Shown here: piece after piece, positions 1 through 64,000 of the stretch
Position numbering within the stretch: position 1 is the stretch's first letter
Layout of the letters: each line of letters opens with the position of its first letter
NCBI GenBank assembly: GCA_964006375.1
Contig: OZ023269.1
Span: 1,302,001-1,366,000, forward strand
Length of the DNA stretch: 64,000 nt
Direction: 5' to 3'
DNA from: Tillus elongatus
Lineage: Eukaryota > Arthropoda > Insecta > Coleoptera > Cleridae
Notes under the pieces: model-generated
The model's database searches: none
What the model saw: the letters and a program-made list of their open reading frames with translations, nothing else
What the model was told of the DNA's origin: nothing
Translations under genes and position numbers: made by a program

Positions 1-557
1 ACGCGGACGACAGCATTCTCCACTCAAATATACAATATTCTAAGCCTGTCTCTTTAGCCCAATTAGATACTCATGAAGGGTTCTGTCTCAGTGGGTCTCC
101 ATAAAATATTAGACTGAGGAAGTAGAAATCTTGTACAATTCAACTCCACCAAATCTCAGTCTTGCTTTCTATCTCATAAGAGATACACCAGGCCTAGACC
201 CATCACAATGAACAACCAAGTTATTCAAAGTAATGAGTCTTTTTAACTTGTTGGCATTTCTGTGGATCAAAATTTCAATTGACACCAACATGTCACATCA
301 ATTGCAGAAGCGGCTGCTAAGAAATTAGGTTTCCTCTTCCGGGCTCGCAAATACTTTTCACCAGCTAATCTCTATACCATATATACTTCACAAATAAGGC
401 CAAACCTCGAATACTGCTCCCACATCTGGGGTGCCGCTTCTACACTTGCTATCCTGGACTCCATTAAGAAGAGAGCTATACGTCTCATCGGTGACGCTAC
501 CCTTACCCAAAGGCTGCCATCCCTTGCGCACCGACGTGCCCACTGTGACCTCTCTCT

Positions 558-654
<97 letters not shown>

Positions 655-905
655 GCACGGGTACTGCTAAGAGGAGCTTTCGTCCATAGTTCCTCCACCC
701 GCTGCCCCCAACAGATATACCAGAGGAACAGAGCGAATGCACCCTTTACTGTTCAGGTCACCAGACATAGAACTTCTTGTTATGCCCGCTCTTTTGTCCC
801 GAGGACTTCCAAACCTTCAAGTCCAAAATTAACAAGTTGCCTCTTTCCTTCTTGTCGACACCCACGGTACGATAGTATTTAGGCTGTAAGCCCACGTGGT
901 GTGTT
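1..905 (+). pseudogene. Jockey-like LINE, 3' part of ORF2 (copy J1), decayed
   Basis: The window opens inside the reverse transcriptase active-site region: the first codons read ADDSILHSN, the tail of a YADD box. The frame is then broken by many stops and shifts, but fragments match the better copy at 15772-17360 (minus) in order: the thumb region, the SHIWG-like block, LPSLAHR-like and FKSKINKLPLS near the end. The 3' end near 880-905 (CCCACGTGGTGTGTTGTTGAA) is the reverse complement of the 3' end shared by the other J copies. A (TA)n tract of 93 bp sits inside the coding relic exactly where other copies have a short TTATAAATATCTGC stretch. The element cannot be functional. The 5' part lies outside the window. 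Confidence 0.8.
560..652. repeat. (TA)n microsatellite inside LINE copy J1
   Basis: A pure alternating AT tract of 93 bp. In sister copies the same site reads about TTATAAATATCTGC, so the tract expanded after this LINE copy inserted. Confidence 0.95.
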
Positions 906-1129
906 GTTGAAATATAAAAAAAAATGTCTAAGATTCAAAATATTTGATAATAATATTATAACTTTGGACATATCTATACTTTTTCTACAGTTTATGACGA
1001 TTCCGTTGGAACCATTCCTACTGTGATATTTTCACTATAATTTACATGTTGCCTTAGAAATTCGATAAAAAGAAAATATTACTTACAATAAGAATAACAA
1101 TCAAGTATTCTCACAAAATATGATGAATC
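906..1129. other. Unassigned AT-rich spacer
   Basis: No coding, repeat or RNA signal recognised. Confidence 0.5.
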
Positions 1130-1600
1130 TTTTCAATCCAACTGCATCGAATAATACGTCAAGAACAGATTGTTTAAAGGTAATAGGAGTCTGGAACAGG
1201 AATACTGAATATTACATGTTAACATTGACAAGGACAAGAGACAGCTCTCTAGGTAGAGGTGTCCTTAATTGACTATTAACGTTAACAGAAACACGAATAC
1301 AGACGGTATTATTATTATGTACAATGTATCTAAATCGTTTTGTAGCAAATGTAGGCAGCCCTCTGATGTTAAGGTATGGTGGTAAAGAAACGGTTCTACA
1401 ATCGTTGTACCGAAGGTACCAGCCCACATATTGAAATCAAAACGGTGTTGATGTCTCGGTGTCTTATTTGAGCGTTGATTGGTTTCAGAGCAATAATGAA
1501 CATTTCTTATATTGAAAATACCATTATTCGTAATCAAGTTTTCATCAGACCATATTATTTGACATGGAAAACTAAAATTGTCTTGACGTTTTCTTGTTTA
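1130..1600 (-). pseudogene. Decayed mariner-type transposase fragment
   Basis: On the minus strand a 90-residue open stretch (1265-1537) and its upstream extension read like the middle of the transposase at 33259-34347. WSDENLITNN corresponds to FSDESTFTLH, and NMWAGTFGTTIVEPFL to NVWAGIVGNHIVGPFF, followed by LLQNDL for LLQNNV. The first catalytic Asp is visible in SDEN near 1545. The DG(A/T)PPH and SPDL blocks carrying the other two catalytic residues are absent and the ends are gone. This is an old internal fragment of a Tc1/mariner superfamily element and cannot encode an active enzyme. Confidence 0.75.
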
Positions 1601-1727
1601 TCACTCACATAATGAGCGATTTCGTTCCAAATCACCTGGTCTGCGTCCTTGATATATTCTGTGATTTTTGTTTTCGTAAAATAAAATGTGCCGTTGATTT
1701 TGATATACCCACGTTTCGTTCAATCTG

Positions 1728-1858
1728 CCGGACTGATGTACCGTACTCCTCAGTAACTGCTAACAAGACTAGATGCATTCTCACCACAATTAGAACCGTA
1801 GACCGGTTTCGATCTACTTATACGGTATACCAATTGCAGCGAGAAGACACCTAAAAAG
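1728..1858. repeat. Degenerate copy of the 183 bp TA-flanked MITE
   Basis: From about 1770 the sequence carries CTAGATGCATTCTCACCACA and continues with AGAACCGTAGACCGGTTTCG, the terminal sequence of the MITE at 31485-31667. The inner part (ATACGGTATACC, TTGCAGCGAGAAGACACC) also corresponds. The second arm is largely missing. Confidence 0.7.
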
Positions 1859-1860
1859 TA

Positions 1861-2396
1861 TCTTTTTTTATTTCAACAACACACCACCAAGGCTCACAGC
1901 CTAAATACTATCGTAACGTGGCTGTCGACAAGGAGGAAAGAGTCAACTTGTTAATTCTGGACTTGAAGGTTTTGAGGTTCGGAGGAGAAGGAAAACATGT
2001 TCCGGCAAGGAGTTCCACAACTTGTAAGTCTTTGGGACAAAAGAGCGGGCATAACAAGATGTTCTGTGTCTGGTGACCTGGACAGTAAAAGGGTACATTC
2101 GCTCTGTTCCCCTGGTACTATGGAAGAAGGCTCATCTGAGCAGCGCCCGTGCAGATATCTATAAAAAAAAGAGAGAGAGAGAGAGGTCACCAACGGCACG
2201 TCGGTGGGCAAGTGATGGCAGCCTTTGGGTGAGGGTAGGGTCACCGATGAGACGTATAGCTCTCTTCTGAATGGAGTTCAGGATAGCGAGTGTAGAAGCG
2301 GCAGCGGCACCCCAGACGCGGGAGCAGTATTTGACGTTTGGCCTTATTTATGAAGTATATAAGGCATAGAGATTAGCTGGTGAAAAGTATTAGGTC
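1861..2396 (-). pseudogene. Jockey-like LINE, 3' end (copy J2)
   Basis: The 3' terminus near 1868 (TTTATTTCAACAACACACCA on the plus strand) is identical in type to those of copies at 4168, 15772 and 30200. The minus strand encodes broken pieces of the reverse transcriptase C-terminal region, with frameshifts. At the site where J1 carries (TA)n this copy has a run of A followed by (GA)n (2164-2186), so the same place grew a different simple repeat here. Similarity stops abruptly near 2396, where LINE sequence of opposite orientation begins. Confidence 0.8.
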
Positions 2397-2920
2397 ACAC
2401 TGTCATCACTCCCACGTATCGTTTGGCACTACAACTCCGTGAACTGGGACGAAATGCGGGATTACTTTTTCTCATTTCCATGGGCGTCTGTCTGATTCTC
2501 TCATCCTGACCCTTCCGATATCTCTTAAAACGTCACCGAAATCATCCAAGCGGGCATGGAATTATTTATTCCACGTACATAGAAAACCTTTTCAGCCACT
2601 CAAAAGCCCTGGTTCTCTAAATCCTGTGACAAGGCCAGACTTTAAAAGATCAAAGCTCACAAAACGCTTCTACACAATCCCAGTCAAGAAAACCGTCAAG
2701 CATCTAACGACACAAGAAACCGTTATGTCCGCATCCTTTCGGATGCAAAAAAATACAGTGCTAAGATAAACTGAGAGGAGAAAGGCAAAAATTGTTAAAC
2801 ATTTTTAAGGGCACAATAACTTTCTAATAAGGCATCCATTTGCGAAAAATGTAGACCAAAAGGAAACTTTTGGAAACCTGCGCCAACTAACGCAGTGCAG
2901 AAGCTACAATGAAATTAAAA
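2397..2920 (+). pseudogene. Inverted upstream segment of a jockey-like LINE (linker before RT)
   Basis: Read on the plus strand with frameshifts, this stretch gives DYFFSFPWASV, then DPSDISKNVTEIIQAGMELF, then KPWFSKSCDKAR and RNRYVRILSDAKKY. From general knowledge of jockey-like ORF2 proteins this is the segment between endonuclease and reverse transcriptase. It directly abuts copy J2, which runs the other way. That head-to-head arrangement, with the upstream part inverted relative to the 3' part, is what twin priming leaves during LINE insertion. Alternatively it could be two independent insertions. Confidence 0.6.
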
Positions 2921-3675
2921 GACCTACTGGAGGTAGCAAGTCATGGTTTAGACGACAGGGTGACATCGCCTTTCGACTGTGATGATAGTAGGTTAATAAG
3001 CGTCAAACTTAGAAAGCTTTAGAAAAGTTGATAAATACATCGTCACCATATTTTTCAATTGTGTATGACCATGCAACACATGACAAATGTAGGATGTTTT
3101 GCAGCAACATATTGATATATTAAAAAATACGTCATTTTCAAACTACACGATAATCAAAAGCCAGTAATGCTACTTTTATCAGACTGAAAATGCAATATTG
3201 GCATTCGACTGAACATTTTTGTCTAAACGGTGCATTTGCGCTCTCTAAGGGAGTATGCATGATGGGTTCCAATTACATAGCCACTCTTTTGTACGGAATC
3301 CTCGTTTAAAAATTACTAGTACAGGAAACGTACACTTGCAAAAAATTGTGACAGATCTTTTATAAAAAAAGAGCTGACGTAAAGGCTATTCTATATCGAC
3401 ATCCAGTAAAAATGGATACACTACTGTTTTTTCATCGTTTTTCCTGCGCAAACAACGATTTATTGTTTTCAGAAAGCGAAATCTGTATTGATAGGGTCTA
3501 TTCAGATAAATCTCTGCAGGGAGGCTAGTTGATAGAGGATATAACATTGAATTAGTGTTTGTTTCGTTTCAGATTTCTCCAAAAATAACCTGGTAAACAT
3601 TATTTTCTCTTTTGTGATAGTGATTTTAACATCCAAAAAACTAAAATTTAAACCTTTTAGACCTTTTGCAGGTGA
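2921..3675. other. Unassigned sequence
   Basis: AT-rich, no open frame or repeat family recognised. Confidence 0.5.
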
Positions 3676-3677
3676 AA

Positions 3678-4165
3678 ATGTCTGGACGCAGCAAGTGCGT
3701 TATGGTACTGAATTTTCATAAAAATATTTTTAATAGCAAATATTTCTTTTTTTTAAAGAAGGCAGGCATGAAATTTGGTTACCAGTATAACCTGTATAGC
3801 AGAAAAAATGTACCATACTTCATCAAAATAACTTTATTGTTTGAAAATGTAAAAACAAATTCGAAATGAAACTCAAGAAGTTCCCGAAAAAACTGGTTCC
3901 TAGCCAACGAATGTTAAGTTAATAGCAAATTGAGTTTTTTCCTTCGAAAAATTTTTTTTCTCCAAAAATTACAAACCTATTTCAATGAAATTTTGTGAAT
4001 ATATAGTTTTTGATAAGGCGTTACTACGTACCACACTTCAACTTTATAAGTTTATAGAAAATTGAATTATTCCATTTTGAATTTTCGAAAAAAAAATCCC
4101 CGGAAATTACAAAGTTATTTTAATGAAATTTGGTGAAAATGTTTCCTCAAGAAAGGTCTTACTAC
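3678..4165 (+). repeat. Module B fragment plus two copies of a composite-repeat arm
   Basis: 3681-3935 begins CTGGACGCAGCAAGTGCGTT, the end of the palindromic module B found at 35388 and 57357, but lacks the far terminal repeat. It is followed by two related arm segments (about 3955-4060 and 4090-4165), each with AATTACAAA..TATTT.AATGAAATTT and ending in a TTACTAC(G/A)TACCA stretch. The same kind of arm flanks (TA)n elsewhere. Truncated by the LINE at 4168. Confidence 0.65.
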
Positions 4166-4167
4166 AT

Positions 4168-7566
<3,399 letters not shown>

Positions 7567-9130
7567 AATTGAGAGATATATAGAGAGATAGATATTTATT
7601 GTACCAAAGCTGTTACAAAAACACCAAAACAATATATAACAAAAACAATGCACAAAGTAGCAAAATACAAGTCATCAAAAGCAGGGTAATAACAGAAATT
7701 TTAACAAGTTAAGACATAAATCACTAATGTCAAAATATAGCAGATGCACCCTTCAGATCTTGAAACACAATTGCAAACGACACTACCACTTAGAAGATAA
7801 ATATTATTTAGCCGAATAAAAACAATTTCTTAATAAAAATTCCATAAGTTGGCGTTTGAAATGGTTAACATTAACTATCTGCCTAATGATGATAGGCAGG
7901 TGATTATACCAACGGGCAGCAGAATAGTAAGGTGACCGCTCATAGCCAGCTGTGTGGTGGCTACTTATCTCAATGGTGAGTCTATTTCTCGTGTCATAAG
8001 CACATACGTCCACATTAAATTTAAAACAGTGATGATATAGTCTCACAAACATAATAGCCTGGTAGGTGTAAACGCAAGGAACAGTCAAGATGGAGTGTTG
8101 TCGAAAATAAGGCCGAGAGCTACCCTTCCGCTAAATACCAAACATAAGTCTGACGATTCTCTTCTGTGCAACAAATAGCCGCTCAATTTCAGTAGCACAA
8201 CCCCAGTCAACGATGTTGTAAGATAGTGCGGAATAAACAAGTACATAGTAGACAGACATCAACACATGCTGGTCCAACACATCCCTTAATCTTCCCAATG
8301 CAAAAAGAGATGCATTGAGCCTGCCACAAACCTAGTCTACCTGAAGGTTCCACGAAAAGTTATTCTGTATAACGGAGCCCAAGTAAGTCACAGACTTAGA
8401 AAAGCGAAGACCCATGGCCTCGATTGAATCAACAAAAGCATCTGAAAGAACCCTCCTAACAAAGTGGTCAAGAACCGTTTTATTCATGTTAATCAGAAGG
8501 AGATTATCATGACACTGGTCTCTTAAGCCAGTAACAATTTTATTCGTCGCCTCAAGATGCTTACCAGGGCAAGTCGCTGAGATCACCAATGCAACTTCGT
8601 CGGCGTACATTGTCACGTCGCAGTCGGCCGTATGGGACGGAAGGTCATTAACGTACGTCAGAAACATTAACGGCCCCAGGACTAATCCCTGCGAAACTCC
8701 ACGCTCCAAAGGACTTTAAGATGACAAAATCTGACCGATCTTCACGCTCATAGGTACGTGATAGGTAGGACCTACACCACCCCAAAATTTGACCCCTCAC
8801 ACCCATTGTTTCAAGTTGCCTTAACATAAAGTCGTGGATAATGGTATCAAAGGCACGATTCAAATCGAAAAACATTCCTATTGCCCACTTACCGCTATCC
8901 AGGTGCCGATTTATATTCTGCACGAGTTGGTAATCAGCGATCTCAGTGGAAAATCCCTGACGAAAGATCAACCCAAGGGTCGCCCTAGACAGGTCAAGGC
9001 AAGCCAGTGTTGAAGTATCAGTCGAGAGTGTTGAGTTGCGAGACGTAGAGTACATGGCATGAAAAGTACCAGCCGCAAGTAAGTCGGTGTACGTAGAACA
9101 GTCAGTGAACGGTCCACTAGGAGTGAGTAC
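7567..9130 (-). pseudogene. Second LINE family: reverse transcriptase half with 3' end
   Basis: On the minus strand a non-LTR reverse transcriptase can be followed in order: GFSTEIADYQLVQ, then FFDLNRAFDTIIHDFMLRQL (catalytic Asp block, about 8860), GVSQGLVLGPLMFLTYVNDL (about 8690), the active-site box as MYADEVAL (about 8610), KSVTYLGSVI (about 8385), an ALSYNIVDWGCATEIERLF region (about 8210) and the C-terminal SAARWYNHLP..FKRQLMEFLL (7804-7920). Frames change at about 8700 and between 8100 and 8330. The second Asp of YADD is Glu here. The 3' end shows AATAAATATCTATC followed by an ATCT-type tail near 7567-7600, typical of an untranslated LINE terminus. Jockey/CR1 group by motif style. Inactive by frameshift. 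Confidence 0.8.
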
Positions 9131-10625
<1,495 letters not shown>

Positions 10626-10804
10626 CACCCAGGTCGATAAAGGTAAATGTGACACCAGCTGCATGTTATAAGTCTCTATAATTAAGGTGAAACTGGCACG
10701 TAAATAAATGGGGTAAATACGGCACAACTTTGCATGAAAACCGTTAAAATTAAAGGAAAAGTTACACCCTTCAACTTTGTCAAATCCTCTGAAGATCGAA
10801 ATCT

Positions 10805-10910
10805 GTGATGAGCACTGATAAATACACTTCGAGAACCAAAATCACCACAACACATCTTCTTAAAGACCTGACGACCGTTTCACTAACAAAGTTAGCGTCA
10901 TCAGAGAATG
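10805..10910 (-). ncRNA. Hammerhead-like motif (unconfirmed) in a repeat shared with 42569-42755
   Basis: On the minus strand: CTGATGA (10904-10898), a six-pair helix GCTAAC/GTTAGT-like, GAAA (10881-10878) and a GGTC cleavage-like site. The flanking repeat starting GATGAGCACTGATAAA is shared with the hairpin at 42569-42755. A convincing stem I next to the core is missing, so function is doubtful. Confidence 0.35.
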
Positions 10911-11192
10911 AAAAGATTTTACCTAGAAAAAGTTCCTCCTCGGGATGGTTTCTCACATGGCTAACATTTTTCTTCCACAAAAAGAGAATGCATTTTCCCA
11001 TATTTGTAAAATACTCTCCTCGAAGGAGACGTAAATATGTATGTCCTGTGCACCATCCTAAGTTGAGGTCCTTAAGGATACATACCGTTCTTGCAAAATG
11101 CGAAGGTTGAGTCGAATTTTAAGATTTGTGAGGAACCAATTTTTTCGACGGCCGGTGATTAGTCAGACGTATATACATACATAAATAAATAA

Positions 11193-11196
<4 letters not shown>

Positions 11197-11267
<71 letters not shown>
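11197..11267. repeat. (TA)n microsatellite preceded by (AAAT)n
   Basis: A TA tract of 71 bp following ATACATACATAAATAAATAA from about 11171. Confidence 0.95.
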
Positions 11268-11270
<3 letters not shown>

Positions 11271-11344
11271 TGTCTAGTCCGTACAACTGGATATGTTAGG
11301 TGCAAAACAAGGTCGTTTGAAATAATAACATATTTATCTTTTTT

Positions 11345-11515
11345 TATACTTTAACGTCCGTATATTCCTGCAACTATAGCCAACCACCGACGCCGAGCAG
11401 CAGTTTCACCTCACTATCGTGGAATTTTTGCCGAACCTCTGCTTTTCTGCAAGAAAATTGGGTATCTTTAACGTGCCACACATCGCATGGACCTCAAGCC
11501 AGAAGGCTCAGGTTG

Positions 11516-11516
<1 letters not shown>
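11345..11516 (-). mobile_element. tRNA-derived SINE, 3' part (copy S1)
   Basis: It matches the body and 3' end of the SINE family seen at 47952 and 48348: on the plus strand TTTAACGTCCGT, then ACGCCGAGCAGCAGTTTCACC-like sequence, TTGCCGAACC, and ATCTTTAACGTGCCACACAT. The tRNA-like head is missing and the copy runs directly into a (TA)n tract at 11517. Confidence 0.7.

Positions 11517-11585
<69 letters not shown>
11517..11585. repeat. (TA)n microsatellite abutting SINE S1
   Basis: A TA tract of 69 bp that interrupts or terminates the SINE copy. Confidence 0.95.
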
Positions 11586-11587
<2 letters not shown>

Positions 11588-11689
11588 TGTGTTTCCTAGC
11601 ACCTGGAAGAAGGCGAAATCAATACCTGTTCCAAGGTGAAGTGATTCCACGTTGATTGAGAACCATACACAGATTGCTATACGGGACAA

Positions 11690-12569
11690 CTTTGCGAAAG
11701 TGTTCGGAATTGTCTGGCATATGAATTTCGTTTGCGGTAACAAATGTAATTAGCAGCGCTGAGCATGGCTTCGTGAGGGGCCGTTCCATAAGGAAACTGA
11801 ATAACATGGGTCTCTCATCAAACTTGCTGCAATTTATGGCATCGTATCTACGTGATGGAGTTAATGTTGTCCACTATCATGGGTGTCAGTTAGTTCGGGT
11901 GTTCCTCAGGGATCTGTTTTTGGACCCTTGTTTTTCAATCTGTTCATCAATGATATTTCAGCTGTTATCGACTTACCCCATCTTCTGTATGCAGATGATA
12001 TAAAAATCTTCTCGTCCACCGATAGCCTCTGCGACTATTCGGTGCTTGGGCGCTGTTTTCGTAGGGTTTAATTCTAGTGCTCCGTTAACAACCTCCCACT
12101 GAATATTAATAAATGTGTGGTAAAGTCTTAAATGCTGAACCGCCGTGTAATCGAGTTCCTATACTCCAGAGATGGACAGCCTCTTTAAAGACCTAAAACC
12201 TTTAAATAATTGGTGTTATCTTCGGTTCTAAACTCTCGTTTGTGGAAAACTGAGAATATGATATTGCTAGGACATCGAAGGCACTCAGATTTCTTATTCG
12301 TATTTCCAGTTCGTTTTATAATTCGAACACTTTAGGGCGCTTGTTCGGTGCCTATGTGCGGCCGCATCTGGAGTATACCTGTGTGGTGTAGTCTCCTCAG
12401 TATGGCGTCCATATAGCGCTCTTGAAGATGTCCAATGAAGATTTGTAGCGTACAGAGTAGATCGGGTGTATTTCGTTACTGGTACACCACAGGCCAACTT
12501 ACTATTAAGGTTCTCATTGGAATCTCTGCAGGCTAGGCGAATTTATTCTGCTCTCTCTCCCTCTCTCTG

Positions 12570-12643
<74 letters not shown>

Positions 12644-12835
12644 GCATCAGTCGACACAGACATATTTTGTTGTGATGAGACTCAGCCGAGACACGTGGCA
12701 TCGCTACTTGGTGATTAGAAGTACTTCTATAATGTTAATTTCTCTAGTGTATGATATTTCTTTCATATTGTATTCATACTGTTTATTTGGGTTAATTGCC
12801 GTTGAGTATATGTAATAAATAAATATGTTTTTTTT
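11690..12835 (+). pseudogene. Third LINE family: RT fragment with 3' end
   Basis: Plus-strand broken frames give EHGFVRGRS (about 11762), LQFMASYLRDGVNVV (about 11830), SSGVPQGSVFGPLFFNLFIN (about 11890) and the intact active-site box LLYADDIKIF (about 11985), then KALRFLIRIS and GAYVRPHLEYTCVV (about 12345). Stops and shifts abound. After a (TA)n tract at 12572-12636 comes non-coding sequence ending TGTAATAAATAAATATG near 12825, which looks like the LINE 3' untranslated region with its polyadenylation-type tail. This is the jockey/CR1 type by motif style and is 5'-truncated. It differs in sequence from the J family and the 7567-9130 element. Confidence 0.75.
12572..12636. repeat. (TA)n microsatellite inside the third LINE
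   Basis: A TA tract of 65 bp preceded by a CT-rich stretch (CTCTCTCTCCCTCTCTCTG), again within LINE sequence. Confidence 0.95.
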
Positions 12836-14260
12836 CCTCTTTTTCTTTGTTTGATTTTCTAGGTATTTTCTTTAAACTTGGTATCGGGTTTTCTGAAAAG
12901 GCAAATAATAATAAATTCAGTTCTAGCGGAGGACACTGTCGTCAGCTGTCTGCATACAGCACTTTATATTTTTATTGGAAATTAACAAGAGGAAACATTA
13001 CTGGTGATGCTAGGGAAAAACTGTGTTGTTTTTAGCTTATTTTTACCCAAATTTTTGTAAAAAATTTTTTAAAACAGCGTTACTATGGACAAGTACATCA
13101 GGTCATCATCATACTCTTACGTTAAAAGTCGTTAAAAGAATACTCAAATAAAAGAAGAAGTTACTCACATCGTTTAATTTTTACAATTTAAATTGAGTTC
13201 CATTTAATTTTCACATCGCCCTATAACCATTTCTAATGATATCGATTGTAATAATAATTAAGTTAGACGCAGTTTCTGATTTACAAGACATTGTGTTTGG
13301 TATTGTTTGTAGGCTCGAAAATGATTTCGCTTTTAACACATATTCAACTGTAACAAAGGCAAAATCACGATGAGACAATTGCGGGAAAGCTACTGTTGCC
13401 TAAACTTTGGAGATTCAACATTCAAGACGCCTACAGTTGTTACTGTCACAAATTAAAGTCGGATATCAGTTTAATGTGTCACATGATATAAAACGAGAGC
13501 GGCATAGATTTATTATATAAAGTATAACAAACCGTATTTCTGTGAAATATTCGTGAAAAGATGGATTTTCCGACTCTGTCCTTGCTAATGTATACCTTGA
13601 GACTGTCTTTTAGACAACCGTTAAAATATTGAAACGTAAAAAAGCAGAAAAAAATATGTTCAGCATTTACTTGTGAAGCGTATTTCTCTAAGTGCTTGCA
13701 TAATTCAAACCATCGATAAAACAAAGAAGTCCTAGTGCTATATAGAAACCAATTTGATAAGACTGTTTTTGTATTAAAACTTAATAAACAAAAATTATTT
13801 GTAGCCCTGAGTAAGAAAATGACACTAAGGGGTGTTATACAACTTAGATATTGCAGCTGTGGAAGTTGTAAAATACCTAGGAGTCATTTTTGGCCAAAAG
13901 TCCCATGGAATGTTTATATTTTAAAAACCACACAAGCGGAAATGTCCTTGGAAGTTGTAAACAAATGTGTGGTAAAAAAACTGAGAAATGAATTCCAATA
14001 TAATACTATGGGTTTAAACAAGGGTGGTAAGATACATAATAACATACGGTTCGGTGTGAAGAACAAAAATGCAGCAAGGGGTGTCGATCTGCCTATTAGG
14101 TGATATACAAAGCTAAATGGCTTTTCGCCACGGCAACCATTAGGTTCTCCCTGACAACAGAACTAGGGGTTCTTTTGGGTCTGCTTATACTGCACATATG
14201 TATGCAAGCGGATGCTCGCCCTGGGTGTCTGCAACAAGGGTGTAGTAGACAGACACCCAT
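12836..14260. other. Mostly unassigned; weak RT trace near 13846-13905
   Basis: In one plus-strand frame around 13846-13905 the sequence reads DIAAVEVVKYLGVIFGQKS, which resembles the YLGV motif after the active site of non-LTR reverse transcriptases. The surrounding frame is short and no other RT block is visible. A 122-codon open frame (13735-14103) overlaps in a different frame and resembles nothing I know. The rest is AT-rich spacer. Confidence 0.3.
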
Positions 14261-14261
14261 A

Positions 14262-14560
14262 TACCATTGTTTTATATAATTTTGTGGCATAGAGATTTAC
14301 TGGTTGAATGGTTCGTTGGCTGGTTGGTTGGTTGGTTATGGCTCTGCAACAAGGTTTTTGATAACAAAGGTGTTGTAGGCGCGTATAAAGCATTGTTATA
14401 CATAGTTTTGTGGCATAGATATTTGCTGGTTGAATGGTTAGCAGTTGAATATTTAGTATGCTGAATGGTTAATAGGTTAAATGGTTAGTGGGTTGAATGA
14501 TTATTTGGCTGAATGGTTAGTTGGTAGAATGGTTGGTCGATTAGTTAGTTGGTTGAGTGG
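14262..14560. repeat. Tandem repeats rich in TTGGTTGAATGGTTAG
   Basis: A segment with TTTTGTGGCATAGA.ATTT.CTGG occurs twice, at about 14277 and 14403, giving a unit of roughly 126 bp. From 14305 the sequence degenerates into short GGTTG/GGTTA-type repeats up to about 14560. Confidence 0.75.
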
Positions 14561-15765
14561 CTACTAAATTATCTAGCACATCAAATTCAGTACTGTACAT
14601 TAACAAACATGTGTTTCGCATGATAAATATTTTTTTTAAGTTTGTTTCAACAAAGTTTATTAAATATGTAGCAGTCGTGCGAGTTGAACAAGATGCTGCT
14701 TTCAGCACATCTAGAGGGCCGGAATCCCCGCTATGCAACTGTTCTGATAACTTGCTGCTTTAATAGTCAATCAGTTCTCTGGCTTTCTTATTTTTTTAAC
14801 CAATGCCTGAATCTTTTCCCACCACGCTTACGCAATTTTCTAGTCTGAAAACATTCGGTCTTTCTATTCGTGATTACTAATATCCAAATAAATCATATCA
14901 AAAGTTGTCTGTGACTTTACGTAACCCCACAGGAAATGATCTAACGAGGTCAAATATCAGAACCTAGCAGCCAATTAACAGCAATGGACAGCACTCTTTC
15001 GTGAAATCACACACAGACAAGCCAAACCCCACCTTCAACATGGTAAGCGAAAAACCAGTAGTGTGGCTGGTTGCGTCATCTTACTGAAACCACTCCAGAT
15101 CACCATCATACAATGCGGACCACAAAAACCTGGTTAACATTGCATAATAGCAATCGCCGTTGGCAGTAACCACTCCTTTTTTTTTTGTTATTTCGGAAGA
15201 AAGGGAGTCCGATGATGTCGACAACACTAAAAGGTTAGTTTTATCAGATAAAATGGACCTTGTTTAGTAATAGACGGACTGTTTTTATACCAAAGACGAC
15301 AAAGCTGCTTATTGATAAAACCAACAAACCAGAACCGTGCCTCATGTGAGGAAATTTTTGGAAAACTTGATCGTGTTAAATCTGTTTCAACTCACAACAA
15401 CAAAAACCTCGATGCTTACGAAGGTTACTAGGCCTAATATTCTTAGTTAGTATACAGTTAATTCTGAAGAACGCCAAGAAATCGATATATTCGGATTAAC
15501 GCTGACACTCTCAGTGACACCTCTAATATTTTCACTACTTCTTGTTGTTCTTCTAACAAAAGCCGCTGTATTGCAAGTTATAAACTCCGTTTCCGAAATC
15601 ATAATAATACGGTAAATTGCAAGCTCTAAAAGTGTATTGTGGAGACTATAACCCTCGCATAGGGGATCTATGTTGTCGTCTTTAGTACAAAAGCAATTGG
15701 AACACTGCTGAATAAAGTCCATTGCATCAAGGCTGTTCCGTGTTGACTATAGCATGTGTTTTTTT
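14561..15765. other. Unassigned spacer
   Basis: No recognised feature. A 91-codon minus frame (15447-15722) has no known motif. Confidence 0.45.
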
Positions 15766-15771
15766 TTATAT

Positions 15772-17360
15772 GTCAACCTCACACCACGAGGGCTTACAGC
15801 CTAAATAATATCGTACCGTGGGTGTTGACAAGGAGGAAAGAGGCAACTTGTTAATTCTGGACTTGAAGGTTTGGAGGCTAGGAGGAGAATGAAAAACATG
15901 TACCGGCAAGGAATTCCACAATTTGCAAGTCATCGGGACAAACGAGCGGGAATAACAAGATGTTCTATGTCTGGTGACCTGGACAGTAAAATGGTGCATT
16001 TGCTCTCTTACCCTGGTAGATCCGTTGGGGGTAGCAGGTGGAGGAACTATGAAATAAAGCTCCTCTGAGCAGTGCGCGTGCAGATATTTATAAAAGAGAG
16101 AAAGGTCACCAACGGCACATCCGTGGGCAAGGGATGGCAGCTTTTGGGTAAGGGTAGGGTCACCGACGAGACGTATAGCTTTCTTCTGAATGGAGTCCAG
16201 GATAGTGAGTGTACAAGCGGCAGCGGCACCCCAGATGTGGGAACAGTATTCGAGGTTTGGCCTTATTTGTAAAGTATATAAAGTAAAATTAGCTGGTGAA
16301 AAGTATTTGCGAGCCCGGGAGAGGAAACCAAATTTCTTAGCAGCTGCTTCTGCAATTGATGTCACCTGTTGGTGCAAATTGAGATTTCGATCCACAGAAA
16401 TGCCAACAAGTGAAAATGACTCATTACTTTGAATAGCTTGGTTATTCATTGTGATAAGTCTAGGGCTGGTGTATCTCTTATGAGATAGAAAGCAAGACTG
16501 AGATTTGTTGTAGTTGAATTGTAAAAGATTTCTACTTTCCCAGTCTAATATTTTTTTGAGATCCACAGAGAAAGAACCCTCCATGAGTCTGCGATCCTCA
16601 CCTAATTGGGCTAAAGAGACATGCTTAGAATATTGTATATTTCAGTGGAGGGTGCTATCGTCCGCGTGACTGTGAACTGGGTTGGATGTGTTAGAGAGGA
16701 GATCATTGGTGTGGAGAGGAAACAAAGTAGGCGCTAAAGCTGAACTTTTAGGGACTCCTGCATTAATTGGATACAGTTTAGAGGAATAGTTATCCACGAC
16801 AACATAAATGCTCCGGTTGTAGAGGAAAGTTGCTGTACAGGTATAGAGTTTTGGTGGTAGACCATAGGCCGGAAGTTTATTAAGCAGCGCTGCGTGCCAG
16901 ACCTGGTCGAATGCTTTGGATATGTCTAGAGCGATAATCTGGGATTCACCGTGTGGTTCCATAGACTTGCTCCAAGAATGGGTGACAAAAGAAGTCAGCG
17001 CAGTTGATCTGCGCTGACGGAATCCATACTGCCTGTCGTGGATTAGACTGTGTCTTTCAAGAAATTTTATTAATTCGGTGTTTATATACTTTTCCGTCAC
17101 TTTAGAGACGACTGAAAGAAGCGAGAAATAGGCCTGTAGTTGCTAGGAAGCGCTTTGGATCCTTTCTTGGGGACGGGTTGTACTCGAGCAGTTTTTCAGT
17201 TACTAGAGAATATGCGTATATTGTAAGATGCCTGAAACAGACAAGTCAGGACAGGAGCAAGTTCTGGTGCGCATTTTTTGAGAACAATTGGTGGGGTCTC
17301 GTCAAGGCCAGAGGCTTTCCGGGTATGGTGGAACCACAGGTCCCTATTTCTTTGAAATAA
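15772..17360 (-). pseudogene. Jockey-like LINE, best-preserved RT region (copy J4)
   Basis: This copy defines the family. On the minus strand: an upstream RT part, broken by stops, with KPLALTRPHQLFSKNAHQN (about 17320); a 152-residue open frame (16642-17100) with HDRQYGFRQRRSTA, IIALDISKAFDQVWHAALLN (catalytic Asp), LPAYGLPPKL, INAGVPKSSALAPTLF and the active-site box decayed to HADDSTLH; and a 272-residue frame (15766-16584) with SFSLVGISVDRNLN, RPNLEYCSHIWG, LPSLAHGCAVGDLSLFYKYL and LWNSLPVH..FKSRINKL. A frameshift separates the two main frames between 16584 and 16642. The order and spacing are those of jockey-clade ORF2 from the RT palm to the C-terminus. The endonuclease domain is absent (5' truncation). 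The 3' end lies near 15772. Not functional, but comparatively young. Confidence 0.88.
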
Positions 17361-18285
17361 CGAGAAACAACCACTACTACCAACGGCGATCGATAATGTG
17401 CAATGTTTGCCAAGTTTTCGTGGTTTACATCATATTGGCGAAAACTGGTTTCAAGCATAGGGCGCAACTGAGCTGTCAATCGATATCAATTTGCTGCTAA
17501 GGAGTTACGTGAAGTCGCGTGCTCACAAGAAGTTTCTCGGATTAAACACTGAGTTTGATAGCAGATTTTAGGCGTTGAGATAGCCCAAAATGAGCATGAT
17601 AGCTGACAAAAATGAACGCGTAATTAAGATGTCAGTTGCTTTATGATATTCGAAAGTGCCGTCATCGGTATTGGTAATTCCGAGGTGTCCTAATTTGCGC
17701 TGACACTGTGCAATTTTTATTTAAATTCGAAAGTCGTGATTTTTCTTATTATAAAATTTTTCTAAAAAAAATATTGAAAATTAAGTATCGATCTCACTGA
17801 ACGCGATTCATTTTACAAGCGTTGTAGATCGATGTTAATGTTCTAATGGTTCAGAGAAGCTGAGGCTAAAGTAAATTCATCAGATAGTTTAAAGTCGCCT
17901 TGTAATAAATGAGTTTGCAAGTTCGCCAAGCAGTAAATGTTTTTCTATGTAGTTTTCTCTCCTTTCTAGACACTCTAGTGAAACACCAGAGGGTTTCTTG
18001 CTATGCAGTTGCACATGCTACTTTTTGCTGGCCTATATCTCATTCTATATAGGAACATAAAACAACGTCGGTGTTATCTTAGAGCAAGAAACTATTTCTT
18101 TTCATTTTTACGGAAATAACAGACGTTTATCCACTTGTAAGAAAACGTAACCTCATAAAAGAGACAATAAATGATTTTTCATGTCACACCAATAATCCCT
18201 TTAGTCTTGATTAACGTCTCGTGGTTATTGTTTTTGCAATTTAATTCCCATGCAAAAAAAAACATAAATCTAATTTACAACTAGG
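17361..18285. other. Unassigned spacer
   Basis: No gene or repeat family recognised. Confidence 0.5.
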
Positions 18286-18403
18286 AACCTCGGTGGTTCA
18301 GGGGTAATAACGTGTGCCACGGAGGGGCGTAAAGTCGTCAGTCCCGTCTCCATGCGATGTTGGGCACATTAAAGATCCCTACCCTCCTTACAGAAAGGTT
18401 GAA
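18286..18403 (+). mobile_element. tRNA-derived SINE, deleted copy (S2)
   Basis: It begins CCTCGGTGGTTCAGGGGTAA, a tRNA-like head with an A-box-like TGGTTCAGGGG, and continues with TTGGGCACATTAAAGATCCC and CCTTACAGAAAGG, the body of the family. The middle of the head and the 3' end are missing. The copy joins module sequence at about 18404. Confidence 0.65.
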
Positions 18404-18910
<507 letters not shown>

Positions 18911-20465
18911 ATAAGAAAAAATATTTAAAAATTGGCGAACCCAATTTTCTAAACCTGTGCAGCCTTGTTATAAAAAGCGGATTAAAGTTTTGATGGTATG
19001 CTATGTAGAATACACCATGCACCTTCATGGACATTAAAACAAATTTAGAATTGCATTGATCTTTTCCAAATTGTTCGCAAACTCTCTTACCTACTTGTAA
19101 AAGAGAAAATATATAGCAAAACGGGAGCTTTCAAAACTTAGTCCAACTGAAAGAGTACGGAGATTCAGTCATAGTTGCGTCGATAAGGACCATCGTCTTT
19201 ATAGTGTGATGGTGATGGTTTTCGAGTAAAAAACAAAATTAATCAACAGTGACTGACATTACTACATTATGTCGTCCATAATGCGAATCTAAAATATTTC
19301 CCAGGATTCTTATATTTTAAATTTTTATAAAAAGAAATGGTCGTGTAGCCATTTTCTCAAATATTACGTTCCCATGAGAAAGCTCATGACAACTAAAATA
19401 ACTTATTGATTCATTCTTTTCGTATAAATAAACCACCATCATCTCTGTTTCTTAATAATTCTGTTACAAGTGAGACCAAGAGTCGACTGTTAAATAGATT
19501 TTTTGCTGGTTTTTTCTAAACAAATGTAACCTCTAGAATACGAGATAAAAATGCTACCAGACATCTTAGTTATTAGAGGTCAGCATTTTTATGTAGGTTC
19601 TAGAGAGAATATTATGTTTTTTTAATAAATTCTCAAGTAAGAGCAAAGGATCCTATAACCACTTCGTGACAATATTTCGTTCTCCTGGGAGACTGGGACT
19701 TATAATAATTGAAAAAAGAAATTTGATAGATTCCCTCTGGTTGAAAGAAATGTGCCACTTTATGCCAACAAAGATTTCTCTTGAAACGATAACATCAAAA
19801 AACATACAGAATTATATTTGTAAGTTTCCAACAAGCGTGGGATCCTCTAATTATGGTTATTAGATGTTTGATTTGATGTTAGTTTATTTTCCGCAGGCAT
19901 TGGAAAATCCCGGCGAATAAAAATAAATGTAAGATGCCTGGCAATAGCACTAATTGCCCTGCTTAAGAGATCTTAGAACACATTTCTCAGACAACAATAT
20001 ATTCTAAGGAGTCATGACATAACACGGCAGGTGTCAAGCATTACAATTAAAAAGTTTTTGTAGTTATATCTGAAAATATTAACGAGCTGCTGGATTATAG
20101 AAAAGTCTGCACGGAGCAACTGCGTTACGGCAGCACATTTTCTTTAAAATTGTATTGTTGTCAAAAAGTCAATTTTTGTGAACTGAAAGATATCAAATTG
20201 GTGAAAACCTTTATGGTAGAAATCATGTACCAACTTTCATTAAAATAACTTCATCATTCGCGTAGATACAAATATGTTTATAAAACAGGGACTGTTACAT
20301 CTTACCGCAAGTCTCGGCAGGACTTTGATATTTTTTCCCTTGGTGCCCGTCCGCGTCTTTGCCGCCCTATTAGCACCGCAGCCTTTGGCTTATTGTGCAT
20401 GCCCTTTGTCTTTTCTACTCCACCCATTCCAAAATCACTGTGTCTTGAACTAGTCTGCACAGCAA
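18911..20465. other. Mostly unassigned; one short palindrome
   Basis: At about 19525-19610 the sequence is an imperfect hairpin: AACCTCTAGAA and ATAAAAATGCT are answered by AGCATTTTTAT and GGTTCTAGAG. It may be a small foldback element. Nothing else was recognised. Confidence 0.45.
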
Positions 20466-20469
20466 TTAG

Positions 20470-22040
20470 TAGGGTGAAGTTTTATATTGCTCTGTCTCCA
20501 GTCTAGGCTGTCCCTAGATCAGTTGTCTTTTGCGGTCCAGAGCTTTACACTCGCACAAGATGTGCTGGGCTGATTCCTCCCCCACGCCGCAGAATCTGCA
20601 TGCCAGGTCCCCTTCGAACCGCCCCATTTTATGCAGGTGTTTTTTGACAGCCATGTGTCCCGTCAAGAGTCCTGTTATATTCCTGAGCTGTATTCTGTTA
20701 AAATTTAGCAGCTCCACAGCTCTCTTTGGACTGGATTGCCCTCCTGTGTTTGATCCCTGGACAATCTGCCCAGTATGCCTTATGCTGTACCCTGACCTAG
20801 GACTTGATGGTTCCCTTGGCCGTGTCTTTCGATACGTCCAAGACCGGAATTGGTTCTGCTGATGCTCTCTTCGCGAGACTGTTAGCTCCTTCATTGCCTT
20901 TGACCCCCTAGTGACCCGGCACCCAGATGAGGGTGACCTCATTCTGCCCAGCCAGGTCGCTCGTTTCGTCTAGGAATTCACTTACCAGCCTGGAATTTAC
21001 CTGTAAGCTGCTTAGGGCCTTAAGGGCTACCTGGCTGTCTGTGGCTATGAGGATTCGCTTGTTGCTGTAGCCCCTGCTCTTGTTCTCTCGCACCTAGTGC
21101 AAGAGATGGCGTACATTTCGTCCTGAAGGACTGTTGCATGAGCTCCGAGAGAAATACTGTGACTTACCCTCCCAAGCCCCCGCCGGATCCAGCCGTAAAC
21201 AACTAGACGAGCGCGTCCCGTGGTAGACCACTGTAAACTTGTTATTCCTGCAGATATGCGGGCTCGCAAAGTCTGGCCTCATTTCAAGCATGGGCTCCTC
21301 CACGGTCTCCTGAATTTTACCCCTGCAGCCTGGGTTGTTCTTCAGTCTATCATTACAGGTTAGTCTATATAGTCCTAGCCTGGCCTCCCACATAATAACT
21401 AAGTGTAGAAGGGGCAGATTCAGCAACACCTCCATGGCGGCTGTTGTGGTTAAAGTCATGGCCCCTTTAATACCGAGGCAAGCCATCCTTTGGTTCTTGG
21501 CTAGTTTTTGTTTGGCACTGGATTGTGTCACCTTAGGCCACCAGACCAGTGCCGCGTATGTTCACGATAGTCTGACCACCGTTGTGTACAGCCAATGGGC
21601 CATACTAGGTCTTAGTCCCCACGTTTTTTTCATATAGCCGCCGGTGACGGCTAGGGTCATAACTGCCTTGCGCAGTATTTTTTCAACGTGACCGTTCCAG
21701 GTTAGCTTAGAGTCCAGTACGACCCCAAGATATTCTACGTCCCTGGCCATTGGGATGTTTTTACCGTATAGAGTGAGAGTTATGTGCCCCTTCCACTTCC
21801 TCCACCTCGTAAACGGTATGACTGTTGCTTTCTCGAGGCTCACCCCGAGCCCTTGGCCAACCGTCCACCTTTCCACCACTTTCAGGGGTGTCTGCATGTA
21901 CTCCCACACTGATTGTGTAACCTTTTCTCGGACTATGATGACAATGTCGTACGCATAGCCCTGTACCCCGTACCACCCTCAGGATAGACTCCCTAGCAGG
22001 CCGTTGGCGGTGATATTATCCAGGGTAGTAGTTGTTTTCG
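20470..22040 (-). pseudogene. I/R1-like LINE: RT end, RNase H and zinc-knuckle tail
   Basis: On the minus strand, in order: AYDIVIIVREKV, a decayed YADD box with YAYD (about 21955), then GLGVSLEKATVIPFTR and VEYLGVVLDSKLTWNGHV (21562-21909); an RNase H-like region with ILIATDSQVALKAL and VTLIWVPGH (20908-21093); and a C-terminal frame (20514-20942) with NRIQLRNITGLLTGH followed by a Cys/His knuckle CRFCGVGEESAQHILCEC. This layout (RT, RNase H, terminal C2HC knuckle) belongs to the I/R1/LOA group of non-LTR retrotransposons. Frameshifts split it into at least four frames. GC content is clearly above the surroundings, as expected for a more recent arrival. Confidence 0.83.
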
Positions 22041-22059
22041 CTCGCTAGTTTGGAGATGG

Positions 22060-22281
22060 AAACACCCCTGTAACTTTTGTATTTATAATTCGATTTTGAT
22101 AAGCCAAATATCAAAAGATATAAGATAAATAACTCTATAAATGCTGTGAAAATTGTTGTTTATGTCACCTGACCAAGGCCTAATAATGCAGTTTTTCTGT
22201 GTCAAAAAATGGGGAAAAGCGTTAGGACCGTTTTAAGGGAAAAAATAAATACGCCACTGCCTTCGGCATCGCTCAATATAG

Positions 22282-22364
<83 letters not shown>

Positions 22365-22655
22365 AAATTTCATAAAAAAATAAGAATTATTAACCATTTC
22401 AGAGAAGTTTATTTGTGAGACCCTTCTAATATAGAAACAACCCTGTAACTTTTGTACTTATAACGCGATTTTTTTAGCCAGATCTCAAAGGATATAAAAT
22501 GAAGAAGTCTATAGATCCTGTGAAAATTGTGTCCTATGCCATTCGATCACAGCCTGAAACTATTTTCATATGTCAAAAATTATAAGGAAGGTTTAGGGTT
22601 GGTTTTGGAAAAAAAATAGATATGTCACCATCCAACCTCAAACAAAATAATTGAG
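22060..22655. repeat. Diverged direct duplication (about 378 bp apart) around (TA)n
   Basis: 22065-22270 and 22440-22650 share CCCTGTAACTTTTGTA, TATAA..CGATTTT, GATATAA.AT, TGTGAAAATTGT and a GTCAAAAA-type stretch. A (TA)n tract of 78 bp (22285-22362) lies between them. The unit may be the non-coding part of the transposon whose transposase fragment follows at 22635. Confidence 0.65.
22285..22362. repeat. (TA)n microsatellite
   Basis: A TA tract of 78 bp between the two copies of the duplication. Confidence 0.95.
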
Positions 22656-22784
22656 TGGGCTTAGGTCTGGAGAGCTTGCTGGCCAATTTATTGGACCCGC
22701 TTTACAAAACTAGTGTCCATAAAAATGATGTTTGTTTAAAAAATTTCGTACCCGCGGAGTAAAGTGGGGAGTAGCCCCATCATG
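22635..22784 (-). pseudogene. Mariner-type transposase C-terminal catalytic fragment
   Basis: One minus-strand frame reads HDGATPHFTPRVRNFLNKHH, then a stop, then AGPINWPASSPDLSPLNYFV. It parallels QKDGAPPHYQINVRQYLNQI and IEWPARSPDLSLLDYFLWG of the intact element at 33259-34347. The third catalytic Asp is replaced by Asn (PLNYF instead of LLDYF) and there are two stops. It is clearly a dead fragment, of a different lineage from the intact copy. Confidence 0.75.
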
Positions 22785-22854
22785 TTAGCAGTATAACCGA
22801 TGTCTAAGTTTTAGAGGAACACCCTCATATATAAATAAATATATAAACATAAAA

Positions 22855-22975
22855 AAATGAAATTGACCCTGGATATAGGTTCTAGGGGGCCTAGTTCGCG
22901 CTCATTTGAAGAATTTTTTTCAAAAGTCGGGACCTCCTCATGAGTGAATTTTTTTTTAAAGAAAATGCATTAAAA
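22855..22975 (+). repeat. Module A copy
   Basis: TGAAATTGACCCTGGATATA, GGTTCTAGGGGGCCTAGTTC and GCGCTCATTTGAAGAATTTT followed by AAAAGTCGGGACCTCCTCAT and the GTGAATTTT hairpin start. Confidence 0.75.
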
Positions 22976-23196
22976 GTGTACAAGGCCGTCAAAAATAAGA
23001 CACCTTGTACTTAATTTTTTTAGAAACAGTGAAATTGTGAAATACCCAAAGGAAAGTACTTGTGTCAAAATGTAAATCAAAAGGCTGAGCCAAAATGGAG
23101 TTAATAAAAACAAATCTAGTTTTAAAGACCTCCTTTAACTGAGTCAGATAGATTTTTCGTATGCAAGGAATAAGTGGTAATTGTACATGCATTTTC

Positions 23197-23199
<3 letters not shown>

Positions 23200-23257
<58 letters not shown>
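23200..23257. repeat. (TA)n microsatellite
   Basis: A TA tract of 58 bp, the shortest of the 17. Confidence 0.95.
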
Positions 23258-23261
<4 letters not shown>

Positions 23262-24474
23262 TTTTTCTGAACAATAAAATTTGCGTTATCCTTTAGGGCC
23301 AATTAGGCATTAGGTTTTGATAAAACTTTAAGAAAACCTGAGCAGTTTGTTGCAAATTGGAAAACTCTTGATTCTTAAGATATTTCTATATATTCGTTTA
23401 ATTTTTGAGCCGAGAATTATTAACAGATTGTAAAGAGGTGGGGTGGGATTGTGAGTGAGGCTGACAATATGCCTCCTTGCAAACGCGAATGACATAAGCA
23501 AAATGGGAAAAGTTCTAAAAGTGGAATATAACGGTAGAGAAAGTGTGGATTAGATCTAAAGCTGTGTAAGCTAAAATTCAGTGATATGAACTTATATAGA
23601 CGCTGTCTTCCAACGATAAGTCGCTGTAATAAACTGAAGATGCCGCAGTATTTTCGAACAGCCACTTGCAACAACGAATAGAAAGTTTCGGAACGATTAC
23701 TGATTTATGAAGTTCCCAAAACAGAGAAAGGTCCCCGCAGAAACAGCACGAAATATAGCCTAACTCTAAACGAAACATACTGTTCTTGAACATATATCAT
23801 TTTAAAGTTTGTGAAATAGCATGTTTACGAGAATATGAAACATGGAATTTTGACATGATATCCGAATAATATCCTATTTTTCATATTTCCCGATATACAA
23901 ATTGTTTGCGGGAGAGAAAGTATCGCACATAATGTTCAGTTTTGTCTCGTGGTTTTGGTACCTAGCGTTCAGATTCATACCAAATATATTAATAATACTA
24001 CATTTGCGATACTCCATATTCCACATTCGATATTCCCTCGTCTCGCATATTCCACGATACTTTGAAAGACTTGCCTATGACTCGGAGGACACAAAGCAAG
24101 AACAATATAAAGACAACAAGCCTGTAGGCCATACGAATAGGTATTTTGTTATCAGTTATTGTTGAACATAATTCTCCCCGGCAGCTATTCATTTCCTACC
24201 AATATGTATTCCAAATAAATCTCTTTGGAAACAAGTATGTCTTCTTATTGTTCCAGCCATGTAAAACCTGGTTTGTACGTAACTAAATATTCAGTTTAAG
24301 ACACTTAATTACAGCAGCAAATGCACCTTTCGGAGCATAATAGGTAGTGATTATTCAGAAAACACAGGAGAATCAATTTGAAAAACTAAAAAATCCAAAT
24401 TAAAGCCAATGCACTAGGTCTAAGAACAAGTATTTGTGCAATATAGACTTTTAGTTCGAAATATTTAGTTATTT
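23258..24474. other. Unassigned spacer
   Basis: Nothing recognised. Confidence 0.5.
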
Positions 24475-24604
24475 TAGTGACTTTTCTTAAAAAAAATTCA
24501 CTAATGAGGAGATCCCGGTTTTTGAATTTTGAAAAAATGTCTTCAAATGAGCGCTAATTCGGCACCCCAGAACACATATCCGGGGTCAGTTTCAATTTTT
24601 AAAT

Positions 24605-24703
<99 letters not shown>

Positions 24704-25740
24704 ACCGATAACTCAAAAAATAATGGGCCGATTTTGATTAAATTTGGTGAATACCTTCCTTCTGCAAATGGCTTGGACAAGTTCGTTAGTCAGGAAAATC
24801 GGCCCAGGTTTTCCCGGAACATTTTGTGTTTTCTTTCAAAAAAAAAAATTATATCTCCGGAATTGACAAAGTGAGGGCAACCACATTTGGTACGCTGCTT
24901 TATGTCGTTATAGGTGAGCTATCTACCAAAATTTAGCTCTGTAGATCAAAAGACAAAGAAGTTATGGGCATTTAAAGAAAAGCAAATTGGGGTTTTCCTC
25001 AAAACGTCAAAGTGACAATTTAAAACGTCAAAATTCGCGACATTTAAGCAAAGAACTTGAATCTAATACGGGCTATGAAAAGAAAATGTCTCAAGAAGAA
25101 TGTTTTACAAACCCTGAGGTCTTAGTTTCAACGGTCATTGTCCTTCATTTTACTAAAATATTTCTAGAAAATTCATTTCAAATAGAGCCTTCTCTGATGC
25201 TTGGCAGTAGCCTTAGCTATAGAGTTTATCGTTTAATGGTATATAATTTTTGTCGAATTTCCGTAAAAAATCAATAAAGCTCAATATACCCGTTATTATA
25301 CAAGATATGACAAAATATTTTATACATTAATTATACGGTGTCTTGAGCTACACCTTAAAAAATATTGCTACAATCACAGGATGGCCCATAAGTCGTTGGT
25401 GATACTAATAATATTTTTTTTATCGAAAACGCCTTATGTTTTTGCATTTTCCATCGAAATATAATGCATGTTTGTGAGTTAAGAAATTATGGACGCAGCA
25501 AGTGCGTTAAGGTAGCGAATTTTGATTAAATGCTTCATATTTGAAAAGCTCAATTTGCTATTAACCTATAAGGTACACCAAGAAATTGATTTTTTCGGTT
25601 ACACTTTAAGTTTACTTTCGGAAATTTTTGTACGTTTTCAAACAATAAAGCTATTTTGATGAAACATAGCACATTGTTTTTATTTATCCATAAAATTGAA
25701 AATTACCAGCAACATAGTCCTAAATAAGCTTCACTTTATA
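24475..25740 (-). mobile_element. Near-complete composite repeat A-(TA)n-arms-C-B
   Basis: Read left to right this is the mirror image of 57357-58650. Module A with its terminal hairpin AGTGACTTTTCTT/AATTCACTAATGAGG (24475-24600); (TA)n (24608-24700); CACACCGATAACTCAAAAAA and a long arm with AATCGGCCCAGGTTTTCCCG (about 24800), GGTTTTCCTCAAAACGTCAA (about 24992), and CTTAGTTTCAACGGTCATTG (about 25122); module C with AAGCTCAATATACCCGTTAT (about 25276) and GGCCCATAAGTCGTTGGTGA (about 25384); then module B starting GGACGCAGCAAGTGCGTTAA (25491). No coding capacity is visible. The plan of a microsatellite core plus a terminal hairpin recalls non-autonomous Helentron-type elements, but this assignment is inference. 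Confidence 0.75.
24608..24700. repeat. (TA)n core of composite repeat
   Basis: A TA tract of 93 bp at the same internal site as in the copies at 18637 and 58458. Confidence 0.95.
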
Positions 25741-25774
25741 AATAATTAGGTGTTTGAAGTTAAATTTATACAAT

Positions 25775-26000
25775 TATTAGCTGACCCGACAGATGTTTAT
25801 CTTTCATTTTCAATAAGAAGTCGCTGAAAAATATTGGAATTACACAATCTGATCAGATAACGTTAAAATTGAATCAAAGACTACCAAAAGTAAAAAGAGT
25901 AGAAACAGAAATTTAGTCAACGTGAGATTTGAACCCGCGTCCGTTCGCTCAACAACCATGCATTTAATGATTGCGTCACCGTGAGCCGTTTATCACACTA
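25775..26000 (-). mobile_element. tRNA-derived SINE of a second family
   Basis: On the minus strand the head reads CTCACGGTGACGCAATCATT and later ACGCGGGTTCAAATCTCACG, giving A-box-like and good B-box-like (GGTTCAAATC) promoter elements of RNA polymerase III at tRNA spacing. The other end (near 25780) reads CATCTGTCGGGTCAGCTAAT, a stretch I recognise as a common terminal motif of short animal SINEs. It is not a functional tRNA: the acceptor stem does not close. Confidence 0.6.
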
Positions 26001-26344
26001 TGCAATGAAAGGTAGATAAGCAGTAATGGTCTAAAGTTATTTATTTGTAATATATAACGTCTTTAGAGGCAGATTTTGCAACTTTTTTAACAAATGAGAA
26101 GTGTAGCATAAATCTAAAACATTCTAATATACATTTTATGCAATATTACGTAGAATGTTGTGGAATTGCGTCTTTTTTACTTTTAGTGTCACTAAAATGT
26201 TGCTTTATTAAGTGGCTATAACTTTTTTTCTTTAAACTTAGAGTGCAGAGTTTGGTTTTTACAATATAAACCTGCTTCCCAAATTTGGCTGCCATAGCTT
26301 TGTTATTTTCGGAGATATTTATAATTTTCTCGGAAAAACTGGTC

Positions 26345-26601
26345 AGATTTTCCTAGTTCGCGCTCATTTGAAGAATTTTTTTCCAAATTCAAAAGTCGAG
26401 ATCTCATCATTAGTGAGTTTTTTAAAGAAAATTCACTAAAATAAAAATATCCAAATCGGTCTAGCCGTTCTCAAATGATGCGCTTACCAACGAAGAGAGA
26501 TCGAGATTGTTCAAATGATACGAAAAAAAAATATATACGTTAATTATGGGTGTCTTGACGTTTCACAGGGTAGCCCATCAGTCGTGGCTGATACAAACTT
26601 T
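26345..26601 (+). repeat. Module A and module C fragments
   Basis: Module A at 26355-26450 (AGTTCGCGCTCATTTGAAGA, AAAAGTCGAGATCTCATCAT, hairpin). Module C at 26540-26601 (ATTATGGGTGTCTTGACG, GTAGCCCATCAGTCGTGGCT), interrupted at 26601 by the retroelement insertion and continued from 27425. Confidence 0.7.
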
Positions 26602-26698
26602 GTAATTTCTGAACGTCACAACGTCTGGGTTAGACATATTTCCAAGGTAAAAAAGAACAGAACAAGGCTATGCTCCAGACTGAATTTTTATTAGGTAA

Positions 26699-26745
26699 AA
26701 GCCCTACGCGTTTCGGCCCATAAATCTGGCCATCATCAGGGGCTT
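26699..26745 (-). ncRNA. Hammerhead ribozyme, left arm
   Basis: On the minus strand: stem I AAGCCC (26745-26740), core CTGATGA (26739-26733), stem II GGCC/GGCC, GAAA (26714-26711), a minimal stem III in ACGCGT, cleavage triplet GTA, and the other stem I strand GGGCTT (26704-26699). All invariant core positions of the hammerhead are present. Very short stem III is characteristic of Penelope-associated hammerheads, which are thought to work best as dimers. Confidence 0.82.
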
Positions 26746-27305
26746 CCTGAAACATTACAAAAGGTGGTTGTGTCAGAAAGAAAGTCTCTGGTAGGTCGGC
26801 AAGTATCACACGATACCCGCTGTTACAGAATTCTAAACAGTCTTACAAGCAAAGTCTAAAAACACAAACTATAGTCAAAACTAACATTCTCTATAACAAA
26901 TTACACTAATAAAATCAAAGCTAAAAGCTAAAAGTTAAGAAGTTAAAAACATCAAATGTCCAAAGCTCAGTCGAGGCACCTCTAAGCAGCAAAAATGCAA
27001 AAGCAGTGAACGTTACCAAAACAGGCAGAAACCCGTGTAAATTAAGATTTAGAATTGCAATGACACACTACAATGTAAGAATAGTTATTAGTGTAATGAT
27101 GTTTTTAACTTCTTAACTTTTAGCTTTTAGCTTTGATTTTATTAGTGTAATTTGTTATAGAGAATGTTAGCTTTGACTATAGTTTGTGCTTTTAGACTTT
27201 GCTTGTAAGACTGTTTAGAATTCTGTAACAGCGGGTATCGTGTGATACTTGCCGACCTACCAAAGACTTTGTTTCTGACACAACCACCTTTTGGAATGTT
27301 TCAGG

Positions 27306-27352
27306 AAGCCCCTGATGATGGCCAGATTTATAGGCCGAAACGCGTAGGGCTT
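27306..27352 (+). ncRNA. Hammerhead ribozyme, right arm
   Basis: Stem I AAGCCC (27306-27311), core CTGATGA (27312-27318), stem II GGCC (27320-27323) with GGCC (27333-27336), GAAA (27337-27340), minimal stem III ACGCGT, predicted cleavage after A27346 in GTA, and stem I return GGGCTT (27347-27352). The loop of stem II differs slightly from the left arm (AGATTTATA here, AGATTTATG there). Confidence 0.82.
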
Positions 27353-27646
27353 TTACCTAATAAAAATTCAGTCTGGAGCATAGCCTTGTTCTGTTCTTTT
27401 TTTACCTTGGAAAAAAAAAAGAAAGATACAAACTTTCTTTGTTTTAATAGAACCCCCTAATTATTATTGCATTTTTGCATTTTCCATCGAATTATAACGC
27501 AACATTGTGAGGAAAAAATGATAGTGTTAATCGTTTTCTAGTTATTTGAATTGTTTTGGAACTTTTCACATTTTTGGCAAATATCAAAAATTATGGCATG
27601 ATGTTTTAGCGCACTTTAAAAAAAAATCACTAATGAGGAGATATGT

Positions 27647-27759
<113 letters not shown>

Positions 27760-27784
27760 GCCACAACCAACCACCCAACCCTAC

Positions 27785-28105
27785 CGCAAGTCAAAGGGGG
27801 CATACACCCACCCTCGTTGCATAAACTGCAAGAAAAACTTCTTGTTCATACCCCCCAAGGAAGTTACGTGACCTGGGGGCGAATAGGAGTACTGTGCGAG
27901 GTAGGCGGGGTGTAATGGGGATATAGCTTCAAATAGACAGCTTTTAAGCAGTTTTGTTTGCTTTTTCTGCTCATATTTCCTTTTCACTACCTACTCCGCC
28001 CAGCACCCCTATTCACTCCCAGTCCCGTAACTTCCTTGGGGCGTGTGAACAGGAAATTTTTGTTGTGGTTTGTGCATCCAGGTGGGGTCCTGGTAATATT
28101 TCTGT
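27785..28105. mobile_element. Foldback (long inverted repeat) element
   Basis: The left arm (about 27790-27915) contains CCCCCCAAGGAAGTTACGTG and GCGAATAGGAGTACTGTGCG. The right arm (about 27985-28105) contains CAGTCCCGTAACTTCCTTGG and its flanks, the reverse complement with about 20 percent mismatches. The spacer is about 70 bp. Higher GC than the neighbourhood. No coding sequence, so probably a MITE or foldback element of unknown superfamily. Confidence 0.65.
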
Positions 28106-28144
28106 AAACAATTTTTTGAAAAGCGTTCGGGAGCTAATCTGCAA

Positions 28145-28585
28145 ATTTGCCGAATTTTTATTAAATCCTTGAAATTTCAATAACTCAATTTGCTATTAAC
28201 GTAAGCTTTGTTGGTTAGGAAACCAAGATTTAGGTTTAATTTCGGAAAATTTTGGTATATTTTTAAACCAGTAATTATGATAAAATATAGTACATTGTTT
28301 TTACTACATAGGCTATACCGATCATCAAATTCATGCCTGCTCCCATTTGCTATTAAAAACATTTTTATGGAAATTCACTTCCATAACACATTTGCTGCAT
28401 CCAGACTTGTGAAAAATGTTTATATATTTTCAAACAATAAATTTATTTCGATGAAATATGGTACATTATTTCTACTACAGACAACCAAGTTTGATGCCTG
28501 CTTTCATCAAAGAAAGACATTTGCTATTAAAAATATTTTAAAGAAAATTCGCTACCATAACGCACTTGCTGCGTCCAGAGATTTT
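28145..28585 (-). repeat. Two module B copies in tandem
   Basis: 28145-28408 ends TTTGCTGCATCCAGACT and 28410-28585 ends ACGCACTTGCTGCGTCCAGA. Both carry TTTGCTATTAAAAA and GTACATT.TTT.TACTACA. The second copy lacks its outer terminal repeat, as if one element inserted next to or recombined with another. Confidence 0.7.
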
Positions 28586-29069
28586 TTACCAATAGATAGG
28601 GGAGTCCCATGAGCAAGGATTTCGTTTATATTATTCGGTGAAAAACCCGAGAACCGCTTATATCTTTTATACTTCCACTGCTTGAAATTTCCGAGAAAAG
28701 TGATAAAAAAAATACTTTTTTTTTGTATTTTAATAACAGATTAGGTATATAATTTGAATCTTATGTATTCTTTGAGCAATTTTTTGTGTAGGAAATAATT
28801 TCTTTCTCCAAAAATAAAGAAGCTATGGTAGTCAAATTGTTACACAAGTTTACGACATTAAAAATAAACTATATACTAAAATTTATATTTCTATGTTACA
28901 GGAAAAAACAGTTATAGAAAAATATTAGGTGCCAGATCATTTCGATGAAAATTCACTACTATAACTCACTGGCTGCGCCAAAACTTTTTTTAACTAAATT
29001 AGTTACATAGTATTCTTCTCAACCTGTCAAAATTATGACTCGATTTTTCTTTGAGAAATTAATCTTGAT
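28586..29069. other. Composite-repeat arm and module B end, otherwise unassigned
   Basis: 28830-28985 resembles the arm-plus-B terminus at 37190-37365 (AGCTATGGTAGTCAAATTGT, then GATCATTTCGATGAAAATTC). Confidence 0.5.
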
Positions 29070-29520
29070 ACTGCTTTAGAATGGGGGTAAACGGCACATA
29101 CTTTGTGGAGGCAGTATCAACAGCACTTGATAATAGAAGACAGGATGTTATTTACACAGATTTTGCCAAGATCTTCGACAAACTGCAGCACTACATTTTT
29201 TTAAAGCAACTTAAAGACATAGGTGTGCATAATAAGTGAATAAAACTGTTTCAAAACTATTTTACTGACAGAGCACATTATGTGTCTTACATGGGTTTTA
29301 ATCTAAAACGTACAGTGCAACAACTGGTGTGGCTCAAGGCAGTACTCTCGGACCCCTTCTGTTTGTTATACTTGGCAATGATATCGTGGATGATATTGAT
29401 TTAAACATTTTGCTATATGCGGAGGATCTAAAAATATTTAAAGCAATTCAATCACTAAGAATTGTGAAGAGCTTCAAAAAGATTTGTATGGATAAATGTA
29501 TTCTTATTGTCGTGTGTTGA
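29070..29520 (+). pseudogene. Fourth LINE type: short RT fragment
   Basis: Plus-strand frames, shifted once near 29310, give RRQDVIYTDFAKIFDKLQHY (catalytic Asp region, about 29140), FLKQLKDIGVHNK, and then GVAQGSTLGPLLFVILGNDI followed by the active-site box LLYAEDLKIF (about 29415). The second Asp of YADD is Glu-Asp here. It has the organisation of a non-LTR reverse transcriptase palm and is cut at both ends. Confidence 0.7.
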
Positions 29521-30196
29521 AATTTCTGAAAGTTTGACCAATATAAATTGCACTATGGTATGTATAATTTTCTTGTAATCAAAAAAATATTATATACTTT
29601 AAATATAGAAAGGTATATGAAATGATTGCCCGCTAAAAAGTCGATACCCTAAAAAGTTATTCTAGCCATCCTTATATAACCAAACACAGGTCGTCAAACT
29701 AATAACATTTAACGTCGTAACATTAATTCACCATTATGAAAACGCAATTGTCTCAGCAGGCAGCTACTTTACCTAATATCGTTTTCTGGTTTCATTGAAT
29801 TAATTGCTGTAGTAACTGTTTTACTAAAATTAGTCTCATTAACACACCACTAAGGCAAATTAATTAATAAATGATAAATTTGTTCGTGACGACAAGTAGA
29901 CACAATAAAACTGCGATGTCACTAAATATCAAAGGCGATCACTTAGCTTTATTGAGGACACTACTACGCGGTTAACAGTTTAAAGAGGATGGTCCTAAAG
30001 GTTTTTAATTTTTGAGTGATATTGATGCGTCTGCTAAAAATTTGATGGCAGTAAATGGTCCTGCTGTCAATGGATAATTATGACATAATGTATATATGTC
30101 AATAAACCTTGAGAAATATTTGTAACATGTAAACTGCCCAACACTTAAAATGATCACCGTAAGTAAATATACCATGCCATCGGTAGGATACTTTTT
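29521..30196. other. Unassigned spacer
   Basis: Nothing recognised. Confidence 0.5.
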
Positions 30197-30893
30197 TATT
30201 TTATTTCAACAACACACCACGAGGGCTTAGAGCCTAAATACTATCGTACCGTGGGTGTCGACAAGGAGGAAAGAGGCAACTTGTTAATTCTGGACTTGAT
30301 GGTTTGGAGGTTCGAAGGAGAAGGGTCTAGGGCTGGTGTATCTCTTATGAAATAGAAAGCAACACTGAGATTTGGTGGAGTTGAATTATAAAAGATTTCT
30401 ACTTCCCCAATCTAATATATTTTGGAGATCCACAGAGACAGAACCCTCCATGAGTCTGCGAGCCTCATCTCATTGGGCTAAAGAGACAGGCTTAGAATAT
30501 TGTATATTTGAGTGGAGGGTGCTATCGTCCGCGTAACTGTGAAGTGGGTTGGATGTGCTAGAGAGGAGGTCATTGATGTGAAGAAAAAAAAAGTAGGGGC
30601 TAAAGCTGAACCTTGAGGGATTGTTGCATTAATTGGATACAGTTTACAGGAATGGCCATCCACGACAAAAGAAATGCTTCGGTTGGAGAGGAAATTTGCT
30701 GTCCAGGTACAGAGTTTTGGTGGTAAGCCATAGGCCGGAAGTTTATTAAGCAGCGCTGCGTGACAGACCTAGTCGAATGCTTTGGATATGTCTAAAGCGA
30801 CAATCTGGGATTCACCGCGTAGTTTCATAGAGTTGTTCCAAGAATGGGTGACAAAGAAAAGGAGGTCAGCAGTTGTCTGCGCTGACGTTGTTA
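30197..30893 (-). pseudogene. Jockey-like LINE with internal deletion (copy J5)
   Basis: The 3' end matches the family (TTTATTTCAACAACACACCA). At about 30323 the sequence jumps from the 3' terminal block to the region just after the RT active site, missing nearly 600 bp relative to copy J4. A minus frame 30478-30663 gives CKLYPINATIPQGSALAPTF. Similarity ends at about 30890. Confidence 0.8.
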
Positions 30894-31482
30894 GTTATAT
30901 GTTTATGTTAAATATTGACATACATCACCTAGACATTTTGAAGGCGTCATCCCTCATTCTGGTTTTATTTTATTTTCATTTTATAGAGTTCTTTGGTCAA
31001 AACATCATTACATAGCAACGGATCTTTATTTGTGGTTGTCATTATTTCGTATTAATTCAATATTATTCTATCTGAGGATGTTGTCAGACAGCGAACCGGT
31101 CACAGAAACGTTGCAGAACATCCTAGAACATCTAGAATTTAGATGGGCCATTTGCTCCAGTTAGCTAACGCACTGGCTACGTCCTTCATTTACAAAAACA
31201 GAAACAAAAAATGAAGACATAGAAGTATCCAAGTCTGTATGTAGTATGGACCAGTTTCATCAAGTAAGGGCAACAGCAATCAACGAATTCATGGTTGTTT
31301 TTTACATTGGACGCTTCCATGCAGCTAGTGTGAAGTTTATACTTGTTCACTAAGTGTAAGTAAGACACGAAGCACGTGCCGCCACCTCGTTGCGGAAAAA
31401 TAGAGACTGTACACAACCAACTAACAATTTAGTACATTGTCAGCCCTGGCCCATTGATACCTTAATATAGGGACAAAGTATG
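30894..31482. other. Unassigned; possible degenerate hammerhead-like stretch
   Basis: At 31072-31120 the plus strand has CTGAGGA, a weak helix, GAAA and GTT, but the stem pairings are poor. Nothing else recognised. Confidence 0.3.
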
Positions 31483-31484
31483 TA

Positions 31485-31667
31485 AGGCTAGATACATTCT
31501 CACCACAATTAGAACCGTAGACCGGTTTCGCTCTAATTAGAGCGCCTCAGTATAGCCGTATTACTTTATAGGTGTATTTTCGCTGCAATTAGTATGCCGT
31601 ACTGACGAGCTCTAATTACAGCGAAACCGGTCTACGGTTCTAATTGTGGTGAGAATGCATCTAGCCT
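31485..31667. mobile_element. 183 bp TA-flanked MITE
   Basis: Terminal inverted repeats of about 55 bp begin AGGCTAGATACATTCTCACC and end with its near-exact complement. TA dinucleotides flank it directly (31483-31484 and 31668-31669), as expected for a Tc1/mariner-type target duplication. The internal part includes TTATAGGTGTATTTTCGCTG. A degenerate relative lies at 1728-1858. Confidence 0.85.
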
Positions 31668-31669
31668 TA

Positions 31670-32857
31670 TATTTGTCATTTTTCATTTGTATATTTTAGA
31701 TTCTTTTGTGTATGTGTTTTATATATTTATATCTTTATGTGCATATGTGTGTATACGTATGAAATGTTGACTTGTTCTGTGCTCTATTGGGGTGATTTGA
31801 ATGAATGAATTTTCTATCAATCTTTATACCTATTATTTACTATATTATGAATTAATAACTGATTGAGAGTAGTTTTCTAAATAAATCGAAAACTGATTTT
31901 CATGAAAATTCGCTACCCTACCATTCTTCCTGTTTTATGTCTTTTTCGGCCAGTTATTCTAGAATCTGATACAATTATATGAAAGCCTGTTATAAAATAT
32001 TCATAATGTAAATTAAAAATAATGAATTTTAACAAAATTAGGCTAGGTTGACTTGTACATTAGTGCAGCAGACATAAAATCAAATTTGAAAGATTCATAC
32101 GTAGTTGACATGAATAAAGTAGGGGTACATATTTTAGTAGGTACACTCGAAATTTCCTAACCTAATTATCGTGAATGTAACGTGAAGTAATTTTATATAA
32201 GTGTACGAGATGTTGTGGCACTAAGGCATGAGGCAGTATGATCTAGGCGTCTTCTACCCCACAGGATTTTAATGGCTAAAGTTACATTACCTTTCCTTGC
32301 GTCACATCTATCCAGATGGTAGGAAATGTCTCTGGATCTTTTACTAGACACGCGCGTTTATGCATAGCCAAATAAGGGACGCTACAGGTTATATTATCCT
32401 CAAGCCAACTCCATCTATGAACGTCTGCCTAACATTTTACGAAAATTTAGAGAAAACCACGTTAGCATTAGTTTATTATTTGCCAGTCTGCATCCAATTA
32501 AATTCATTATGGCGTTAGTGAGTTGCCTCTGAAGTATACGGTAGACTTGCTTCATCCGGCCTAAACAGCTTATCAAAAGGCTTGAAAGCCACAAGCCTAT
32601 ATATGCATATACCCATTTGAAAACAGTTTTCACCCGGAAGTTTCACCTGACTCAAAGTTTAATTATTATTTACGAAACTGTTACAAGCCAAGTAAGGACT
32701 TAGTTGTTTGGGGAATAATTAGATTATTACTTAGGCTATGGTTTATATAAGTAAATGTCCAAAAAACATTTATTGGCTAGGTGTATTTCTGATAAAAATA
32801 CACTCAATGTTGGTGTATTTAGATACATAGATAAGCAGATATATAGATGGCTAGATA
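31670..32857. other. Unassigned spacer
   Basis: Nothing recognised. Confidence 0.5.
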
Positions 32858-32859
32858 TA

Positions 32860-33199
32860 CAGTGTGGAACAGCCAAATGGAATAAATTCGATAACGGATA
32901 AATGAGGGCGTGTTGGGAAAAACGCTTGGACACGTCGATTTGTATTTTTAACTGCGCATCTTTTTCAAGAAAAAAAAATTATTTAGGGTGCGTCATGTGA
33001 CAGTGGCCAATACCAACTTTCTTATTTTAAATACAAGCCCCTGTATATTATTAATTTTTTGGATTCTTCAGAAAATTCTAGACATAATTCATGTACAATG
33101 TCCTATACCTATCTTCAACTGTTTCGGAAATATTAAGTATTTTCAGATTTATTACAAAAATTAACATTAAAAATAGAAAATTATTTTATTTCACAAATT
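32860..33199. repeat. Left terminal inverted repeat of the mariner-type element
   Basis: 340 bp, near-perfect complement of 34589-34928. It ends 59 bp from the transposase stop codon. Confidence 0.95.
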
Positions 33200-33258
33200 C
33201 TAATAAGAAATACTGATTATTTCTTAATAATTTAAAAAAAAACAAAAAAAAATTAATG

Positions 33259-34347
33259 TCAATGTAGTAAATGTTCAAAATGCTCGCCACGAACATCTTG
33301 GCAACATGCTAATCTGGTATAGAAATGTCTTCTAACATTACTCAACATCTCAGGCGTGACTGATCTAATCGCAAGCGTGATTCGTCTTTTTAAGTCATCT
33401 AAGTTGAGGGGCTTAGTTTTGTATACAATACTTTTGACATATCCCCACAAAAAGTAGTCTAATAGCGACAGATCAGGAGATCGTGCTGGCCATTCTATCG
33501 ATCCGCGCCTCCCTATCCACCGATTTGGAAAAATTTGGTTCAGGTACTGCCGGACATTGATTTGGTAATGGGGGGGTGCTCCATCTTTCTGAAACCATAT
33601 TTTATTGGCAGGAACTTGTGGGTTTGCTGGATCTGGATATAAGTTTGTCAAAGTTGGCACGACATTATTTTGGAGCAGTTCTAAATATTTATCCCCATTC
33701 AAGTTGCCATCAGTGAAAAAGGGACCTACGATATGATTTCCAACAATTCCTGCCCAAACATTAACTTTTTCAGGATATTGCGTATGTTCCTCTCTCATCC
33801 AATGAGGATTCTCATTAGACCAATAGCGGCAATTTTGACGATTAACATGACCGTGAAGTGTAAATGTGCTCTCATCAGAAAACAAAACATCTTCTAATTG
33901 GATCACATTGTTATCTAACATTGCCATCATTTGTTCACAAAAATACGTTCTCCTATCGAAATCGTCCTCCATGAGCTCCTGAGTTGGTATCATTTTATAG
34001 GGATGCATTTTACTTTCCTTTAATGTTCGAAAAATTGCTGTGTGGCTAACGTTGAATAGTTGGGCTGCTTGTCGACCAGAAGTATGTGGGTTTTCTTGAA
34101 ACTCAAGCGTAATATCCAATTTCGTATCATCACTTACTGCATTGGCAGCTACTTTTTTTATCTGTCTCACATGACCAAGCTCGCGAAACTGCTTTTCTAT
34201 TTTGCTAATTGTTCCTTGGGATACAGGCGGCAAATTTGGAAATTTTTCGTGAAATAAGCGAGACACTTCCATCTGTGTCCGTGTGTTATCTCCATAACCA
34301 ATCATTTGTAGAATGGTTATTTTGTGCATTTCTGTTAAATGAACCAT
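33259..34347 (-). CDS. Mariner-type transposase, DD41D-like, intact
   Basis: A 362-residue cut-and-paste transposase. An N-terminal bipartite helix-turn-helix region (about residues 5-60 and 75-112, including TISKIEKQFRELGHVRQ and GRQAAQLFNVSHTAIFRTLK) should bind the terminal repeats. The RNase H-fold catalytic domain follows, with Asp158 in FSDEST, Asp255 in QKDGAPPH and the third Asp at 297 in SPDLSLLDYFLWG. That leaves 41 residues between the second and third Asp, against 34 in classical mariner, so it belongs with DD41D-type Tc1/mariner lineages. The start at 34347 gives the usual family length. No stop, frameshift or missing catalytic residue is seen. The gene lies wholly between the element's repeats, so its promoter is presumably within 34348-34928. 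Confidence 0.93.
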   Translation of the reverse strand: MVHLTEMHKITILQMIGYGDNTRTQMEVSRLFHEKFPNLPPVSQGTISKIEKQFRELGHVRQIKKVAANAVSDDTKLDITLEFQENPHTSGRQAAQLFNVSHTAIFRTLKESKMHPYKMIPTQELMEDDFDRRTYFCEQMMAMLDNNVIQLEDVLFSDESTFTLHGHVNRQNCRYWSNENPHWMREEHTQYPEKVNVWAGIVGNHIVGPFFTDGNLNGDKYLELLQNNVVPTLTNLYPDPANPQVPANKIWFQKDGAPPHYQINVRQYLNQIFPNRWIGRRGSIEWPARSPDLSLLDYFLWGYVKSIVYKTKPLNLDDLKRRITLAIRSVTPEMLSNVRRHFYTRLACCQDVRGEHFEHLLH

Positions 34348-34588
34348 TTTTCTGATATTATTACGTACAGTTAACGAAATTCAAACGACAATAGCACTGA
34401 CACTAATCACTACTGTCATGCAGGCAGACAACAAGTTGCTAAGGCTACGAGTTTTATACGAACAGAAAGAAAACTGTTTTTGTTTTTGTTTCATTTCATA
34501 TCAGTAAAAAGAAACGCAGGAATGGTTTTTGTTTACTTTCTCATTATCAAGAGCTGAATGGGAAATAAGTATTGAATGCAATGTAGCG

Positions 34589-34928
34589 AATTTGTGAAAT
34601 AAAATAATTTTCTATTTTTAATGTTAATTTTTGTAATAAATCTGAAAATACTTAATATTTCCGAAACAGTTGAAGATAGGTATAGAACATTGTACATGAA
34701 TTATGTCTAGAATTTTCTGAAGAATCCAAAAAATTAATAATATACAGGGGCTTGTATTTAAAATAAGAAAGTTGGTATTGGCCACTGTCACATGACGCAC
34801 CCTATATAATTTTTTTTTCTTGAAAAAGATGCGCAGTTAAAAATACAAATCGACGTGTCCAAGCGTTTTTCCCAACACGCCCTCATTTATCCGTTATCGA
34901 ATTTATTCCATTTGGCTGTTCCACACTG
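34589..34928. repeat. Right terminal inverted repeat of the mariner-type element
   Basis: 340 bp, upstream of the transposase gene, so it probably also contains its promoter. Confidence 0.95.
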
Positions 34929-35172
34929 TATAGATAATATACTGGTCATATTAGTTAGTTAGTTGATGAACAAATTATGCAACGCATCTTACAAATAAGT
35001 CAATAATTTGTGGCTGTAATTAAGGCAATTAAGGTTTAAATAACATTTAAAACTGGAGCAGCTCAAAACCTCTTGACATAAGTAATTCTGTTTACAGCAC
35101 ATCAATATACATACATTTAAAAAACCTATGTGCCCTTAACATTTGAGTGGTCGCGTGGGGCATGTGTTACCC

Positions 35173-35287
<115 letters not shown>

Positions 35288-35387
35288 AGGGAACAGTCAA
35301 ACGGGGTTGGGTTCAGCATGAAATAGTGCTTTCACATTATTTTTAAATAGATCTGTATATTGGCAAGTATTTCGATATAACAAAAAA

Positions 35388-35925
35388 GTCTGGATGCAGC
35401 AAGTGCGTTATGGAAGTGAATTTTTATAAAAATGCTTTGAATAGCAAATATGTCTTTTTAATGCAAGCAGTCATCAATTTGGTTACCGGTATAACCTATA
35501 GTAGAAACAATGTGCCGTATTTTATCAAAATAACTTACTGTTTGAAAATGTACAAAAATTTTCCGACAATAAACTTTAAATGTTGATTTCCTAGCCAACA
35601 AACCTTAGGTTAATAGCAAATTGAGTTATTGAAATTTGGAGCATTTAATGAAAATTTGCTACCAAAGCGCACTTACTGCGTCTCAAATTTTTTTTTACAA
35701 CCATGTCGATAAAAAATGCAATAAAATAAAGGTGTTCGAAAAAAAATTGTAATGATCACCAACGACTTATGGGTCAGACTGTGATTGTCAAAATCATTTT
35801 ATAAGATGCAACTCAAGACACCCTGTAATTAACTTATACAATTTTTCCTCGTCCCTTGTATAATAATAATTATATTGTGCTTTACCGTAGAAATACGTCA
35901 CCCTGTATATATGTAAATAGATAAA
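35388..35925 (+). mobile_element. Complete module B palindrome followed by module C
   Basis: 35388-35690 starts GTCTGGATGCAGCAAGTGCG and ends GCGCACTTACTGCGTCTCAA, giving terminal inverted repeats of about 40 bp around a 300 bp body (TTTAATGCAAGCAGTCATCA, CAATGTGCCGTATTTTATCA). It is followed by module C in the same order as at 57690: CACCAACGACTTATGGGTCA, then CAAGACACCCTGTAATTAAC and CGTAGAAATACGTCACCCTG. Non-coding MITE-like repeats. Confidence 0.75.
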
Positions 35926-35939
35926 AGCTGGACGTAAAC

Positions 35940-36673
35940 GCGGATATGGATCAGATCAAAAGCTGTCAAATCTGATAAAAACTCCCAAGGATACAATTCC
36001 AAACGAATCTCACGGAGTTTACGAAAATCCTTGTTCCGACTGTTCCAGAAGTTATGTAGGACAAACAAATAGAAGCATCCATAATAGAATATATGAACAC
36101 ACCCTCGCAGTTAGAAAATCCGACCCCTCATCGGCGCTGGCCATGCATCATATTCATACAGGACACAAAATAGACTTCGATAATGCCAAAACAATAGCAC
36201 CGGTTTACAAATTCAAAACGAGAATCATCCGCGAAGCAATCAAGATTCAAAAACATCCCGATTGTTTAAATAAGAGAGGTGATAGTCTTTGTCTTCCGAC
36301 CACTTAAAAACCTATTATATCCTCATTACAAACACACAAACAGAAATTAAAATCCACAGACAATTTTATTTTCCCATTATCTGTATCAACAAATGCCGGT
36401 GACCCTCTTAATCCACCTCATCCTCTGAGTACCGTGACCAAAGCCCCCCACTTAATTGACCTTGACCCTACTACTTTCACTGACAACGAAGCAGGTAGAC
36501 GAAACGACATATATAAGACAGGACTTGCAACGAACTGCCAGATCTTTCTGAGGCCTAGGGTTGAACACACTGAGACCTCACAGACGATCTCCCGCGAGAT
36601 TTGGGTAGAGAGATTGAGGACCCGTAATCGAGCTACAACAACCCAACCCACCTTTGTCCACCGCTCTGAGTAG
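35940..36673 (+). pseudogene. Penelope-like retroelement, GIY-YIG endonuclease end
   Basis: From about 35942 one frame stays open to TAA at 36305-36307 and gives KLSNLIKTPKDTIPNESHGV, then GVYENPCSDCSRSYVGQTNR, SIHNRIYEHTLAVRKSD, SSALAMHHIHTGHKIDFDNA and TRIIREAIKIQKH. The GVY..YVG pair with the following R, E and conserved AxHxxxTGHxIDF block is the GIY-YIG nuclease domain that closes the protein of Penelope-like elements. The CxxC before YVG is also typical. The reverse transcriptase part is absent (5' truncation). The same frame continues after the stop to 36673. Tandem repeats and a decayed hammerhead follow directly, as in Penelope 3' regions. Confidence 0.85.
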
Positions 36674-36892
36674 GCAGATTGAGGCCTTAGAGTGTCCTTA
36701 CATATTTCCTCTACCCACCTTTGCCCACCACTCTAAGGAGTAGGCAAATTGAGGCCTTAGAGTGTCCTTATATATTTCCGTTACCTCTTGAAACCAACCC
36801 AACCCACCTTTGTCCACCGCTCTAAGGAGTAGGCAGATTGAGGCCTTAGAGTGTCCTGACATATTTCCTTTACCTCTTGAAAATGGCTTCAA
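36647..36892. repeat. Three-copy minisatellite downstream of the Penelope relic
   Basis: Units start at 36647, 36714 and 36803 (67 and 89 bp periods). Each contains CCCACCTTTG.CCACC.CTC, AGTAGGCA.ATTGAGGCC and TTAGAGTGTCCT. The later units add TTACCTCTTGAAA, which overlaps the hammerhead-like core. Confidence 0.9.
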
Positions 36893-36915
36893 AACAGTAG
36901 CCGAAACGTCGAGTT
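36868..36915 (+). ncRNA. Decayed hammerhead ribozyme of the Penelope relic
   Basis: CTC, then TTGAAAA in place of CTGANGA, helix GGC/GCC around TTCAAAACAGTA, GAAA, then CGTC and GAG complementary to CTC. Two core changes would abolish cleavage. Its place after the GIY-YIG relic matches known Penelope organisation. Confidence 0.6.
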
Positions 36916-36949
36916 TTCATAAATTCGGGACGCGGTTCAACCCGAGAAC

Positions 36950-36952
<3 letters not shown>

Positions 36953-37028
<76 letters not shown>

Positions 37029-37365
37029 GTGTATGTATCACTCCATAACTCAAAAAATAATGGGCCGACTTTGATAAAATTGGGCACGTACCTCCTTTTT
37101 GCAAGTGGCTTACACAAGTTCGTTATCCAGGAAAATCTGACAAGGTTTTCTGGGAAAATTTTTAGTTTTCTTTCGAAAAAAAAATTTTATAAAATAAAAA
37201 AGCTATGATAACCAAATTTGGTAGGTACGTTTACACTATAAAGAGTAAACTACACAAAAAATTTTAGATTTATATGTTGCTAGAAAAAAAGTTATAATAA
37301 AATATTTGGTGCTAGATCATTTCTATGAAAATTTACTACCATAACGCACTTGCTGCCTCCAGACT
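36953..37365 (-). repeat. (TA)n plus composite-repeat arm and module B end
   Basis: TA tract 36953-37025, then TCACTCCATAACTCAAAAAA, TAATGGGCCGACTTTGAT, GTTCGTTATCCAGGAAAATC and a module B terminus ACGCACTTGCTGCCTCCAGA at about 37345-37365. Module A is missing on the left and replaced by the Penelope 3' end. Confidence 0.75.
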
Positions 37366-37369
37366 TTTG

Positions 37370-38325
37370 TTTTTCTTTTTTTTATTCCGATATTTTCCAG
37401 ATGGCAATTTAAATTGGCAAAGCCTGTATAAATAAATTGGTATGTTTAAAATAATGAAGTTAATATCGACTTCCAGTATAACGGAAAGCGCCACCTATGT
37501 GAAAATACTTTAACTGAAACACACATAACTTATAATGGTTCGCTGTAATGTTTCTGCTTTCAAATCGCGTTAGAAAGTCCTAAAATTCCAATGAACCTTC
37601 TCGTAAATCATCCTGTAGTTGTCATATTTTATCTTCTACAAAATTACGCAAATTATTGTTATCCACATGTAATAAGGTCTGTTCATACAAATTAGACGAT
37701 AACGGCGAAGATAAACAACATAAATTACTGAGTTTTTCAGAATTTAGGGCTCTAGCAATTTTCTGTTATTTGTAACAACATAAATTCAAGCACGATGGAT
37801 TTATATTATATATTTTCCATATCACAGAACATAATTAGCGCACAGTTTATAGTTTATGGACATTCAACTGGATTTGGTATGTTAAAGCCAGGTATCATTT
37901 CCTGGGAACAATGGGTACAAATTTACTTGGTGCACTTCAATAACTTGGGCGCAATTAGTAATTCTATTGTTGCAAATTCACTCAAATTACATAGCTTAGG
38001 TCAGTAGAAATATGTACAAATAAAAATCCATGATAGTATGTTCATTATAATCCAAGTAAAATTGAGAAGATGACAAAGTAAATTGAAGAGGGGAAATTCA
38101 AAACGGTCTACGTACCATAAAATGAAACAGATATTACATAAAATATCTCTAGTACGTACAATAAAGTTAAAATCTTTGTTGAAATAGTTTTATTTGATAA
38201 ATGATACAAGATTAAAAGAGCTCTGTGTCTGTGTTAGTCAGGTATGGTCTCGGCAATGGAGTCTATTAGCCAGAAACCGTTGAACAAGACAGGCATAATT
38301 CGGAGAAGGATTAGATGAACTATAT
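37370..38325. other. Unassigned spacer
   Basis: Nothing recognised. A 70-codon frame (37795-38007) has no known motif. Confidence 0.5.
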
Positions 38326-38326
38326 A

Positions 38327-39993
38327 CAGTGATCCACAAAATTATGAAATCATTTTATTAAAATTTGAACCATTGCTGTTTTGACAAAATACTCGGACAC
38401 GTCAACTCTAGTTTTCAAAAATACACATTTTTGCATAAAATGGACGTTTCTTCCACTCCTGTTTTTCAAATATGTCCTCATCGGCATTTTTTTTAAATGA
38501 AAACCTCCTTTTTTTGATAGATGTGTACAACACGGTACCGACATTCAAAATTTTGATACCTTACAATAAATTTTCAAAAGGAAGTCATTTAAAGAGTGGA
38601 AAACATAAACTGTATTCAAAACAACAATCGAAAAATAACGAATAAGATAAGATTATTTCCTGTAAATGGAATGTTCAAAGTTGTATCCACAAGTAGGTAT
38701 TAATCAATAATACATAAGAATCAAGTGTACGTCGCTGTTAAATGAAGGTTATTCCTTATAACATAAATATCTTTTAAAAGTTAATTAAGTATGGCACATT
38801 TCGGTGAAACCTAGCGTATATAATTTTTTTTGATGCGGTGATAAAACCAGAACACAGCAAGAAGTGTGTATGTTGTTTAATGCTAAATATTCAGATAGTC
38901 GTATCAGTATCAAACCATTGTGAGTAAAAATGGAATGCAGAGAAACTGGACATGTTAAACACGTGCAAAGTGCAGGGCGTCTTAGGAAAATTGATGGAGA
39001 CGTAAATTTGATATTTTATTAAGGGTGGGTGAGAATCCTCATGTTGCATCTCGATCAATTCCAGCAGACTATGAAATTTATCACCGATCAGTATTACGTG
39101 CATTATAATTATAAAAGTAACATCCTCACAAAATACAGCGGCTGCACGAACTTAATGAAGATGACCCTGGCAGACGAATGAATTTTTGTGAAATAATGCA
39201 AGGTTTATGCAACCCTAACCCAAACTTTCCTCGCCAAATTCTTTTTATCGACGAAGCATTACTTTGACTAAATGGAACAATGAATAAACAAAATTACAGG
39301 TACTTGAGTAGAGAGAATCCTCACTGGATGACTGAAGCACATACACAAAATCCCCGTAAAGTTAGCGTGTGGGCAGGAATAGTTCACCATAGAATCATCC
39401 TTTCGTTTTTGACAAAACACTCACTGGGCAGCGATACCATAATTTCCTAAGAAATGAACTTATTTCTGGTCTTGTTGCAAGTTTTCCAAATGAAGATGAT
39501 CCTGGTTGACCAAGTCGTGATATTTGGTTTCAGCAAGACGGTGCACCTCCGCACGTTGCACTTCCTGTTCAAGTGTTTTTAAATCACTGCTTTGCTGGCA
39601 AGTGGATCGGTAGGCGAAAAGCAATAGATCCCCCCAGGTTCCCAGATCGTACGCCCCTAGATTTTTTTGGGGTATTTAAAATAAAAAATCTATGTTAACA
39701 AACCAAATAGTCTAGAATTTCAGGGCGCAGCAAGTGCGTTATGGTAGTGATTTTTCATTAAATGCTTGCAAACTTGAATAAATAATAGATTAGTTATAAA
39801 ATGGTTCGAATTAGTCATGACGTCACTCGCAATGTACAAGAGGAATGTGTCAACAGATATGCTTATTGTCAAGAAGTCAGTGGATTGCATATCGAGCATT
39901 ATATTTAAAGGAAACAATAATTTAATTTAATGAATAAAAGACTTTACCTTTTGATTGTTGTTGTGAATACAGTTTATGTTTTCCACTCTTCAA
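38327..39993 (+). pseudogene. Decayed mariner-type transposon with transposase relic
   Basis: The left end (about 38330-38440) has ATACAGTGATCCACAAAAT and ACTCGGACACGTCAACTCTA, related to the terminal repeat of the intact element (GGACACGTCGATTTGTATTT). An inner inverted repeat survives: 38597-38636 (GTGGAAAACATAAACTGTAT) against 39950-39990. Between them the plus strand encodes a broken transposase: ENPHWMTEAHTQNPRKVSVW (about 39316), WFQQDGAPPHVALPVQVFLN (about 39524), GKWIGRRKAIDP and DRTPLDFF (about 39650). The first catalytic block reads FIDEALL. Many shifts and stops. A fragment of module B (39719-39775) has inserted near its 3' end. Confidence 0.8.
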
Positions 39994-40139
39994 ATTAAAT
40001 TTAAATTAAACGCTGTCATAAATAAAAAATGCCGGCTGACCTAAGATGACTGAATACTTCCTTTTCAACAACCACATTGATATGGGTACCAAACGACAGG
40101 TCTTGGCGAGTGAAACACCGGGTGCCGCTTTCATAAATT

Positions 40140-41034
40140 CAATATGTCTATTTTTTTAGTGAATTTTCTTGAAAAAAAAAATCACTAATTAGGAGATCCC
40201 GACTTTTGACTTTTGAAAAAATTTCCTCAAAGGACCGCGAACTAGGCCACCTACTGGTACTCTGGTTTCTGTCATAAAGAGTATGCCACGTATCAAAATT
40301 CAGATCTCTATCTTAAAAGACAAAAAAGTTAGAGGTACATTAATTTTTAATCAATTAAATCTGATTCAAGAAAGTTGAAACGTCAAAATTGATTGCGTAC
40401 GAATGTAAGTAAAAAATACTACAAGAAATGACTAACAAGCTCCTAGATATGTATCTAAGTCGTTATTTTTCTTGATTTCGTTAAAATATTAGCAAAAAAA
40501 CCACTGTAAATCAAAATGGTTTTGTGTAAATCTAAAACGTGAAACAGTTAACATGTATTATGGGATATACCTGCTAGTAAATATATGTCAAGCCTAGCTC
40601 AGTGAAAAAATCCCTGTAATCGACTCCTACATGACGAGCTCTAATCCTAGTTAGTGACTTTACTTTTTATCAATTTTTTTTAGTCTTATTTTACTTTACC
40701 GTTATATAATCAAATTTTTGTTATTCCGAAGAACTTTTTAGCGAGTTTTTGTAAAAAATAATTTAGTAAAGAGGAGATGAAAACTTTTAAAACTTAATTC
40801 AATTTGAATAGCATATCTGGTTGTTTGTTTTTGCCCTAACTTAGTGAAACCGTTCCATATTTAATACAGTCGTAGACTTTTCCCGTGGCTTCACAAGTGC
40901 TTGTTCCAGTGAAGTTTCTTTAAAAGAAATCACTAACGGGGGATCCCGACTTTTCAATTTAGAAAAATTTCTTTAAACGAGCGCGAACTAGGCCCCCTAG
41001 AACCCTATCCAGAGTCAGTTTCAATTATATATAG

Positions 41035-41107
<73 letters not shown>
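40140..41107 (-). repeat. Two module A copies and a (TA)n tract
   Basis: Module A at 40150-40250 (hairpin AGTGAATTTTCTT/AATCACTAATTAGG, then CGAACTAGGCCACC) and at 40905-41035 (GGATCCCGACTTTTCAATTT, CGCGAACTAGGCCCCCTAGA). The second is followed by a TA-rich tract (41036-41107). The sequence between, 40260-40900, partly resembles composite arms and is otherwise unassigned. Confidence 0.7.
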
Positions 41108-41110
<3 letters not shown>

Positions 41111-41900
41111 GGTAAACAATTTACCAAAATTTAGGTCTGTAAGTTTAAAGACAAAAAAGTTAGAGGTATTTAAAGAAAAAAAAGATTGGGGTTTTCCTCA
41201 AAATGTAAATAGTCGCGATTAAAACGTCAAAATTGACAACATTTAGGCAAAGAACCTGAAAGAAATACGGATTAAGGAAATTCTTAAGTTTCAGCTTCAA
41301 CCATCGTGGCCCTTCATTTTAATAAAATATTTCCAGAAAATTCATCCATATCCAGGTTTAATTTTTGTTTACATATATACAGGGTGACGCATTTCTACGG
41401 TAAAGCTCAATATAATTGTTCTTATGCAAGATACGAGAAAAAATTGTATACATTATCTATCTTATAAAATTATTTTGACAATCACAGGTGGCCCATAAGT
41501 CGTTGGTGATATCTACAAATTTTTTAACATTCCTTATTGCATTTTTGCACATTTCATCGAAATCTGATGCATGTTTGTAAAAAAAATGAGTCGCGGTAAG
41601 TGCGTTTTGGTAGCGAATTTCCATTAAACGCTTCAAAATTCGATAACGCAATTTGCTATTAACCTAAGGTTCGTCAGCTAGGAAACGAGTTTTCTCGGAC
41701 ACGTTTTTTTTCGGAAATTTTTTATGCATTTTCAAACAAGTTAACTTGATAACATATGGTTCATTGTTTCTACTATAGGTTATGCCGGTGACTAAATTGA
41801 TGCCTGCTTGCATTAAAGAGACATATTTGCTATTAAAAATATTTTTATGAAAATTCACTTCCATAACGTACTTGCTGCATCCAGACTTTATTATTTTAGG
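41108..41900 (-). repeat. Composite-repeat arm, module C and complete module B
   Basis: Arm with GGGGTTTTCCTCAAAATGTA (about 41189); module C from about 41381, starting CAGGGTGACGCATTTCTACG and including GTGGCCCATAAGTCGTTGGT; module B 41585-41885 with both ends (GTCGCGGTAAGTGCGTTTTG ... AACGTACTTGCTGCATCCAG). Same order as 24700-25740. Confidence 0.75.
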
Positions 41901-42568
41901 ACACCTAAATAACAAAAGCCTGGTTTTAAAATAATTTTAACTCCTACCTTAGTCTTAGTATAGTTTAAATCTAGTACCCAACTTAGTGCACATAAAATAA
42001 ACCTCATTAACACGATTTAATAAAGCATATCTTTTTAAAGTCTTTTATTCCAATTGTTAATAAGTCTACCAAAAGCAGCTTTCCGTGTCTTGTGAAATAT
42101 ATATAAACGCAAGTAATTATAATGTTAATGAGGGAGAATAGGCTTAAACGTCTTTGAAGCTTGCGTCAGTTGCGTGTTCAACTTCAACTCAGAAATTGCG
42201 TAAATGGCTCACACATGGATTTAATGAAAAAGCACTAATAACAGAGAGACAGAGACATTTGAATTAAATGAACCGCTCGAAACCTTGATATCTTTATGTG
42301 GGACACTCCACTTCTGTTATTCTGTTCCGTCTTCCGTTCTTATTATCTTATCTTGTAAAGTACGATTACAGTCGACCGAAGACTGTAGAACGAGAAGTCT
42401 TGAACTCCTGGAATTCCTCATTCTAACCAGGTAGATTCATTGGCAAGTTTTTTTATAGCGTTCCATGTTAATGTCTATAGACTTATATTATCTAAAATTA
42501 TATGCGGAAGACAAATTAAACATTCTGCGTCAATTACAAATAGTATTTGGTAAGTGAAGATTGGGACC
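41901..42568. other. Unassigned spacer
   Basis: Nothing recognised. Confidence 0.5.
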
Positions 42569-42755
42569 TGTGATGAGCACTGATAAACCCACCTGGAGAA
42601 CCCAAATCACCACAACACATTTTAAAAAACCTGACCTGACCTTATTCATCCCCTGATGACGCTAACTTGGTTAGTGAAACAATCGTCAGGTTTTTTTTTA
42701 ATGTGTTGTGGTGATTTGGGCTCGCCAAGAAGTGTGCTTATTAGTGTTTGGTGGC
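42569..42755 (+). ncRNA. Long hairpin with a hammerhead-like centre (unconfirmed)
   Basis: Arms of about 60 bp (42585-42640 and 42685-42745: CACCACAACACATTTTAAAA against its complement) enclose CTGATGA (42653-42659), a six-pair helix GCTAAC/GTTAGT, GAAA (42676-42679) and AATC followed by GTCAGG. CCTGAC and GTCAGG can pair, but a 12-base bulge separates that helix from the core, unlike a canonical stem I. Related to 10805-10910. Confidence 0.4.
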
Positions 42756-43370
42756 AGCGGTATTTACATTATCAAAATTAGTAATAGCAGGTTGGGCAGA
42801 TTTATGTTTATCATCATAAACGACTAAATGTCATGTCGTCGCAGCCATGAATCCATTTATGCAGCAGGTGTTTTCATTTTATTTAGGCTTCAGCACTTTA
42901 TCGATTGAGCAAGGTCTTTTAGAAGTTTTCCTCCCAGTCTGCATCTTCCTTATTTCCAAGCACCCAGACGTCCATTGGGCATTTATAAAAATCTATTGCG
43001 CCTTAGCACCTATTGTTTATCCCAATTCTACAACCCACCTTTCCGTGTCTACCTGTGATCGTTAGAAACTTGCCTTCAGAAGGCCCAAGGCATGAAAGAA
43101 AGTCTCCCTGAAAACTTACTTTATTATTTTTTACAATAATAAATATAATATTATGTAACGAGTAAAATACTGGTATGAGTATAGATAACGTAATAGAGCT
43201 TATGAGAACCAAGTAGCATGTAGGTCATTACTGTTTTGAGCAAACGCAAATTAGTAAATAGAGGTTGGTATCGAAAAGTTCATGAAAATGTGGCCGTATG
43301 AGTAAATCTCGAGGTCTAAAAATGAGACAACAAAAAAATTGTGTCTTAGGACATGTACAACAGATTTTAC
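42756..43370. other. Unassigned spacer
   Basis: Nothing recognised. Confidence 0.5.
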
Positions 43371-43374
43371 GTTT

Positions 43375-45020
43375 TTAGTGAATTTTCTCTAAAAAAATTC
43401 ACTAATGAGGAGATCTTGATTTTTGAATTTTGAAAAAATTTATTTAAAGGAGCGCGAACTAGGCCCCCTTGAACCCAGATTAAATTTCGATTAAATTTTG
43501 TGGATACCTCCCTTTTGCTAATTTCTTGGATCAGTTCGTTATCCAGAAAAATCGGCCCAGTTATTTTTCAAAAACGTATTTTCTTTTATAAAACTTTTAC
43601 ATTTTCGGAAATAACAAGCTCAGGGCAACCAAATTTGGTACGCGGTGTACATTATCAAATTCAACTATGTACCAAAATCTGGACCGCTAAGTTAAAAGAA
43701 AAATAATAAGTTATAAGCATTTAGAGAAAAAAATTTGGGTGCCGCTGCTGACCAGAGAAACGCACAACAACAAAATATTTTGTGTGGATAACAAAAGGTA
43801 TTGTATATTACAGACAAAGATTAAGCTTTTTGGTGCAAAAAGTCAAGAAATTACACAAACATTACATTCAAATTTTTATGGTTTTGTCTCTTAAAACGTC
43901 AAAGTCGCGATTGAAAATGTCACGAGAATTGTGTTTTACAAACCCTTAAGTTTCAGCTTCAATCGTCATTGTTCTTCATTTTACAAAAACATTTCCAGAA
44001 ACATCATTTCAAATAGACCCTTTCTTTCATACTTTGGCAGTAGTTTTAGTTATAGAGCGCATGGTTTAATAGTCTGTAATTTTTAGCCAATTTTCGTGGA
44101 AAAAAATCGCTGTGGGGGAGACTGCGACTTTTGAATTGTGAGAAGGTTTCTTCAAATGAGCGCGGACTTGGCCCCCTAAAACCCACATATACAGAGTGGC
44201 GCATTTTTAAGCTAAAGCTCAATATATCCATTATTATACATGAAGCGAGAAACAATTGTATACGTTGATTATAGGGTGCCTTGAGCTGTGTCTTACAAAA
44301 TGATTTTATTAATCACAGGCTGGCCAACAAGTCGTTGGTGATCCAAATTTTCTTTGTTTTTTAATGGAACAGCCCTTGTTTTATTGCATTTGTGCATTTT
44401 CCATCGAATTATAATGCATGTTTGTAACACAAAAATGTAAAGTGTTAATCGTTTTTGAGTTATTTCAATTGTTTTGCAATTTTTCACATTTTTGGCGCAT
44501 ATCAAGAATTATCATACGGAACGTTTTTACCCATTGATAGCGGGTCCTATAAAAATGACGCCTTCACAGATGTTTTTGTTTATATTATTTATTAATGTTT
44601 GTCTTTTTTTAAACAATAAAGTTATTTTGATAAAAGTGGTACATTTTTTCTACTATATAGGTTATAGATTTCAAAATTTATATTTAAATTTTATACTTAT
44701 TTAGATAAATATAAAGTAAAGGCAACGATTGAAATAAAATATAAAATAAAAAACTGGTAAAGCAAATTTGATTAACTTGATGTACCAAATTCAAGTTGCC
44801 AGTGTCAGAATGTGTGTTTTGGAGACAATATAGTGTTTGGAACCTACCTTAGTCCAAATTGCATTAGAGGCAATCACAAGCTTAGAGCTTATATACCAGA
44901 TTGTACAATTGGCTTTAATAAAACATATTATTATTGTTATTAAAAAGACATAATATTATGTAGTTATTAAGAACATTTTTATAAAGATTCACTACCATAA
45001 CGCACTTGCACAGACTTTTA
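43375..45020 (-). repeat. Cluster of composite-repeat fragments
   Basis: Module A at 43380-43475 and 44095-44185; arms at 43485-43740 and 43900-44060 (CTTAAGTTTCAGCTTCAATC); module C at 44185-44420 (ATATACAGAGTGGCGCATTT, GGCCAACAAGTCGTTGGTGA); module B parts near 44600-44650 and 44985-45015. No complete unit, so nested or recombined copies. Confidence 0.65.
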
Positions 45021-45029
45021 CTTTGTTTT

Positions 45030-45420
45030 GCAGGCAGTTGGTGCTAATAAAAGTCCTATTGGTTTTTTGTGACCTAATTAGAGCTTTTGGTTGCGTTCGT
45101 TATGGCATACTTGTTAGAATATATCCAAATATGGATCAGAAGCCTTTTTCCTAAATGGTTTGCATTATTTTTAAGTGATAGACAGCAATTTGTAACAATG
45201 ATTGGTAGATTTGGTCTGGAGCCAGCTTATAAGTCATCGAGACAGAGGTACAGCACGCAGCAAGGATCCATACTGGGTCCCAATCTGTTACTGATTTTCA
45301 TAAATGATTTAATCCAGGTAATTTCAAAAGTAATAATGATTATGTATACTCATAATGCAACCATTTTTAAAAATTGCCCAACATATGTTAGAGAATTCTC
45401 ACCAAAGTCGACCTAAAATT
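45030..45420 (+). pseudogene. Short LINE reverse transcriptase fragment
   Basis: A plus frame (45087-45416 and flanks) includes QQGSILGPNLLLIFINDLIQ, the block preceding the RT active site, followed by MYTHNATIF where YADDT.. would be expected. Upstream, in another frame, DLIRAFGCVRYGILV resembles the catalytic Asp block with Gly substituted. Old relic. Confidence 0.6.
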
Positions 45421-46655
45421 AGTAGAGGAATTGGAAAATGTAAAAACATATCACGAGTTTCATTTAAAACACCGAACTTGGAACAACGGAGTTTCTATTA
45501 CTTCAGATCGATAGAGGTATCAACCAACATACAATTTTTTGAGTTCCAAAGAAATTGGAACACCAAAAGCTTTTAATGGACGACTAGTGTAAATAACTGT
45601 ATGTGCGAGAGCAACAATGTTTTTCAGGAATGCTAACCTCATTTTTCTAATCAAAAATATTTAAAATGCGGCACAACTTTGTGTTCCTAATTTTTTTGCC
45701 TTCAAACATAGTAAATTGAGTGGGTATAATTTTGCTTAGCTTTACGTAGGAATACCTATAGATTATAACTTTATTTGCAGAGAATTAGGCATGAAAAATA
45801 CAAAATGATCACATCAACCTTTACTCCATTATCAATAAACTTTAAGTCTTTAATAAAACTTATGAAATTTCTTCTTTTATAAGAAACTTTTGATATTTAT
45901 CACATTCCAGGCAAATTTACTAATTTCCTGCTCACTTACGTCGTACTTCCTGGTAGAGTATAAAACCCTAATTCATGTAAGTAGAATAAGCTCCCATTTA
46001 ATGAGATTCTCGACGAGAATGCTCTCTCTCACTGCGAGAAGGTGCGGTTAATTCGTCCGTTATTATATTCCACCGTCTTATTAAATAACAATGTTTTATT
46101 TATCGCATTTGCAAATACGTAATTATTCATAAAATTATATTACTGCGACTGTAATTTGCTAAGAGCTAGGCAATTTTGTTTTGACAGTAAGCTGCCCTTC
46201 TAAATGTCTTCATTTTGTTTTTCTCCCACGGCATAGGTATTACTTTCGCTTTCTCAGATAGCACCGACTATTGAAACTCTGTCATTATTTCCTTTCAGGA
46301 TTGGATATTATATCAAAAGAAACCAAGACTGTGGATAAAAAATCAAACTGAAAATCCTCTGGGAATCAAACAACTACACAACACCGGAAAACAAAGACAC
46401 GTGTAAAAAGAATGAAAATATCAGGCTAGCTTGTAATAGGATATAAACGCTTTTTGTTTTTTTGGTTAGTTTTACGTTCTTCAATATATTTGCCAGGAAT
46501 TTAAATTGATTCCTTAATATATCACGACCTTAAAGAGGCTTTTATTTGTTCAAAGGTCAAAAAGAGTGGTTGTAACATAATTCCTCTTTATTACAGTAAC
46601 TTTGTACGTATACAGTTTGACTTTAAGATGACTTAAAATTTGAAAAGTTTATCTG
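45421..46655. other. Unassigned spacer
   Basis: Nothing recognised. Confidence 0.5.
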
Positions 46656-46659
46656 CTTA

Positions 46660-46955
46660 TAAACGTGGTCTCTTTGTAGCAAATTACCGACACCAGAAAG
46701 TAGTTTCACTTCAACCACTGAAAAATGCAGTACGCATCTTTAACGTGCCCAACCTCGCATGGTACACCGGACCGCAGGCTTTACACTCCTTACTAAAAAG
46801 AGGCGTTCACCTTGCTCAAACGTAACACCACGGTCTACATATAATTTCACAGTATGTACTGAAAAGGTTAAGTGAGCTCACACAGGATTTTAATTCGCGA
46901 CCACTCGCTTAAGAAGCACACGTTCTTACCACTAAACGATGGAGGCTGGAAGACT
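46660..46955 (-). mobile_element. tRNA-derived SINE (copy S3)
   Basis: On the minus strand the head near 46950 gives a CCTCCATCGTTTAGTGGTAA-like tRNA start. The body has CTGTGAAATTAT and AGCAAGGTGAACGCC, and the 3' part GGGCACGTTAAAGATGCG and TGGTGTCGGTAATTTG. More diverged than S4 and S5. Confidence 0.7.
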
Positions 46956-46984
46956 TGAACAACCTTAAGTTAACACTGAAAAAA

Positions 46985-47475
46985 AAAAGAGTTAGCGACG
47001 TAGCAATTTCGTTATGGTACTGAATTTTCATTAAATGCTTAAATTCTGAATAACTCAATTTTCTATAACCTTAGCAAGTTTAATTTTGGTACGTAGTAAG
47101 GTCTTTTATAAGGCAACATATCCACAAAATTTAATCAAAATAGCTTTGTAATTTTTGGAAAAAAAATGTTTTCGAAATAAAACTTAAAATTTTTCCGTAA
47201 AACCTTGTCCACTTTTTCCGCCTAACGAACTCATCTAAGTCATTGATAAAGGAAAGGCACTTACCGAGTGTCATCCACATGAGTTAATTATTTGTTAAAA
47301 GTTGAAATTGACCCCGGATATGGGTTCTAGGGGTCCTAGGTTGCGCTCATTTGAAATTTTTTTGCAAAGTCTCACCATCGATACCTCTCTATTAGTGATT
47401 TTTTAAAAATAAAAATTTACTAATATTAGCTCCACACGCAGCGAGTGCGTTATGGTAGCGAATTTGTTTAACATT
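46985..47475. repeat. Module B end, arm and module A fragments
   Basis: 46988-47055 (module B start, GTTAGCGACGTAGCAATTTC); 47080-47300 arm (TTTCATTAAA-type, ATCATCCACATGAG); module A 47305-47420 (GAAATTGACCCCGGATATGG); another module B end at 47430-47470 (CACGCAGCGAGTGCGTTATG). Confidence 0.7.
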
Positions 47476-47664
47476 TCTCAAAACCCAAAAAATTCAATTT
47501 TTTTAAATAAATTTTGTATTCACGAAAATAAGTGGGTGGATTTCATAAAATTTATATTCATTTATATAATAACACGAAACAATCCTTGGTCATTTTTAAC
47601 ATCGACGGAACCGATTAGGCGTATCCACTCACACAACAATAGTCCTTGGATTACGCCATGCGGT

Positions 47665-47785
47665 GTTGCATCATCGGGTACTGATGCCTCCGATATTGCA
47701 TCATACGGTATTGCATCATCCGGTATTGTATCATCATTCGGTATTACATCATCATCCGGTATGGCATAATCAGTATTACATCATT
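47665..47785. repeat. Short-period minisatellite (GCATCATCCGGTATT)n
   Basis: About seven degenerate units of 15-18 bp, each with GCATCAT and CGGTATT. It gives an ASSGI-type peptide repeat in one frame, which I regard as incidental. Confidence 0.85.
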
Positions 47786-47845
47786 TTTAGTGTAGTTTAA
47801 GTATGTAAATAGGATAATTTTACCCATCCAGTTAGTTTAGCGACA

Positions 47846-47888
47846 GCTACTGACGAAGACACCTTCGCTGTCGAAATATGTATCTAGC
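47846..47888 (+). ncRNA. Hammerhead ribozyme, isolated copy
   Basis: Stem I GCTA (47846-47849) with TAGC (47885-47888); core CTGACGA (47850-47856); stem II GACA/TGTC (47858-47861, 47869-47872); GAAA (47873-47876); a short stem III ATA-TG-TAT; predicted cleavage after C47884. All invariant core bases are present. No protein-coding element adjoins it, so it may be the remnant of a Penelope-type terminal repeat. Confidence 0.72.
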
Positions 47889-47951
47889 GCATAACCCTTT
47901 GTGATTATTTTTGTTTCATTCAATGTTATTACTGTCATCTAGCTTTTCTTC

Positions 47952-48278
47952 TTTTCTTTAACGTCGGTCTATTTCCGCGACTATGGCAATCACCGACGCC
48001 AGGAAGCGGTTTAATCTTACTATCCTGGAAATTTTGCCGACCCCTGTCTTTCTTTTAGGATGATATAGATCTGTAACGTCCACAATATCGCATGGTACAC
48101 GCGACCGACGGCTTAACGTCCCCTCCGAATATTTAACTTGCTCAACTACAGTGCCACAACTTTGGTTGACGTTAATATTACAGTAGTACTGAAAATGTGA
48201 AAGGGGAACCCTGTAAGTCGAACACAGTACCCTTGGGTCCAGGGGCAGCCGTTCTCACCACTGGACGACAGAGGTTCT
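47952..48278 (-). mobile_element. tRNA-derived SINE, nearly full length (copy S4)
   Basis: The minus strand runs from a tRNA-like head at about 48278 (CTCTGTCGTCCAGTGGTGAG, an A-box-like sequence) through a body with TTCAGTACTACTGTAATATT and CAAAGTTGTGGCACTGTAGT to the 3' end near 47955 (GTCGGTGATTGCCATAGTCG, then GACGTTAAAGAAAAGAAG). About 330 bp. No coding sequence, as expected; it would rely on a LINE for mobility. Confidence 0.78.
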
Positions 48279-48347
48279 AATATTATCTTGTTTACGTCTA
48301 TCCTTGAATAATTGTCTTTACACATTAATTATTGTGTGTGTATTTTG

Positions 48348-48690
48348 TTTCTTTAACGTCCGTCTATTTCCACTACTATAGCCAGTACCGACGCCAGGGA
48401 GCAGTTTCACCTTACTATCCTGGAAATTTTACCGAACCCCTGTCTTTCTGTAAGGAAGGTAGGGATCTTTCATATGCCCAACATCGCATGGACACGGGAC
48501 CGACGACTTCACGCTCCATCCGAAGGGCAGGACTTGCAGATATTCAACTTGCTTAAATACAATGCCACAACCTCGGTTGATGTTAGTTGTACAGCATGTA
48601 CTGAAAAAGTGAAAGGAGAACCCTGGGATAGATACCAGCACTCTTCGATTCAGAGGCACACGTTCTCACCACTGGACCACTGAGGGTCTA
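48348..48690 (-). mobile_element. tRNA-derived SINE, nearly full length (copy S5)
   Basis: Same plan as S4: head CTCAGTGGTCCAGTGGTGAG near 48685, body with TTCAGTACATGCTGTACAAC, 3' end near 48350 (GACGTTAAAGAAACAAAA). The 67 bp beyond the head of S4 (48273-48340) is repeated beyond the head of S5 (48684-48750, both TCTAATATTATCT.GTT.ACG), so S4 and S5 look like a tandem duplication of about 411 bp. Confidence 0.78.
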
Positions 48691-48844
48691 ATATTATCTA
48701 GTTGACGTCTATCCTTGAATGATTGTCCTTACACATTAATTTTCAACTTGCTTACTGTCATCCTAGTTTTCTACCTCTCTGATAACGTTGGCAGTTAATA
48801 GAGGTTACATTTATTTTTAATTTCACAATTTAGAAAAATAAATT

Positions 48845-49045
48845 TCAGGACGCAGCTAGCGCGTTATAGTAGCGAATTTTTTTAAGAATTGTACACTATT
48901 ATTATTCGGCATATTAGTAAAGTTAATACTTTAAACTTACACAGACCTTGAAGATTGATTTTACAGGTCCTAGTACGCGCATATTTGAAGAATTCTTTTG
49001 AAAATGTTACCATCGATATCTCTCTCTTATCAAAAAAAATCTTGC
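48845..49045 (+). repeat. Module B end and module A fragment
   Basis: AGGACGCAGCTAGCGCGTTA at 48848 and GGTCCTAGTACGCGCATATT at about 48966. Confidence 0.6.
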
Positions 49046-50300
49046 GTTCTAACTCCTTTTGAGAAAAATGCCCAAAGCTCAATTTTATATGAAGCTAAAG
49101 AACCAAATTTTGCTATATCTGTAGATAGTGTAAGTCTCTTTAAAATAAACTTGTATTACAAATTTCATTAAAGTTATACAGAAGATTTCCAGAAGTAAAG
49201 TATCTGCCAAATTATAAACGTAGCAGTTATTTTTTCCTTAGTAATATCCAGTATGATTTCCTTTTAGTCAACCTAATCAAACTGTTTTTTTAAATATCAA
49301 CAATAACAAAATTATAATTTCAGACTCAAAGGTGACAAACTTATTTAGGCCTTTTAAACAAAAATGAGATCTTGTTCAAAACGTTTGAAATCTGTGAACT
49401 ATTATTTCTCCAAATGTCAAATAAAACATGAAAAAAACATACATTTATTGAGATGGATTCGATCGCGGAAGGAGGTAAGCGCGATGCCCCTTGCGCCATC
49501 TAGGCACACGCCAACTACCGTTTTATTTGCGTGATACTTTGGATCGGCTTCATGCCCGGGATATTATATTCAAAGTATACGTAACAATTAATTACATAAT
49601 TAGTAGCGTTACCATTGAAACACATCCCACGACTGTTTTGGTCTTATATGACGTCTTGTGTATAAGTTTAAAGATAAAATAAACTATTTTACAATCATTT
49701 TTATAGAGACTTGGCTTGATTTTGCTTACATTTACGCTATATTATGCGACAGCACAATATATCTATGCTGCGCTAAAACTGTACTTGGGGTCGTTAATAA
49801 AGATACAAATATAGTGTATTTTAATAATTGATTGAATCCCCCACTTAAATAACAATCACTTGGAAAATTTTGAATTTCATGTCGTCTGTCATTTTCCATA
49901 ATTGCAGCCGAGATTTCACGATTGGTGGTTCGGGTAGTATGTTTTATGCCTGGTATATATTTCGTTTGGTTACCGTTGATGTATGGTTTATACCTGTTGT
50001 ATGAATCAATCTACGCGTGGCAGTTAACTACTCTGTCTGTCAGGCATTGAACTTTAACCACAAGTCGTTTCAACGCAGACCTTTGGGATTATATTTTTAA
50101 TTTGGAAAAAACTCCAAATCTGGTGTACCGAATTATTTAAAATTCACAACATAGGTTTATTTGCACTGTTTCTAGCCACATGTAAAGTATCATTCCAGTT
50201 ACTCTGATACTTACAAAAATATAGCGTTTTCAAAAAGTTTTCCCCGATTTTCCACCGCAAAAACTTGAGCATAAAGGCTGATTAACGATCTCGACCTCGG
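49046..50300. other. Unassigned spacer
   Basis: No feature recognised. Confidence 0.5.
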
Positions 50301-50329
50301 TTTTCACCCAAACAAGATTTTTGCCAAGT

Positions 50330-52021
<1,692 letters not shown>

Positions 52022-52036
52022 ATTCCCCCTTTCTAA
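52022..52036 (-). promoter_or_regulatory. Polypurine tract for plus-strand priming
   Basis: On the minus strand AGAAAGGGGGAAT lies directly upstream of the 3' LTR. Two similar tracts occur inside the element, at about 53055-53067 and 54311-54322. Confidence 0.8.
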
Positions 52037-52089
52037 AAGTGAGTCTGGATACTGTTTGCTAGTCAGATCATCTTTATTCATTGACTAAA

Positions 52090-52312
52090 ATATTTTGTTC
52101 AAAATCGCCTTTTTTGACATTCCAAAATTTTATTTTACTCTAAATCGACTTTTATGACATTTCAATCATTACAACCCTTTATTTTATTTAAAATTGCCTT
52201 TCATGACATTCTAATATTAAAACTCTTAAATTTAATTCATAATCGACTTGTATGACACTTTAATAACTAAAACATTTTATTTTATTCAACACCGCTTTTT
52301 ATGTCTCACCAA
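52090..52312. repeat. Five degenerate tandem units in the LTR element
   Basis: A 27 bp core like TAAATCGACTTTTATGACAT recurs at about 52099, 52140, 52188, 52238 and 52285, spaced 41-50 bp. Confidence 0.8.
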
Positions 52313-53195
52313 TTGGTTTTATATATTTCTCTCTTTTGGCAAATCAATTGAAATTGATTGTTCTATATGATCTAAATTTATGCCATCTCCTGGTTATTTC
52401 GACTTATTTAACGTTCCCTCAGATTTCATTTCAATAAATGACAGTTATTGGTATTTTTATTTGTCATATTTTTATGGGGTATCTTTCCTTTCAATCTTAT
52501 TTCATTATGCTAAATTATTATATCTTTATACTACCATGGAATAGGACTATGTAATACTTCTTTTATTTATCAACTTCTAATAATTTATCTTTTCTACATA
52601 ACATATACGGTCTCCCTACTTCTGACTTTTCACATACCCCCTATACATATTTCACTATTACTTGCATCATATTATATTTTTATTATTCATTCTATATACT
52701 TTCAATATTCTTTTCAATATTCTATTCACATATATACTTCAATAGTTCGGGACCGACCTCTTTGGGATCGCCCATATACTATACTTCATTTTAAATGACC
52801 GATATCTTTGTATCGTTAATCATTTTACTTCACCTTTTTCATATTTCAATCTTATCGCTACACCATCTATACAAATTCTTTCCTATCAATCCGACCCTTA
52901 TATATTCTATCTTTTTGCTAATTATAATTATTTCTCGGTACTTAACCGGTTTCTGTCTTTTAGACCTTTTACATATTTTTCTCGTCTACTGATTCCATGT
53001 TTCCTATTACTCAATAATAATACTAATAATTTTCTATTTTATTTTAACTTATTTCCCCCTTTCTACCGTTGAATTATGATTATATTAATTGACTTATCCA
53101 ATAACTGCATCTAATTCGAGCATTGCTCCTTATTTATTATCATTTAAATTTTCTTATGAAATTTCGCTTTTCTGATTCGTATTTCTTTGGGTCAT

Positions 53196-53300
53196 TATTT
53201 AAATGCCTACTTGTTTTATTTTCTATACTCAGGGTATAAATTCTTCGGGTTATTTAAATGCCTACTTGTTATATTTTCTGTACTCAGGGTATATATATTT
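53196..53300. repeat. Two-copy tandem repeat in the LTR element
   Basis: TTATTTAAATGCCTACTTGT with TACTCAGGGTATA occurs at about 53196 and 53249. Confidence 0.85.
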
Positions 53301-53499
53301 TGCGTAATTATTTATATTTTAAATTGACCAACTTTTCGTCATATAGTTCTAACTAATCAATTTTATTTATTTTAGGAGAAATTTCTTTGTCTGGTAATTT
53401 TATTATTATTTATTTTGTACATTATAATTCGTCTATTCGGCATGCGATTGTCCTTTTCGTTGCTTAGGTCCTATTGGATTCGTTCAAAATTCAAGCAGA

Positions 53500-54267
53500 T
53501 TAATTTTTATTTATTTTAAATTTTTGCTTTTTGCTTTTGAAATTAAAATTGCTATAGTTGCAATGACGTGTCTTATTATTCAAATTATTATGCCAAATAT
53601 GTCTGTTCTTAAGTTCCGGCTTATACCTTTTAAATTTATTATAATTTCCAGAATCTTTGTTTTTATAAAATTTCTGACTATGACTGGATTTGTATTCATC
53701 GTGAAAATTATTGTTTTTAACGAAAAGGTTTCTAAATTTATAATTGCGGCTATTGCTATTATTTTCTGCATAATTTTTATTACATTGAAGCATAGTTTCA
53801 TTTTTCTGGTCATTTCCAATATTGATACAGTAAAAATAATGTGTTGCCCTTATTAATTTTTCTTCGGCAGTATATATGAATTTTTCCGGGCTTGTTTCGA
53901 GTATATTTTCTTCGATTTTAATTAGTTGTTCATCAGTTTCCTGCTCCACTCGGGCTTCATTTCCGTCAATTGGCTCCATACGCGTTTCGACCTTTTTAAT
54001 GTCGTAACTCATCATTTCCGTTTCTTCCTGTATTTCGTCACGGCACGACTGTATTACCGTGTCCAGTTCCGTCTTGATTATTTCATGGCTTTCTTGGCAT
54101 TTTTCTTGCGTTACTGTTACCTCAGTATCCAGTTGATACATTTTATTCATTTTTGTTATAATCTCCGTTGTGTTTTCTTCCATTTTCTTGAACAAAATGG
54201 CGAATAACTTCTCCATTTTTGATTCTTGCTCCTGTCCTTTTACTGTTTGCTCCCCGGACATTTTCAA
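53500..54267 (-). CDS. gag: Gag-like protein of the LTR element
   Basis: 255 residues. The N-terminal half (about residues 15-135) is charged and Glu-rich with heptad-like spacing (MEKLFAILFKKMEENTTEI, EEKLIRA), predicting coiled coils. The C-terminal third (about 160-255) is Asn/Lys/Tyr-rich and strongly basic (FKSKKQKFKINKN at the end), suited to binding RNA. There is no CCHC zinc knuckle and no recognisable capsid fold signature, so it may be a shortened gag. It is the only sizeable frame in the element, in the sense given by the primer site and purine tract. Met1 and Met3 are both possible starts. I infer a structural particle protein. A fast-evolving accessory protein cannot be excluded. 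Confidence 0.65.
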   Translation of the reverse strand: MKMSGEQTVKGQEQESKMEKLFAILFKKMEENTTEIITKMNKMYQLDTEVTVTQEKCQESHEIIKTELDTVIQSCRDEIQEETEMMSYDIKKVETRMEPIDGNEARVEQETDEQLIKIEENILETSPEKFIYTAEEKLIRATHYFYCINIGNDQKNETMLQCNKNYAENNSNSRNYKFRNLFVKNNNFHDEYKSSHSQKFYKNKDSGNYNKFKRYKPELKNRHIWHNNLNNKTRHCNYSNFNFKSKKQKFKINKN

Positions 54268-54654
54268 GCTTGATTTATTTAATTTCCTTGTGAATTTAAA
54301 ATTTAATTGTCCCCCTTTCTAAGCTTTGACCCTTTCAAATACACCACCTATATTTATTTTTCATAAAACCATTGGTTATGTGTGCAACTTACTGTTTCAT
54401 ATTAAAATATCATACGGTATTAGAATTTTTGCTAATTTTCAATAAATCGGTTGAATTGATTTATTTAAGTTTACTGTATTTAAATGAGTCGTGCTAATTT
54501 ATTTAAAATTGGTTTACTTCTAAATCCCTTGCATTTAAAATACTATTACGTTTTCATGAAAATTTGCTTTATTCTAACGTAATTAAAATTTTATTAAAAT
54601 TTAACAGAAACCCTGTATTTGTGCCAATCATGTGCTATATTGCGAACAAATGTT

Positions 54655-54932
54655 TATTTTATTAAAATTTTCTATGAAAATAACTTTATTTTTACAAAGA
54701 AAAAATTTTTTATCATGTTCTTTTTAGGTCAAAATTTTTTTTTTTTAGAAGTCCCACGACTTGGGCGCCATTTTGCTAATTTCTTGGCGGACCAAGTTGA
54801 TTTTAAGTTATGATGGTTTGAAACTAATTTTTTTTTTCTCTATGAAAATAAATTAACTTAGACCAAAAAAAAATTTTGATAATTATATTATTATGTATTT
54901 TTTTTTAAAGCCCTTTAGTTGCGGCGCCATTT
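54655..54932 (-). promoter_or_regulatory. Duplicated leader with two primer-binding-like sites
   Basis: Just inside the 5' LTR the minus strand reads TAGCA, AAA, TGGCGCCGCAACTAAAGG (from 54929). About 160 bp further in, at 54770, it reads TAGCAAAATGGCGCCCAAGTC and on to GTGGG. TGGCGCC complements the 3' end of tRNA-Lys type primers. Flanking CTATGAAAATAA stretches (54674 and 54841) show that the whole segment, LTR tip included, was duplicated and then diverged. Confidence 0.7.
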
Positions 54933-56437
54933 TGCTATGGTATTCTACTTTACTTTATGGGTAGCATATACCTGCAAAAATTTATTATAGAGCTGAGAAC
55001 ATACGTCCTAATCATCAGGTTGGGTTCCTTATAATTACAGCTAGCTTCTACTAATTAAAATTCACTAATATGTGTTATTTAAATTCATTTATTGATTTTC
55101 ACTTGATCAAAATTACTATCGCTTTGCACAGATGGCTATATAACAATTTTGCTGATTAAATATCAACCAAAAACAATACTTCCGTTAATTACAATCTGTT
55201 ATACATTCCATTTAATTTATTGCACAAATTTTACGGTGTCTATTTGACACACATTAAACACAAACAGAAACGTTTAAAGCATTCAATACATAAACATAAC
55301 TTGAGAAATCCTATTAAAACATTTAACTGTGCCGATATGACACTTGTTAAATACAAAGAGATATTTTAAAACATTCTTTACATAAATATAACTTGAAAAA
55401 TCCTATTAAAAAAACATTCTGGTAACATTATAACTAATTACACAATTAATTAAACATGGATACTACATAATCAATATACATCGATAATTCTACAGAACGG
55501 TCTCTTTCCGTTTATTTCAAACAAAATTTTTGTTTTTGAAATTTATTAGCACAAAAATATTTGATTGTTGTTGTAAAAATGGTGAAATTCCACCCGCACT
55601 GGTCAATTTAAGAAAAGGTAACACTTACTGACATATTTTCCATTGGATTATTTATTGTTCTTCCATTAATACGGACCTTGATTAATTATTATTATCTTTC
55701 TCATTTGTCCATGCCATTGATTATTAACGGATTTACTTCGTTAACATATTGATATATATTTATTCCATAGTCGTAGCACTCTGGAGGTGTTTTATACCCT
55801 CACTTCGATGCACTCTGGAATCTTAGTTATGACGATGATCACCTGGTCTGGTAAAGTGATACAGATGATTTCACTGGATGGAAAAGACAAGACAAGCCCG
55901 GACTCTCTCGGACCGTTGCTTTTATTAACTCTCCTACAGGTGAAAAAACGCTATTCTTCGTCACACACCTGTGTTTAAGTTTTCCGTCAAACCTTTAACG
56001 TCTTTTTACGTTTTTTTCTGACGCGCACATCACCTTAATATTCTACAAACCTTTGTTTGTTATAAATGACCTCCGCTCTTTCACTACATTGAGTCTTTAG
56101 CTAGCTTGGTCATATATATTTTTTTTATACAATAAAATCAACAAGACTACAATTATATTATCTACAATCTCATTCTCCCTACAAAACTGAAGCATTGTTC
56201 TTGGTTTCTTTACGGATTTCTAGTATATAATATAGTTTTTTATTACTCGAATGTAACTTAACATCGAGGGTTGCTACATGGGTCACTGACATTCATGTCG
56301 GGCGTTGACATCTCCTGCCAAAACTCTTTCATTGCTACATTAGGGTGTATACACTTATTTTATATATACTAGTATGCATAAATTTCCCGTTTTCCTATTA
56401 AAATTTCGTAATATTTCCTATCATTTGCTATCTATAG

Positions 56438-56439
<2 letters not shown>
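54933..56439 (-). repeat. 5' LTR (right copy)
   Basis: 1507 bp, near-identical to the left copy. As the upstream LTR on the minus strand it should hold the promoter. AT-rich TATA-like stretches (about 56350-56380) exist but I cannot single one out. Confidence 0.95.
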
Positions 56440-56531
<92 letters not shown>

Positions 56532-56670
56532 ATATAAAAAATTTAACGGACCTTGGTTTTGGGTTCTAGAGACCAAAATTCGCGTTCATCTGAAGAAATT
56601 TTTTCATAAGCTTTTCATCGTGACCTCTCTATTAACGAATTTTTGTTAATGAAAATTCGCTAAATAGTGA
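56440..56670 (+). repeat. (TA)n and module A, right of the LTR element
   Basis: TA tract 56440-56528, then AATTTAACGGACCTTGGTTT, GGGTTCTAGAGACCAAAATT, CGCGTTCATCTGAAGAAATT and the hairpin AACGAATTTTTGTTAATGAAAATTCGCT. It completes the composite repeat begun at 50330. Confidence 0.85.
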
Positions 56671-57240
56671 CACACAATTTAACTAATTATATTTAGAAAA
56701 ACTTCTATCACAATGTTGTTAGATCGATAAAATTAATGTATTAATAACAGTATGTTAATTGAAAGTAAAAACATACGCTGCAATATCTCTTAAAAACTCT
56801 GCGGACAGAGAGGACTGGAGTATAGACAGAAACTTCGAAGTTAGCATATTAGAAAGTCAGCAAAATATTTTTAATGCAATTTCACTCTAAAAACTATGGG
56901 ATATAGGCGGTATTAGTTTAATCTTTTTCATTTTAGAAAGGCGCCTTTCTAAATCGGAGGCTTATTTGGTGCGTTTAGATGAAATTGGTATGAAGAGAAG
57001 CAACTTGAGGGGGTAGGGAAGCCATTGCTAGTCACCGTGAGCGGATATGTGTTAGCTGTTAGCAACTGGAAGTTGTGGATATACTTTTTATACCTCTCGT
57101 GGAGCTTCAACCGGTTGAGTACCGCTTACGTTCTTATATCTGTTGAAATGTTCATATCTCTACACTACGGCCTTCTATACTATTGAATAAATGCTCTGTA
57201 GTAAACACATGTTCAACATTAACAGCTTGCCAAATCGTTA
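56671..57240. other. Unassigned spacer
   Basis: Nothing recognised. Confidence 0.5.
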
Positions 57241-57356
57241 TACAGGGTGTAAAAAAAGTGTGGAATATTGCCAATATTTAGAAAACTCCTAAATATATTT
57301 TTTTGACACTTGGTATATTGATGTACTTAAATTTAATACTTTGTTAACAAGTAAAA

Positions 57357-58453
57357 AAAGTCTGGATGCAGCCAGTGCGTTATGGTAGTGAATTTTCATT
57401 AAAATGTTTTTAATAGCAAATATGTGTATTTTTTAAAGAAAGCAGGCATCAAATTTAGTTACCAGTATAACCTATATAGTAAAAACAATGTGCCATGTTT
57501 CATCAAAATAACTTTATTGTTTAAAAATGTACAAAAATTTCCGAAAGTACACTTAAAGTGTTCCCGAAAATCGTTTCTTGGTCAACCTTATAGGTTAATA
57601 GCAAATTAAGCTATTCAAATATGAAGCATTTGATCCAAATTCGCTACCATAACGCACTTGCTGCGTCCAGAATTTCTTTTCTTACAAACATGCATTATAT
57701 TTCAATGGAAAATGCAAAAATGCAATAACATAAGGCGTGTTTGATTAGAAAATTTGTATCACCAACGACTTATGGGCCACCCTATGATTTTAAAAATAAT
57801 TTTTTAAGATGTAGCTCAAGACACCCCATAATTAATATATACAATTTTTTTCGTATCTTGTATAATAACGGATATAATAAGATTTATTGATTTTTTTACG
57901 AAAATTCGACAAAAATTATATACCATTAAACGATAAACTCTATAGCTGAGGCTACTGCCAAGCATCATAGAAAGGGTCTATTTGAAATGAATTTTCTGGA
58001 AAAATTTTAGCAAAATGAAGGACAATGACGGTTGAAACTAAGACTTCAGGGTTTGTAAAACATTCTTCTTGAGACATTTTATTTCCACAGCCCGTATTAG
58101 ATTCAAGTTCCTTGCCTAAATATTGCCAATTTTGACGTTTTAAATCGCAACTTTGACGTTTTGAGGAAAACCCCCTTTTTTTAAATGCCTATAACTTGTT
58201 TGTCTTTCAAACGACAAAGCTAAATTTTAGTACGCGACTTACCCATAAAGAAATAAACCCGCGTGCCAAATTTAGTTGCCCTTGCTTTGTTAATTCCGGA
58301 GATATAAAAAATTTTCGAAAGAAAACACAACATTTTCCGGGAAAACCTGGGCCGATTTTCCTGGATAACGAAGCTATCCAAGCCATTTGCAAAAGGAAGG
58401 TATTCGCCAAATTTATTCAAAATCGGCCTATTATTTTTTGAGTTATCGGTGTG

Positions 58454-58533
<80 letters not shown>

Positions 58534-58650
58534 TGAAACTAACCCCGGATATGTGTTCTGGGGGGCGTAATTAGCGCTCATTTGAAGAAATTTTTTCAAA
58601 ATTCAAAAGTCGAGATCTCCTCATTAGTGAATTTTTTAAGAAAATTCACT
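57357..58650 (+). mobile_element. Complete composite repeat B-C-arms-(TA)n-A
   Basis: Best complete copy. Module B 57357-57675 (GTCTGGATGCAGCCAGTGCG to GCACTTGCTGCGTCCAGAAT); module C 57690-57960 (CACCAACGACTTATGGGCCA, CAAGACACCCCATAATTAAT); arms 57960-58440 (GACGTTTTAAATCGCAACTT, TTTTCCTGGATAACGAAGCT); TTTTTTGAGTTATCGGTGTG; (TA)n 58458-58531; module A 58531-58650 (AACCCCGGATATGTGTTCTG) ending in the hairpin AGTGAATTTTTT/AAAATTCACTAAAA. Non-coding. It mirrors 24475-25740 over its whole length. Confidence 0.78.
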
Positions 58651-58672
58651 AAAAAGTACGTGTCACTATACA

Positions 58673-58975
58673 GGCTGGCTCAGAAATAATACGCTTTTAT
58701 TTCAAAAGAACAGCCGGTATTTTTTTGCGTTTTCTGAATTTACATCTAATTTAGTGTCTAATTGTATTTAGAGTTTTTTTTCCTATCTTCATTCACTACT
58801 GAAACAATTGTTGTTAAGAATAATTTTCAAAACTTCTTAATATTTCGAAAACTACGGAACACATTTTTTGACTCTTGGTATATCGATGTATTTAAGTTCA
58901 ATACACCTTTGACAAGTGAAAAAAGTATGTGTAACTATACATGTTATTTTAAACGGAACAGCCTGTATATTTTGC
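58673..58975. repeat. Possible small MITE
   Basis: TACAGGCTGGCTCAGAAATA at 58673 is answered by ACGGAACAGCCTGTATATTT ending near 58970. The inner part (CTTGGTATATCGATGTATTT) recurs at 57310-57350. Confidence 0.5.
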
Positions 58976-59114
58976 GGGTTCTAATAAGCATTTAAGAGAT
59001 ACGTTTATGATGTAAGTTTTAAGTTGTTTGATTTGGATTTCTTTTTCAGACCACCTGGTTCAACACTGTAGCACTGTTGGTACAACTGTGAGGTCAGAAA
59101 GTTGTCTGATTAAA

Positions 59115-59415
59115 AAAGCCTGGACGCAGCAAGTGCGTTATGGTAGTGAATTTTCATAGAAATGATCTAGCACAAAATATTTGATTATAACTTTTTTTCT
59201 TGTAACATAGAAATTTTGGTGTATAGTTTACTTTTTATATCATAAACCTACCTACCAGATTTGGTTATCATAGCTTTTTATTTTTTGAAATAAGAATTTT
59301 TTTCGAATGAAAACTAGGGGTCCTAGTTCGCGCTCAATTGAAAAATTTTTTTTCAAAATTCAAAAGTCGGGATCTCCCCATTAGTGAATTTTTTCTACGA
59401 AAATTCACTAAAACC
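59115..59415 (+). repeat. Module B end, arm and module A
   Basis: GCCTGGACGCAGCAAGTGCG (59118), arm to 59300, then AGGGGTCCTAGTTCGCGCTC and the hairpin TTAGTGAATTTTTTCTACGA/AAATTCACTAAAA. A composite repeat lacking module C and (TA)n. Confidence 0.7.
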
Positions 59416-59419
59416 GGCT

Positions 59420-60065
59420 TCCCCCATAATAACAATGCGCCCCCTTTCAAAATTCACTTAAATGATTGTAATTATTTAGTACACGGCGCCTGGGTATAAT
59501 GACTTAATGAGTTAATAAATGAAGCAAAATCGCTACGAAATATTGCGTCATACTGAAGAAAACGTAAATTTAAAGATATAATTTTGTAATAAAACAAAAG
59601 TTAAAAAGTTTAAATCTGTTAAAATGTTTTACCATATTGTTATAATTTATTATCAGAGACAAAAGAGAGTAGCATATAAAATCATGGCAATTGGTCGACT
59701 TTTACTGGGCGTTCAGATTTTTTGGAAAGTCAGTATATATAAAAGGTATCCCAAAAATTAAATCTGGAAAGAGGTTTTAGATATATTTAGTGATTTCTCA
59801 ATTTTTAATAATCTTCTAAAGACTCAGCATTTTGCTCAAAAGTGCATTGTCTGAGTTTTGCTGGGAGTGTCCAAATGTTCTTTCCATTTTGTACTGCAAA
59901 TTGAATCATACTTTCCACATAGCTGTGATAATTTATTCTCTTCAGAAAGACGTTCTGATGGAATGAATTTACGGCCCATAACTTGACCAAAAAGAAAATA
60001 TTTGTACTCATAAAATATTGAAACGTTATATTACTCGATTTTATTGAAAACATATCAGTTTTCAC
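59420..60065. other. Unassigned spacer
   Basis: Nothing recognised. Confidence 0.5.
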
Positions 60066-60069
60066 CAAA

Positions 60070-60740
60070 TCACCCCTTATTTATCCCCTATCCCATGACG
60101 CAATCTTACAAAAAAACAATCGAAGCGTTCCTTTGTCGCGTGCTAACTGGAAACTAAATTCGTTCGAAAGTTATTGCGCCTATTAATAGACAGGCGTACA
60201 TGCAGACAGACTGACAGACCGTTTGACCGACAGACAAAAAAAAATTCGTTCGAGAATCAAGTTTTCTCTATGTTTTGACACTTTTTAGGCCGTTTTAGCA
60301 AAAAAAAAAACTTCGAATTATTTGTCAACAATATTCCACCCCCACGCATTCAACCCCTAATTTAATTTCAGCACAGAATACCAGATGTTTGATGAAATTA
60401 AAAGTTTTCTAATAAATAACCCCCAAAGCCCTATAATACTCGGGTTTTAACGAAAAAATGGCAATTTTCTTCAAATCATCCTCCATTCATCCCCTACACC
60501 CTAAAGCGATTTTACCCAAAAACAATTCGAACCGTTCGTTTGTCGAGTGCTAGGTGGATACCAAATTTCAAAACGATACTTTAATTCGTTCTAAAATTAT
60601 CGTGGCTACAGACAAACAGACATACAGACCGACAGACTGACAGACCGACAGACTGACGGAAAAAATAAATTTTCGTTTCCAAGTAATATTTTATATATGT
60701 TTTGACACTTTTTACGACGTTTAAGCAAAAAAAATTTTTT
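60070..60740. repeat. Two-copy duplication with (GACAGACT/GACAGACC) repeats
   Basis: 60075-60310 and 60485-60725 share CC.TA..C.ATCCCCTA, AAAACAATCGAA-like, CGTT.GTTTGTCG.GTGCTA, a GACAGACTGACAGACCG-type repeat (60205-60240 and 60605-60660) and ATGTTTTGACACTTTTTA. The unit is about 410 bp. Confidence 0.8.
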
Positions 60741-60931
60741 TGAATATTTTGTCGCCGATGCGATACTTCCACGCGTTCTGACGGTGTGGAAGTAATATCG
60801 TGTAAATACTGTGTTAATTTGTTTTATTAATATTTTATTATGAATACTTATGATTACTGCTGGTTGTGTTTACATTATATAATTACAAAAAGTATTGATA
60901 ATCTCTAAAAGAAAAATAATCTGATACGTAC

Positions 60932-61547
60932 AATTGTAGTAGAGTAGAACTCCAGAAACTAGAACAAAGATAATGACTAGAAGCACCAAAATGAGCAATA
61001 GAATGGTAGGTCGACACCAGGACGTTAAACAAGACTCTCTAGCTGGAGGAGTCGTTGAAGTTTGTGAACTCAGACACCAGCCGCAGGAGTCTGGTTCAGC
61101 GGGAGCTGCTGCTTCCTGCAAATGGGAGGACCGCACAACACTGCTATCACCCGAAGCGTTCACTACTACTCCACGATACACGTTCACGTTAGCCCGAGGT
61201 ATAAAACCGTCATCATCTTCGTCGGATCGCATCCTGGTGTCATTATATACCCCGTAGGAAGCTACCATACTCGCTGCAGGGTGTAGACCGTTGCTGTTTC
61301 TTGCGGTAGCTCTCATTTTTAATTCTAATTGTTCACTAGACTCTGGCCAACATTTACATGGACAGCTACTAGTGCTCTGATCTGGATTTATTTTATCTGA
61401 ACCGTCGAGTTCTGGCCCATAAATCGATGGCTCCCTTACGTACCAAGATTCACTATACGTTGGGGGCAACTTATTGTTAACACTATTATAATCGAAATTT
61501 GATTGAATGTTTTCTGTGTTTTTCACTACTGGGGCGTTATACACCAT
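60932..61547 (-). CDS. First coding exon of a type II membrane protein (host gene)
   Basis: The minus frame starts at ATG 61547 in a good context (ACAATGG) and runs 205 codons to a splice donor ATT|GTACGTATC, so the exon ends at 60932 and the intron is phase 1. An alternative donor, GTATCAG, would end it at 60928. The peptide has a hydrophilic N-terminal region of about 178 residues and one transmembrane helix at about 181-203 (TILLLILVLLVIIFVLVSGV). There is no signal peptide, so a cytoplasmic N-terminus is expected. Visible motifs: PPTY (28-31), a WW-domain ligand type; CPCKCW (about 62-67); an acidic SDEDDD (108-113); Cys pairs just before the membrane. GC is well above the surroundings and there is no repeat similarity. 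I cannot name the gene. Confidence 0.7.
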
Positions 61548-62880
61548 TGTTTCATTACATGCGTTCTTTTCTTTATCATATTTGAATTATTAAGTAGCTA
61601 GAACTATGGTTATATTAAGTGATCTAACGCCACTGTGACCAGATGCAGATTTTCAAACTATTATTTGAAGAGAAAGTCGTGTGCGTCATCTTCTGTTCAG
61701 TGTCAGGCTGGAAAATACAAAAAACATAAATTATGGTGAAAATTATGCGACAAAATTTGGAAGAGTACACATTATCTCAGCTTTCGGACGATATGTTAAC
61801 AAATCAAAGTTTATAATAAGATACAGCCGAATTTTGTGTTTGTTTATTTTATTTATTGTAATCAACGTCCACCAAAAAATCTCAGTAATAAGGCAGACAT
61901 TTGACATATTTTACAGCAGACGAAACGAACAAACATGAGTATCAAATTATAAATTTTCGCAAACTAACTTTTTATAAAGAACTAAACTAAAGCAAAAACC
62001 CGTTTAGCTTGCCACAACTATTGTCAAGGAAAGAAAAAGGCGTATACGACTTATTAATAAAACATTTAAACTTGTCACAACTAAACTTAGAGGGTAACAA
62101 AAAATTGTATTCGTAGATACTAGACTAAATATTCTTTTTAGATAAGTTAGTATACAGTTTCCTTTATTTCTCCCCATTGTTTTTTACCTCCCAAACCGTG
62201 GCCCATTCTTTGCAGACTATTTTTATACCTTTACTATATTATATACCTATATTACCCATATGCAATTATATCCTGCTCTCATTTATATTTTAAATATTTA
62301 TATTAATTATCACCTTAACCTAAGGACCAAAACCGGGACACTCGCTTCGTGTCTTGGGGTCGTTCAAGACAACTTTATATAAACACAAAACAGGTGACCA
62401 CAGGTAAGGTTTGGTTGGACATTAGGAAAGAAATTGGGAATCTTAGAATCTATACATTATTACTAAAACTAATATTTACAAATATACAGCTTTCAATTAT
62501 ATGTACCAATGTTATACACACTATGCACCCCAAATAGATACAGAGCTCTCAATGTTATTAAACTAAGTGATGAATCTTACCGTTTTTAATAAACTCTATT
62601 ATTTTAGTTAGTATAGCTTTTTCTCCGTTAACAGTAGGCTGTTGGTATCTATTGGTAATTGTATACTGTATCTTAAGAGAGATGAAAGCAACTCCCTAAT
62701 TTGAGTCGATGTTTTTGAAAACTAAAAAGCAAATGATTGTTATCGCAAATACTTGTTCCATCACATTCTCAGTACGGGTTGTCTGCTAACTTCATTTTCC
62801 AAAGGCGATATTTGCAAGCACTGTAGCCTACACTTGTTCTGACCAGCGCTGTATAGATAGGTCTGGAGAGTTCTACTATA
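61548..62880. other. Upstream region of the host exon
   Basis: It should hold the 5' untranslated region, an upstream intron or the promoter. I cannot pick out a promoter. No repeat family recognised. Confidence 0.4.
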
Positions 62881-62889
62881 TTCATTATA

Positions 62890-63730
62890 GGTCTGTTAAT
62901 AAAAGAAGTTAGGATTTGTTTTAACACATTTTATTCTATCAATTCGTTTGAGTGATGCTTTTTGGTTCATCCAGTGTTTTACTTCCACTACGTAGTTTTC
63001 AGCTCTCACTAACAAGCAGTCTTCTCCTTGATGTCTTCCTTTCGTAGCCAATTTGTCCGCTTCTTCATTTCCACTGATATCTTCATGTCCTTTGACCCAT
63101 GCAAATACACATCTCAAACCCTTCTGCATAATTTTAAATAGTTTTCCCATAATCTTGCAAATTAGTGGATTGGTAAGTATACTTTTTGGGTTATTCAGAG
63201 CTGAGAGTAGATATCATGAGTCGGTAATAATTAGATATGTACTGTAAGGGCCAGGAGTAACTAAGTTGTGGGCCTTTAATACAACAATTGCCTCGTCAGT
63301 GTAGATAGATGCTTTCTGACATAATTTTTTCTCCTGTTGACTTTGTTGAGCCTCCAAATTACTTCTACTGATTAAGGTAGGGGATTGGAGTAGATAAAGT
63401 AAATGTAAATTTGATTTAGTTTTATACGATCGATAGACTGCCTGTGAAACCTGAAGTGGAAATTAAGCTAGCCGAAATGTTGTTTTGTTTTGTTATTTAT
63501 TTAATGTGGGTAGTGTTGAATTATAGGTGTACACCATAGTTATAGTTTATCATGTTATGCAATACGTAAATGGTTTTATACACTGTGTATTTGCATATTG
63601 AATAAATAAATAAATAAATAAATTTAAGCGAATATTTGTTGCTGTGGTGGGCCCAGTATATTCTTGCTTCAACGCCGTCTTCTAATTTAGAACCATTAGT
63701 AAAGATTTTAGCAGCTAATTAATATTCTGC
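62890..63730 (-). pseudogene. LINE RNase H relic, split by a later insertion
   Basis: On the minus strand the N-terminal RNase H block IFTNGSKLEDGVEARIYWAH (about 63725-63640) comes first. After an interruption (63425-63625) follow SIYTDEAIVVLKA (about 63300), YLIITDS with a catalytic Asp (about 63230) and FAWVKGHEDISGNEEADKLA (about 63090), the C-terminal catalytic block of RNase H. The first TDGS Asp has become Asn. This RNase H type belongs to I-group or R1-like LINEs. It is not from the copy at 20470-22040, whose corresponding block differs. Confidence 0.72.
63425..63625 (+). mobile_element. Short retroelement 3' end inserted into the RNase H relic
   Basis: The segment ends in TGCATATTGAATAAATAAAT and more AAAT units up to about 63624, like a retroposon tail. 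Near its start CCTGAAGTGG ... AGCCGAAATGTTG resembles a decayed hammerhead core, which would point to a Penelope-type origin. Boundaries are approximate. Confidence 0.45.
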
Positions 63731-64000
63731 TAATAAGCTTCTTACATATATCTGTAGATGGTTATCATCCAGAAGGATGCCTGGGAACAACTATTTTTGA
63801 TCTTAATAACAATGCCTGGTATTGTGTTTTGTAAACTTCACGCTTACTGGTTCTTAGTTCGAGGTCTAAATTTTTCACATCTGAATAGGACTTTGCTAGT
63901 GGTGGTGGGTTTTTGAGTCTTCCATAGTTGCTTGTATTGATGTGTACAAATAATACATTGATACAGTGTCATAAGTCCGCATCGACGTCGCCTTGCTTAA
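63731..64000. other. Probable LINE upstream sequence, decayed
   Basis: It should be the RT-RNase H connection of the same LINE, but no block is clear enough to call. Confidence 0.35.

Follow-up and report, generated by a model that had tools for sequence, protein, structure and literature searches.

A small palindromic insertion with two hammerhead-type motifs, read as a truncated copy of a Penelope-like element

Introduction

What kind of sequence occupies positions 26602-27424 of the window (the whole 64-kb stretch of DNA analysed here), and how did it come to be there? The initial annotation described this 823-bp interval as a palindrome that had been inserted in one event, that bore a complete hammerhead ribozyme on each of two outward-facing arms, and whose plan was possibly a new, minimal form of non-autonomous element. 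Much of that description points towards Penelope-like elements (PLEs). Copies of PLEs are known for 5’ truncation on insertion, for inverted pLTRs, and for short 3’ extensions found in individual copies (PMC8969392), and their pLTRs carry minimal type I hammerheads that have no helix III (PMC7761336, PMC6155905). We argue here that the unit is a severely 5’-truncated, non-coding PLE copy that gained, at its 5’ side, an inverted second copy of the element’s 3’ end (the pLTR together with its minimal hammerhead and its tail), a reading to which we give a probability of about 0.77.

Results

The insertion is made up of five parts (37 + 316 + 142 + 317 + 11 bp; Table 1). Its two arms lie head to head and are 97.8% identical over 317 columns, differing by six substitutions and one indel that falls inside a run of T. 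The copies of GATACAAACTTT on either side agree at 12 of 12 positions and are AT-rich, with G or C at only 3 of the 12. Inverted repetition does not extend to the outermost 37 bp and 11 bp, and only the left arm has a tail. On the minus strand this tail begins T-ATG and stays open for 12 codons, a length that is not significant alone, and as a stem-loop it folds no better than shuffled sequence (z 0.22 and -0.44). No ORF of at least 150 aa is listed within 26602-27424, and there is no reverse transcriptase or endonuclease gene, in agreement with the earlier statement that the unit has no gene of its own. The 64-kb window contains no further copy of an arm or of the spacer, all other matches being of 31 columns or fewer; it holds a single inverted pair of arms and no direct pLTR partner. 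Just downstream of the insertion, at 27806-28088, lies a weaker self-palindrome (70% over 294 columns).

Table 1. Features of the insertion and its borders (window coordinates)
Feature	Position	Strand	Basis
Left target-site duplication, 12 bp, GATACAAACTTT	26590..26601	none	Empty-site alignments
37-bp extension past the common arm end, read as a PLE ‘tail’	26602..26638	-	Published tail lengths
Left arm, read as an inverted pLTR	26639..26954	-	97.8% identity to right arm
Hammerhead-type motif, left arm	26699..26745	-	Predicted cleavage after 26705
Spacer between the arms, 142 bp	26955..27096	+	Frames open in two plus readings
Right arm, read as a direct pLTR	27097..27413	+	Identity to left arm
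Hammerhead-type motif, right arm	27306..27352	+	Predicted cleavage after 27346
A-rich end, 11 nt, AAAAAAAGAAA, where a tail would stand	27414..27424	+
Right target-site duplication, GATACAAACTTT	27425..27436	none	Identical to left copy

Relatives of the surrounding sequence that lack the insert are found within the same window. When the flanks are joined with one copy of the duplication they match 44313-44512 across the junction (82% over 201 columns). The insert is also absent, in a four-way alignment, near 57646-57850 (reverse) and 25321-25490, two relatives that differ by small gaps or changes at the duplication or next to it. Because the joined flanks match unoccupied relatives, the GATACAAACTTT pair is a true target-site duplication. 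The duplication, together with the unoccupied relative at 44313-44512, supports the proposed single-event insertion of the palindrome, which would most simply account for the whole unit, and the boundaries and the intact 12-bp duplication were found as originally claimed. An assembly artefact was considered and rejected, as the duplication and the empty relative speak against a false join.

Both arms carry the motif AAGCCC-CTGATGA-T-GGCC-(9 nt)-GGCC-GAAA-CGCG-TA-GGGCTT, in which the last of the 9 nt differs between them. Its stem I, AAGCCC/GGGCTT, is formed by 27306-27311/27347-27352 on the plus strand and by 26745-26740/26704-26699 on the minus strand. The window has two matches to the pattern CTGATGA-N(1-20)-CGAAACGCGT, one on each strand, whereas none of 100 shuffles contains it. 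Sites combining the core, stem II, a NUH cleavage site and stem I number three in the window (the two arms and one at 31602), with none in 100 first-order Markov copies. A looser scan returned five rows, namely the two arms, the 31602 site and two rows for one minus-strand site; this last site was dropped, since its stem II and its stem I spacing look implausible and it is absent from the stricter scan.

The core of a minimal type I hammerhead, with stems I and II, is thus seen in both arms. The claim of a full hammerhead in each is right as far as the features it listed (CTGATGA, GGCC/GGCC, GAAA, GTA and AAGCCC/GGGCTT) and goes too far otherwise: compared with the textbook form, stem III is missing, with CGCG alone in its place, and one additional U separates A9 from stem II. 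No helix III appears in the sequence of the arm motif or in its centroid folds. Among 100 distinct hammerheads found by one phage-type stem-I/core pattern, 13 have the extra U at the same place. These hammerheads come from 130 loci, comprising a metagenomic contig (L011, described below) and stretches of IMG/VR contigs; by a simple stem count, 76 of the same 100 have stem II directly after A9, one has an extra G and 10 fit neither form. To judge from these sequences, the extra U is a recurrent natural form. Insertions elsewhere in the hammerhead core are reported to have reduced cleavage (PMC3088659).

The arms did not register with covariance models of the hammerhead. No Rfam hammerhead model matched them, either at the gathering score across the whole window or at E<=10 within 26500-27500, where the two matches returned are at chance level (SNORD83 over the left flank and tail, and SAM-II in the spacer). 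Rfam is insensitive here: a hammerhead-like stretch at 31584-31654 scored no more than 22.6 bits where the gathering score is 52, and four well-formed hammerheads on L011 were missed at E<=1. Its silence is weak evidence against the arm motif.

Predicted folds give a different picture for the motif on its own and for the motif in its setting. Folded alone, it yields a centroid consisting of stems I and II around an open core in all four stretches folded; the minimum-energy folds contain extra core pairs in three of the four and take a different form in the fourth. A single motif is unremarkable beside shuffled sequence, with 13 to 87 of 200 shuffles folding as well or better. When a pair of sense copies is folded together, the predicted structure is a symmetrical double hammerhead whose stem III comes from ACGCGU/ACGCGU self-pairing; its energy is -39.3 to -39.8 kcal/mol, compared with about 2 x -16. 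The PLE hammerheads of Lunse et al. 2017 reportedly, as their title has it, ‘cleave RNA as dimers’. Like the arm motif, they lie in a pLTR and lack helix III, and dimer action is what the folding predicts for the motif here.

A PLE tandem can place a pair of sense copies on the same RNA, but each strand of the palindrome holds one sense and one antisense motif. When the 823-nt RNA is folded in silico, the sense motif pairs with the opposite arm at 47 of 48 nt (plus strand) and 48 of 48 nt (minus strand), and the minimum free energies of the whole-unit transcripts are -566 and -591 kcal/mol. Because the sense motif is predicted to pair with the other arm, the palindrome is unlikely to cleave itself, and its transcript is better described, on this modelling, as a hairpin than as a double ribozyme. 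With so much of each motif predicted to be buried, two working ribozymes in the unit, as first proposed, seem improbable. The hammerhead of an Anolis PLE needed the element’s protein in order to cleave, and in vitro the element could insert without it (PMC11167929); insertion here therefore need not depend on a ribozyme.

The spacer is open in two plus frames. Frame 1 is open for 32 codons from 26942 (26 from 26960) to a stop at 27038-27040. Frame 2 starts at 26940, is open for 58 codons and continues into the right arm, where it stops at 27114-27116; because both are open, neither stands out. A Pfam search with the 26-aa spacer frame only gave no match at E<=1. The spacer and tail frames were compared with a protein collection as a 477-aa query, of which the last 142 residues were scored, and none of 31 candidates reached E<=10 in this search, which omitted proteins longer than about 834 aa and with them, perhaps, full-length PLE proteins. 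With a 158-aa query (126 residues scored), 5 of 7,984 scored candidates had E of 2.3-9.2 and are taken as chance; this search was weak, as its artificial linker probably drew junk and scoring was limited to candidates sharing most words. Our guess is that the spacer may derive from the 3’ end of a PLE gene (its last codons and 3’ UTR) or else from captured DNA.

A second head-to-head pair, unrelated in sequence to the first, is present at 31480-31672, with 73-bp arms that are 93% identical and 47 nt apart. Its plus strand has CTGACGA, a 3-bp stem II, GAAA, CCGG, TC and an extended stem I, and this intact type I core falls in the Rfam-scored stretch at 31584-31654 mentioned above (Hammerhead_HH9, E 0.0042, below the gathering score). 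The minus strand has a degraded hammerhead (19.4 bits, E 0.043). Folding speaks against a hammerhead in this palindrome: none emerges cleanly at minimum energy, a longer stretch favours a different structure, and a pair of copies folded together fails to give the double form. Exact duplications flanking the palindrome do not exceed 6 bp. A single copy of this second hammerhead family lies at 1765-1860 on the minus strand, where an 11-nt deletion takes out the core CTGACGAGCTC; Rfam does not recognise it, and it adjoins one end of a repeat also present at 4173, 15763 and 30196. Comparison with this copy suggests that the left arm of 31480-31672 is a shorter, 5’-truncated one.

Discussion

The anatomy of the unit agrees with that of PLEs in its inverted pair of pLTRs, its target duplication, its one-sided tail and its minimal hammerhead. 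Published PLE tails are 30-40 bp long (PMC11167929), and 31 bp in Adineta (PMC3846280). The unit lacks the PLE reverse-transcriptase gene, with or without a GIY-YIG endonuclease, and is therefore not an autonomous PLE. Because neither the unit nor the frame searches revealed PLE coding sequence, the link to PLEs rests on terminal structure and the hammerhead. The layout itself has a precedent, as published Penelope elements combine head-to-head inverted pLTRs with a target duplication and with a tail carried by one of those pLTRs (PMC3846280). The proposal of a hammerhead-bearing, gene-free insertion of Penelope type thus stands, and the proposed novelty of the two-arm plan does not; the unit is mostly ordinary.

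Comparison with individual elements brings out what is particular to it. Pen2a_Av of Adineta vaga (PMC3846280) likewise has inverted pLTRs, which in that species are most often head to head, with a target duplication of 9 bp (12 bp here) and an optional one-sided tail of 31 bp (37 bp here). Unlike Pen2a_Av, the unit has no reverse transcriptase/endonuclease gene, only 142 bp between its arms and no second direct pLTR. The Adineta paper makes no mention of hammerheads, whereas the unit has two such motifs. In a few cases the same paper reports solo pLTRs, with target duplications, that enclose non-coding DNA unrelated to the element; these too are pLTRs placed round non-coding DNA, and the passage gives neither their orientation nor their size. 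Poseidon PAc of Anolis carolinensis (PMC11167929) resembles the unit in having a hammerhead pLTR beside an ATG and an optional tail that ends at a reverse-transcription start. In PAc the gene begins at the hammerhead, with the start codon at the beginning of stem II, downstream of C3 and G8, and the cut 26 bp further on. In our unit the ATG starts at A9, the predicted cut lies 29 nt on, and the frame closes after 9 codons, at the predicted cleavage site, leaving the next ATG downstream in the 37-bp extension.

We infer that a PLE protein would have cut both target strands 12 nt apart, and that each cut 3’ end would have primed the copying of one RNA. One copy would have begun at the tail end, and the second would have begun where the pLTR ends or close by. 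Both would have stopped early, and their ends would have been joined in the middle. Two starts on opposite strands would yield head-to-head copies, unequal outer ends and the 12-bp duplication in one step. The hammerheads would be passengers in this process, belonging to the tandem RNA of the parent element, whose sense copies could pair through ACGCGU; in a transcript of the palindrome each is predicted to be locked in a hairpin of ~317 bp. The Anolis PLE protein does cut and extend both strands, and its tail is the stretch between two reverse-transcription start sites; a stem-loop marks the start site, and 5’-ATT-3’ is the preferred cut (PMC11167929). The parallel is incomplete, because the tail here has no better-than-shuffle stem-loop and no 5’-ATT-3’ motif is visible in the 12-bp duplication.

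A possible alternative, which we nonetheless regard as doubtful, is snap-back copying, in which a PLE product primed itself and was then inserted. It differs from the account above only in the origin of the inverted arm, and it is the explanation that the Adineta authors favour, with an antisense template, for head-to-head junction palindromes (PMC3846280). The 97.8% identity of the arms is consistent with it. The outer ends, with 37 bp on the left and an A-rich end on the right, fit two independent starts better, a mild objection that would lose its force if the shorter arm were the copy. The unit might instead belong to an established non-autonomous family, its whole palindrome being transcribed and mobilised in trans by a PLE so that the two-arm plan itself replicates. 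The target duplication, the clean boundaries and the lack of any ORF of at least 150 aa would suit such a family, as would the sequences reported between solo pLTRs (PMC3846280). We think this unlikely, since the 64-kb window has no second copy of arm or spacer and the transcript, a long hairpin, would presumably serve poorly as a template and would be likely to provoke silencing.

Two readings outside the PLEs carry less weight. Metazoan retrozymes, which spread through circular RNAs of about 170-400 nt (PMC7229834), are likewise small, non-coding and hammerhead-bearing, and a 317-bp arm falls within that range, so that an inverted dimer of one could be imagined. The published retrozymes in that source, however, have canonical hammerheads and tandem repeats, whereas the window holds one inverted pair whose hammerhead is minimal and PLE-like, lacks helix III and has no Rfam match, and which carries a one-sided extension of the PLE kind; we therefore reject this very improbable origin. 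Hardest of all to credit is a foldback or MITE-type DNA transposon that carries the motif by chance. Inverted repeats and a target duplication are what such an element would show, yet here the repeats do not reach the duplication, the outermost 37 and 11 bp differ, one end is A-rich and the arms hold a hammerhead core of the PLE kind. The unequal termini led us to reject a DNA transposon.

If the unit is, as we propose, a truncated PLE copy, its interest lies in how it was made. A small copy with both ends, a perfect duplication and an empty relative provides a clear footprint of PLE palindrome formation. Whether such palindromes arise by self-priming or by priming on both strands is left open in the PLE literature compared here, and the unequal ends are as two independent starts predict. 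As a new type of element the unit would have little weight unless more two-arm copies with the same spacer exist. The predicted concealment of palindromic motifs within a hairpin also suggests that counts of hammerhead motifs in a genome may overstate the number of active ribozymes.

It is tempting to ask whether head-to-head insertion is general, affecting in this genome two unrelated kinds of hammerhead retroelement (the PLE-type pLTR and the type I, retrozyme-like hammerhead at 31480-31672, whose left copy likewise seems to be the shorter), with one machinery, most simply a PLE protein that primes on both strands, inserting both. We offer this tentatively and think it rather improbable on the strength of the second palindrome. 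If true, a shared PLE machinery would speak directly to how metazoan retrozymes are mobilised, a question that is still open. Among titles and opening lines in the literature we recognised no description of inverted retrozyme pairs, which is no proof of their absence.

Additional observations

The arm motif was also sought in other collections. Neither its exact nor its looser form matched in a viral contig collection; in a genome contig collection the exact form had 0 matches and the looser form 15 loci, two of which (L012 and L011) were looked at closely, and the other 13 are taken as chance matches in bacterial DNA. On its plus strand, L011 (QYPT01000005.1) has a group of four well-formed hammerheads that spans about 1.1 kb (3757-4850). 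The contig is 5.3 kb long, has 41% GC and is filed under a Streptomycetaceae MAG, and at least three of the four hammerheads lie at the ends of short ORFs. It had no match in a phage collection, and one of its ORFs had no relative in the viral contig collection. A pattern related to the L011 hammerheads was found in 115 IMG/VR stretches. There is precedent for a polycistronic RNA that carries several hammerheads (PMC3088659).

The window has other features of note. A 1.5-kb direct duplication with 99.8% identity is formed by 50511-52023 and 54929-56441, the two copies starting 4.4 kb apart. On the minus strand, 33259-34380 contains a transposase-like ORF of 373 aa, open from stop to stop, with a Pfam DDE_3 match below the cut-off (E 0.0028). 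It is flanked by inverted repeats of 345 bp at 32856-33200 and 34588-34932 (99.4% identity), and ORF and repeats together are perhaps a recent DNA-transposon insertion. The one host-like ORF searched, at 60870-61586 on the minus strand, makes a beetle the probable source of the window. It shares 62% identity with an Asbolus verrucosus protein across 84% of its length and has other named matches in Phaedon cochleariae (59%) and Nicrophorus vespilloides (43%); all three species are beetles.
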